Shown here: piece by piece, positions 1 to 64,000 of the stretch | Layout of the letters: each line of letters begins with the position of its first letter | Position numbering within the stretch: the first letter of the stretch is position 1 | DNA from: Diadema setosum | Lineage: Eukaryota; Echinodermata; Echinoidea; Diadematoida; Diadematidae | Assembly: GCA_033980235.1 (NCBI GenBank) | Contig: CM067070.1 | Span: forward strand, 30,352,594 to 30,416,593 | Length of the DNA: 64,000 bases | Direction of reading: 5' to 3' | The notes under the pieces: generated by a model | The model's input: only the letters and a program-made list of their open reading frames with translations | What the model was told of the DNA's origin: nothing | Databases searched by the model: none | Made by a program: the position numbers and the translations under genes

Positions 1-1140
1 AAGGTAAGAACAAAACATGATGATAACAAAATGACAGTGTCTATTGTGTTCACACATGTACTTTTATATGTAGCATGCAAAATGTTTCACGGAGCAGCGG
101 CTGCAATTTCTTTCGTTCTGAAGCGATCGCCAATTGGATCAAAAGAAGGCGCCAACGGTTTCGAACATACGAGGGGGGGGGGGGGCGCAAAAAAAAAAAC
201 CGAATCAAACAAGATAATAACAAGACGTAATGATGACGAGGAAATATACAAATTTCGGCCCACTCGCTCGTACTAATTTAGAGTATGTTTTCAAGTCCTC
301 GGTTTGTTGGTCTAAATCGTTATCTATAAGGCCGTCACTATATCTTGATTAGAATTGTAAAACTTAATAAGCAAAAAATGACAAGAGTTTCATAATTTGT
401 AAGCTGAAATACAAAAATTTTCGGCTCGCTCGCTGCGCTCGCTCGCCAAAATTTGTATAAAAAAAGAAAAGCAGATAAGAACAAAACGTGACGATGACGC
501 GGACAAAATGATAATGTCCATTGTGTTCACTCATGTCATTTTATATTTAGCAGGAAAAATGTTACACGGAGCAGCGACTGCAATTTCATTCGTTCTGAAG
601 CGATCGCCGATTTTATCAAAAGAGGACGCCAACAGTTTCGAACATACGGGGGAGGGGGGGGGGGCGCAAAAAAAAATCAAAAAAGATAAGAAAAAACGTA
701 ATGATGACGCAGAAATATACACATTTCGGCTCACTCGCTCGTACTAATTTAGAGTATTTTTTCAAGTCCTCTCTTTGTTGGTATAAATCGTTATCAAAAA
801 GGTCGTCACTATAATTGTGAGATTTAATAAGCAAAAAAAATTGACAAGAATTCCATGTTTTGTACGCTGAAATACAAAAATTTTCGGCTCACTCGCTGCG
901 TTCGCTCGCCAAAATTTATATAAAAAAGATAAGAACAATACGTGATGATGACGAGGAAATATACAAATTTCAGCTCACTCGCGCGTTTAATTTAGAGTAT
1001 TTTTTAAAGTCCTCACTTTTTTGGTATAAATCGTTATCTATAAGGCCGTCACTATATCTTGATTAGAATTGTAAGATTTGGTAAGCAAAAAATGACAAGA
1101 ATTCCATGTTTTGTAAGCTGAAATACAAAAATTTCGAATC
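1..1140. repeat. Imperfect ~460-bp tandem repeat, 2.5 copies
   Basis: Three successive blocks share landmarks in the same order: 'agaacaaaacRTGA' near 7, 478 and 928; 'aatttagagta' near 277, 738 and 988; and 'gctgaaatacaaaaatt' near 404, 867 and 1119. Copy 3 lacks the first half of the unit. Copies 1 and 2 contain a similar short open frame (31-276 and 508-747) interrupted by a G-tract and an A-tract of different length. The frames agree because the DNA is repeated, so I do not call them genes. The unit includes a CTCGCTCGCTGCGCTCGC-type tract. Identity of the repeat family is unknown to me. Confidence 0.75.
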
Positions 1141-1648
1141 AAAATTCATTACATTTAAATCACCCTCAAAAGATCCCTTATAAGTGCTTGAAAAAGCATC
1201 ATGTGGACTTTGTTTAAAGTCCCTACCGGGATGGGGTTGGTGTTGAACACTTTTTCAGAAATTAGGGGCGCAATTTTCGTGCTTGCCCCGGGCGCCGTTT
1301 TCCCTAGATACGCCACTGCCAACATGGTAATTCAAGGGTTTAGTAAAGGGTTTAGTAATTAAAGAGGTATATACTGTGAAACATTGTTCAAAAAGTCCGG
1401 AGCCGACAAAAGATTGTGATTCAGCGTGATTCCTGGTTGGCATTCGGAATATAAGCAGGATATGCACAGTGTACTCAGAACATCCGAACGGCAAAAAAAG
1501 AGTCGCTGCAATGTTGCGCAATGTGATGTAGAATGTATACACCTTTGTACCTTACGCTTCGTTATAGCAAAGCTAGATCATTGATTTTGCAGTGTTGCTT
1601 TACATACTTGTCTATATTAAAATGCCTTGCATTGTCAATAATAAGACT
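1141..1648. other. Non-array flank, no gene seen
   Basis: This is the left flank of the array. It contains a stretch around 1250-1320 ('ttaggggcgcaattttcg...gatacgccactgcc') of the kind found in dispersed repeats, but no convincing exon, RNA gene or TIR. The last bases run directly into the 14-bp direct repeat bracketing the array. Confidence 0.5.
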
Positions 1649-1662
1649 TGACCTGGGCTATT
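1649..1662 (+). repeat. Left 14-bp direct repeat (putative target-site duplication)
   Basis: The sequence TGACCTGGGCTATT occurs here and again at 15629-15642, in the same orientation, exactly at the two ends of the 268-bp array. The central CCTGGGC is not part of the repeat unit. The outer TGA and TATT also match the adjoining unit, so the true duplication could be as short as 7 bp. The inferred empty site would read 'agacTTGACCTGGGCTATTtcc'. Confidence 0.7.
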
Positions 1663-1775
1663 CAAATTCATGATTTTCTTCCGTCGAGATGTTTTCATTG
1701 CAACTGATTGACAAATTGCCCTACATCGACGTAAATAAGCACTGAATTGATCAGTGTTTTAGTAGTAGCCATGAT

Positions 1776-1781
1776 AAAAAA
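1776..1781 (-). terminator. T6 Pol III terminator of array copy 1 (repeats every 268 bp)
   Basis: Reading the minus strand, six T residues begin 14 nt after the tRNA-like 3' end and sit at the loop of the hairpin CCATGAT/ATCATGG. A run of at least four T is the known Pol III stop signal. The run is kept in every copy I read. Confidence 0.7.
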
Positions 1782-1794
1782 TCATGGGCGTACA

Positions 1795-1866
1795 AACTCG
1801 TGCAGGATTCGAACCCTCGACCTCCTGATCACCGGACAGACGTCATCTCCACTAGACCACCGAGCT
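1795..1866 (-). ncRNA. tRNA-like Pol III gene, array copy 1 (variant)
   Basis: This is a 72-nt tRNA-like body on the minus strand with a perfect A box (TGGTCTAGTGG) and a perfect B box (GGTTCGAATCC). An acceptor-like stem (AGCTCGG at the 5' end against the last seven bases), a 4-bp D stem (GTCT/AGAT) and a T arm with one mismatch can be drawn. The anticodon arm does not close into a 5-bp stem with a 7-nt loop, and the base at the expected position 33 is not U, so a decoding tRNA is unlikely. A SINE head or non-decoding Pol III RNA fits better. Copies recur at 1795+268(k-1) for k=1 to 44. Copies 1 and 3 share two substitutions in the 3' acceptor strand, which restore pair 1-72 but break pair 7-66. 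Confidence 0.75.
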
Positions 1867-1895
1867 TTCGCCCGAAAGCAAGTGTTGGTTCTAAT

Positions 1896-1902
1896 CCTTA
1901 TA
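1896..1902 (-). promoter_or_regulatory. Upstream TATA-like box of array copy 1 (repeats every 268 bp)
   Basis: On the minus strand TATAAGG lies at -36 to -30 relative to the first base of the tRNA-like body. This is the distance at which upstream TATA elements assist Pol III initiation in some lineages. Its use here is inferred. Confidence 0.45.
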
Positions 1903-2062
1903 GCATGCAGCGGGTACTGCTTTTGTTATTCAAATTCATGATTTTCTTCCGTCGAGATGTTTTCATTGCAACTGATTGACAAATTGCCCTACATCGACGT
2001 AAATAAGCACTGAATTGATCAGTGTTTTAGTAGTAGCCATGATAAAAAATCATGGGCGTACA

Positions 2063-2134
2063 TACTCGAGCAGGATTCGAACCCTCGACCTCCTGATCAC
2101 CGGACAGACGTCATCTCCACTAGACCACCGAGCT
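2063..2134 (-). ncRNA. tRNA-like Pol III gene, array copy 2 (consensus form)
   Basis: This copy represents the majority sequence found in nearly all other units. It has the same A and B boxes as copy 1, with the 3' acceptor strand reading TCGAGTA. The same 72 nt recur at 268-bp steps to the end of the forward block. Confidence 0.75.
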
Positions 2135-5100
2135 TTCGCCCGAAAGCAAGTGTTGGTTCTAATCCTTATAGCATGCAGCGGGTACTGCTTTTGTTATTCA
2201 AATTCATGATTTTCTTCCGTCGAGATGTTTTCATTGCAACTGATTGACAAATTGCCCTACATCGACGTAAATAAGCACTGAATTGATCAGTGTTTTAGTA
2301 GTAGCCATGATAAAAAATCATGGGCGTACAAACTCGTGCAGGATTCGAACCCTCGACCTCCTGATCACCGGACAGACGTCATCTCCACTAGACCACCGAG
2401 CTTTCGCCCGAAAGCAAGTGTTGGTTCTAATCCTTATAGCATGCAGCGGGTACTGCTTTTGTTATTCAAATTCATGATTTTCTTCCGTCGAGATGTTTTC
2501 ATTGCAACTGATTGACAAATTGCCCTACATCGACGTAAATAAGCACTGAATTGATCAGTGTTTTAGTAGTAGCCATGATAAAAAATCATGGGCGTACATA
2601 CTCGAGCAGGATTCGAACCCTCGACCTCCTGATCACCGGACAGACGTCATCTCCACTAGACCACCGAGCTTTCGCCCGAAAGCAAGTGTTGGTTCTAATC
2701 CTTATAGCATGCAGCGGGTACTGCTTTTGTTATTCAAATTCATGATTTTCTTCCGTCGAGATGTTTTCATTGCAACTGATTGACAAATTGCCCTACATCG
2801 ACGTAAATAAGCACTGAATTGATCAGTGTTTTAGTAGTAGCCATGATAAAAAATCATGGGCGTACATACTCGAGCAGGATTCGAACCCTCGACCTCCTGA
2901 TCACCGGACAGACGTCATCTCCACTAGACCACCGAGCTTTCGCCCGAAAGCAAGTGTTGGTTCTAATCCTTATAGCATGCAGCGGGTACTGCTTTTGTTA
3001 TTCAAATTCATGATTTTCTTCCGTCGAGATGTTTTCATTGCAACTGATTGACAAATTGCCCTACATCGACGTAAATAAGCACTGAATTGATCAGTGTTTT
3101 AGTAGTAGCCATGATAAAAAATCATTGGCGTACATACTCGAGCAGGATTCGAACCCTCGACCTCCTGATCACCGGACAGACGTCATCTCCACTAGACCAC
3201 CGAGCTTTCGCCCGAAAGCAAGTGTTGGTTCTAATCCTTATAGCATGCAGCGGGTACTGCTTTTGTTATTCAAATTCATGATTTTCTTCCGTCGAGATGT
3301 TTTCATTGCAACTGATTGACAAATTGCCCTACATCGACGTAAATAAGCACTGAATTGATCAGTGTTTTAGTAGTAGCCATGATAAAAAATCATGGGCGTA
3401 CATACTCGAGCAGGATTCGAACCCTCGACCTCCTGATCACCGGACAGACGTCATCTCCACTAGACCACCGAGCTTTCGCCCGTAAGCAAGTGTTGGTTCT
3501 AATCCTTATAGCATGCAGCGGGTACTGCTTTTGTTATTCAAATTCATGATTTTCTTCCGTCGAGATGTTTTCATTGCAACTGATTGACAAATTGCCCTAC
3601 ATCGACGTAAATAAGCACTGAATTGATCAGTGTTTTAGTAGTAGCCATGATAAAAAATCATGGGCGTACATACTCGAGCAGGATTCGAACCCTCGACCTC
3701 CTGATCACCGGACAGACGTCATCTCCACTAGACCACCGAGCTTTCGCCCGAAAGCAAGTGTTGGTTCTAATCCTTATAGCATGCAGCGGGTACTGCTTTT
3801 GTTATTCAAATTCATGATTTTCTTCCGTCGAGATGTTTTCATTGCAACTGATTGACAAATTGCCCTACATCGACGTAAATAAGCACTGAATTGATCAGTG
3901 TTTTAGTAGTAGCCATGATAAAAAATCATGGGCGTACATACTCGAGCAGGATTCGAACCCTCGACCTCCTGATCACCGGACAGACGTCATCTCCACTAGA
4001 CCACCGAGCTTTCGCCCGAAAGCAAGTGTTGGTTCTAATCCTTATAGCATGCAGCGGGTACTGCTTTTGTTATTCAAATTCATGATTTTCTTCCGTCGAG
4101 ATGTTTTCATTGCAACTGATTGACAAATTGCCCTACATCGACGTAAATAAGCACTGAATTGATCAGTGTTTTAGTAGTAGCCATGATAAAAAATCATGGG
4201 CGTACATACTCGAGCAGGATTCGAACCCTCGACCTCCTGATCACCGGACAGACGTCATCTCCACTAGACCACCGAGCTTTCGCCCGAAAGCAAGTGTTGG
4301 TTCTAATCCTTATAGCATGCAGCGGGTACTGCTTTTGTTATTCAAATTCATGATTTTCTTCCGTCGAGATGTTTTCATTGCAACTGATTGACAAATTGCC
4401 CTACATCGACGTAAATAAGCACTGAATTGATCAGTGTTTTAGTAGTAGCCATGATAAAAAATCATGGGCGTACATACTCGAGCAGGATTCGAACCCTCGA
4501 CCTCCTGATCACCGGACAGACGTCATCTCCACTAGACCACCGAGCTTTCGCCCGAAAGCAAGTGTTGGTTCTAATCCTTATAGCATGCAGCGGGTACTGC
4601 TTTTGTTATTCAAATTCATGATTTTCTTCCGTCGAGATGTTTTCATTGCAACTGATTGACAAATTGCCCTACATCGACGTAAATAAGCACTGAATTGATC
4701 AGTGTTTTAGTAGTAGCCATGATAAAAAATCATGGGCGTACATACTCGAGCAGGATTCGAACCCTCGACCTCCTGATCACCGGACAGACGTCATCTCCAC
4801 TAGACCACCGAGCTTTCGCCCGAAAGCAAGTGTTGGTTCTAATCCTTATAGCATGCAGCGGGTACTGCTTTTGTTATTCAAATTCATGATTTTCTTCCGT
4901 CGAGATGTTTTCATTGCAACTGATTGACAAATTGCCCTACATCGACGTAAATAAGCACTGAATTGATCAGTGTTTTAGTAGTAGCCATGATAAAAAATCA
5001 TGGGCGTACATACTCGAGCAGGATTCGAACCCTCGACCTCCTGATCACCGGACAGACGTCATCTCCACTAGACCACCGAGCTTTCGCCCGAAAGCAAGTG

Positions 5101-8100
5101 TTGGTTCTAATCCTTATAGCATGCAGCGGGTACTGCTTTTGTTATTCAAATTCATGATTTTCTTCCGTCGAGATGTTTTCATTGCAACTGATTGACAAAT
5201 TGCCCTACATCGACGTAAATAAGCACTGAATTGATCAGTGTTTTAGTAGTAGCCATGATAAAAAATCATGGGCGTACATACTCGAGCAGGATTCGAACCC
5301 TCGACCTCCTGATCACCGGACAGACGTCATCTCCACTAGACCACCGAGCTTTCGCCCGAAAGCAAGTGTTGGTTCTAATCCTTATAGCATGCAGCGGGTA
5401 CTGCTTTTGTTATTCAAATTCATGATTTTCTTCCGTCGAGATGTTTTCATTGCAACTGATTGACAAATTGCCCTACATCGACGTAAATAAGCACTGAATT
5501 GATCAGTGTTTTAGTAGTAGCCATGATAAAAAATCATGGGCGTACATACTCGAGCAGGATTCGAACCCTCGACCTCCTGATCACCGGACAGACGTCATCT
5601 CCACTAGACCACCGAGCTTTCGCCCGAAAGCAAGTGTTGGTTCTAATCCTTATAGCATGCAGCGGGTACTGCTTTTGTTATTCAAATTCATGATTTTCTT
5701 CCGTCGAGATGTTTTCATTGCAACTGATTGACAAATTGCCCTACATCGACGTAAATAAGCACTGAATTGATCAGTGTTTTAGTAGTAGCCATGATAAAAA
5801 ATCATGGGCGTACATACTCGAGCAGGATTCGAACCCTCGACCTCCTGATCACCGGACAGACGTCATCTCCACTAGACCACCGAGCTTTCGCCCGAAAGCA
5901 AGTGTTGGTTCTAATCCTTATAGCATGCAGCGGGTACTGCTTTTGTTATTCAAATTCATGATTTTCTTCCGTCGAGATGTTTTCATTGCAACTGATTGAC
6001 AAATTGCCCTACATCGACGTAAATAAGCACTGAATTGATCAGTGTTCTAGTAGTAGCCATGATAAAAAATCATGGGCGTACATACTCGAGCAGGATTCGA
6101 ACCCTCGACCTCCTGATCACCGGACAGACGTCATCTCCACTAGACCACCGAGCTTTCGCCCGAAAGCAAGTGTTGGTTCTAATCCTTATAGCATGCAGCG
6201 GGTACTGCTTTTGTTATTCAAATTCATGATTTTCTTCCGTCGAGATGTTTTCATTGCAACTGATTGACAAATTGCCCTACATCGACGTAAATAAGCACTG
6301 AATTGATCAGTGTTCTAGTAGTAGCCATGATAAAAAATCATGGGCGTACATACTCGAGCAGGATTCGAACCCTCGACCTCCTGATCACCGGACAGACGTC
6401 ATCTCCACTAGACCACCGAGCTTTCGCCCGAAAGCAAGTGTTGGTTCTAATCCTTATAGCATGCAGCGGGTACTGCTTTTGTTATTCAAATTCATGATTT
6501 TCTTCCGTCGAGATGTTTTCATTGCAACTGATTGACAAATTGCCCTACATCGACGTAAATAAGCACTGAATTGATCAGTGTTTTAGTAGTAGCCATGATA
6601 AAAAATCATGGGCGTACATACTCGAGCAGGATTCGAACCCTCGACCTCCTGATCACCGGACAGACGTCATCTCCACTAGACCACCGAGCTTTCGCCCGAA
6701 AGCAAGTGTTGGTTCTAATCCTTATAGCATGCAGCGGGTACTGCTTTTGTTATTCAAATTAATGATTTTCTTCCGTCGAGATGTTTTCATTGCAACTGAT
6801 TGACAAATTGCCCTACATCGACGTAAATAAGCACTGAATTGATCAGTGTTTTAGTAGTAGCCATGATAAAAAATCATGGGCGTACATACTCGAGCAGGAT
6901 TCGAACCCTCGACCTCCTGATCACCGGACAGACGTCATCTCCACTAGACCACCGAGCTTTCGCCCGAAAGCAAGTGTTGGTTCTAATCCTTATAGCATGC
7001 AGCGGGTACTGCTTTTGTTATTCAAATTCATGATTTTCTTCCGTCGAGATGTTTTCATTGCAACTGATTGACAAATTGCCCTACATCGACGTAAATAAGC
7101 ACTGAATTGATCAGTGTTTTAGTAGTAGCCATGATAAAAAATCATGGGCGTACATACTCGAGCAGGATTCGAACCCTCGACCTCCTGATCACCGGACAGA
7201 CGTCATCTCCACTAGACCACCGAGCTTTCGCCCGAAAGCAAGTGTTGGTTCTAATCCTTATAGCATGCAGCGGGTACTGCTTTTGTTATTCAAATTCATG
7301 ATTTTCTTCCGTCGAGATGTTTTCATTGCAACTGATTGACAAATTGCCCTACATCGACGTAAATAAGCACTGAATTGATCAGTGTTTTAGTAGTAGCCAT
7401 GATAAAAAATCATGGGCGTACATACTCGAGCAGGATTCGAACCCTCGACCTCCTGATCACCGGACAGACGTCATCTCCACTAGACCACCGAGCTTTCGCC
7501 CGAAAGCAAGTGTTGGTTCTAATCCTTATAGCATGCAGCGGGTACTGCTTTTGTTATTCAAATTCATGATTTTCTTCCGTCGAGATGTTTTCATTGCAAC
7601 TGATTGACAAATTGCCCTACATCGACGTAAATAAGCACTGAATTGATCAGTGTTTTAGTAGTAGCCATGATAAAAAATCATGGGCGTACATACTCGAGCA
7701 GGATTCGAACCCTCGACCTCCTGATCACCGGACAGACGTCATCTCCACTAGACCACCGAGCTTTCGCCCGAAAGCAAGTGTTGGTTCTAATCCTTATAGC
7801 ATGCAGCGGGTACTGCTTTTGTTATTCAAATTCATGATTTTCTTCCGTCGAGATGTTTTCATTGCAACTGATTGACAAATTGCCCTACATCGACGTAAAT
7901 AAGCACTGAATTGATCAGTGTTTTAGTAGTAGCCATGATAAAAAATCATGGGCGTACATACTCGAGCAGGATTCGAACCCTCGACCTCCTGATCACCGGA
8001 CAGACGTCATCTCCACTAGACCACCGAGCTTTCGCCCGAAAGCAAGTGTTGGTTCTAATCCTTATAGCATGCAGCGGGTACTGCTTTTGTTATTCAAATT

Positions 8101-11100
8101 CATGATTTTCTTCCGTCGAGATGTTTTCATTGCAACTGATTGACAAATTGCCCTACATCGACGTAAATAAGCACTGAATTGATCAGTGTTTTAGTAGTAG
8201 CCATGATAAAAAATCATGGGCGTACATACTCGAGCAGGATTCGAACCCTCGACCTCCTGATCACCGGACAGACGTCATCTCCACTAGACCACCGAGCTTT
8301 CGCCCGAAAGCAAGTGTTGGTTCTAATCCTTATAGCATGCAGCGGGTACTGCTTTTGTTATTCAAATTCATGATTTTCTTCCGTCGAGATGTTTTCATTG
8401 CAACTGATTGACAAATTGCCCTACATCGACGTAAATAAGCACTGAATTGATCAGTGTTTTAGTAGTAGCCATGATAAAAAATCATGGGCGTACATACTCG
8501 AGCAGGATTCGAACCCTCGACCTCCTGATCACCGGACAGACGTCATCTCCACTAGACCACCGAGCTTTCGCCCGAAAGCAAGTGTTGGTTCTAATCCTTA
8601 TAGCATGCAGCGGGTACTGCTTTTGTTATTCAAATTCATGATTTTCTTCCGTCGAGATGTTTTCATTGCAACTGATTGACAAATTGCCCTACATCGACGT
8701 AAATAAGCACTGAATTGATCAGTGTTTTAGTAGTAGCCATGATAAAAAATCATGGGCGTACATACTCGAGCAGGATTCGAACCCTCGACCTCCTGATCAC
8801 CGGACAGACGTCATCTCCACTAGACCACCGAGCTTTCGCCCGAAAGCAAGTGTTGGTTCTAATCCTTATAGCATGCAGCGGGTACTGCTTTTGTTATTCA
8901 AATTCATGATTTTCTTCCGTCGAGATGTTTTCATTGCAACTGATTGACAAATTGCCCTACATCGACGTAAATAAGCACTGAATTGATCAGTGTTTTAGTA
9001 GTAGCCATGATAAAAAATCATGGGCGTACATACTCGAGCAGGATTCGAACCCTCGACCTCCTGATCACCGGACAGACGTCATCTCCACTAGACCACCGAG
9101 CTTTCGCCCGAAAGCAAGTGTTGGTTCTAATCCTTATAGCATGCAGCGGGTACTGCTTTTGTTATTCAAATTCATGATTTTCTTCCGTCGAGATGTTTTC
9201 ATTGCAACTGATTGACAAATTGCCCTACATCGACGTAAATAAGCACTGAATTGATCAGTGTTTTAGTAGTAGCCATGATAAAAAATCATGGGCGTACATA
9301 CTCGAGCAGGATTCGAACCCTCGACCTCCTGATCACCGGACAGACGTCATCTCCACTAGACCACCGAGCTTTCGCCCGAAAGCAAGTGTTGGTTCTAATC
9401 CTTATAGCATGCAGCGGGTACTGCTTTTGTTATTCAAATTCATGATTTTCTTCCGTCGAGATGTTTTCATTGCAACTGATTGACAAATTGCCCTACATCG
9501 ACGTAAATAAGCACTGAATTGATCAGTGTTTTAGTAGTAGCCATGATAAAAAATCATGGGCGTACATACTCGAGCAGGATTCGAACCCTCGACCTCCTGA
9601 TCACCGGACAGACGTCATCTCCACTAGACCACCGAGCTTTCGCCCGAAAGCAAGTGTTGGTTCTAATCCTTATAGCATGCAGCGGGTACTGCTTTTGTTA
9701 TTCAAATTCATGATTTTCTTCCGTCGAGATGTTTTCATTGCAACTGATTGACAAATTGCCCTACATCGACGTAAATAAGCACTGAATTGATCAGTGTTTT
9801 AGTAGTAGCCATGATAAAAAATCATGGGCGTACATACTCGAGCAGGATTCGAACCCTCGACCTCCTGATCACCGGACAGACGTCATCTCCACTAGACCAC
9901 CGAGCTTTCGCCCGAAAGCAAGTGTTGGTTCTAATCCTTATAGCATGCAGCGGGTACTGCTTTTGTTATTCAAATTCATGATTTTCTTCCGTCGAGATGT
10001 TTTCATTGCAACTGATTGACAAATTGCCCTACATCGACGTAAATAAGCACTGAATTGATCAGTGTTTTAGTAGTAGCCATGATAAAAAATCATGGGCGTA
10101 CATACTCGAGCAGGATTCGAACCCTCGACCTCCTGATCACCGGACAGACGTCATCTCCACTAGACCACCGAGCTTTCGCCCGAAAGCAAGTGTTGGTTCT
10201 AATCCTTATAGCATGCAGCGGGTACTGCTTTTGTTATTCAAATTCATGATTTTCTTCCGTCGAGATGTTTTCATTGCAACTGATTGACAAATTGCCCTAC
10301 ATCGACGTAAATAAGCACTGAATTGATCAGTGTTTTAGTAGTAGCCATGATAAAAAATCATGGGCGTACATACTCGAGCAGGATTCGAACCCTCGACCTC
10401 CTGATCACCGGACAGACGTCATCTCCACTAGACCACCGAGCTTTCGCCCGAAAGCAAGTGTTGGTTCTAATCCTTATAGCATGCAGCGGGTACTGCTTTT
10501 GTTATTCAAATTCATGATTTTCTTCCGTCGAGATGTTTTCATTGCAACTGATTGACAAATTGCCCTACATCGACGTAAATAAGCACTGAATTGATCAGTG
10601 TTTTAGTAGTAGCCATGATAAAAAATCATGGGCGTACATACTCGAGCAGGATTCGAACCCTCGACCTCCTGATCACCGGACAGACGTCATCTCCACTAGA
10701 CCACCGAGCTTTCGCCCGAAAGCAAGTGTTGGTTCTAATCCTTATAGCATGCAGCGGGTACTGCTTTTGTTATTCAAATTCATGATTTTCTTCCGTCGAG
10801 ATGTTTTCATTGCAACTGATTGACAAATTGCCCTACATCGACGTAAATAAGCACTGAATTGATCAGTGTTTTAGTAGTAGCCATGATAAAAAATCATGGG
10901 CGTACATACTCGAGCAGGATTCGAACCCTCGACCTCCTGATCACCGGACAGACGTCATCTCCACTAGACCACCGAGCTTTCGCCCGAAAGCAAGTGTTGG
11001 TTCTAATCCTTATAGCATGCAGCGGGTACTGCTTTTGTTATTCAAATTCATGATTTTCTTCCGTCGAGATGTTTTCATTGCAACTGATTGACAAATTGCC

Positions 11101-13318
11101 CTACATCGACGTAAATAAGCACTGAATTGATCAGTGTTTTAGTAGTAGCCATGATAAAAAATCATGGGCGTACATACTCGAGCAGGATTCGAACCCTCGA
11201 CCTCCTGATCACCGGACAGACGTCATCTCCACTAGACCACCGAGCTTTCGCCCGAAAGCAAGTGTTGGTTCTAATCCTTATAGCATGCAGCGGGTACTGC
11301 TTTTGTTATTCAAATTCATGATTTTCTTCCGTCGAGATGTTTTCATTGCAACTGATTGACAAATTGCCCTACATCGACGTAAATAAGCACTGAATTGATC
11401 AGTGTTTTAGTAGTAGCCATGATAAAAAATCATGGGCGTACATACTCGAGCAGGATTCGAACCCTCGACCTCCTGATCACCGGACAGACGTCATCTCCAC
11501 TAGACCACCGAGCTTTCGCCCGAAAGCAAGTGTTGGTTCTAATCCTTATAGCATGCAGCGGGTACTGCTTTTGTTATTCAAATTCATGATTTTCTTCCGT
11601 CGAGATGTTTTCATTGCAACTGATTGACAAATTGCCCTACATCGACGTAAATAAGCACTGAATTGATCAGTGTTTTAGTAGTAGCCATGATAAAAAATCA
11701 TGGGCGTACATACTCGAGCAGGATTCGAACCCTCGACCTCCTGATCACCGGACAGACGTCATCTCCACTAGACCACCGAGCTTTCGCCCGAAAGCAAGTG
11801 TTGGTTCTAATCCTTATAGCATGCAGCGGGTACTGCTTTTGTTATTCAAATTCATGATTTTCTTCCGTCGAGATGTTTTCATTGCAACTGATTGACAAAT
11901 TGCCCTACATCGACGTAAATAAGCACTGAATTGATCAGTGTTTTAGTAGTAGCCATGATAAAAAATCATGGGCGTACATACTCGAGCAGGATTCGAACCC
12001 TCGACCTCCTGATCACCGGACAGACGTCATCTCCACTAGACCACCGAGCTTTCGCCCGAAAGCAAGTGTTGGTTCTAATCCTTATAGCATGCAGCGGGTA
12101 CTGCTTTTGTTATTCAAATTCATGATTTTCTTCCGTCGAGATGTTTTCATTGCAACTGATTGACAAATTGCCCTACATCGACGTAAATAAGCACTGAATT
12201 GATCAGTGTTTTAGTAGTAGCCATGATAAAAAATCATGGGCGTACATACTCGAGCAGGATTCGAACCCTCGACCTCCTGATCACCGGACAGACGTCATCT
12301 CCACTAGACCACCGAGCTTTCGCCCGAAAGCAAGTGTTGGTTCTAATCCTTATAGCATGCAGCGGGTACTGCTTTTGTTATTCAAATTCATGATTTTCTT
12401 CCGTCGAGATGTTTTCATTGCAACTGATTGACAAATTGCCCTACATCGACGTAAATAAGCACTGAATTGATCAGTGTTTTAGTAGTAGCCATGATAAAAA
12501 ATCATGGGCGTACATACTCGAGCAGGATTCGAACCCTCGACCTCCTGATCACCGGACAGACGTCATCTCCACTAGACCACCGAGCTTTCGCCCGAAAGCA
12601 AGTGTTGGTTCTAATCCTTATAGCATGCAGCGGGTACTGCTTTTGTTATTCAAATTCATGATTTTCTTCCGTCGAGATGTTTTCATTGCAACTGATTGAC
12701 AAATTGCCCTACATCGACGTAAATAAGCACTGAATTGATCAGTGTTTTAGTAGTAGCCATGATAAAAAATCATGGGCGTACATACTCGAGCAGGATTCGA
12801 ACCCTCGACCTCCTGATCACCGGACAGACGTCATCTCCACTAGACCACCGAGCTTTCGCCCGAAAGCAAGTGTTGGTTCTAATCCTTATAGCATGCAGCG
12901 GGTACTGCTTTTGTTATTCAAATTCATGATTTTCTTCCGTCGAGATGTTTTCATTGCAACTGATTGACAAATTGCCCTACATCGACGTAAATAAGCACTG
13001 AATTGATCAGTGTTTTAGTAGTAGCCATGATAAAAAATCATGGGCGTACATACTCGAGCAGGATTCGAACCCTCGACCTCCTGATCACCGGACAGACGTC
13101 ATCTCCACTAGACCACCGAGCTTTCGCCCGAAAGCAAGTGTTGGTTCTAATCCTTATAGCATGCAGCGGGTACTGCTTTTGTTATTCAAATTCATGATTT
13201 TCTTCCGTCGAGATGTTTTCATTGCAACTGATTGACAAATTGCCCTACATCGACGTAAATAAGCACTGAATTGATCAGTGTTTTAGTAGTAGCCATGATA
13301 AAAAATCATGGGCGTACA

Positions 13319-13390
13319 TACTCGAGCAGGATTCGAACCCTCGACCTCCTGATCACCGGACAGACGTCATCTCCACTAGACCACCGAGCT
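13319..13390 (-). ncRNA. tRNA-like Pol III gene, array copy 44 (last forward)
   Basis: This is the last minus-strand copy before the orientation switch and is identical to the consensus copy. Its upstream TATA-like box lies immediately inside the left arm of the giant inverted repeat, which ends at 13427. Confidence 0.75.
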
Positions 13391-13427
13391 TTCGCCCGAA
13401 AGCAAGTGTTGGTTCTAATCCTTATAG

Positions 13428-13547
13428 CATGCAGCGGGTACTGCTTTTGTTATTCAAATTCATGATTTTCTTCCGTCGAGATGTTTTCATTGCAACTGAT
13501 TGACAAATTGCCCTACATCGACGTAAATAAGCACTGAATTGATTAAT
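13428..13547. other. 120-bp loop at the head-to-head inversion
   Basis: Base 13427 (end of CTTATAG) and base 13548 (start of CTATAAG) are the innermost paired bases of the inverted repeat. The loop is ordinary forward unit up to 13543, then TAAT (13544-13547), which belongs to neither unit. It creates the palindrome GATTAATC at the junction. The arms, about 11343-13427 and 13548-15631, appear identical apart from one deleted base. Confidence 0.9.
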
Positions 13548-13584
13548 CTATAAGGATTAGAACCAACACTTGCTTTCGGGCGAA

Positions 13585-13656
13585 AGCTCGGTGGTCTAGT
13601 GGAGATGACGTCTGTCCGGTGATCAGGAGGTCGAGGGTTCGAATCCTGCTCGAGTA
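13585..13656 (+). ncRNA. tRNA-like Pol III gene, first inverted copy
   Basis: This is the consensus 72-nt tRNA-like body with perfect A and B boxes, a TATA-like box just upstream (from 13550) and the T6 run about 14 nt downstream. It is divergently oriented with respect to the last forward copy at 13319-13390. Confidence 0.75.
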
Positions 13657-14924
13657 TGTACGCCCATGATTTTTTATCATGGCTACTACTAAAACACTGA
13701 TCAATTCAGTGCTTATTTACGTCGATGTAGGGCAATTTGTCAATCAGTTGCAATGAAAACATCTCGACGGAAGAAAATCATGAATTTGAATAACAAAAGC
13801 AGTACCCGCTGCATGCTATAAGGATTAGAACCAACACTTGCTTTCGGGCGAAAGCTCGGTGGTCTAGTGGAGATGACGTCTGTCCGGTGATCAGGAGGTC
13901 GAGGGTTCGAATCCTGCTCGAGTATGTACGCCCATGATTTTTTATCATGGCTACTACTAAAACACTGATCAATTCAGTGCTTATTTACGTCGATGTAGGG
14001 CAATTTGTCAATCAGTTGCAATGAAAACATCTCGACGGAAGAAAATCATGAATTTGAATAACAAAAGCAGTACCCGCTGCATGCTATAAGGATTAGAACC
14101 AACACTTGCTTTCGGGCGAAAGCTCGGTGGTCTAGTGGAGATGACGTCTGTCCGGTGATCAGGAGGTCGAGGGTTCGAATCCTGCTCGAGTATGTACGCC
14201 CATGATTTTTTATCATGGCTACTACTAAAACACTGATCAATTCAGTGCTTATTTACGTCGATGTAGGGCAATTTGTCAATCAGTTGCAATGAAAACATCT
14301 CGACGGAAGAAAATCATGAATTTGAATAACAAAAGCAGTACCCGCTGCATGCTATAAGGATTAGAACCAACACTTGCTTTCGGGCGAAAGCTCGGTGGTC
14401 TAGTGGAGATGACGTCTGTCCGGTGATCAGGAGGTCGAGGGTTCGAATCCTGCTCGAGTATGTACGCCCATGATTTTTTATCATGGCTACTACTAAAACA
14501 CTGATCAATTCAGTGCTTATTTACGTCGATGTAGGGCAATTTGTCAATCAGTTGCAATGAAAACATCTCGACGGAAGAAAATCATGAATTTGAATAACAA
14601 AAGCAGTACCCGCTGCATGCTATAAGGATTAGAACCAACACTTGCTTTCGGGCGAAAGCTCGGTGGTCTAGTGGAGATGACGTCTGTCCGGTGATCAGGA
14701 GGTCGAGGGTTCGAATCCTGCTCGAGTATGTACGCCCATGATTTTTTATCATGGCTACTACTAAAACACTGATCAATTCAGTGCTTATTTACGTCGATGT
14801 AGGGCAATTTGTCAATCAGTTGCAATGAAAACATCTCGACGGAAGAAAATCATGAATTTGAATAACAAAAGCAGTACCCGCTGCATGCTATAAGGATTAG
14901 AACCAACACTTGCTTTCGGGCGAA

Positions 14925-14995
14925 AGCTCGGTGGTCTAGTGGAGATGACGTCTGTCCGGTGATCAGGAGGTCGAGGGTTCAATCCTGCTCGAGTA
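14925..14995 (+). ncRNA. tRNA-like gene with a damaged B box
   Basis: One G is missing from the B box, which reads 'gggttcaatcc' near 14977-14987, so this unit is 267 bp long. Loss of the invariant G of TTCGA is expected to weaken TFIIIC binding. It is the only length change noticed in the array. Confidence 0.75.
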
Positions 14996-15459
14996 TGTAC
15001 GCCCATGATTTTTTATCATGGCTACTACTAAAACACTGATCAATTCAGTGCTTATTTACGTCGATGTAGGGCAATTTGTCAATCAGTTGCAATGAAAACA
15101 TCTCGACGGAAGAAAATCATGAATTTGAATAACAAAAGCAGTACCCGCTGCATGCTATAAGGATTAGAACCAACACTTGCTTTCGGGCGAAAGCTCGGTG
15201 GTCTAGTGGAGATGACGTCTGTCCGGTGATCAGGAGGTCGAGGGTTCGAATCCTGCTCGAGTATGTACGCCCATGATTTTTTATCATGGCTACTACTAAA
15301 ACACTGATCAATTCAGTGCTTATTTACGTCGATGTAGGGCAATTTGTCAATCAGTTGCAATGAAAACATCTCGACGGAAGAAAATCATGAATTTGAATAA
15401 CAAAAGCAGTACCCGCTGCATGCTATAAGGATTAGAACCAACACTTGCTTTCGGGCGAA

Positions 15460-15531
15460 AGCTCGGTGGTCTAGTGGAGATGACGTCTGTCCGGTGATCA
15501 GGAGGTCGAGGGTTCGAATCCTGCTCGAGTA
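15460..15531 (+). ncRNA. tRNA-like Pol III gene, last inverted copy
   Basis: This is the rightmost copy, of consensus sequence, followed by T6 and then about 80 bp of unit before the array stops at 15631. Confidence 0.75.
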
Positions 15532-15628
15532 TGTACGCCCATGATTTTTTATCATGGCTACTACTAAAACACTGATCAATTCAGTGCTTATTTACGTCGA
15601 TGTAGGGCAATTTGTCAATCAGTTGCAA

Positions 15629-15642
15629 TGACCTGGGCTATT
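15629..15642 (+). repeat. Right 14-bp direct repeat (putative target-site duplication)
   Basis: This second copy of TGACCTGGGCTATT is in the same orientation as 1649-1662 and is followed by non-array DNA ('tcctaacttttcc'). Confidence 0.7.
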
Positions 15643-15867
15643 TCCTAACTTTTCCATGCATATAAAATACACACACACACAAACACAAACAATAAGGGGA
15701 TGCTCTAAAGTGCAGATTTTGGACATCCTTCCCCCGCTTGGTCACTTCGACGCCACCTCGCTAGTCATACCTCCCCCAATCATGAACATAAACCGACACC
15801 CTTGACTACCAGTGGCAGATCCAGGGGAGGAGGGGGGGGGGGGGGGGCGGAGCTTACCGGGCTCCCC
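15643..15867. other. Right flank of array with short CA tract
   Basis: This stretch holds a short CA-rich microsatellite (15669-15692) and a poly-G tract (about 15826-15849). No gene is seen. Confidence 0.6.
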
Positions 15868-16960
15868 CCTTGATTTCCAAAGCGAAAAGATGTAGCTACA
15901 AACGGCAGTTTTAGGACTGTAAAATTTTCAAGCTGGCTCGCTCTCCTGATTTTGCTGCCAGTAATTGCCAGCAGTTGCGCCCAGTGCGCCCCCATCCCTT
16001 ACTTTCCAAAGCGAAAAAAAGTATAGCTACAAACGGCAGTTTTTGGACTGTAAAATGTCAAAATTTTCAAACTCGCTTGCTCCGCTCGCTCGCATTTAAT
16101 CGTTATATCATTCTCCTGATGTTGATGCCAGTAATTGCCAGCACTGCCAGCAGTTGCGCCCCGGTGCGCCCCACCCCCTTAATTTCCTAAGCGAAAAAAA
16201 TATAGCTACAAACGGCCATTTTTGGACTGTACAATGTCCAAATTTTCAAGCTCGCTTGCTTCGCTCGCTCGCATTTGATCGTCATGCCATTCTCCTGATG
16301 TTACTGCCGGGTAATTGCCAGCAGTTGTGCCCGGTTCACCTCCCCCATCCCCCCCCCCCCTTAATTTTCAAAGCGAAAAAATATAGCTACAAACGGCAGT
16401 TTTTGGACTGTAAAATGTCAAAATTTTGAAGCTCGCTCGCTTCGCTCGCTCGCATTTAATCGTTAAGTCATTCTCCTGATGTTGCTGCCAGTAATTGCCA
16501 CCAGTTGCGCCCGGTGCGCCCCCACCCCCCTTAATTTCCAAAGCAAAAAAAAAATAATAATAAATATATATATATAGCTACAAACGGCAGTTTTGGACTG
16601 TAAAATGTCAAAATTTTCAAGCTCGCTTGCTTCGCTCGCTCGCATTTAATCGTCATGCCATTCTCCTGATGTTGCTGCCAGTAATTGCCAGCAGTTGTGC
16701 CCGGTGCGCCTCCCCCTCCCTTAATTTTCAAAGCGAAAAAATATAGCTACAAACGGCAGTTTTTGGACCGTAAAATGTCAACATTCTCAAACTCTCTCGC
16801 TTCGCTCGCTGGCATTTAATCGTTATGTCATTCTCCCGATGTTGCTGCCAGTAATTGCCAGCAGTTGCGCCCGATGCGCCCCCCTTAATTGCCTAAGCGA
16901 AAAAATATAGGCCTAGTATACAAACGGCCTTTTGGGGACTGCACATTGTCAAAATTCATG
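15868..16960 (+). repeat. CTCGCTCG-type ~175-185-bp tandem repeat, about 6 copies
   Basis: Each unit reads, in order: AAAGCGAAAAAATATAGC, TACAAACGGCAGTTTTTGG, AAATGTCAAAATTTTCAAGC, CTCGCTTCGCTCGCTCGC, a stretch around CTCCTGATGTTGCTGCCAG, and a C-rich junction. Starts lie near 15876, 16000, 16181, 16362, 16533, 16722 and 16886; the first unit is internally deleted. Solitary copies of the same unit appear at 60862-61182 and at the window end, so this is a dispersed family that has amplified locally. Open frames in it are repeat-derived. Confidence 0.85.
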
Positions 16961-19068
16961 ATCGCGTTCATGATTTTCAGTGTAAGAATTAATACAAGAA
17001 GTTTATCTAAATGATACCATTTTATAGGCAAAATTGTTCAATAATAATCTACATAAAATGTACTGCTACCTTAAACATGTTGGACTGTTTCGTAAGTCGA
17101 TAAAACACGCAAAAAATGCATCAAATTGCACCATTTACAACATAAATATGCAAAAAGTTCTCACCCTCCCCCCTCGCTCGCATCGCTCCCTCGCATCTAA
17201 CCGCTCCCCCTAAGATCAAATCCTGGCTACGCCGGTGATAGGCCCCACTATTTAGTAGGCCTTCACAGTGATGTCGGACAGGCGGAGCAACAGCTGAAAT
17301 ACCACGATGTAGTCATTCAATTATCTATAATATTTCTTTTTCTTACTTGTTTTTGATAGGAAAAAAAATCCCAAATTTCACCAAAAGTGTGCACCAGATC
17401 GCTGCATTTCAGGTCTGAAAATGCCAAATTTTCCTCGTGTGGGAGGGGGGTATCCCCCTCTCACACCCTCCCCCGGCTAGGCCGCTCCACTCCCTCGCAC
17501 AGATATTCAAACTCCAAGTCCATCCCCACCCCCCATTATTAAAACGGAACGATGCCCCTGGGATGATTGCTTTATTGACTTAAATCAAGAACATTGAAGA
17601 ATACAATTAAAAGCTACAGGAAAATACCTACTACGTTATTACATGCAAAGAAATGGATATCTATATTAGCATTTTATTGAATTTATTTGGGCATTATTCA
17701 GGGCTGCGCTACGTTTTTGAAAGGGGGGTGTGTCAAAATCGCCTGTCATTCAAGAAGAAAGAACATCAAAAGACAAAAGAAACAACAACAAAAAAGTCTT
17801 CATACTTTTAAGGTCTGATTTTCCGCCGAAAGTCGGCTGACGACCAAAAAACAAACAAACAAACATACAAAAACAAGAACAAAAAGTCTTCATATTTTGC
17901 TGCCACTTCTCTCCCACTTTGCATGGAAAAGAGTGGGACATTTGATCCCTGTAAAGTGTGTTTGTGTGTGGGGGGGGGGGGGCAAGCTTCTCTCCCCCCC
18001 CCCCCCACCCCCCAAGGGCTGCGCCGGTCCGGTTATGGGCTTGTAATCGTGGTGATGGTGACTATCGCCGATCATCCCCCCCCCCCCACTCCTCAGTACG
18101 GATTTACGCCGTTGCCCCAATGTCATTGTCAACTTTCACCTCCCTTGTCCTGACATCCCTCTGTCTTTCTCTGCTAGCTAGGGAAAACGACTCCAGTTCG
18201 AGAGCGAGCTGCAAAGCCTCGTGAAGCGTAGCGCAACGATGTTGACGAAGTCGCAAACGCATAGGTAAAGCACGACAACAAACTCCAGTGTATCACAAAA
18301 AAGGACGATAACACAATGCGGATAGCAATGACTTCGTGAGGAAAAGTACAGTCACGCAGACAGTACTTAACAAAAAAGTGTGGGGTGGCTTTAAAACTTC
18401 AATGTGGTGCATATTAGTACACCTTATCTTGGCTGCAGAACATAATATCATTAGCACGCAATCTTTAATAGGTCATAATGTTTGAGGAGACAATATAGAT
18501 TGTGTTCTTGTTTCTCTGACAGTATGCATGTGTGCAAACAAATTCACATACGTGCAAGCAAGCACATATACATAAACTTGCATATTACAGCATATTATGG
18601 TAATACGTATTGTCATTAAAATGACGAGAGATAATTTTTTACCTGTAAGGAAGATTGTTATCATTATTGCTTCTTTAGGGTCCGACTTGGACATCTACGG
18701 TTGTTTGTGGATTTAAGTTATCCATGTCATTGTGTACTAATGACTGACAAATAGCTGTTGAGTCTTATAGGCCATTATCTCAATTGCGAGACAATCCAGT
18801 TAGGGGGCTAAACACGAGCTTGATGTAATGTCCAGAGTTTTCGTTGCAATGTGACATTAATAGTTTTGTTAGTATAATACAGTGTGGTTGATGACATTTT
18901 GCAGATTTTCAATAAGAGCACATGTTTGAATAATTTGTTTCTTCGTTTGAGGACCAATCTACTCGTAATGTGTATACCACCTCTTTATGTACATGGTCCT
19001 TCTTTCTTGCACAAGGTATAATCATGCGGATCACTTTTCAGTGACAAGGAAAAACGCTGGAAGAAAAA
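16961..19068. other. Intergenic DNA with dispersed repeat fragments
   Basis: A fragment at about 17380-17500 ('gtgcaccagatcgctgca', C-rich end, CTCCACTCCCTCGCAC) resembles the repeat at 47690-47840. Poly-G and poly-C tracts occur at 17968-18013 and 18076-18089. I found no exon, RNA gene or paired terminal repeat. Confidence 0.5.
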
Positions 19069-19751
19069 TGTGACCCTGCACCTCAAAACAAACAAAAACT
19101 CGCCAGACATGAATTTTTAGTTAAGACCATATTCTGAAAGAGCAGACTTTAAGCTTTAAAATGATGTATAACTCAAATCAAATGGACTCTCCTAACCTAT
19201 CTAAATATTGGAAAGAAAGCACAAACTCAGGGAAAGTGTGAACTGAGAAAAGAGACTCTGAAGTATACAGTGTCTATTCAAGCGCATAATCTTTACCAAA
19301 CCGTGCTGGCTGTGCGATGAATGGGACAAAAAACAGGAAGTAAACCACCCGAGTAACAACAATGAAGGGATTAGCAAATTAAACTGAAATTAGGCATGCC
19401 TCATTATCACATTCTGTCCATAATTAATACCAACTTTGAAAGCAGTAGCACTATTTTTTCACAAGTTATTAGAGTTGAAAGTGAAGAGTGTGGACAAGGT
19501 TTTTCAGAAATGAAAAAGGGAATCCTAATCACACTATTCGACAAAAAAAAAAAAAAAAAAAAACTGCTAAAAAACACACTTTCCTGCCCGATTTATGATA
19601 CCTAATTTCAGCATAATGTAAAAGAAGACCCGCTCTTTCAGAAAATATGAAAAAGTCAAGTTCGGCTAGGTTGACCCATTTCACTTATTTTCAATCCTCA
19701 CGCAAAATCAGTGTGTGCGACTTTATGTTCGTTTTGAGGTGCAAGGTCACA
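19069..19751. mobile_element. TIR element, TGTGACC family, copy 1
   Basis: The left end TGTGACCCTGCACCTCAAAA is matched by the right end, whose reverse complement is TGTGACCTTGCACCTCAAAA. Related elements, sharing extended sequence such as GTGTGAACTGAGAAAAGAG and ATTCTGTCCATAATT, lie at 35389-36090 and 42382-43067. I see no transposase frame, so it is probably non-autonomous. A target duplication is unclear (possibly AAAT). Confidence 0.75.
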
Positions 19752-21036
19752 AATACAGTCCATCAAGTTACTCATAGTCTGCCCGACAAATTTTCATTGT
19801 ATCTATTCATTTTCTTTTTTAAGGGGGGGGGGGGGGTGGTGTGCAACAGAAATTATGACAGGCGATTTGAGTTGGTGCAGACGACACTGATGCAAGGAAA
19901 CAGTGAGGTGAGTCAGCACACATTTTAGTAATGAGTCATTGCATGATTAGCAACGCCATCGGAGAGTATTATAATCAATGCATCTTACAACATGTCTTAT
20001 TTACACACATCCAACGTGGGACATCAATTGTGCTGCTAACTAGGTCAACATGCTTGAAGTTAATGGGAATTTGGGGACAACTTCTTAGGTCTTTTGTTGC
20101 GTCGTGGTGTTTATTCACACGAGACAGCTGCGGTGGTTTAGGAGAGCCTTACTCAAAAGTTACTATAGATGGCGTGATTCCTAATCAAACACTGGCGTTA
20201 CACGTCAGTGTCCCTTTACCTAATACCGTAAACATGAACCATCAAAGTGTTACAATAAACGACTCCAGATTTAATAATAACAATAATTGTGGTAACAATA
20301 ATAACAATAGTAGCAATTAAATTAATAACTGGTAGGACCTTGTTTTTTATGCTGTGGTACAGCAACAGAAAATCTAAAGATGAAAACTAGTAAGCGACTT
20401 GAAACAAGAGTACAATCATTCAAAGAACAAAAGGCAAAGTGCAAGCTGATAACTCGTACGCAATGCTTCGAAGCAAAGGGAATTTGTAAAATCAAAACAA
20501 AACAAAAACAAAACAAAACAAAAAATTAACAGTTATTTTGCTTTGTTTCTCTTCATTAAAAAAAAAGAAAACAGCGGGGGTTGTGGCCAGGCTTCTTCAA
20601 ATATTGTTGTAGATAGCGTGATTTTGACCAGGAAAAAACAAACAAGTCTCGGTTCGTGTTTTTTCCCCTTTCATTTTACCTAATACCGTTGAAGACGAAC
20701 TATTAGAATCCTGTCTATGATTGAATGATGTACATAAAAAAAAAAAAATGTTTGGCTTATAAATTACACGTCTTTTAATGTGTCATCATTTTATATAGTT
20801 TGTTAAAAGTTTTAACTTGCATAGCCACATAATGTCTTAAGATGTAATTGGTACTATATTAATCGACATGAGACACGATTTGTATCATTCATATGAACAT
20901 AAAGCAGTGTAATGGTAATGTAATATCGTCTCCATTTCATCAAATCTGTTAGTTAGATTTTGAATGGAACGGCTATCACTGCCATTGAAGATGATACTTA
21001 TAGCTCTTAGAACGCAAATAATGCATTATGTTGTTA
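19752..21036. other. AT-rich intergenic stretch, weak internal duplication
   Basis: Two places (about 20160-20240 and 20610-20700) share TAGATRGCGTGATT and TTTACCTAATACCGT in the same order, suggesting an old local duplication. An AAACAAAAC-type simple repeat lies at 20494-20525. The 129-codon frame at 19931-20320 ends in an Asn-rich AAT/AAC microsatellite and is not supported as a gene. Confidence 0.4.
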
Positions 21037-23480
21037 AACCACAAGACAATACTACTGTGTGTCAAGAAAGATGATAAAGGAAACTGACAAAATGTTGGAG
21101 AGCAGGATCCAAATTTTGTTTTTTTAATCGTTTACAATAGAATGTCATGGAATTCTTCATTATTTTGTTCAACATCCTAATGTGTAAAGTTACGAAAATG
21201 ATCACATGTGAGAACTTGACACGATATAATTAATCTGCAAGCAAAAACATTTTGGGTACGCAAATGAACGCACGTGACAAGAGTCATGATAAACTACAGC
21301 AGAGGCAAAATGCCAAGAAACGCGCGCACTCAAATTTGTAAACAGCGAGAATGATGTGTTTACCTATTTAAGAATATCTCCCCCTAATTTCTGAGTCAAG
21401 GTTTTGGAATCTATAGAGTGTCTTGTCTCAAAAAAGTATTAACCAATGTCATGTCTGGCAGCACTTCAAACTTCATCTCGAAGCACCTCGATAAAAGGAG
21501 GAATACAACGTATGAGTTGGTATATTGTGCTGGTATTCTTTTCATACATTTCTGCTCAACATCTATTTTGTTCTTATCTAGAATGTATGAACCGTAGCTC
21601 TCAGAAACATGGCGTAGATATTCTATCTCTATCAATTTACTGGTCTTGCTCACGCACGTTTATTTCAGCACTGTGCAAAACGAGGAAATGACACGTTTTT
21701 GTACTCCATTAATTTTCAATGTAATACACGGGCAGCGGGAGATATTATCTGATCTTTAATAATATACTTTTCCACCAAGCCGAGGCGTCAATACACGTCA
21801 CGATGCCGACATTTTCGTCCTATTGAACGATGATACATAATTCCTCATCTTTCATACAATTTTTGCTTGCCTGTCACTACAGCTCCCTTAAAGACTTCAT
21901 TAAAATGTATTGAATAATGTGAGAATATAATGTCGAAGTACTAAAACGGGAAACTCCATGGACTGGTGCAGCATAATCATTGTCGACCAATGTCCTTGGG
22001 TGAACAATGTACCCACCATGCCTATGGAGGGTTATTGTAGTCAATAAAAAACACATTCCACTATTTCATGTTCGCAAATCGAAAGATTCCCACATAGCAC
22101 TGCATTCAACGCCTGCCTATTGTGGCGTACAGACAAAGACTCACAATAACATTCGTGGGTGGGGAGGACTTCGGCAAACCGACGCCAGTCGTGCAGGAAT
22201 CTATTGACACATAGATGTTTTTGAAGCACCGGTAATGGCTGAGAAGAAGTTAGAGTTTTCTTTTCTATAGACACCATACATATCCGCCAATGCACTGGAA
22301 TTGTACATTGAAAGACTTCGAACATACCGCGTTCCGAGACATTAATTCCATTCATGTTCTAAAAATGGAATGAAAACCACCGTGAAAGCAATGAACACAT
22401 TCATTTTTGACGAAGTCAATGGAGAAAGAAACCTCGCCAATCGGTACCCAGGTGGCCCTGGACTAAGTCTATAGGAGACAAACAAACCCCCCAATACAGC
22501 AATGTATACTTTGTTAAACTTGGAGATTGGAGTTGTTATTATCAAAATCAACCGGTATTTCCCCTGTGTGTGAATGCATTGCATCAAAAGAAACATAAAC
22601 AGTGAGAATAGCTCATGAGGTAATTGTAAGTCCTATATTTAAAATAGCGTTTTGATATATGTGTTGTGTTTACCTTACTTTACATCGAATGTCTTTTGAC
22701 CATCTGACAAAATACATTAAATAATTATGGCCTCAGTTGCTACGATTGGAAACTGGCACAACAACAAAATTGAATATCTCATTCTAACAGTAATCAAGTG
22801 CATGTGATTAAAGCACTTCATACGTGCATATAACCTGATTCTTGTCTCATTTCGGTGCATGTCATGAGCTCGAAACCCAAGAGAGTCCATGATAGTTATA
22901 GACATTAAGTGAACACGACACAGAAGATCAACATCAAGTAGACTGTCACGGTGAAAATAAATGCGCGTGCTAAATGAAACGGGGTCATCCAAAGAGTCTG
23001 ATACACACGAGTTTACATTCCACTGGTGAATACCAGTCAAAACAGGCCCAAGAGCCTGTCACTTATTAAGTGAGACAGTCTTTCCATCGCAAGCCCTCTC
23101 CAAAAAAAAAAAGGAAAAAAAAAGGGGGGAACGAGCTTATCACTAAGCACCAAAAAGGTCATCGAATTCGATTGAGGGCATACGCATATAAAGTGCCACA
23201 ACCTCGACAAGTAGTCCAGGCAAAGTATGAAGAGCACAAGCTCGTCAGGATGAACAGCGCCAGCTATAAACCACTGATAAGTGCATACTAATTAATATTT
23301 GCACACGCGGGTCTTCATTCAACATTAATTTTAACAACGGCGAGAGGAACAAATGAATCATGGAGGGGCAGCTTGGTCTCTAGCTGATGCGATGGGTTGA
23401 ATCACATGTCAACATGTTTGTCGCTCATTTAATGCTTGAAAGATGAAGGGGTTCAAAATGATGTCTTCTGTGATCTATGT

Positions 23481-23700
23481 GGGGGCGTTGTGGCACAGTG
23501 AATAAGACTCGAGATTCCCAATCGGAAGACTCCCGCATGTTACTTACGTCCTTCGACAAGAATGTTGTACCCACCATGTCCCTCTCAACCCAGCTGTATA
23601 AATGGGGACTTGGCAACGCTAGAGTAATAATAATGGCAAGACTCTCTGGTATAGCAGTGGCAATACTGAAGAGCCGACACTGGATAAATCAGACCTTATC
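23481..23700 (+). mobile_element. Old tRNA-derived SINE, copy A
   Basis: A degraded tRNA-like head (GGCGTTGTGGCACAGTGA, a weak A box) is followed by 'cccaatcggaag', a decayed B-box region and a body with 'cccagctgtataaatggg'. The paralogue is at about 31274-31480, so the insertion predates the duplication. The body matches a SINE type I recall from marine invertebrates, but I cannot name it. Confidence 0.5.
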
Positions 23701-24607
23701 GTCATCATTGATATCGTTGTTTGTGTGTTTGTTTGTTTGTTTTGTAGATTACCTGTATCAATATTAACGTCTTATTTTATTTATTAATACTGTTTATTAA
23801 ATATATTTTCTCTTTGGGTGCCTTTGAATGTTTCTACAGATAAATGGAGCTAATGATGTTTCATCACCATCTATCTACTTAGTTTTCTATCCATTAATCG
23901 TTTTCATTTTCGTTCGCATTAATTCTTTCTTTTTGTGGGTGTTAGAGAGCTTGATCAACCTCTTCTCTTCCCCGCTGGACATGGAAGTTTTTAGAACAAA
24001 TATTGATGGCGTAGACTCAGATTAGACAAGTGGTAAACAGTTTACAAGGGATCATGTCAAACGAGTTGTCCACGGAGACGTGCACACCTGCTTAACATAA
24101 TCCGGACGGGCAGTGTGAGCGGCATACATCAGCGCAACAGATAACATGAGGGTCTAACAAAGTATTTGTAACAATCCGCGAAAAGAAAATGAATCCATGT
24201 TAACCATAACCTTCCTTTGGAAACGTCTCCGTTTTATGTAGAAGCTTTATAAGCAAAATACACAAATCAACGATGCATCTTTAAAAGTACATCAAAAGTT
24301 TTCGTCAGTTGACAGCATTCCAAAGTTTCAGAGATGACTACAAATTGTTTCCTTAAAAAAACATGCACCCTCCCCCTATATATTTCTCAGCAGTTTTGTT
24401 GTAGAATAACTTGCATATACAAGCTTAAACTAATGAAGGGGTGGAGAAAAAAAAAAATCTTCTAGCTAGAAAAAAAAAAGTGCCTATAATCAAAGCATGA
24501 TGACATTATTGAAGATCCAAATTTAAAGCCGTTTAGTTTAGTCGTCATCGATTAAAGGGTCGCGGTCCATGAGGACTACAATGTGATGATAAGTAGAATA
24601 CAAAATA

Positions 24608-24884
24608 ATTCAATTCAATTCAATTCAATTCAATTCATTTATTTTCATTCTTCTTCTTTTTTCTTTTTCAACAAAAACATAACACTAGATAGATCAGGTT
24701 TTACATCATAAACAAAGAACATTTGTCTTAATAAATGGTATCAATAAACAAAGGAGCGCATACTGGCAAAAAAAAATAATACAAAGTCATACTTCAGTTG
24801 AAAAAAAAAAAGGAAGAAAGAATAGAGAGGTCCACTAAAAAGCAAAGCTTGTAGATTGTGAACCACTCATATAACCTATGAATT
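24608..24884 (-). mobile_element. Retroposon-like insertion private to copy A
   Basis: The paralogous site in copy B runs straight through ('acaaaataattgtaaat'), whereas copy A has about 277 bp extra. The insert starts with a (CAATT)n tract, equivalent to an (AATTG)n 3' tail on the minus strand. It is flanked by AATT. This looks like a truncated non-LTR or SINE 3' end. Confidence 0.6.
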
Positions 24885-25049
24885 GTAAATAACAACAATG
24901 AAACTCCGCTAGAAATTATGAAACCGCCCAACCCACGATTTTTTTTTTCTTTTTTATGCCAGTATTGCAAGACTCTGTACAAAATTGGTACGTACTTGTC
25001 GCTGGTGAAGAGTTGGCGCTGTTTATATTGTCGAGCTGGTAGGCCTTAA

Positions 25050-25537
25050 GGCCTCACGCTCCTTTTCCGGGCTCCCATATAAACCTGTGTTAAATGCAGC
25101 ATATTCCATGAATCATAAAAAATCAATCGAATCATAGAATTTTTTTAGATTGAAGTAGATGAAGGGAAATTTTCTCTGCTTTCAAGCAAACAACATATTT
25201 TGGGATGTTGTCCAGCTCTAAAAAAAAAAGTTAAGAGCCTCCATACGAGACTAGTCATCCAGTCACTCTCAAAAATGATAAAAATAGCAAATTACCTCAT
25301 ACATCAATAAAAAATCATTAAAAATACAAAAACCCTGATTCATTCAACTTCTTCATAACCTGCAAAAGCTCCTGTCCTCAAGCAATGTCAAACACTACCA
25401 AAAGTGGCAATTTTCCACTGGACTGATTTTTAATGATTTTTTTGGTAAAAAATGACATTACCTCATCTTTGTACTGCCTTCCCGGTGTACTGCCTTCCCG
25501 GTAGGCAATGCGCGAGTTGAATTAGGAGCGTGAGGCC
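25050..25537. mobile_element. 488-bp MITE with TTAA target duplication
   Basis: TTAA flanks both ends (25046-25049 and 25538-25541). The 14-bp terminal inverted repeat is GGCCTCACGCTCCT. Copy B keeps the empty site 'ggtaggccTTAActgcat'. TTAA target use is typical of piggyBac and Kolobok superfamilies. The interior has an 18-bp tandem duplication (GTACTGCCTTCCCGGT, about 25471-25502) and no transposase. Confidence 0.9.
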
Positions 25538-26883
25538 TTAACTGCATACTGTCGAACTGGTGAGGTTTATTTACTTATACAGTGCCTAGCTCATGAGCTG
25601 TGTGACTATAGTGGGTGCCGAGTTCATGTGATGACCCCGTCTCACTTTAGGCTGCGCTTACATTTTCACTTTAAATGTGTAACCTAGACAAAAATAGAGC
25701 TACTGTACCCTATCATCAGTTGTTGTTGTTGTTATTGTTGTTGCTGCTGCTGCTGTGCTGAATTCTTTGGCAACGATAACTTCAAGCGATGAGGGTTATA
25801 AGAATATCATTTGCCAAAAAAGTGACTGTATTCTATGGTTATGTTTCCTCCGCTTTTGCTCACATTCTCTCTTTATTTTTTCTAAATCTTGTATCTACTT
25901 CTTCATCATTAAAAGGCATTATTCACTAATTGCACTTGAACTGAAACCCTGTTTTAGCGCTTTATATTACAAAATAGTGTTAAAATTTTACTTTGGGTTT
26001 GAAATAGCCCACGTAACAATTCTAATCAACATAATCAAGTTCTGTTAAATATGCGGAATGTGAACAATAAATATAGTTGTTGTTGTTTTTTTCCAGAATA
26101 AACCGTATATGTCTATGGTTTATTGAAAATTCAATTACAGACATTTTCTTAAATTTTAGACTTTATTGCTAATCATTTCATATGGTATGCTGTTTTGTGA
26201 TAGAACCTCCTACGTGTATGCATCAAATGTGTTAACTCGAGCATGATACATTTTTGAAAGTTTTACTTGTAGGTTTTTGTACTTCTGTTTTCCAAGTTTA
26301 TTCTTATACATCTACATTTGTATTCAATCTCGTGCGCTACAGTGCATGTTCTTGAGTGAATAAGTAGGTAATATAACACAGTTTGGGTAATTTTAGAAAG
26401 GAATCCGACTTTTTTTACCCCTTTTAATTTATTTTATATTTCAATTTGTATTGACGGATACCAATTTCCTATTATATGTTGAATTTCACAATACATTGAT
26501 ATTCAAGTTGATACATAACCTTTTAAGAAATATATCGCAGATTATAGAGGTTATTGAATCAAACAAAGAATAACAAAGAAGATATAGGTTTGACTTTTAC
26601 AGAAGAAGAATAGACGTTACTCTAGATGACAAGTTGTCTAATTATTTCCTAAAGTTTGATTTACCTCTAACACATTCTTCGACGACGGGCTGTCATCTTT
26701 ATCAAACGATGGCTAATCGGCAACTGATGATTTGTCGTCAACAGGCAATCATGTAGATGTGACATCCTGGTGATCCCCTCTCCCTCTCATCCCTTATGAT
26801 GTTGTGGGGAGGGGGTGGGGTCTCGTTATCTGGATTGCTTCTATAATGCGACTACGTAGGCTTTCCCTCGCTGCTAACCGCGT

Positions 26884-27450
26884 GAACCAGGGCATAATGG
26901 ACTGCTTGAAGGGGGAAAAAGAAGGAAAAAGGAAGGGGAAAAGAGGGGAAGAAGGGGGAAGGGAGGGGGAGAAAAAAAAAAACACGGATTTCTACAAAAT
27001 ATACTGAAAAATACTTGGTTTTCTGTCTATAATCATTCAATTTTGGGACCTTTGACCTAAAAATAGTCAGGTCAACTTGATACTTACAAATACTGACTAG
27101 ACTTGCACCCTAGAGTGAGAAAAAAATGGCAACATATTTCAGGATCCTACTTCAAAGCTTTTAAATCTTAAACTTATATCATTGCATCTTCCAGGCAAAA
27201 AACAAGTTTTTGTAGATAACAAATGAACATCTACACACACGTAACTCATGACAATTCAGACAAACACCAAGCCATGTATCGTCCTCGCCCACATTAATAT
27301 TACACTCTGTCATTAATTTTTTTTTTTTTAAAGTGTATTAGTTCTAGAGTTTTACTTCTGACCTTTTACATTGTTCAATCTAACCAAGTACTTGACAGGC
27401 ATATATCTTTAGCAGATGTACCCATGTTTGCGGACATAGCTCGAAGTTGG
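26884..27450. mobile_element. 567-bp insertion private to copy A
   Basis: It is flanked by CCGCGT on both sides (26878-26883 and 27451-27456). Copies B and C read 'taaccgcgtcccctcc' without interruption. The insert contains a purine-rich block (26910-26980) and no recognisable TIR or gene. Class is unknown. Confidence 0.75.
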
Positions 27451-27575
27451 CCGCGTCCCCTCCAAGTCGATGAAACGAATTCCTTTCCAGCATGGTCTGT
27501 TATGACTTGTTGTATATTTGCCTTGCTGATGCCCTCTGTGATTGCATTTATGATTGTCCAGTCAATTGGACAATT

Positions 27576-27823
27576 GAAGATGTCGGTGCGATATAGTGCT
27601 AACCCACACAATAGTCATTTCGAGATAACCGCTGTTCAATGTTCGGAAAGTCCATACATTGTACATTAGTAAAACATGAATGCATGCATTTTTACCATCT
27701 TATTGGTTGAATTCAAATATGATATTTTCACGGAGGTTAGAGTGAAGGATAAGGATTATGAAAGTGCATGTAACTCAATTTTGTCGAAAGTGTGGGTTAG
27801 CACTATATTGCACCGACCCCTTC
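27576..27823. mobile_element. 248-bp MITE with AATT target duplication
   Basis: Terminal inverted repeats of more than 30 bp (GTCGGTGCGATATAGTGC... against the complement of GCACTATATTGCACCGAC) are flanked by AATT at 27572-27575 and 27824-27827. Copies B and C retain the uninterrupted 'ttggacaatttt' site. Confidence 0.85.
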
Positions 27824-28072
27824 AATTTTCCTCTCTTTTTTTTTTCTTTTTTTTTTTTGGTGGCGGTTTTTTATGCAGGCATGAGTATAGATGAGTAAAC
27901 AAGTGTAGATTAACCATGCGGTGAATATTAATATTTTTGGAAATCATTGTCTGTGATTTGGAAGCCCGCTTTACTGAAATGAATCTACAAATACTAATTG
28001 TTGTTGTTTTTGTTTTGTTTTTTCAGCCATTTTGATAATTTCAAGAGTCCCTATTGACCGACTCTGGGTTTG

Positions 28073-28187
28073 TGGTTATGGTTATGGTTATGGTTAGGGT
28101 TAGGGTTGGGGTTAGGGTTAGGGTTAGGGTTAGGGTTTGATGGTTAGGGTTAGGATTAGGATTAGGGTTAGGTTTAGGGATAGGGTC
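28073..28187 (+). repeat. Interstitial telomeric (TTAGGG)n tract
   Basis: A run of GGTTAT, then mostly TTAGGG hexamers with variants (TTGGGG, TTAGGA, TTTAGGG). It occurs only in copy A, in place of about 190 bp present in copies B and C, so it replaced sequence instead of simply inserting. Confidence 0.9.
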
Positions 28188-29471
28188 CCCGATAGATTTT
28201 TAGTTTCCCCAATCTGTGCCGTCTAAAAAAAAAAAAAAAAACACGCGCCCGGGAGTGGGGGAGAGGAGGGGGGTCGGCTGGGACACCGCAAAATGAGCTC
28301 ATGGCGCCGTCCAGTGCCACAAATTGTCTGCTGCCCTCAACGAACCCGAATCAGTCAATAGGATGCAGAAGTTGAGGCATCTACATCCAGATTTAGATCC
28401 CATGAGAATTCGTGGTAAAGTAACAGGAAAAACATGTTCGGACTACATATCAAGACGTCAAAAATTTCACGTTGTACAAAATTGAGTAACCACAAGACAA
28501 TACTACTTTGTGTACTAATATAAGAAAGATGATAAAGGAAACTGACAAAAAGTTGGAGAGCAGGATCCAATTTTTGTTTTTTTAATCGTTTACAGTAGAA
28601 TGTCATGGAATTCTTCATTATTTTGCTCAACATCCTATTATGTAAAGTTACAAAAATGATCGCATGTGAAAACGCGATGTAATTAATCTGCAGGCAAAAA
28701 CATTTTTGGTAGGCAAATGAACGAACGTGACAAGAGTCATGATAAACTACAGCACGGGCAAAATGCCAAGAAACGCACGCACTCAAATTTGTAAACAGCG
28801 AGGATGATGCATTTACCTATTTAAGAATTTCTCACCCTAATTCCTGAGTCCATGCTTTTGAATCTATAGAGTGTCTTGTCTCAAAAAAAGTATTAACCAA
28901 TGTCATGTCTGGCAGCGCTTCGAACTTTATCTCGAAGCACCTCGATAAAAGGAGGTATACAACGTATGAGTTGGTATATTGTGCTGGTATTTTTTTCATA
29001 CATTTCTGCTCAACATCTATTTTGAACTTATCTAGAATGTATGAACCGTATATAGCTCTCAGAAACATGGCGTAGATATTCTCTCTCTATCAATTTACTG
29101 GTCTTGCTCACGCACGTTTATTTCAGCACTGTGCAAAACGGGGAAATGACACGTTTTTGTGCTCCATTAATTTTCAATGTAATACACGGGCAGCGGGAGA
29201 TATCATCTGATCTTTAATACTTTTCCAGCAAGCCGAGATGCCGACATTTTCGTCCTATTGAACGATGATACATAATTCCTCATCTTTCATACAATTTTTG
29301 CTTGCCTGTCACTACAGTTCCCTTAAAGACTTGATTAAAATGTATTGAATTATGTGAGAATATAATGTCGCAATACTAAAACGGGAAACTCCATGGACTG
29401 GTGCAGCATATTGTCAACCAATGTCCTTGGGGGAACAATGTACTCGTCATGCCATATGGAGGGTTAATTGT

Positions 29472-29502
<31 letters not shown>

Positions 29503-30112
29503 AACATTCCACTATTTCATGTTCGCAAATCGAAAGATTCCCACATAGCACTGCATTCAACGCCTGCCTATTGTGGCGTACAGACAAAGATTCAAAAAAA
29601 CATTCGTGGGTGGGGAGGACTTTGGCAAGCCGACGCCAGTCGTGCAGGAATCTATTGACACATAGATGTTTTTGAACCACCGGTAATGACTGAGAAGAGG
29701 TTGAGGTTTTATTTTCTATAGACACCATACATACCCGCTAATGCACTGGAATTGTATATTGAAAGACTTCGAACATACCGCGTTCCGAGACATTAATTCC
29801 ATTTATGTTCTAAAAATGGAATGAAAACCACCGTGAAAGCAATGAACACATTAATTTTTGACGGAGTCAATGGAGAAAGAAACCTCGTCAATCGGTACCC
29901 AGGTGACCCTGGTCTAAGTCTATAGGAGACAAACAAACCCCCAAATACAGCAATGTATAGTTTGTTAAACTTGGAGATTGGAGTTGTTATTATCAAAATC
30001 AACCGGTATTTCCCCTGTGGTGAGAATAGCTTATGAAGAAATTGTAAGTCCTATATCTAAAATAGCCTTTTGATATTTGTGTTGTGTTTACCTAACTTTA
30101 CATCGAATGTCT

Positions 30113-30474
30113 TGTTGTTGCTGTTGTTGTTGTTCATTTTCCATCTGTGAAGATGGCTGGATAGCCCATATTCAGCTACACTAAGCTGGTCTTCCATGGG
30201 GTCCAGTTGGATGTGGGGTGGGACCACTTCACCGGGTTAGACACCCTGCTCTTTGCGATAAATGAATGAAGCGGGATCTTTTACGTGCATGAGCTGTGAC
30301 TCTCTCATACACGGGACCTCCATTTTATGTCCTATCCGAGGGACAGAGTGTTTTGCCTCTTGCTAGAGGGGACGGTATGTTTACACACAACATTGCTCAG
30401 TCCAGGCTCGGGTTCGAACCCGGGCCGCGTGATCGTGAGGCAGACGCGCTACCGACTGAGCCAACTCACCGCCC
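30113..30474 (-). mobile_element. tRNA-derived SINE, private to copy B
   Basis: Read on the minus strand it starts GGGCGGTGAGTTGGC and has an A box (TGGCTCAGTCGG, 30452-30463) and a B box (GGTTCGAACCC, 30410-30420). An unrelated body of about 280 bp follows, then an (ACA)n-type 3' tail. Copy A keeps the empty site 'gaatgtcttttgacc'. A 33-bp neighbouring sequence ('atctgacaaaatacatt') is duplicated just downstream. This is a structurally complete SINE. Its head differs from the tRNA-like body of the 268-bp array. Confidence 0.85.
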
Positions 30475-31273
30475 TTTTGACCATCTGACAAAATACATTA
30501 AATGCGCTTTGATCATCTGACAAAATACATTAAATATGGCCACAGTTGCTACGATTGGAAACTGGCACAACAACAAAATTAAATGTCTCATTCTAACAGT
30601 GATCAAGTGTATGTGATTAAAGCACTTCATACGTGCATATAACCTGATTTATGTCTCATGTCGGTGCATGTCATGAGCTCGAAACCAAAGAGAGCCCATG
30701 TTAATTATAGACATTAAGTGAACACGACACAGGAGATCAACATCAAGTAGACTGTCACGGTGAAAATAAATGTGCGTGCTAAATGAAACGGGGTCATCCA
30801 AAGAGCTCAATGCCCACGGGTTTACAACCGACTGGTGAATAACAGTCAAAACAGTCCCAAGACCTTGTCACTTATCAAGTGAGACAGTCTTACAAGCCCT
30901 CTCAAAAAAAGACAAGAAAAAGAAAAAACGAGCTTGTCACTAAGCACAAAAAAAGTATCATCGAATTCAACTCTGGGAATACGCATTTAAAGACACACAA
31001 CCTCGACAAGTAGTCCAAGCAAAGTATGAAGAGCGCAAGCTCGTCTGGATGAACAGCGCCTGCTATAAACCACTGATAAGTGCATATTTTTTTTTGTGCA
31101 CGCGGGTTTTCATTCAACATTGATTTTAATAACGGCAAGAGGAAAAAAATAAATCATGGAGGGTCAGCTTGGTCTCTAGCGGATGAGATGGGTTGAATCA
31201 CATGTCAACATGTTTGTCGCTCATTTAATGCTTGAAAGATGAAGGGTTTCAAAATGATGTCTTCTGTGATATA

Positions 31274-31480
31274 TGTGGGGCGTTGTGACACAGTGAATAT
31301 TAGAGACTCAAGATTCCCAATCGGAAGATTCCCACCCTGCACTTACGTCCTTCGACAAAATGTCCCTCTCAGCCTAGCTGTATAAATAGAGACATGACAA
31401 CGCTAGAGTAGTAACAATGGGAAGACCGTCCGGTACATCAGTGGCAACACTGAAGAGGCTACCCTGGATAAATAAGACCT
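31274..31480 (+). mobile_element. Old tRNA-derived SINE, copy B
   Basis: Paralogue of 23481-23700, with the same body motif ('gctgtataaata') and similar decay of the tRNA head. Downstream, 'aaatggcgctatataaatg' (31614-31632) looks like a SINE or LINE 3' end. Confidence 0.5.
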
Positions 31481-32570
31481 TATCGTTATCATTGATATCG
31501 TTGTTTGTGTGTTTGTTTCGTAGATTACCTGTATCCATATAAACGTCTTTGTTTATCTATTAATGTTGTTTATATATTTTATCTTTGGGCGCCTTTGAAT
31601 GTTTCTACAGATAAATGGCGCTATATAAATGATGTTTCATCATTTGTATCTATCTAATCCATTAATCGGTTTGTTTTTTTCGTTCGCATTAATTATTTCT
31701 TTTTTGTGGGGGTTAGAGAGCTTGATCCACCTCTTCCCTTCCCCGTTGGACATGGAAGTTTTCAGAACAAATATTGATGGCGTAGACTCAGATTAGACAA
31801 GTGGTAAACAGTTTACAAGGGATCATGTCAAACGAGTTGTACATGGAGACGTGCACACCTGCCTAACATGATCCGGACGGGCAGGGTGAGCGGCATACAT
31901 CAGCGCAACAGATAACATGAGGGCTAACAAGGTATTTGTAACAATCCGCGAAAAGAAAATGAATCCATGTTAACCGTAACCTTCCTTTGGTAACATCTCC
32001 GTTTTTATGTAGAGGCTTTATAAGCAAAATACAGAAATCGACGATGCATCTTTAAAAGTACATCAACAGTTTTCGTCAGTTGACAGCATTCCAAAGTTTC
32101 AGGGATGACTACAAATATTATTGTTTCCTTAAAATCATGCCCCTCCCCCTTTATATATTTCAGCAGTTTTGTAGAATAATTTGCATATACAAGTTTAACC
32201 TAATGAAGGGATGGAGAAAAAAGGCCATCTTCTAGCTAGAAAAAAAATAGTGTCTATAATCAAAGCATTATGACATTATTGAAGATCCAAATTTAAAGCC
32301 GTTTAGTTTAGTCGTCATCGATTAAGGGGTCGCGGTCCATGAAGACTATAATGTGATGAAAAGTAGAATACAAAATAATTGTAAATAGCAAACAACCAAA
32401 CTCCGCTAGAAGTGATGAAACCGCCCAACCAAAGATTTTTTTTTCTTATGCCATTATTGCAAGACTCTGTACAAAATTGGTGCATACTTGTCGCTGGTGA
32501 AGAGTTGGCGCTGTTTATATTGTCGAGCTGGTAGGCCTTAACTGCATACTGTCGAACTGGTGAGGTTTAT

Positions 32571-34691
32571 TTACTTATACAGCGCCCAGCTCATGAGCTG
32601 TGTGACTATAGTGGGTGCCAAGTTCATGTGATGACCCCGTCTCACTTTAGGCTGCGCTTACATTTTCACTTTAAATGTGTGACCAAAAAAAAAAAAAAAA
32701 AAAATAGAGCTATTGTACCCTACCATCAGTTGCTGTTGTTGTTGTTGTTATTGTTGTTGCTGCTGCTGCTATTGTTGAATTCTTTGGCAACGATAACTTC
32801 AAGCGATGAGGGTTATAAGAATATCATTTGCCAAAAAAAGTGACTGTATTCTATAGTTATTTTCCTCCGCCTTCGCTCACATTCTCTCTTCTTTTTTGTT
32901 TAATCTTGTATCTACTTCTTCATCATTAAAAGGCATTATTCACTAATTGCAGTTGAAACTGAAACCCTGTTTTAGCGCTTTATATTATAAAATAGTGTTA
33001 AAATGTTACTTTGGGTTAGAAATAGCCCACGTAACAATTCTTATCAGCATAATCAAGTTCTGTTAAGTATACAAAATGTGAACATTAAATATAGTATTTT
33101 TTTTTTCCAGAATAAACCGTCTATGGCTATGGTTTATTGAAAATTCAATTCCAGACATTTCCTTAAATGTTAGGCTTTATTGCGAATTATTTCATATGGT
33201 AAGCTGTTTTGTGATAGCACTTCCTACGTGTATGCGTCAGATGTGTTAACTCGAGCATAATTATACGTTAAAGTTTTACTTGTAGGTTTTTGCATTTCTT
33301 TTTTCCAAGTTTGTTCTTCTACATCTACATTTGTATTCAATTTCGTACGTTGCAACGCATGTTCTTGAGTGAATAAGTAGGTAATATAACACAGTTTGGG
33401 TAATTTTAGTAAGGAATCCGACTTCTTTTGTTTTTACCCCTATGAATTTATTTTATATTTCAATTTGTATTGACGAATACCAATTTCCTATTGTATGTTA
33501 AATTTCATAATACATTGATATTCAAGTTGACACATATTAAACCTTTTAAGAAATTCGCGCAGATTATAGATGTTATTGTATCAAACAAAGAATTCCAAAG
33601 AAGATATAGGTTTAACTATTACAGAAGAAGAATAGATGTTACTCTAGATGACAAGTTGTCTAATTATTAGATTTACCTCTAACAAATTCTTCGACGACGG
33701 GCTGTCATCTTTCTCAAACGATGGCTAATCGACAACTGATGATTTGTCGTCAACAGGCAATCATGTAAATGTGACATCCTGGCGATCCCCTCTCCCTCTC
33801 ATCCCTTATGATGTTGTGGGGGAGGGGGTGGGGTCTCGTTATCTGGATTGCTTCTCTAATGCGACTACATAGGCTTTCCCTCGCTGCTAACCGCGTCCCC
33901 TCCAATGATGAAACGAATTCCTTTTCCAGCATGGTCTGTTATGACTTGTTGTATATTTGCCTTGCTGATGCCCTCTGTGATTGCATTTATGATTGTCCAG
34001 TCAATTGGACAATTTTTCCCTCTTTTTTTTTTGGTGGTGGTTCTTTTTTCTTTTTTTTTTTTAAATGCTGGCATGAGTATAGATGAGTAAACAAGTGTAG
34101 ATTACCCATGCGGTGAATATCAATATTTTTAGAAATCATTGTCTGTGATTTGGAAGCCCGCTTTACTGAAATGAATCTACAAATACTAATTGTTGTTGTT
34201 GTTTTTCAGCCATTTTTGATAATTTCAAGAGTACCTATTGACCCATTCTGTGACGCGCTATGTGTATTTTTGGCATGGGCAGCGCCATTACGCGGTGTCT
34301 CAGCCGACCCCCTCCCCCACCCCCTTCCGCGCACGGAATGAAACACCGATGCATGGTTGTTTTAGCCAATGGGCGTATCGTACTGAGTGTGCGAATGCTT
34401 GCTTAGTGCGTGAACCTTTGTTACACGTGCGCGATAAATATGTTGCCCGGGGGGTGGGGGAGAGGAGGGGGGGGGGGGGGGTCGGCTGGGACACCGCAAA
34501 ATGAGCTCATGGCTGCGCCCAGTGCCACAAATTGTCTGCTGCCCTCAACGAACCCGAATCGGTCAATATGATGCAGAAGTTGAGGCATCTACATCCAGAT
34601 TTAGGTCCCATGAGAATTCGTGGTAAAGTAACAGGAAAAACATGTTTGGACTACAAATCAAGACGTCAAAAATTTCACGTTGTATAAAATT
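32571..34691 (+). repeat. Segment Y, copy B
   Basis: Second copy of segment Y with none of the copy-A insertions. It ends with a C/G-rich block (34290-34500) including a G-tract, and then the AATT MITE. Confidence 0.85.
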
Positions 34692-35165
34692 GAGTATCTG
34701 AATATAAGAACGACCCAAGTCCATGGAAGACCATTTCGAGTAAACTTAAAAAACTTCATATATTTTTTATTTGTCCAATAATATTGTATTTCACTGTGAT
34801 GGGAAGGCAACATTGTATATACAAATTAGAACATATACCATTATAAAAAATTAACATTTACATTTATTATGGAGAGGCCATTTTGTGTGATGGACTTGGG
34901 TCGTCCTTTGATTCATATACATGATATTCTGCTATAGAGATGAGAGAAGGATGAGAGAGGGCGCTATAATATGAATGTAAAAATGACCCAAGTCCTTCAT
35001 TCTTACACTCATATAAGATTTAACTCATTCATTTCAGGCACTTCCGAGGATAGTTAGGATTTATCATTTATACACAAGATGAGTTTATGCATAAGCTACA
35101 ATTTCCCATGTCAAACTGAATTTGGCTAAAAATTGGACTTGGGTTGTTCTTATATTCAGGCTTTC
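34692..35165. mobile_element. AATT MITE, GAGTATMTGAATATAAG family, copy B
   Basis: AATT flanks both ends (34688-34691 and 35166-35169). The left end GAGTATCTGAATATAAGAAC pairs with the right end, which has drifted to GAAAGCCTGAATATAAGAAC as read in reverse complement. The motif AAGAACGACCCAAGTC recurs inside the element in both orientations. No coding sequence is seen. Confidence 0.85.
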
Positions 35166-38100
35166 AATTCTCAGTCAATGTCACCATTTCACAACAGACA
35201 CAAACACAGATTAATGTGACGTGAACAGTGAACAACTACTCGCTTCCATCGTCGTCAAACACACGCATTGTGGATGGAAAGACGCAAGTCAGACTCACTA
35301 CAAATTATGGGGTCTATCCGTGCTTTGTGAACCAAAATTCATATCTGACAACTATGTTCGTATTTCTTTTCGAATCAGCGGAAAATATGTGACCCTGCAT
35401 CACAAAAAAAAAAAAAGGTCGCCAGCCATGAATTTGTAGTTAAGGGCTGATTCTAAAGGAACAGATCGTAAGCATTAAAATGATGTATAATTGAATTCAA
35501 ACTCACTCCCCTAACCTATCTAAATATTGAAAAAAAGCACACACGCTGAAAAAGTGTGAACTGAGAAAAGAGGCTCTGAAGTACAGTGTCTATTCAAGAG
35601 ATTAATCTACCTAAACCGTGCTAGCAACTGTACGATAAATGGGACAAAAAAAAAGTAAACCACCGAAGCAACGACAATTAAGGAAATATTAGTTTAAGCT
35701 GAAATTAAAGATGATCTATTACGACATTCTGTCCATAATTAAGGCTAACTTTCAAAGCAGTAAACATCCTTTCAAAAGTTATTTGAATTGAAAATTAAGA
35801 TTGTACAAAGGAGTTTCAAAATAATGAAAAGGGGCCTCTAAGACATACTTCATCTCACTACTTTACAAAAAAAAAAAAAAAATGTTGTAGAAAAAAAAAA
35901 GAAGAAAAAATCCATTTATGTTGTGATCCCAAACTTACAAATAATGTAGCATGAAGATGATGGGCAGGATAGCTTTTTCAGAAAATATGAAAAACTCAAG
36001 ATTGACTTGGTTGACCCGTTTCAACGTTTTTGAGGCCTCACGTAAAGTCAAGGGGTGCGACTTTTTGTTTGCCTTGTGAAGCGCGGTCACTATGAGACCG
36101 CCCATCTGCTCTAACCCCCCCCCCCCACACACACACACACACAAAACACGCAAATTAGAATTGACAAACAAATTTCATCTTGGTTAACCGACTTATCATT
36201 AGTTTTTTTTAAGGTTGTCTTAACTTGGAAAGAAACTCTTCTCTTCCTACTGCCAGGGTTTAGTTTATTCAAACAAGACAGTAATCAAGATGATATCAGT
36301 TTTGCATTCTTCTGTTTTGTTTTATTTTGTTGTTGTTCATTGATACTCCTGCCCAGCCCTCTTGAGTGACCCTTACCTGTAAATCCTCTGTTCCCACTTT
36401 ACATGAATTTGCATCTCGCAACTCTCTCTCTCTCTCTCTGTCTCTTTCTCTGGGTTCTGAGTTGTGCGGTTAGAATGCAGTGCGTTAGAGCCTATTTTCA
36501 TACTTCATTCGGGTTTAGATTGGTTATAACATGAAGATCGCAATAAGAAAGATAACAAGCATTTATTAAAAAAAATGATATTAATAATAATAATAATAAA
36601 AATGTGTACTGCCGGATCTAGGATGTTAATACACAAAAAGTTATGGCAGGACGATAGATAAAGAAAGAGACAGACAGAAAGAAAGACCGACATACATAAG
36701 TATTTACTGAAAAAAAAAGTACATAGTATTAGGCACTGATGACTGAATCAACCAACAATTCAAAAAGAAAATGTACAGAATATGTCACTCGATCGAGAAC
36801 TTATAAGAAATAAAAATATAACAAGAGTGTAACAATATCTCAACAAAATATTCATTATAAAATGAGATTATTACCCGTTATCGAATGATAGATGGATTAC
36901 TGTATTACAAATATTATTTCCTGTTTCTTTTTTTTTCTCCTGCAGATACACTTCTACTGTCATCTCTTTCAAACTCTGTACTGAACATTTGTTCAAAAGA
37001 CACGCATACAGCTGACTCATGGACGAAATTTTTAAAGGTGTAACCGTCGTACCAACACCCATCTCAATAGAGTGTCTAGATATAGGAATGGGAAGACCAA
37101 TGTTGTGTGCTCTTTGTTATCATTATATTTTCATGGCAGAGGACAGGACTGAACATCATGAAAGATTTCTTCTATAAACTCTCAAATTCTGAATGACCGC
37201 CGAGTTGCTAAAACACTCAACAAAGACTATGTCTTAACTGTAAAGAAATACATCATTACCAAAATATAACCTTGTTTTGCTTTTGTCATTCGCTATTGGA
37301 TACCACATAAAAGACATAGTCCACGTGAGCAAAAAGAAAATTTGATTTATTTCCATTTTTGTTGCTGTTGTATTCTGCGACTTTTATGTTACAATAATTA
37401 CTTGACAAAAGCGGGCTCTTGGGCCCTGTACGTGACTATACACTGTTCACATGTTAAGTAAAACTAAATAAATATGTCAACAAGGTCACTTTGACGATTC
37501 TTCTGTCATCATAAAGCATACAATATGCAATTATGTTTTCAAGAGAATTATGTTTGAATTAAACTACAGTCATAACGTTGACAGATATACGAGAATCAAA
37601 ATATATTTTCTACGATAAGTTGCAAAACTATTTTTATGATAAAACAAAATAGATGAATAAGTGTGCAATGACACAATAAAAAACAAAAGTATAGGAAATG
37701 AAATGTATTAGTTATTAAAAAAAAAACAAGGATCAGAATCAGAACTTTGTCGTCGTTCTTCGTGAAAAGCTAAGCAAAAATAGAAATCAATAGATAGATA
37801 CATACATGGCAATAATCATTATGATAAACTGACTATAGTCAAAGGCACCACTGAATACTTAGAATTCTGGTTAAAGTATCGTTTCATGGGATCACTTCAC
37901 TTGCGTGAATGCTATTCTTCTGGTCTTTATTGAAACATCAATAGCAACAGCAGTTAAAATACAAGAGAAAAACAAAAAAGAAAATATTATTCTCATTTCA
38001 TCTTTAGGGATATACATTAGTCGCACATACGGCTGTACTGTTCTTGATAAGGGATTAGTTGTCATTTCTATTATTTGTACATTCAGAAATTTGCCTAGCC

Positions 38101-39072
38101 ATGTCCGTCCGTCCCAGTGGTGTTGTATAAAATAAATTTTGTAGTAAAAAGGTTATCGTCGTATAATGGAAAGAAAATTTGCATAGGATAACATTTGTTC
38201 GGTTCGAAAGATTATCAGTTGTTGCAACAGAACGAGGAATAGACTTACGGTATTTGTTGTTGTTGTTGCTGTTCTCGCAGAACATAGTTATACAAGTACA
38301 AAATTTCACGTTTCCCTCTATGTGTAGATTTTTGAATAAGATATATCTTTCTATTACGTAATCGACAGTAATATCTGATCCCTTAATCATTCACGCTCTC
38401 ATATTCAAAAGCACTACCTCGTAATGGGATGAGAAATGTGTCTCTGAAAAATCGACATGTTTATTCTGATTTCTGAGGAAGTAATTTACACACAGAAGAG
38501 ACGCATTAATTTTATACATAAAATGAACATGTGTGTGCCTAAGTAAGTATTTCTCATTCGTGTGTGTGTGTGTGTGTTTAGTATGTGTGTGTGTGTGCGC
38601 GTGTGTGTGTGTGCCTGTTTAATATGTGTGTGTGTATGTGTGTTTGTGTGTGTATGTGATTTTCTCTTTTTGGACACTGTCGACATATTGTAATTACACG
38701 TGTAAGCCTTCGGAAGCGTTCTAACATTGTGACTTTTTTGTCCTTAATAAGGTCTGCATTTTATAATGAATACAATGCATCTCAGCAAAGAGGCACCTTC
38801 AGAGCAGCTTCAGAAGTATTTCATTGTGCTATTAATCATGCGTCAGGGATGACTGGATCCTCCTCCTCATTTATTCGCCCATCATTGTCTCCTCTCATCG
38901 ATATTCTCCCTGTTACGAGAGAAATATAGAGGTGAAAAGGAAAATATGTAAAAATATTAATGTACATTGATTTAAATAGGTATAATATCATTTTGCTTCG
39001 TACTTCTAGGGATAAACTTGAGCGGTCTCGTTTTGACGTCATACTTTCAGTGCCTTCAGCAAACATTACCCG
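35166..39072 (+). repeat. Segment Z, copy B
   Basis: Homologous to 42159-45826. Shared blocks include 'gggtttagtttattcaaac', 'catggcaataatcattatg' and 'gaggcaccttcagagc'. It contains a TGTGACC-family element, CA, TC and TG microsatellites (36127-36143, 36424-36440, 38563-38650) and no exon I can defend. Confidence 0.85.
35389..36090. mobile_element. TIR element, TGTGACC family, copy 2
   Basis: Homologous to 19069-19751, with ends GTGACCCTGCATCAC and the complement of GTGAAGCGCGGTCAC. It was present before segment Z was duplicated, because 42382-43067 is its paralogue. Confidence 0.7.
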
Positions 39073-39182
39073 CATACAGTGCCTAGAGCTCATGAGCTGT
39101 GTGACTATAGTGGGTGCCGAGCTCATGTGATGACCCCGTCTCACTTTAGGCTGCGCTTACATTTTCACTTTAAATGTGTAAC

Positions 39183-39215
<33 letters not shown>

Positions 39216-39546
39216 GAGCTATTGTACCCTATCATCAGCTGTTGTTGTTGTTGTTATTGTTGCTGCTGCTGCTGCTGTTGCTGAAATCTTTGGCAACGAT
39301 AACTTCAAGCGATGAGGGTTATAAGAATATCATTTGCCAAAAAAAGTGACTGTATTCTATAGTTATTTTTCCTCCGCCTTTGCTCACATTCTCTCTTTTT
39401 TTATTCTAAATCTTGTATCTACTTCTTCATCATTAAAAGGCAACATTCACTAATTGCAGTTGAAACTGAAACCCTGTTTTAGCGCTTTATATTATAAAAT
39501 AGTGGTAAAATGTTACTTTGGGTTAGAAAAAGCCCACGTAACAATT

Positions 39547-40016
39547 GAGTATATGAATATAAGAACGACCCAAGTCCATAGAAGATCATTTCGAGTAAAC
39601 TAAAAAAAAAAAAAAACTTCATATCTCTTTTATTTGTCCAATAATATTCTATTTAACTGTGATGGGAAGGCAACATTGTATATACAAATTAGAACATATT
39701 TTATGACAATTAACATTTACATTAATTGTGGAGAGGCCATTTTGTGTGGTGGACTTGGGTCGTTCTTTGATTCATAATACATGATATTCTGCTATAGAGA
39801 TGGGAGGATGAGAGAGGGCGCTATTATAATAGAATGATCCAAGTCTTTCATTCTTACATTAATATAAGATTTAACTCATTCATTTCAGGCACTTCCGGGG
39901 GTAATTAGGATTTATCACTTACACACAAGATGAGTCCATGCATAAGCTACAATGTCCCATGTCAAACTAAATTTGGCCAAAAATTGGACTTTGGTCGTTC
40001 TTATATTCATATACTC
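39547..40016. mobile_element. 470-bp AATT MITE, private to copy C
   Basis: Flanked by AATT at 39543-39546 and 40017-40020. Copies A and B keep the empty site ('gtaacaattct'). The ends GAGTATATGAATATAAGAAC and its near-exact inverted partner are better preserved than in the 34692 and 41712 copies. Intact termini and a clean empty site indicate a relatively recent insertion of this family. Confidence 0.92.
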
Positions 40017-41010
40017 AATTCTAATCAACATAATCAAGTTCTGTTAAATATACAGAATGTGAACAATAATACAGTATTTTATTTTCCAAAATAAACCGTC
40101 TATGGCTGTGGTTTATTGAAAATTCAATTGCAGACATTTCCTTAAATTTTAGGCTTTATTGCGAATTATTTCATATGGTATGCCGTTTTGTGATAGAACT
40201 CCTACGTGTATGCATCAAATGTGTTAACTCGAGCATAATTATACATTTATGAAAATTTTACTCGTAGGTTTTTGTATTTCTTTTTTCCAAGTGTGTTCTT
40301 CTACATCTACATTTGTATTCAATTTCGTACGCTACAATGCATGTTCTTGAGTGAATAAGTAGGTAATATAACACAGTTTGGATAATTTTAGAAAGGAATC
40401 CGACTTTTTTTTTACCCCTATGAATTTATTTTATATTTCAATTTGTATTGACGGATACCAATTTCCTATTATACTAGTATGCTGAATTTCATAATACATT
40501 AATATTCAAGTTGATACATAACCTTTTAAGAAATATAGCGCAGATTATAAAGGTTATTAGATCAAACAAAGAGTTACAAAGAAGATATAGGTTTCACTTT
40601 TACAGAAGAAGAATAGATATTACTCTAGATGACAAGTTGTCTAATTATTAGATTTACCTCTAACAAATTCTTCGACGACGGGTTGTCATCTTTCTCAAAC
40701 GATGGCTAATCGGCAACTGATGATTTGTCGTCAACAGGCAATCATGTAGATGTGACATCCTGGTGATCCCCTCTCCCTCTCATCCCTTATGATGTTATGG
40801 GCGAGGGGGTGGGGTCTCGTTATCTGGATTGCTTCTCTAATGCGACTACGTAGGCTTTAATTCCCTCGCTGCTAACCGCGTCCCCTCCAAGTCGATGAAA
40901 CGAATTCCTTTTCCATCATGGTCTGTTATGACTTGTTGTATATTTGCCTTGCTGATGCCCTCTGTGATCGCATTTATGATTGTCCAGTCAATTGGACAAT
41001 TTTCCTCTCT

Positions 41011-41044
<34 letters not shown>

Positions 41045-41446
41045 TGCTGGCATGAGTACAAATGAGTAAAGAAGTGTAGATTACCCATGCGGTGAATATT
41101 GATATTTTTGGAAATCATTGTCTGTGATTTGGAAGCCCTCTTTACTGAAATGAATCTACAAATACTAATTGTCGTTGTTCTTGTTTGTCAGCCATTTTTG
41201 ATAATTTCAAGAGTCCCTATTGGCCGATTCTGTGACTCGCTATGTGTATTTTTGGCATGGGCAGCGCCATTACGGGGTGTCTCAGCCGATCCCCCCCCCC
41301 TCTCCCCTTTCCCCCACCCCCTTCCGCGCACGGAATGAAAAAAACTGATGCATGGTTGTTTTAGCCAATGTTCGTGTCGTACTGAGTGCGCGAATGCTTG
41401 CTTAGTGCGTGAACCTTTGTTACAAGTGCGCGATAAACATGTTGCC

Positions 41447-41510
41447 GGGGGGGGGGGGGGGGGGTGGGGGGGGGTGGGGGGGGGGGGGGAGAGGAGGGGG
41501 GTCGGCTTGG
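41447..41510 (+). repeat. Expanded poly-G tract (G-quadruplex-prone)
   Basis: Runs of 18, 9 and 14 G separated by single T, then GAGAGGAGGGGGG. The paralogous tract is much shorter at 28245-28271 and intermediate at 34449-34483. Confidence 0.9.
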
Positions 41511-41711
41511 ACACCGCGAAATGAGCTCATGGCTGCGCCCAGTGCCACACATTGTCTGCTGCCCTCAACGAACCCGAATCGGTCAATAGGATGCAGAAGT
41601 TGAAGCATCTACATCCAGATTTAGGTCCCATGAGAATTCGGGGTAAAGAGACAGGAAAAACATGTTCGGACTACAAATCAAGACGTCAAAAATTTCACGT
41701 TGTATGAAATT

Positions 41712-42158
41712 GAGTATCTGAATATAAGAACGACCCAAGTCCATGGAAGATCATTTCGAGTAAACTTAAAAAACTTCATATCTTTTTTATTTGTCCAATA
41801 ATATATTATTTAACTGTGATGGGAAGGCAACATTGTAATTAGAACATATATCATTATAAAATTAACATTTACATTTATTGTGGAGATGCCATTTTGTGTG
41901 ATGGACTTGGGTCGTTCTTTGATTCATATACATGATATTCTGCTATAGAGATGAGAGAAGGATGAGAGAGAGCGCTATGATATGAATGTAAGAATGACCT
42001 TCGTTCTTACATTCATATAAGATTTAACTCATTCATTTTAGGTACTTTCGGATTTATCATTTATACACAAGATGAGTTTATGCATAAGTTACAATTTCCC
42101 ATGTCAAACTGAATTTGGTCAAAAACTGGACTTGGGTTGTTTTTATATTCAGGCTTTC
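41712..42158. mobile_element. AATT MITE, copy C (paralogue of 34692-35165)
   Basis: Same ends and flanks as the copy-B element (AATT at 41708-41711 and 42159-42162), with small internal deletions. It is shared through segmental duplication, not a new insertion. Confidence 0.85.
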
Positions 42159-42381
42159 AATTCTCTGTCAATGTCACCATTTCACAACAGACACAAACGC
42201 AGATTAATGTTACGTGAACAGTGAACAACTACCCGCTTCCATCGTCGTCAAACACACGTATTGTGATTGGAAAGACGCAATTCAGACTCACTACAAATTA
42301 TGGGGTCCATCCGTGCTTTGTGAACCAAAATTTATATCTGACAATTATGTTCGTATTTCATTTCGAATCAGCGGAAAATTT

Positions 42382-43067
42382 GTGACCCTGCATCACAAAA
42401 CAAAACAAAACGAAATAAAAAAAAAAGGTCGCCAGACATGAATTTGTAGTTAAGGGCTGATTCTAATAAAGGAACAGATCGTAAGCTTTAAAATGATGTA
42501 TAGTTCCATTCAAACTGACTCCCCTAACCTAAATATTGTAAAAGCACACACGCTGAAAAAGTGTGAACTGAGAAAAGAGGCTCTGAAGCACAGGGACTAT
42601 TCAAGAGATTAATCTTCCTAAACCGTGCTAGCAGCTGTACGATAAATGGGACAAAAAAAAAGTAAACCACCGGAGCAACGACAATGAAGGAAATATTAGT
42701 TTAAACTGAAATTAAACATGATCTATTACGACATTCTGTCCATAAGTAAAGGCTAGCTTTCAAAGCAGTAAACATCCTTTCAAAAGTTATTTGAATTGAA
42801 AGTGAAGATTGTACAAAGGAGTTTCAAAAATAATGAAAAGGGGCCTCTAAGACATACTTCATCTCACTACTTTACAAAAAGAGAGAAAAAAAAAAGGTTG
42901 TAGAAAACAAAAATCCATTCATGTTGTGATCCCAAAATTAGAAATATTGTAGGATGAAGATGATGGGCAGGATAGCTTTTTCAGAAAATATGAAAAACTC
43001 AAGATTGACTTGGTTGACCCGTTTGAACGTTTTTGAGAAAGTCAAGGGGTGCGACTTTTGCGGTCAC
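42382..43067. mobile_element. TIR element, TGTGACC family, copy 3
   Basis: Paralogue of 35389-36090 with part of the right end deleted around 43036-43060. Confidence 0.7.
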
Positions 43068-44283
43068 ATATGAGACCGCCCATCTGCTCTAACCCCCCCC
43101 CCCACACACACACACACACAAAACACGCAAATTCGAATGGACAAACAAATTTAATCTTGGTTAACCGACTTATTATTAGTTTTTTAAGGTTGTCTTAACT
43201 TGGAAATAATCTCTTCTCTTCCTGCTGCCAGGGTTTAGTTTATTCAAACAAGACAGTAATCAAGATGATATCAGTTTTGCATTCTTCTGTTTTGTTTTAT
43301 TTTGTTGTTGTTCATTGATACTCCTGCCCACCCCTCTTGCGTGACCCTTACCTGTTAATCCTCTGTTCTCGCTTTCCTGCATTTTTTCCTCTGGGTTTTG
43401 AGTTGTGCGGTTAAGGTGCAGTGCATTAGAGCCTGTTTTCATACTTTACAGGTTTAGATAGCAGGCATTTATCCAAAATGTGTCCTGCCGGAACTAGGAT
43501 TTACACGGAAAGCAAAGGCAGGACGACAGAGAAAGAGCGAGACGGGCAGACAGACAGACAGACATGCATAAGTATTAAATGAAAAAAAAAAGTCTTGCAT
43601 CGTATTAGGCACTGGTGACTGAATCAATTGAATCAAAAAGAAAATGTACAGAATATGTCACTCGATCGAGAAAGAAATGTAGCAAGAGTGTAACAATTTC
43701 AACATAATATTCATTTTTAAAAAATGAGACTCTTACCCGTAATCGAATAATAGATTACTGTACAACAAAGTTAATAATATGGCCTGTCTTGCATTCCTGC
43801 AGAAAAAAACTGCTGGTATCACCTCTCGTGACAATCTAAGCAAAAACACAAAATAGAATAGATAAATATAGCATACATGGCAATAATCATTATGATAAAA
43901 TGACTAAAATCAAAGGCACCACGGAATACTTAGAATTCTGGTTTAAGTATCGCTTGATGGGATCACTTCACATGCGTGCATGTTTTCTTCTGGTCTTTAT
44001 TGAAACATCAAAAGCAACAGCAGTTAAAATACAGGACAAAAACAAAAAAGAAAATTTGATATTATTCTCATTTCAACTTTAGGGATATCAGATCAGCTGG
44101 ATTTCACATTAGTCGCACTTACGGTTGTACTGTTCTTGACAGGGGATTAGTTGTCATTTCTATTATTTGTACATTCAGAAATTTGTCTAGCCATGTCCGT
44201 CCGTCCCAATGGTGTTGTATAAAATATATTTTGTAGTAAAAGGGTTATAGTCGTATACAGGAACTAGACTTCGCATAGGATAA

Positions 44284-45210
44284 GTTTTGCAACATCGCCC
44301 TACACCCAGTAAGGCATTGTTGTTGTTGTTGTTGTTGTTTTCTGAGATATGAATAAAAAGTGTGCACGTCATAAGACCAAAACCCACGAGTCTGCTCACA
44401 AGCCACACAGCCTATGGGCTATACAAGTTACAGGTCATAAAGCCCATTTCTTCGACACTAAGCTAACGAGGCCAACGAGACCGATACATGCCCCGTGTTC
44501 TATCTCTCGAACTCGTGGGCTGTTTTTACCTAGCGTCGAACTCATGGGCTACATGACTCGTGAGCTATTTGAATCATGAACCTGTTTTCAATGTCGAACT
44601 CGTGGGCTGAATAACTCGTTTGTGTCAGTCGAGTGGGATGCCCCCCCCCCCAAAAAAAAAAAATAAAATAAAAAATAAAATAAATGATAATAATAGTAAT
44701 AAGTAAATAAATAAAAAATCAGCCAGAGTGTGTGAGTTGTATCCAATTGCGACGCAGTTTAAAACTCATTCGAAAAATATGTCGTGGACATTCTTCACCC
44801 AAACACTTTAGTATATGCAAAGCTTCGTGAGCTTTTGCTTTATAAATGAGGAACTTGATCTATCTTTGGTATTTCCTGATCAATCGCCATACGTACTATA
44901 CTGTTGCCATGGCAACACAACTTTTTAATGCATCGAAGAATGTGACTTGCACATCTGTACCTAAGGTCAATGTGAACGCCTAATTATAATTATTGCTTGA
45001 AAAAAAAAAATGTAGAGGTGATCGAGAGAAAAAAAAAAGCGAAAAAAGCAAAAACTATACCCCAGATTAGGGCCATAATATGCTATCGTCATGAAAACGC
45101 AGTTTCCAATGCATTCGAGAAAACATTGTCTTGCACATCTTCATCGCGAATCCATTGTGTGTGTGCTAAATTTCATGTCCATTGCTACTAAGTAGAAACG
45201 TACGTGTATT
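44284..45210. other. ~930-bp insertion private to segment Z copy C
   Basis: Copy B passes directly from 'gcataggataacatt' to 'cggttcgaaagattatc', while copy C has about 930 bp between. The insert holds a TTG run, at least three copies of TCGAACTCRTGGGCT (near 44507, 44537 and 44592), a poly-C/poly-A block and two diverged repeats of 'aatgcatcgaagaa...cttgcacatct'. No clear TIR or target duplication was found. Confidence 0.6.
44903..44916. promoter_or_regulatory. Palindromic RFX X-box-like motif
   Basis: GTTGCCATGGCAAC is a perfect palindrome that fits the RFX X-box pattern (GTNRCC, short spacer, RGYAAC). It lies in repeat-like DNA with no gene beside it, so function is unsupported. Confidence 0.35.
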
Positions 45211-45833
45211 TCGGTTCGAAAGATTATCAGCTGTTGCAACAAAAGGAGGAATAGACTTACGGTGTTTTGTTTTGTTCTGTTTTCTTCTTTTTTTTTTTCT
45301 CGCAGAGCATACAAGTACAAAATTTCACGTTTCCCTCTATGTATAGAATTCTGAAAAAAAAAAGAATCTTTGACAGCTGAGTTGAACGAACAGTCTTGAT
45401 TAAAAATTAAAAAATGATAAAAAAATAAAAATGTACTGTTTTTGTTAATAAACACTTCATATTTTCATGCAATAGATTAAATACAGGAAGAGATGCATTA
45501 ATTGCATACATAAAATGAGCATGTAAGTGTGTAAGTGATGAGTTCTTATTTGTGCGTTGTCTCTTTTTGGACAGTGTCAACATATTTTGATACCGTGTAA
45601 GCCTTAGGTAGCGTTCTTAAATTATGACTTTTTGTCCTTTATAAGGACTGCTTTTCATAATGAACACGATGCAGCTCTGCAAGAGGCACCTTCAGAGCTG
45701 CTTCAAAAGCATTTCATGGTGCTAGTAATCATGCGTCAGGAATGACTGGATCCTCCTCGTCATTTATTCGCCCTGCATTGTCTCCTCTTCCTGTTACGAG
45801 AGAAATATAGAGGTGAAAAGGGAAATGGTTCTA

Positions 45834-46131
45834 GGACTGCTCCCCCGGAGGACAACTCCCCCGGAGGACTACTCCCCCAGAGGATGTCTCCCCCGGAGGA
45901 CAACTCCCCCGGAGGACCACTCCCCCGGGGGACCACTCCCCCGGTGGACCACTCCCCCGGGGGACCACTCCCCTGGAGGACCACTCCCCTGGAGGACCAC
46001 TCCCCCGGGGACAACTCCCCCGAAGGACCACTCCCCCGGGGACAACTCCCCCGGGGACAACTCCCCCGGAAGACTACTCCCCCGGAGGACTGCTCCCCCG
46101 GAGGACCACTCCCCCCGAGGACAACTCCCCC
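45834..46131 (+). repeat. 16-bp GC-rich minisatellite, ~19 units
   Basis: The unit is close to GGACNACTCCCCCGGA, repeated about 19 times with point changes and a few one-base losses. Because 16 is not a multiple of 3 and the unit has no stop, long Pro/Gly-rich frames appear on both strands. These are artefacts. Confidence 0.95.
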
Positions 46132-46584
46132 CATACTTATTACCCATCAGGCCTGAAAATCTCCCTCTCACTTGGGATGGGGGGAGGGGGTGGTTACATG
46201 AACTTTTTATCTTGCAGCTGAAAGGGCCGATATCCTCTTTTGAGCCTGCGAAAAAAAAAGGGGGGGGGGGGGGCTCATGCACTTTGTAATAAGTGAGAGT
46301 GAAGTTGATTTTGTTTATAAATTCCAAGTGCTTTTTGAGACATCAAATGTGAAATGCGGGAATGTTATCCCGTAACAAAGCAGGAATTTTAAGTAGCCCA
46401 GAACATTCCCTTCTAAAAACAAACAACAAACAAACAAACAAACAAAAGAAAAAAAAAACAGTGCAGCAGCAAGGGATTCATGATGCGGCCTCTCCGAATC
46501 TGGTCCGCAGTCTCTTTCCACCTCCCTGCTCAGAGCTTGCTCAGTAGCGTAACAGCCGGGGGCAGACTGCCCTCCGGAAGTCCT

Positions 46585-47215
46585 CCCTAACTCTAACCCT
46601 AACCGGGAAAATGAAGGGAGAGGAATGAAGGAAAAAAAGGGAGAAGGGAGAGAGGGAGAAAGAAAGGAAAAGGAAAGAAAAAAGGGGAAAGAAAGAGAGA
46701 GGAAAAGAAAGAAAGAAAGAACGGTAAACGGTAGAAAAAAAAAGGGGGAAGAGGAAAGGAAGAAAGAAAGGAAAAAAAAGAGGGGAGGAAGGGAAAGGAA
46801 GAATAGGAAAAGGGAGAAAGAAAGGCAAAGAGTGGAGAAAGAGAGAGGAAAGGGAGAAAGAGAGAGAAAGGAGGAGGAAAAGGAAGAAAGAAAGGAAGGG
46901 GAAGGAAGAAAGGGAAAGGAAAAAGAGGGAAAGGAAAAAAGAGGAAAGAAAGAAAATGAAGATAAGAAATTGGAGAAGTGAAGAATCAGACGGAAATTGA
47001 AAGAAAAGAGGAATTGAAGGGATTAGGGGAAAATAAAAATTATGAGAGAAATGAGGAGGAAACAATGAGCAAAAAGAAACGGGAAATCGGGAAGAACAAA
47101 ACGGAGCGAAAAAGACGGAAAACGTGAAAGGGGAAAGGAGGATGGAAAAACATTAAGAAAGGGAATAGAGACTGAAAGTGGGAAGAAAGGGAAAAGGAAA
47201 GGGCACGGCCAAGCG
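46585..47215 (+). repeat. Short CCCTAA run then ~600-bp polypurine tract
   Basis: 46585-46604 reads CCCTAACTCTAACCCTAACC, a short telomere-type stretch on the C-rich strand. From 46605 to about 47215 the plus strand is almost entirely A and G (GAAAG, GGAAA and GAGAG variants) with rare pyrimidines. Mirror-type purine tracts of this length can form triplex DNA. Confidence 0.9.
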
Positions 47216-47266
47216 GCAAATTGCATAAGCCTAGATTGGGAGACGCGAGGGGACCCAGTTATTTAA

Positions 47267-47650
47267 AGGGACTGTACAGTACTGGTTAAGGTGGTGAGTC
47301 ATGTTTTGAACATTCCAAAGTGAAATAATGAGAAACCTCTTATGAAATATGAAAGAGCATGTAATTTTAAGAAGGATTCAACGTTTATTTGGTGAAAATT
47401 GGTTTTCAAATGGATGAGATATCAAGAAGAGTGATAATAACAAAAAGCGACAGGCCACGCTTTTTATTAGGATCTCTTTGTTTCACCTTATTTTTGGATA
47501 TCTCAGCCGTTTCAAAACCAATTTTCATCAAATAAACTTTTGATATCCGTTAGAATTGCATGCTCTTTGACATTTCATAGACTGGTTTCTGAATGTCTCG
47601 CAAAACGTTAAAAGCTAAATCCTCACCTCAACCAGAACTGTACAAACCTT
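47267..47650. mobile_element. Foldback MITE with TTAA target duplication
   Basis: TTAA lies on both sides (47263-47266 and 47651-47654). The ends AGGGACTGTACAGTACTGGT and the complement of ACCAGAACTGTACAAACCTT pair over about 45 bp, and further inner pairing ('accaattttcatcaaata' with 'tatttggtgaaaattggt') makes most of the element a hairpin. No coding sequence is seen. Confidence 0.88.
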
Positions 47651-48260
47651 TTAAAAGTGAAGAAAGACATAAGTTTTACATTGTCGAAAGTCTTTGCAGG
47701 AAGGGGGGGGGGGGGGCAATCGCCCCGAAATTCCCCCAAAATGTGCACCTAATCACTCAATTTCAGTTCTGATAATGCAAAAATTTCGACCTCGGGCGCT
47801 TCGCACCCTCGCACCATTTAGGAAAATTGTGCCCCTCCATGCAGGAAAAACTGTGCGTATGACCTTTTGTAAAGTATATGGGCATGTCACTGTTAATTAA
47901 AAATCTTTAAGCCTTAAAGTGCTTCAATATCGAAAGCTTCGGGGAGGGTGGGGGGGGGGCCTTCAATCCCGGACCCCGGGATGGGCTATAAGTTTTACGG
48001 TGAAGCGATGTGTTTTGTAAAGCCAGCCATGCTATTTTTTTTTTTTTTTTTTTTTTATAGCTGCCAACTTCAAGGTTTAAATGTCTAAATCTCTAGAGCT
48101 CCCCCAGACCCCCGGCAGGGGCGCTGCCCGGCACGGTGCACCCCACCAGGGATCCTAAGGTGGGCCCCTGGATCCTACCCGCATAGAACTGGTGCAATTT
48201 ATTTTGTAAAGCATATATAGGCATTTCACATTTTTATTCAAAATTACAGCTTTCTTCATG
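47651..48260. other. Dispersed repeat fragments, no gene
   Basis: Contains a poly-G start (47702-47717), 'gtgcacctaatcactcaatttcag', and a T homopolymer (48035-48057). A C-rich block (48080-48180) is related to 54500-54660 and 54780-54840 ('taaatctc..gagct.cc.g'). Confidence 0.5.
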
Positions 48261-49090
48261 CACACAGAGAAATTAGGGTTCTATTAGGGTTCTTATTTGC
48301 ACCCTACGAGCAAATCTAACTAAGTGGCACCTTATAGGGTTCGGGATGGATGTAGAGGCGCAAATCCGAACCCTAAAGGGAGCCAAGTCTTAAGGGTTCG
48401 AATTTGGAACCATTCCATAGTCTTTCCCGAAAGCTGACATGTGGGTGTTGAATGGTGTTTGCTTAAAATGCCACACTAATTTTGGATATTATCGTATATT
48501 TTTATTTGAAAATATAACTATACGTTGTTAAAGAGTAACAGTGTCATCAGTAATACTGTACTAAAAAAATTACTACTTGAATTAAACATTTGTTTTTTCT
48601 TCTCGCACCGGGATCAAGAATATCATTTCAATGACGTTATCATAGAGAGAAAGCAAACGAGTACAAGTACACGTATTATGCGTGCACGCGTGGACCGTTG
48701 AGCACTTGGTCAATGGCAAAGCTAAAATCGCATGCGCACGCCACGCCGTAGGTCGCGCGGTATACGTACGTGCATACTACTGACGTTCCTCGTTTGGAAT
48801 GGACAGACGACCGTGAGGTTGGGATGATTAATCTTTTTGATGAGCCAAACGTTGTGAGTAGATAATTGTACTGTAATTCCGTTGAAAATATTTCACAGTA
48901 ATCGACGATATGTGTGAATTATGCTCATAGAATGCTGAGTGGTGAAAACTGATGCGAAAGAGTTGTATCGAGGTACATGTGTACTAACATGTCAGAAGTG
49001 CGATCATACATACAGTAAAGCATAGCGAATAAGTCAATGAAAGTGCACGTTAATACGGAAAGCCTCAACCAAGGTACTAACTACGACCAA

Positions 49091-49134
49091 CAGCCCCATA
49101 TGCATAGCGTAATTACGCTATGCGTATGGGGCTG
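49091..49134. repeat. 44-bp near-perfect palindrome
   Basis: The two 22-bp halves are reverse complements with one mismatched pair. The left half starts CAGCCCCATATGCATAGCG. The centre is TAATTA. It lies in the left part of the 6-kb TIR unit, upstream of the coding remnant. Confidence 0.95.
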
Positions 49135-49769
49135 CTGGACGCAGTTACCAAGGTACGTACGTAAATAGGTGACCGGATATAGTCGCATCATTTTCGATAA
49201 TGGGAATTATTACGTTTGAGCCGAGTTGAGGCTCAGTTGGATATTGGTTTCTGTGAAGTTGACAGAAAGAACGATGTAGGCATGTATAATGTGCCTAATG
49301 AAGAAAAATAGTGTTCCTGGTTCATTTAGGAGAATTTAAGACATGTATGAAGATTGAAGTCAGAAAATTTAGGTTGGCCTTGACTCCTTGTTGTCTATCA
49401 ACGAAAATAGAATGTGTGTTTATAAATTAGCAATGCCATAGTCACAGAGCATAAGCAATGATACACGATATGTGAATTTAGATAATATCCACTGGAGAAG
49501 TTGCATGTGCTAGACATGACATAAAATAAGTCACACAAACAAGGTATGTAAACGGTAAATCACTTCAGAAGTACAAATACTTGATCCCATACTTTAGCAG
49601 GTAGATATTCCAATATTGATTGTATGTTGAACTTTGTTTTATTCAATTACAGGTTGAACCTTGCTGATCCATGCTGATGCATGGTGTTAGCTTGGTCTCA
49701 TACTGGGCCAAAGGGACCTGTGTTTGATTGATTATTTATCATCGAGTTCACTATGCATGAAGTTCAATA

Positions 49770-50233
49770 ATGGTCTTCAGGATGAGTGATGCAGGTCAAC
49801 CTCGAGAGACTGGTGAGCCATATAGGATGCCAGAGCTGGAGATGGAAGATGTTCAGGATGTCAATCCTGGTTCCTCGTTGAGTCAGTGTGGACGCCATGC
49901 CAGTTGTTCTGAGAGTGATGGCCAGAAGGGCATACTATTTGGCAGCTGAAGCAGCTGCTATAGAAATGCATCAAAAACTAGAGCTCGTGGAGTTTCGACT
50001 TTATGCAGCGTAAGATGAGATTAGCTATGAAGACCATGCTGCAGGTTGCTGAAGCAGAGGAGCAGATATACCTCGACTACGAGAACAAGAAGTTGGGAGT
50101 CGGCTTTCCTGTGAAAGCAGAGGATGAAACCTTGCTGTACCCAACTGAATGCGCCAACCAACCAGTACACACGAGTGCACCGATTTCCCTGACTAGAGAA
50201 GTAGCAAAAAATGTATTTTCAAATTTTCTTTGA
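49770..50233 (+). pseudogene. Frameshifted coding remnant, helical Glu/Ala-rich protein
   Basis: The frame from ATG at 49770 reads an acidic N-terminus and stops at 49947-49949. A second frame through about 49910-50010 reads AYYLAAEAAAIEMHQKLELV. A third frame (50003-50233) continues MQRKMRLAMKTMLQVAEAEE. Taken in order, the three frames make a plausible charged, probably coiled-coil segment broken by at least two one-base shifts. The Ala/Glu/Leu-rich character resembles N-terminal regions of Pao/BEL-type Gag proteins, but this is an impression and no diagnostic domain is visible. A possible splice acceptor (TTTCTTTGACTTTTAG, ending 50240) precedes a further open stretch to about 50530. Its position inside the TIR unit suggests it is element cargo. 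It could also be an exon-intron gene that I have misread. Confidence 0.4.
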
Positions 50234-50533
50234 CTTTTAGCAGATATAGTGCAAAAGCCAATAAGATCATCAGCATCATGTAGTATCCCTGAACCAGGTT
50301 TGATGAAAGCCCGTCAATTTTTCCGTAGATACATCCGTACAGACCAGGAGACAGACAGGCAACCTGAAAACATATGCCTCCGGCACCATTCAGGGCGGAG
50401 GCATAATAATGAGACTCCTATATGTCATGTATGTTTAAACCATGTAAAATTTGAGACGAGCCACATTGAATCCCCCCCCCCCATTAGAATTGCTAAACAC
50501 CACGGCTCTAGAAACATCTTTCCATTTTAATCC

Positions 50534-53500
50534 AGAAAGTAATCACCTCCCTGTTTTTAGCCGAGGGTGAGAATAAAGCCACTCCATGAAATGAAGATTA
50601 GTATTTTTTTTTTTGTGCAAAATATATGTGAAAATGTCTAATTTCATAGATAACAGTAACTATTTATTCTGTCTTGTAAACTGTTGTCAGGTTATTCCCT
50701 TTCTTAGAATGCACTGGCCTTGAATATTAACAAGAATACTCTAAAGAAATATATAATAGAAAAATACAAGAGAACGAACTTGCAAATTACAAATTTAAAC
50801 ACAGTCTAAAGAGAACTTGACTTCTATTCACTTTTATCTCTTTTTTTTTTGGGGGGGGGGTGGATTATGGATGAAAATATGAATCTGCTAATGGATATGA
50901 AATACTCAAAGTATGCTTTCCATTATATTTCATACTAGAATGGGGATAGTTTGTATTGTTCATATTTTAGTTATTTCTTCACCATCGATAGCCTCAGTGC
51001 TTCAACAACACATGCACACTTTAAATTGATAAGGAACAAAAAAAAAAAAATAAGTCGCCTGCTGTTTTTTTTTTTTTTTTTTTTTTGTAGTAGACAGCCA
51101 CACAATGTATGTCAATTTTGGGCAATCTCTGGCAATGCAATGTCATAAGTGGAGTAGCTTTGTGATACTTGACAAAAGCATGATTTTCTCACAAACCCTT
51201 TATGTATATAAGGATTGAAAAATAGAGTTTGTTCCAAAACCTGAGAAAGCTCAACATATCATATCCTTTTTTTTTTTTTGCATATAAAAGAACACTGGAC
51301 TTCACTCTTTAAGAAGGCAGAAACTATTATCATTGCCCTTACATACGTCAGTGACTTGTCAAGGAAATGTGCATGTTTTTCCTAAAAGAAAAAAAATGTG
51401 AAATTCTCTTTAGGTTTTCCTTGAATTGTTCTACGCATGCGACATCATAAACTCTTCTCACTTGCTGCGACTGCACAAATGATTTAAAGATTATTAACTT
51501 TTGAACTGAATGTCCGCTTTTCAATTTTTTTCTGATGTGTTCTAATAGTATAAGCCAGTTCGGGGTACCAGTTTGAGCATGTGCGGAAAAAGGTTATTTG
51601 TACCGAGAGACAGGTTGGTTTTTTAATTTCACTGAGATAAGCATCTGTAATGCTAGGATTATTCATGGAATCCTTATAAATGGTGCCTACCAGTACATCC
51701 ACTTGACAGGAAGCCTGGTATTTGGCAATGTTAACACACACAAAAAAAGTTTGTTAACATATTCAAGACAGCACTTAATAAAATAGATGATTCCCTAAGT
51801 GTTGATTGACGAACCATACTGGTCACTTCATCTACACTGGTTAGGTTCATTCTTTGTTTGAATATGAGTTCCATAAATGGCTATGGTGGGCAAGCTGCTG
51901 CATTATGTCACTTTGCATTGAGTGAAGTGCCTAACCAACTGAGAAAAATGAAAGGTCATTTGTACCTATGTGCACATGAGCTATCTCCGGACTGGCTTAT
52001 TGCTGCGCATTCACTCAATCCACATGTAGGTCTATATGAAGGTGGACTTGCCCTCTAACTCTGATTATAATTTCAAGCTTTCTTTAAGTAGGTTGTATAA
52101 AGTGCTGATATATTTGTGTAAGGTTTGGTGAAAAGTAAGTGTTAAAATCAAATGATTGGAAGAGTTGTGAGACTGTAACATCAACACTTGAGGTATTTCT
52201 CATGCATGATCATAAATCTCTGTAAAATATTGATGGTAATAGTAATAATGATAATAATGATGATGATGATAATAATAGGAATAATAATGATGATAATAGT
52301 AATAATAATATATTTTGCTCCTGATCATTATGCTTGTGATGGTGCCAATACCAATACCTGCTTTATAAATGTGAAAAATCGACTGCTCTTTACAATATTT
52401 TGAATGTTGGGGCTAAACTGCATACATTGTGTAATTATATTTATGGTCTACTGAGTACAATGTGCTTCTTGTTTCCATCGCTTGAAAAAAAAAAACAATG
52501 TATCAAAAAAAATTGTTTTTAAACTTGTCTCACTGAAGACATATTCCTTCCTCTTTATGTCCAGTTTGTCATACAACTGATTGGTTAACCTTATTTTCCC
52601 TTTCTGAGGTAACATTAATTTTTGTGTGGAATTGTTAATGTTAATTTGATGCAATGAAAAGTGTTTTCAGATGTGCTATTCTGCCCGAGATTTATAACTG
52701 GGACATATCTTTAGCTGTGTGCATAAAAAAGTAACCAATTTTTTTTGATTCTTTTTTTTGTCACCTTTCTTATCATTGGTGTAATTGTATATGAAAAACA
52801 AAATGTGAAGTATACTAATTGTATAATGGGACACATTCGCAAGCTCTCAAGCTTGGAATTGGATGGAATATGTCAGTACAAGTAGTGAGTTTCAAATATA
52901 TATATATGACAGAACTTTGAGATACCCTTCATTGTTTTGGCAATAACTTGTGTACGAGAAATCAGAGTTGACATATCGCTGTTAATGTCTAAGAGCGTCA
53001 TAAAGGTGCTTTTGATTACCGTAAGATGTACCGGTAAATTCAAGGTACATATCTATGATCCATTCTAGAAGTAGAAGGACAATGTGAAAGATATTTGTCA
53101 CATAGTTTACTATTACTCTGCACAAGCTTCAGGGATTTTTTGTATAAAAAGAATTAGTGCTTTTTGTCAATGTGGTAACTTCCTTTAAAAGAAAAAAAGT
53201 AATCATTTGATGGAAAGAACGAATATTTTTCTTCTTATTCAATGTACTGACCAAATTTCATACATTTTTGATTTTCATTGCCCTTTTTATGACAAAATAT
53301 GCATCTCGTTTGAGAATTTGTAGAAATACAATGTATATTTGATGTTCATTTTAAAGTAAACCATGAAAAAGAAAACCGCTGTTAACTTGTCCCTCTTCCA
53401 TGAGACATATAATAAAATGTTAATAATTTATATGTAAGTATGCACTGTATTCATCATGTTTATGTTCTATTTGTTGTTGAATTGAAGTCTCTGACTTTAG

Positions 53501-53659
53501 TTTTCGAAAGATTGTGGATTTAATTGATTGAGAAACTGTGTGTAAATCTATGCATGCTATTTTGCTTCATGTCTGGAGTGTTAACTTAGGTAATTGTTTG
53601 TGAAGTCAGTGAATGCATCCAGTATATAATTATTTTGGTTTTTAAAAAAGGTTATAATT
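50534..53659. other. AT-rich interior of the 6-kb unit
   Basis: Contains poly-T/A tracts (51065-51086, 51041-51050), a GAT/AAT microsatellite (52233-52311) and short frames on both strands (for example 51484-51741 minus and 51858-52058 plus) that I do not recognise. None has a supporting motif or clear splice context. Confidence 0.4.
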
Positions 53660-54260
53660 TTCACCATATGGGGTGCAGAAAGGTAACCCTATATAGAGAC
53701 GTGTGCAAATTGTATTGCATCCTATATTGCGGTGACTTTATCACCCCATAGGGTGCAAAATTACAACAATAACAGTATGAACCATAATGGGTGCAGGTAT
53801 GAGGTGCAGAAGGGGAACCCTGTATAGAGGTCCATATTTGCACCTTATAGGGTGTTGAATATAGGGTGCTAAATAAGAACCCCCAAAAATAGAACCCTAA
53901 ATGGAGCCGCTGGTGTTACAACGATATGAACCAGAAAGGGTGCAAATTTGCACCTGAATTTTTGTTCACCCTATGGGGTGCAGAAAGGGAACCCAATGGA
54001 GGGGTGCAAATATGCACCATATCTGGTGTTAAATATAGGGTGCTAAATAAGCACCCCCAAAAATAGAACCCTAAATGGAGCCGCTGGTGTTACAACGATA
54101 TAAACCCTATTGGGTGCAAAAGGGAACCCAATGGAGGGGTGCAAATATGCACCATATATGGTGTTAAATATAGGGTGCTAAATAAGCACCCCCCGAAATA
54201 GAACCCTAAATGGAGCCGCTGGTGTTACAACGATATGCACCCTCTAGGGTGCAAATTAGA
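53660..54260. repeat. Right subterminal minisatellite, ~150-bp units
   Basis: About three and a half imperfect units share 'gtgctaaataagcaccccc', 'atagaaccctaaatggagcc' and 'gctggtgttacaacgatat'. They are dense in GGGTGCAAAT and AGAACCCTA words that also occur near the left terminus. Confidence 0.85.
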
Positions 54261-54348
54261 ACCGTAATTTCTCTGTGTGTGGTCTAAAATAATGTATATA
54301 TCTCGAGAATTTCAAGGGGCTCCGCTCCCCCCCCCCCCCCCCCATTGA

Positions 54349-54447
54349 CTTTTGTCAAGGCCCTCTCGCTATAATGGGCGAGCGAAGCGAGCCCAGCCCA
54401 CTCAGCTGGGCTCTCTTCACCATACAGAGAGAGGGCCTTGACAAAAG
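54349..54447. repeat. 99-bp foldback with perfect 19-bp stem
   Basis: CTTTTGTCAAGGCCCTCTC (54349-54367) pairs exactly with 54429-54447. A nested hairpin GCCCAGC/GCTGGGC occupies the loop. Poly-C tracts lie just outside both arms. It may be a small foldback element. Confidence 0.8.
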
Positions 54448-54890
54448 GCTACTCCCCCCACCCCCCCCCCCCCGCAGGCTGGGACTCTGTCCCTGCACCC
54501 CACTTACATTAAATTTTACGCTGAAGCAATGTGTTCTGTAATATTAAGCCACCCGTGCTTAATTTCGATTGAAACAGCGCCCAATCCCAAGGCTTACAAT
54601 GTCTAAAATCTCGGGAGCTTCCAGGGGCTCGGTCCCCGAACCACGACAGAGGCAAGGGGCTCTGAAGCCCGCACCCTATGCATATACATCTTGATTGTAT
54701 CGTGTAAATAAAAACATACGCGCGTCACATGAAAAAAAACAAAAACAAAACACACACAAAAAAAACAACATAGTTGACATGTTTAATCTAAAGTGGCTAA
54801 ATCTCGAGAGCTTCCAGAGGCTCCGTCTCCCAGAATATTTTTTTCCGTACATGGAAACGCTACAGGACATGAATTATTCATAAGTTGAGC
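54448..54890. repeat. Diverged repeat pieces related to 47880-48180
   Basis: Landmarks 'ttacgctgaagcaatgtgtt', 'gtctaaaatctcgggagctt' and 'ccaggggctcggtcccc' (54510-54640), then 'gctaaatctcgagagcttcc' (54795-54815), resemble the sequence flanking the left end of the 6-kb unit. Confidence 0.55.
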
Positions 54891-54903
54891 TAAAAGAATG
54901 AAA

Positions 54904-54915
54904 TGCGCATGCGCA
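54904..54915. promoter_or_regulatory. NRF1-type palindromic motif
   Basis: TGCGCATGCGCA exactly fits the consensus of the NRF1 transcription factor. It lies at the edge of a region relatively rich in CpG (54890-55760), which may be a promoter, but no transcript could be assigned. Confidence 0.4.
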
Positions 54916-55800
54916 TGGACTTATACAATGAACACCACATGCACATGATGCTGCAGCGAGCTAGCTAGCTACTAGTACCTGTGTATGAGTGTGGGTGTGT
55001 GTGTGTGTGTGTGTGTTGTGCACAATGGTTGCGCATGTATACGTTCGTGCGTAAACATGTCACTGCACTCATGAGGTGCGTACGATCGACCAATATCTGC
55101 TGCAGCTGCAGGAAACTGCACTGTCGCTTGCGATCCAACAACACACGTTTCATTTTAATTGCACACACGTAGCGCTCGATGTACATTGGATACAATCACG
55201 CTTACATATAACTTCTAATTGACTAATTGGTTTGAAAACGTAGAACTAGACTCTACTGACGTTCGAACTACAACTACTATATTAGTTTACATGTGGAATG
55301 GTCATGATCTTATCGTTGTATTTCAAAAGTGCACTTGCGATGCTCGAGTCACTGGCATGGCATCACTGAGAAGTCGATTGTAAATGCACATTCGCTTCAT
55401 AGCCAAGTACGAAGTAGCCCTACTGTTCTGTGGTAGCGGTTTATTTACGAACGAATACGAGTACCCGATCGACAAAAAAGGCGTACGAAAGATTTCGGAA
55501 GAACTCTTATTTGGCCATTTATGCATGTACGAATAGTGGTAATGTGGCATCAATTCCAAGCCTATGGCTGTAGTTTAGGTTGTAGCTTGTAAAGCTGTTC
55601 ATTTCACGCGAGCTGCGTATGTACCTGCTTCCAACAATCGACTGCACTTTCTTCAAACCCTGCATGCTCGCTCATGCTCGCCACGCCGGCTGCCCTGGCT
55701 GCGCTGACAATCACGATGCTGTCTGCTCCCCGCATAGTTACCCGCGGGGTTACGTAGGGCGCTCATGGGCCAAAACCATTAAAAATGTACAATTCAGGTT
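54916..55800. other. Relatively CpG-rich stretch, GT microsatellite, no clear gene
   Basis: A (GT)n tract occupies 54991-55018. Short frames on both strands are present without motif support. A compact GC-rich part (55600-55770) includes CCCGCGGGG. It could be a promoter or 5' exon region but the sequence does not decide this. Confidence 0.35.
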
Positions 55801-56995
55801 TTGAAATTTTGAAACAAATAAAGTTTTCTCAAAAACATTCCGACAACGAAAAATTGCTAGAGGATACACTGAATTTCAACTTAAACAAAAATGAGCAACA
55901 AATGTTGCAAACTTTTTATGTTCTGAAATTTGAAGCTGAACATGAAAATTGCACCACTGTAACTTACGTTACTGCGCTTATTTTTTCTTTGACCATATTC
56001 ATTTTGTTTAGGGATGGAAAATGCAACTATCCTTCTATTGGTGCATAGTTTCGAAGATATGACCATTCTTATTTCAATGTGCCTGCTTTATTTTTCATTC
56101 ATTTGATGAGTTACTGTAACCGTGAATTAAGATATTAATAGATATGGTGGAGGTTGTTAACTATGTAAAGTTAGATTGTTTCCTATTTTTTTTTTATTCG
56201 TACGCATAGAACTTGCAGAAAACTGCCAAATGATTTTAGATGGATTTGTCCTACACATATTCTCAAACAATCTCAGTAACCATATGACAAATGAAAATGT
56301 GACTGTTTAAACCTTGGTAACGTTTGTTACGCATATGAGTCACGTATGTTACATAAATATATTAAACACTAAAAAAGAAGATAAATTTTAAGAATTCTAA
56401 TAAATATCAAAAGTACCAGCGTTGCAAGACCTTCAGTACTTCTGGAAGCAGATTTATTTAATTGCCGTCTGATGTTATCGTCCTTATAGTGGATGTACCA
56501 TACATTTGGCCTAATATGAAAAAATGGAATAAGATATTAAAATTTCAAGAGTTTATTTGTCTGAATATTATGAGTTTCACTGCAAAATTACCTGTTGAAG
56601 TGCCTTGTTTAAAATCAAAGGAATGCATTTATATAATAGTCACTAAAGACATTGTCAAGAACCCCTAAAATGTATCAGTGTGTACTTTAAACAATTGTAA
56701 CGTATGTTTCACATGTTTCCAGATTGAAATATTTATCACTCGAAAGTGGAGATGCATTGGAAAGTGCATTAAAATGGAATGATGCAACGCTAAGCAACAT
56801 TGCACAGTGTGAGTGCACAAGCTGGTCAGCACTTAACTGAGATAGCATATCAAAGTTTACATCAATAAGGTATATCAGGCATAAGAGTGAACAATGTGAA
56901 ATAAATCACAGCGAGTCCATGAAGTTTAAAATGCAAACACCAGCACTTCTTTATGATTAATAATGCATGATTATCACGAGTTTCATTAATGAACA

Positions 56996-57090
56996 AACCA
57001 TGCATTAGTGTTGCTTAAAACGTACACATTTCTTGGCACATTATTCAATAATGTGCCATGGTAAGTTTTAAGCAACGATAAAGCATGGTT
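56996..57090. repeat. ~95-bp imperfect hairpin
   Basis: The left arm 'aaaccatgcattagtgttgc' through 'ggcacattatt' pairs with the right arm 'aataatgtgcc' through 'caacgataaagcatggtt'. The centre (57035-57057) is a perfect 11-bp stem with a one-base loop. It could be a tiny foldback element. Confidence 0.8.
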
Positions 57091-58003
57091 TTTGTAATAG
57101 TCACAAAAATACAGAATTATGAACAATTTAAGAGTGGTCACGTAAATAGACAGCTTTCTCACGGTTTTAGATTGAGAATATAACTGACCTATGACACACT
57201 AGTCTATAAAGACAACAATGATAAACACAAAAAGGCGCACCTTTCATAATTTGGATACCCCCTTGTTTTTTTTTTTTTTTTTTTGGGGGGGGGGGAGAGG
57301 CAATGGAAAAGGCATAGAAATGTCAGAACAAATTGCAATTCTTCTATTTCCATTACATAGAATAACAGTTCGGTGACATATAAAATGTCTTCAATGTATA
57401 TTACATCATTGTAAAAGACAACTGTAAACTCACAATCTGGCATTTTTCTGCAAAAGGCAACTTCCAATAAAAGGTATAGTGGGTAAGCCAGTGTATAGGA
57501 GAGAATAATGCAAAAGTGGCGAGTTGTATTAGAGTGAAATTATATAAAATTTGGTAAGAGCGTTTGTATGACGCTTTCTTCTATTTTCTTGGTTAAACAT
57601 ATTTTCATTAATATCTCGGAAGAGTTTAGATTGGGTAGAATTCTTTTATGAATTATTTTCGGTGCATTAACAAGGAAATTTACATACATTTCATCCTTTC
57701 AATTTGATATCTACAAGCCAACACTTTTATCCAGTACCTTTCATTGTAAAGCATACATAAGTATACATCATTAGCAATTTTTCAAATTTGTGAATCAATT
57801 TCCTTGTCAATCCTTGTCAATCAAGTCGACATTATCACCTTCCCTTTGCTGAGATCGGTTTAAGTCTTCTTTTATTTTCTTGCCGAAGGCTCTGTGCTTT
57901 TTAACTCTTTCATTTTTTTTTTTATCTGCGCTCTTGTTTTTCCCAACTCTTAAGATTTTCCACAGGAACGTAATGCTTTTTTACACGTTGTTTCTCGGAT
58001 TTA

Positions 58004-58274
58004 CTCTCTAAAAAAAAATCAAGTGAAAGTATTCACTCTTAACGGGGTGAATAAAAAAAAAGAGTGAATTTAGAGTGAAAATGGTCATTTTCACTCTTTG
58101 TAGAGTGACCTCAGGGACCACTCCTAAATCTTCGAGTGATCCCTAAGCTCACCCAAAAATGAGTGAAAATGAACTTTTTTCACTCAAAATTCATTCCAAT
58201 TTTACTCTAAATTCACTCTTTTTTTGTATTCACTCCATGAAGAGTGAATATTTTCACTCAATTTTTTAAGAGAG
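58004..58274. mobile_element. 271-bp foldback MITE with TA target duplication
   Basis: CTCTCTAAAAA-type ends are flanked by TA (58002-58003 and 58275-58276). Most of the element folds on itself, with many AGTGAA and TTCACTC words (e.g. GAGTGAATTTAGAGTGAAAA against its complement). TA targets and such long TIRs fit a Tc1/mariner-type MITE. Confidence 0.85.
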
Positions 58275-59557
58275 TAAGGAAGGCTTCTTCTCCAATCTTT
58301 TCCTTTTTCCTTCTTCAGTAATCGGCCTGAATCTTGGCTCTTGATTTTCCCATTTTGACCTCTTGGAACCCAAGGAGTAATGATAAGATTCCCTTCACAG
58401 AGAAATAAGAAAATCCATACTGCAAATCAGTAATGAGATATTCTGACATAATTACGTAACCTACGTTACCTTAATTTCAAGGAATGAAGTGTCACATAAT
58501 GAATTTGGTAGACTACAATCACTATAAATTTGAAGTAAATGATATGATAATTAAAATGAAAACCATTATTTTCATCATTCATATGTCATTAACATACATA
58601 TTGGATTGATTTTGATAGAGTGATTGAAACCTACGTTACCAGGGTATTCAGGGTCTCATTGACAATGATTATCGCCAAAAAGAATGGTTAGTTCAAGCAT
58701 AAAAGTTAAATATGTTTTTCATCTGTTTATTTATGGATATTAGTCTTTTTTAGGATAAAGCTTTGGTGAAAAGTACGACAGTGTACATGCAGATGTAAAA
58801 TTTAAACCTACGTTACCTTAAGTGAAACCTACGTTACAACATTGACCCTATGTTTAGGTACCGTAATGTTGTATAAATATCTGAGTGAGATATAAACTTG
58901 TTATACTCCTCGACAAAACAAACACCAAAGTACTTGCTTATAGTAAAAGTGTACCAATATTTGAATGTAATTACGCTAAACATGACTTTGAAAATATATA
59001 TATACCGTTCGCTCAGATACTAAGAAAGATCTCGTGCAGTCCATTCCCCGTGAGTCGTCAACGTGATGCGCCATTTTGTCGCAAGGACTGTTTCTAAGCA
59101 AATATGGAGTAAGATGGTTCTAGATAGCACTTGTTATCGATGAATGGTAGCAATGTTAGTGAATCTAATTAAGATTATTTTTTTTCGGGGGTAACGTATG
59201 TTTCAGTAACGTAAGTTAAATCTGACCTTCGATGTGACTTTTTCAAGCGATTAGTAATGGCTCATAATTGAAAACTCAGTGGAGAGATTGGGGTGCCGTA
59301 TGCCTATGTTTGGTATCTTCCTTGTAACATTTTCATTTTTAATTTTCCATAGCGGTGGTAACGTATGTTTCATTTCTTAACCATACGGTCTGAAACATGT
59401 TAGTGCTTGAAGCTTTTTCTCTGCAGCAGATAACCAGGTGGCACAACTATTGTTTACAGCATTGGACGAGACATTTTCTAAGTTTTTAGGACAGATAACT
59501 CACAATTTCAACCCCAGGGAATGTTTTAAAGGAAAACTTGAAATCATGGTAACGTGG

Positions 59558-60861
59558 TAATAGGCCTTTGCGACAATTTTGACTTGTAAAATAATTCAAC
59601 TAAATAGTTTTCAATTATATATTTTTTTTTTTTACTCTAACGTGTAGGCAAATAGCTTAATTTGCCTTAGAACAAGTTTTAATGAAAAAAGACCATGCTT
59701 TCATTTGCATAATAGTAACATATCGGCAAAACTATTAATTTGCGACATGCTGTTTTTGGCGGGTTTACCATCTTTGTGAATGCATAACTTCCTAAAGAAT
59801 CATAACTGGATGTTCAAATTCTCGGCAGGTCTACTTAACAATGTACTAACGGTAACTATTGCCCGAAACTTATGACAATCGGTCGTTGCTTTATTTTTTC
59901 TTTGGTAAAACTATTGCGACAAGTATTTCACTAAATTGTACATATTTAGTGGTTTTGAACCTCATGAGAACTGCGAATCGTATGTACCATGGGCGTAAAT
60001 CCCGGGGGGGATGGGGGGGGGGGGATATATCCCCCCCCCCCCCCTGAAATGGAGGAGGGGGGGATGGCCTGTACAATCATCCCCCCTGAATTTTGAGGGG
60101 AAAAAATGGAGGAAGCAGAAATGTGATTGTATAAATTTTGGCATACTGCATGACGTTTGTACGCCGGCCTCCAGACAGGTAACAGAGCTGAACAGTATTC
60201 TATCTTGTAGGAAAATGTATAATTTTCTCAAGCGCTCGCTCGCTTCGCTCGCTCGCGAAGAAAGTAACATCAACATACACTGTAAGGTATGGCTCAGGCG
60301 TTGACAACGTCAAATAGTATAGGTCTACATATAAACATGCTATGACGCGAGTAACTGGGGACCATCTGCAAAATATGTACGAACACATACAAACAAACAA
60401 TAACAACAACTTTATCGCCATAATTGAATCCCCTCCATTTCCTGAATCATTCCTGAGAAACGACAGTGACTGATGACTCAGTCAGGATACATCTATGGGC
60501 ATACCAAGGGAAGATCAGGGACGTCGAATCTATGGGGGGCAAAGGGGCATTTGCCCCGCCCCAAAGGAAGTGTTTAGACAGACAAATCATTTATCCCCCA
60601 AGCAATTCCCGAGATGAGGACAAATCTCGAACTTTCTTTGTGGAAAATTGTCCAAATATCGCCAGAACTATGCACCAGATCGTTGTATTGCAATCATGAA
60701 CATGCAAAAGGTCCGCTATACAGGATAAGGGATAAACTTTGTACACTTTTGACATAGACGTATATTTTCTAATTTATCAAAGAGTGTGCAGCAGATCTTT
60801 CACTTAACAAAAGCAACCTCGATGGGGGGGGGGGGTGGTTCTCAAATAAAAGTGGGACAAA
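59558..60861. other. Intergenic, facing poly-G/poly-C tracts and repeat fragments
   Basis: G-runs (60004-60024) face C-runs (60031-60044) across GATATATC, so the two can pair. A GCTCGCTCGCTTCGCTCGC fragment lies at 60235-60255. No gene is seen. Confidence 0.55.
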
Positions 60862-61182
60862 CAAAAGCGAAAAATATAGCTACAAACGGCAGTTTTTGGA
60901 GTGTAAAATTTAAAAATTTTAAAGCTCGCTCGCTCCGCTCGCTCGCATTTAACCGCTATGCCATTCTCCTGATGTTGCTGCCAGTGATTGACAGCAGGTG
61001 CACCCGGTGCGCCCCCCTTAATTTCTAAAGTGAAAATATAGCTACAAACGACAGTTTTTAGGACTGGAAATGTCAAAATTTTCAAGCTCACTCGCTTCGC
61101 TCGCTAGCATTTAATCAGTATGCCATTCTCCTGATGTTGCTGCCAGTAATTGCCGGCAGTTGCGCCCGGTGTGCCCCCTTAA
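60862..61182 (+). repeat. Two units of the CTCGCTCG-type repeat
   Basis: Same order of landmarks as the 15.87-16.96 kb tandem (TAGCTACAAACGGCAG, CTCGCTCG block, CTCCTGATGTTGCTGCCAG). Confidence 0.85.
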
Positions 61183-61917
61183 AGGCAGCCGGTCGTCGCA
61201 GGCGATTCGCAGCTCAGTAGAAAAGCACGACAAGCTGCTCCTCCCGTTATTGTACCCCCGTACGTACCGAATGCCGAACACGACGCTACGCAGCGCACCA
61301 GCGAAAACCTGATGGGGCACGAGCGCCGTGCGAGCTGTCCACTGTAATTTCAACATGGACGCCCGAACACCTACCGAATGGGGCCGAATGGGTGCATGCA
61401 CAAAACCGCACAACAGCCATGCGCATGGAAATCTCTCCCGGTCCGCGACGCAACCTAGTGAGAGCTGTCGGGTGTACGTACGTACGTATCTGGCTCCAGT
61501 CTCTGTTTATATGCACTATGGTGCCAATTTCAGCAATCTAAGCAATAATATTTCAAAATGTCTGAAAATATTATACAACAATATCATAAATTATTCATAT
61601 ATTACGTTGTTTAATATTTGGTATTTATAAATATGCTTTGATGAAGAATGTATAGCAAGTTGCAATGCATATGGCCATATGGCAGGTTGTTATGATCTCA
61701 TCGTGCAATGTTGTCTGCTGCGTCAGCTGCATGTGTTATACGTACAGCTTGCAGTACGTTGGGCCGGATCGTAACATAACAAAGTTGATAGAAAGTCGTC
61801 GGTACCGGTATGTCAATATCAATATTGTGTGTGGTATGCGTGTACTGTTTGCAATAAAAAGTGCGGCTGTACTGTTTCGGCTTAGCCTTGGCTTTGGTTT
61901 AGTAATGAAACCTCATA
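61183..61917. other. Upstream region of candidate exon, relatively CpG-rich
   Basis: 61190-61500 is comparatively rich in CpG and contains GTACGTACGTACGTA (61474-61488). 'gcaataaaaagtgcgg' (61850-61865) might be a weak TATA-like element 5' of the exon. No promoter can be proven. Confidence 0.3.
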
Positions 61918-62240
61918 ATGGAGATCAAACAGCCGTCCAACTCGAGGCAACGTATCTACTTGTTTGACGCTATCGACGAGTGGAGAACGCAGAGAGACGT
62001 GTTCTTAGCTGGAGGACAAGTAAGAGACCAGAGGGGGAGGCTTCAGCGTCAGCGTGCCGATGAAAAATTTGCTTTCCACTTGCTGGAGTTGCATGAACAG
62101 TTTTGCAGGAATTTTTATTTAGAATGTGCAAATTCGTGTTACGACATGCACGGTGGAATTGTGTTGCCACGGCTTACGCCAATCAAGCAACCCCAGCTGG
62201 CCAAGTCAACAACTTCAAGGAATCCAGATCCAGATGATGT
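61918..62240 (+). CDS. Candidate first coding exon, unknown family (partial)
   Basis: From ATG at 61918 an uninterrupted frame runs 107 codons and two bases, to a consensus splice donor (GATGATGT followed by GTAAGT at 62241). In-frame TGA four codons upstream bounds the start, and the ATG has G at +4. Codon content differs from the surrounding AT-rich repeats. The protein is rich in Arg, Gln and Leu with a charged helical centre (about residues 15-60, including EWRTQRDVFLAGG and LLELHEQFCRNFYLEC). It has no signal peptide or membrane segment. I do not recognise a domain, and no acceptor or second exon was identified in the following 1.7 kb. It may be an exon of a host gene, or of a transposon gene, since invertebrate mobile elements often carry such unannotated helical N-terminal exons. 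Confidence 0.5.
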
Positions 62241-62678
62241 GTAAGTAGAAGTCTACACATGAATCAATGATTGAAGTGGAATGACTTTTTCTAATCTAGT
62301 ATCAGTAACTTTAGGGCATTTGCGTTTGATCGACAAGTAGGCCTATTTTTCTATGTATAATTCCGCGAAAAACTTCTCTAAGTTCTCATTTATGTCAAAT
62401 TATGATAATGCCGTAATTAAAATGACATTTGCTGGGGCAGTTTAATGTCATTAGTCCCATTAAATGAGAAGTTTTTCATATCAATCATGTTATGCAAATT
62501 CCCCAAGAATATGATTTAGGATTTGCAAATAAATTTCTAAAAAATTAATAGATCCATCGCAAGCTCCATCATGTCATGTAGTCTAACCCAATAGATCTGG
62601 TAGAACTCTAACGTTTAAACAGGGGAACTATAGGTTCAAAGATGATAGATCTAACAATAATAGATTCTAGTTTAGGCC

Positions 62679-62891
62679 CTACTTCGACTTGAAGGTATGT
62701 CGGTTGGTGCACGGCCCCCTTTTACCACGGCCACAGGTACACTGTGCAGTGCAACTGTGGCCGTTGGCCCTGCACGGGCACAGTCGCTTCCCCGTCCTGA
62801 ATTTACACACGCCAGGGCAAGTATGGTTGGACCTACTACTAATCGACCGCCTAATGTTTATCTGCTTGATAAGAATATTTAACACTGACAT
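62679..62891 (-). CDS. Candidate Cys-rich terminal exon, minus strand (partial)
   Basis: The minus-strand frame ends at a TAG (62679-62681) and encodes a dense cysteine pattern, C-x3-C-x8-C-x-C-x6-C-x3-C-x-C-x7-C, in a basic context (e.g. KRLCPCRANG and CTCGRGKRGPCTN). It recalls zinc-binding CXC-like modules but fits no family exactly. The upstream ATG at 62891 gives an unconvincing N-terminus; an acceptor near 62850 (...CATTAG) followed by the Cys-rich part is as likely. It converges on the plus-strand exon at 61918-62240, about 440 bp away. I see no sign that the two are one gene. Confidence 0.4.
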   Translation of the reverse strand: MSVLNILIKQINIRRSISSRSNHTCPGVCKFRTGKRLCPCRANGHSCTAQCTCGRGKRGPCTNRHTFKSK

Positions 62892-63849
62892 TCACGTAAA
62901 AAAAAAAAAAACTTGACCTACGTGATTGAGAAAATCCAGCTCTATCAAATGCCGTTGTTCCGTTTTCGATTCGAAGTTTCAGTGCAAAAATATCGCCGAC
63001 GAACTTGCGTGGCCTCGTTTCAGCTCCCCGCGGTAAATCGCGTTATTAGGATCGACCGCTGTTTTTGCATTGACAATGCACGCAAACCGAGTTGTATTGA
63101 ACACCGTGTTGTACGAAGCTTTTTAGAAGCCTTTTAGAAACTTCCATAGACATTACATTGTGCTGTCATTACGATTCGGTGAAAATATTCATTCGAAATT
63201 TTGTCCTTGATTAAAACCATTAATGAACAATGAATTATCGCGTTTTCCCACACCATCCTCATCTACATTCAAAGCCAATCCATTTTTATGTGCTTTGCGC
63301 GCGGAGAAGTGTGTACTAAGTGTTCAGTGCGCGAATTATACGCGGTCGGTTTCAATAAGGGTGGTCGATCATTATGTAGTAGGACTACCATACAAGACAC
63401 AGGGTCTCCAACCCAATCGTCCGCGTTCAGAATGGACAACTCGGCGGTAATATCCGCTACCCATGACGATGTGTCATCGTCCATGATGGCCACCTTACCT
63501 ATATATAAAACTGACGATTACAGCGTACTGTAGTTAACGAGTGACGACGATCGACGGTGCGATGAAGAGAAGGCGTACACTGTAGTCGTACGAAGTATAG
63601 GCAGCTAGCTACTATAGCTCATGCGAACATTGCATCACACAGTACATACAGTATACCATACATTCAATTCACATTACACAAAACGTACTCCCCGCGCTCA
63701 GATCAATCAAGCGAGCAAACGAGATACTATAGCGCGATACATTGCTTTAGGGATGTCTTGCGCACACACACACATTTCGCTTCGTAGCAACTTCGGAAGC
63801 GAGTTTACGTGCTGCCGCCAGCGGCTGAAATATGTCCATGTATCCTCGC
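62892..63849. other. Mixed region, possible minus-strand exon, no firm gene
   Basis: A minus-strand frame beginning ATGGACGATGAC (ATG at 63482-63484, A at -3 and G at +4) stays open for about 70 codons to 63269, with an acidic N-terminus. TATATATA at 63499-63506 lies too close for an ordinary TATA promoter of that ATG. No domain is recognised, so it is left as a possibility only. Confidence 0.3.
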
Positions 63850-64000
63850 GACTGGGTGTCTTTAATGTCCAAAGCGAAAAAATACAGCCACAAACGGCAG
63901 TCTTTGGACTGTAAAATGTCAAAATTTTCAAGCTCGCTCGCATTTAACCGCTATGCCATTCTCCTGATGTTGCTGCCAGTAATTGCCGGCAGTTGCACTC
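63850..64000 (+). repeat. CTCGCTCG-type repeat unit, cut by window end
   Basis: Contains AAAGCGAAAAAATACAGCC, ACAAACGGCAG, AAATGTCAAAATTTTCAAGC and CTCCTGATGTTGCTGCCAG in the standard order of this family. Confidence 0.85.

What the first reader, a model, noticed from the sequence alone, without database searches (positions are those of the whole stretch)
1659..15631. A 14-kb battery of about 52 near-identical tRNA-like Pol III cassettes
Each 268-bp unit has a perfect A box, a perfect B box and a T6 terminator, but the anticodon arm does not fold. The array is therefore unlikely to supply decoding tRNA. It could be a satellite born from a SINE head, a TFIIIC-binding boundary element built from many B boxes, or the source of an undescribed abundant small RNA of about 85-95 nt.
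Basis: partly seen in the sequence, partly recalled or inferred. Interest (0 to 1): 0.87.

Follow-up and report, generated by a model that had tools for sequence, protein, structure and literature searches.

The report
tRNA-headed element inserted like Penelope
The tandem array is probably not a bank of tRNA genes but one very young copy of a small mobile element that sits in an animal-like genome as back-to-back tandem arms bearing the insertion scars of Penelope-type retrotransposons, which matters because it suggests how such minimal RNA parasites copy a tiny template many times.

Summary
The 52 near-identical 268-bp units are real: 44 on the minus strand (1659-13543), 8 on the plus strand (13548-15631), head-to-head with a 4-bp filler. 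The block sits inside a 14-bp target-site duplication. In the same unnamed 886-Mb genome I examined 39 further loci (of 609 candidate regions). 33 of 40 loci have flanking duplications of 9 bp or more; 30 of 40 are two-armed, none tail-to-tail overall. Outer ends are fixed: in 28 of 30 two-armed arrays one end is at unit site A (~169) and the other at site B (~207); none is A/A or B/B. Inner ends look random. Units are more alike within a locus (mean 0.5%, median 0.3%) than between loci (1.7%). So both strands of the target were extended on one repeating RNA. This is the signature of Penelope-like elements (PLE): head-to-head arms, a 'tail' on one arm only, target duplications. PLEs of the same genome (RT plus GIY-YIG) show the one-sided tail in 6 of 6 pairs checked. 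Best reading: a non-autonomous, SINE-like, PLE-mobilised element, probably copied from circular RNA. It resembles metazoan retrozymes but has a tRNA-like Pol III head and no recognisable complete hammerhead. Partner PLE and circular RNA are not shown.

The parts
1649..1662 (.). left copy of target-site duplication TGACCTGGGCTATT (last 4 bases shared with the array end)
15629..15642 (.). right copy of the target-site duplication (first 3 bases shared with the array end)
1659..13543 (-). left arm: 44.35 tandem units of 268 bp; outer end at unit position 207 (site B)
13544..13547 (.). 4-bp filler TAAT at the head-to-head junction
13548..15631 (+). right arm: 7.78 tandem units; outer end at unit position 171 (site A)
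1866..2133 (-). reference unit (commonest form, 43 of 52), position 1 at 2133
2062..2134 (-). example tRNA-like head (Rfam tRNA, 32.6 bits)
2117..2127 (-). A box TGGTCTAGTGG of that unit
   Evidence: sequence
2073..2083 (-). B box GGTTCGAATCC of that unit
   Evidence: sequence
2044..2049 (-). T6, possible Pol III terminator, of that unit
   Evidence: sequence
2128..2138 (-). CGAAAGCTCGG at a unit boundary, identical to the 3' part of the hammerhead of one PLE family of the same genome (possible relic)

Best explanation
The block is one recent insertion of a small non-autonomous retroelement mobilised by Penelope-like (RT plus GIY-YIG) machinery. SHOWN from sequence: flanking duplications of mostly 12-15 bp at AA..TT sites, as a staggered cut with 3' overhangs would leave; both sides carry element DNA running antisense from the flank, so the arms are head-to-head; one arm starts at site A and the other at site B, about 36 nt apart; inner ends look random; the two arms of a locus are as alike as units of one arm. 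INFERRED: a PLE enzyme dimer cuts both strands and starts reverse transcription from both ends at its two neighbouring start sites (the PLE 'tail' interval); each polymerase goes round a monomeric circular RNA several times, giving tandem cDNA; the two cDNA ends are joined in the middle. The tRNA-like head is a Pol III promoter and/or an RNA-processing module. The element is a selfish parasite; no host function is needed to explain it.
For: Orientation: of 40 loci (39 fetched + window) 30 run from '<' to '>' and 10 are one-armed; none runs from '>' to '<' overall; L033 and L042 are compound '<><>'. Flanking duplications >=9 bp at 32 of 39 loci, >=12 bp at 27 of 39, against 39 and 7 of 1482 mismatched flank pairs; L047, left out there because the fetched stretch cut it, adds one of 9 bp. 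Ends: the 30 two-armed loci gave 20 B/A, 7 A/B, 0 A/A, 0 B/B and 3 with an end outside the A/B windows, which were set; the missing end of L047 was then read by eye as B, making 28 of 30. 9 of 10 one-armed loci end at A or B. Inner ends do not depart from uniform (40 ends, KS p 0.44). Target motif symmetric: TSD ends TT in 21 of 32, T at +2 in 25 of 32, A at -2 in 22 of 32. Divergence per locus: 0.5% within arms (26 loci; median 0.3%, max 2.6%), 0.4% across arms (12 loci), against 1.7% for 561 locus pairs. Of 70 within-locus variable sites in 17 loci, 58 are in one unit only and 55 occur in no unit of another locus. The genome has 76 GIY-YIG matches (150 of 265 candidates scored) with frames up to 1204 aa; one 1202-aa frame has RVT_1 and C-terminal GIY-YIG. 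GIY-YIG neighbours within 9 kb are 15 '-+', 0 '+-', 4 '++', 1 '--'. 6 of 6 PLE pairs examined (of the 15; four families) carry a tail on one arm only; the two not inserted in (TA)n have 14- and 15-bp duplications. Print: a purified PLE cuts and extends both strands, prefers ATT, and has two RT start sites bounding the 30-40-bp tail (PMC11167929, parts 1-2 of 4 read); PLE copies with inverted pLTR, a 31-bp tail on one and 8-10-bp TSDs (PMC3846280, passages).
Against: No PLE sharing the A-B sequence was found: PLE 3' ends of 11 loci gave no significant match, and the genome search with the A-B stretch did not complete. Two of 30 two-armed arrays do not fit A/B: L030 has a 14-bp duplication, one end at B and the other near position 79; L039 pairs a poorly matching B end with one near 28 and has no duplication. 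PMC11167929 saw no difference in start site between strands, so strict A/B pairing was not predicted by it. 15 of 34 locus consensuses equal that of another locus (substitutions only), and some loci are as diverse inside (up to 2.6%) as loci are from each other, so 'one monomer per insertion' is a tendency. A common stem around site A in element and PLEs was tested and not supported. No complete hammerhead or other ribozyme, though Rfam also missed PLE hammerheads, so that negative is weak. The T-run would stop a Pol III transcript before A and B. Circularity is inferred, not seen. Window units 1 and 3 share a two-base variant absent from unit 2, which a single pure template does not predict. 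B/A versus A/B is 20:7 where strand symmetry predicts equality.
Confidence: 0.82

Rival explanations
1. Insertion as above, but of only one or a few units per arm; the 44 + 8 copies then arose in place by unequal crossing-over or replication slippage, not by multi-lap reverse transcription.
For: Adjacent units 17 and 18 share a private variant and units 1 and 3 share another, which looks like local duplication or conversion. Tandem arrays are known to change length (recalled). The window array is by far the longest of the 40.
Against: Many other loci are multi-unit too, the two oppositely oriented arms are as alike as units of one arm, and most variants are in single units (58 of 70), i.e. near-uniform from birth. 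L018: 6 of 6 full units identical over both arms.
Confidence: 0.25
2. Linear multimeric read-through RNA of a donor array, not a circle, is the PLE template.
For: PLE RT starts internally on unprocessed RNA in vitro (PMC11167929). No ribozyme found in the unit. Homogeneous donor arrays exist, and 15 of 34 locus consensuses equal another's.
Against: The window consensus equals only that of L013 among 33 other loci with full units, and L013 has about 6.5 units; unit variants of one locus are seldom found in another (15 of 70 in any unit, 3 of 70 as a consensus).
Confidence: 0.33
3. Ordinary LINE-mobilised SINE with twin priming.
For: Twin priming also gives head-to-head inversions with target duplications (recalled); tRNA-like head with A and B boxes.
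Against: Second start site is fixed about 36 nt from the first in 28 of 30; no poly-A or simple-repeat 3' tail as a rule; unit is tandem; internal T-run.
Confidence: 0.06
4. Integration of extrachromosomal DNA concatemers.
For: Tandem, inverted and homogeneous.
Against: Fixed outer ends with paired A/B usage, symmetric target motif and regular duplications are not expected from end joining of random DNA circles.
Confidence: 0.03
5. Functional Pol III battery or TFIIIC boundary kept by selection.
For: A box in 210 of 211, B box in 181 of 211, runs of 5 or more T in 206 of 211 units, 50 of them from the window.
Against: The family is dispersed and near-identical throughout, so conservation of the boxes is uninformative; variable positions among locus consensuses are 9 of 72 in the head, 9 of 19 in the trailer with T-run, and 4 of 49, 4 of 32, 4 of 35 and 11 of 60 in the rest.
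Confidence: 0.05

Closest known systems
Endonuclease-containing Penelope-like elements (Penelope/Poseidon type, GIY-YIG)
   Same: Head-to-head arms, tail on one arm, target duplication; those of this genome show the same plan.
   Different: Unit is 268 bp, non-coding, up to 44 laps per arm, with a tRNA-like head; no shared start-site sequence with the PLEs sampled; flanks are AA..TT sites while four of the six PLE pairs lie in (TA)n.
Metazoan non-LTR retrozymes (PMC7229834, passages and Discussion)
   Same: Small (150-450 bp), low-GC tandem repeats from dimers to tens of units, target duplications above 4 bp, proposed circRNA template and PLE mobilisation.
   Different: Defining type I hammerhead not found; tRNA-like Pol III head present; no insertion-end analysis of this kind in the passages read.
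Sm-alpha of schistosomes and similar hammerhead satellites (recalled)
   Same: Tandem, dispersed, Pol III-type boxes plus hammerhead (recalled).
   Different: No complete hammerhead here; no sequence compared.
tRNA-derived SINEs; SINE-derived satellites (PMC10702118, abstract start seen only)
   Same: tRNA-like head with A and B boxes; can become tandem.
   Different: No LINE tail or poly-A as a rule, internal T-run, tandem at insertion, PLE-type ends.

Membership tests
Penelope-like element (autonomous) | ORF with RT and GIY-YIG endonuclease | tested here: not met
   a 268-bp unit cannot hold one; its frames are short; hence at most a non-autonomous partner
PLE-type insertion | head-to-head inverted arms | tested here: met
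   30 of 40 loci two-armed, all '<' to '>' overall
PLE-type insertion | tail of about 30-40 nt on one arm only | tested here: met
   A/B pairing in 28 of 30 two-armed arrays, 0 A/A, 0 B/B
PLE-type insertion | target-site duplication | tested here: met
   32 of 39 with >=9 bp against 39 of 1482 control pairs
PLE-type insertion | start-site sequence shared with a PLE of the same genome | tested here: inconclusive
   none in the PLE ends sampled; genome-wide query unanswered
Metazoan retrozyme | type I hammerhead ribozyme | tested here: not met
   no CTGANGA on either strand; Rfam negative, a weak test; only the 11-mer CGAAAGCTCGG
Metazoan retrozyme | 150-450-bp tandem repeats of low GC | tested here: met
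   268 bp, about 43-44% GC
Metazoan retrozyme | monomeric circular RNA in cells | not testable with these tools
   no RNA data
tRNA-derived SINE | internal Pol III A and B boxes | tested here: met
   A 210 of 211, B 181 of 211 units
tRNA-derived SINE | interspersed monomer with LINE-type or poly-A 3' tail | tested here: not met
   ends at A or B without such a tail; LINE match itself not searched
decoding tRNA gene | normal cloverleaf | tested here: not met
   32.6-35 bits; non-standard pairs marked in all four arms of the three units aligned

The most novel reading that the evidence does not exclude
A retrozyme-like class in which a tRNA-like module has taken the hammerhead's place (its 5' end lies within about 4 nt of where, by my reading, a PLE hammerhead would cleave, CGAAAGCTC|GG): host tRNA enzymes cut multimers to monomers, the monomer is closed to a circle, and the two reverse transcriptases of one PLE dimer start 36 nt apart on the same circle and chase each other round it for up to tens of laps, writing both arms at once.
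Probability: 0.2. Interest if true: 0.9.

Novelty: new variant of a known kind. Interest (0 to 1): 0.74.

Why it matters
How metazoan retrozymes and other minimal tandem elements move has been a proposal (PLE enzymes on circular RNA). Here dozens of insertions appear to record the reaction: both DNA ends primed, two fixed start sites used once each, many laps per arm. That makes two-sided PLE priming and the circular-template idea directly testable, and suggests that some homogeneous 'satellite' arrays can be born long in one insertion event instead of growing only by unequal exchange.

Tried and rejected
Hammerhead or other ribozyme in the unit: Rfam at E<=1 on the first three units and at E<=0.5 on 13 of 39 loci, and a direct core scan: none. 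The only trace is an 11-mer shared with a clear PLE hammerhead (L056, L057) and with the same place of a second PLE family that lacks a CTGATGA (L052, L059) (0 copies in 48.3 kb of background); it may equally belong to the tRNA-like acceptor stem. A common stem around site A in the element and four PLE families: one of five sequences beat shuffles (15 of 300 shuffles as good or better), the others did not (120 to 288 of 300), so rejected. Self-pairing of the family consensus as a circle: z -2.85 sense, -2.10 antisense, suggestive only. Pfam on 10 window frames: no family. One window frame against 5.8 billion proteins: nothing. Exact 23-mer of the head in viral and prokaryote collections: 0 hits. 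Species not identified; that it is an animal is inference. Decoding tRNA, DNA concatemers and assembly artefact considered and put low for reasons given.

Mended on checking: an earlier figure of 0.2% within-locus divergence was weighted by unit pairs and so by the window; per-locus means are used now. The count 28 of 28 became 28 of 30. Because locus consensuses are often shared, I raised the linear-template rival from 0.30 to 0.33 and lowered the novel case from 0.22 to 0.20.

Papers: PMC11167929 parts 1-2 of 4 read; PMC7229834 passages and Discussion; PMC7761336 passages; PMC3846280 passages; all others seen as listing and abstract start only. Ten searches were made (one search listed nothing); no title or abstract start listed there describes a tRNA-headed PLE-mobilised tandem element; that is the whole basis of the novelty claim.
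Full report
What is there. The block at 1659-15631 consists of 268-bp units: 44.35 on the minus strand, a 4-bp filler, then 7.78 on the plus strand. 43 of 52 units are full-length and identical; the last, partial unit is identical over its 171 bases; the other eight differ by one or two bases or, in one case, a 1-bp deletion. Each unit has a tRNA-like head with A box, B box and a T6 at positions 85-90. Rfam's tRNA model finds 51 of the 52 units at 32.6-35 bits; in the three units aligned there are non-standard pairs in every arm, but 4 of 5 anticodon-stem pairs are kept. The block as a whole is flanked by the direct repeat TGACCTGGGCTATT, 14 bp, of which 4 and 3 bases are shared with the array ends.

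It is a dispersed family. The genome holding the window (G000, 885.7 Mb, unnamed) has at least 281 matches at 39 scored regions out of 609 candidates, so everything below is a sample of the best-matching loci. I fetched those 39 loci with flanks and analysed them with the window: 40 loci.

Anatomy of an insertion. 30 of 40 loci have a '<' arm first and a '>' arm last, 10 have one arm, none is ordered '>' to '<' overall; L033 and L042 are compound '<><>'. A direct repeat of 9 bp or more lies at the array ends of 32 of 39 loci, and of 12 bp or more at 27; when left and right flanks of different loci are paired the numbers are 39 and 7 of 1482. A few of these repeats are low-complexity (L023, L036). 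L047 was left out because the fetched stretch cut it; its missing end gives a 9-bp repeat. Of the 32 repeats 27 measure 12-15 bp, 22 of them 12 or 13. The outer ends map to two narrow places in the unit, A (159-177) and B (196-214). With windows set after seeing those positions, the 30 two-armed loci give 20 B/A, 7 A/B, none A/A or B/B, and 3 with an end elsewhere; one of the three, L047, shows a B end by eye once completed. So 28 of 30 pair A with B. The exceptions are L030, with a good 14-bp duplication, B on one side and an end near position 79 on the other, and L039, poorly matching and without a duplication. 9 of 10 one-armed loci end at A or B. Inner ends do not depart from an even spread (40 ends with at most 2 mismatches in 40; KS p 0.44; 7 in the A/B windows against 6.7 expected). 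The target site is symmetric: duplications end in TT (21 of 32), T follows at +2 (25 of 32), A precedes at -2 (22 of 32).

One template per insertion. From 34 loci I extracted 211 full units, 50 of them from the window; 6 loci gave none. Mean divergence per locus is 0.5% within an arm (26 loci, median 0.3%, maximum 2.6%) and 0.4% between the two arms (12 loci), against 1.7% between loci (561 locus pairs). In 17 loci with at least 5 units, 58 of 70 variable sites are in a single unit and 55 of 70 variants occur in no unit of any other locus examined. This looks like arrays that begin as near-pure repeats of one monomer and then collect private mutations. It is not absolute: 15 of 34 locus consensuses equal that of another locus. 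The window's consensus equals that of L013, 2 Mb away, and these are the only two of 34 loci with the pair 26T/49A; L013 has about 6.5 units, so a linear RNA from it could not have given 44 + 8 units in one pass. Against the simple picture, window units 1 and 3 share a two-base variant that unit 2 lacks, and units 17 and 18 share another, so some later exchange or a mixed template is likely.

Mechanism. Both sides of a staggered break carry antisense element DNA. That is two-sided target-primed reverse transcription. Ordinary LINE twin priming also yields head-to-head copies (recalled), but its second start is not fixed. Penelope-like elements do much the same: a purified PLE cuts and extends both strands, prefers ATT, and starts reverse transcription at two neighbouring internal sites that bound the genomic 'tail', though without a difference between strands in vitro (PMC11167929); genomic copies have an inverted pLTR, short TSDs and a 31-bp tail on one of the inverted copies (PMC3846280). 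This genome is rich in PLEs: 76 GIY-YIG matches from 150 of 265 candidates scored, frames up to 1204 aa; [quoted passage not shown] of neighbours within 9 kb, 15 are '-+' and none '+-'. In 6 of 6 PLE pairs examined, out of 15 and from four families, one arm is longer by a tail (33-38 nt in two, 51 in one, roughly 37-58 in the others by my reading of the printed ends); four lie in (TA)n, and the two that do not have 14- and 15-bp duplications. I infer that PLE machinery mobilises the 268-bp element. How one enzyme pair writes up to 44 units in an arm is best explained by a small circular RNA copied for many laps, as proposed for metazoan retrozymes (PMC7229834); this step is not shown.

What does not fit or is missing. 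No PLE sharing the A-B sequence was found in 11 PLE loci, and the genome query for it did not complete. No complete ribozyme was found in the unit, but Rfam also missed evident PLE hammerheads in L055, L056 and L057, so an unusual one cannot be excluded. The 11-mer CGAAAGCTCGG of the unit is identical to the 3' part of a clear PLE hammerhead (L056, L057) and to the same place in a second, degenerate family (L052, L059); it may be a relic or may belong to the tRNA-like acceptor stem. A run of 5 or more T is kept in 206 of 211 units, so a Pol III transcript would end before the start sites; full-length template RNA needs read-through or another promoter. The 20:7 strand imbalance is unexplained. 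Conservation within so young a family says nothing about function of the boxes.

Comparison. It works like a PLE insertion and like a metazoan retrozyme, but is a member of neither by strict definition: it has no PLE ORF and no recognisable type I hammerhead. It is not an ordinary SINE (no LINE tail seen, tandem at birth) and not a tRNA gene. I file it as a new variant: a tRNA-headed, PLE-mobilised, retrozyme-like element.

Noticed in passing
window 1659-13543, units 1 and 3: Units 1 and 3 share two substitutions (65A, 71T) absent from unit 2 and from the other window units; a mixed or dimeric template, or conversion, would be needed.
   Followed up: partly
L013-L051 and window (30 two-armed loci): B/A versus A/B orientation is 20:7; strand symmetry predicts equality.
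   Followed up: no
L030: Two-armed array with a 14-bp target duplication whose right end is near unit position 79 and not at A or B: the clear exception to A/B pairing.
   Followed up: no
L052, L053 (G000 C20:22154630-22171565): PLE array with 4152-bp unit, open 1202-aa frame (RVT_1 + GIY-YIG), '<<>>' order, inserted in (TA)n; tail 51 nt.
   Followed up: yes
L055, L056, L057 (also L065, L066, L068, L069; one in the flank of L025): PLE hammerheads (CTGATGA..GAAA with stem II); Rfam 15 did not report those in L055-L057 at E<=1; the others were not scanned.
   Followed up: partly
unit position 168 onward: An ATG at site A opens a 22-codon basic frame (MKTSRRKKIMNLNNK...), reminiscent of the PLE start codon lying near the tail; could be chance.
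   Followed up: no
window 28074-28186: Interstitial telomere-like repeat (GGTTAG), about 18 copies.
   Followed up: no
window 15942-16883 and 60871-61182: Another tandem repeat family (periods about 162-170 and 360) in two places of the window.
   Followed up: no
window 45840-46131: 16-bp minisatellite, open in several frames.
   Followed up: no
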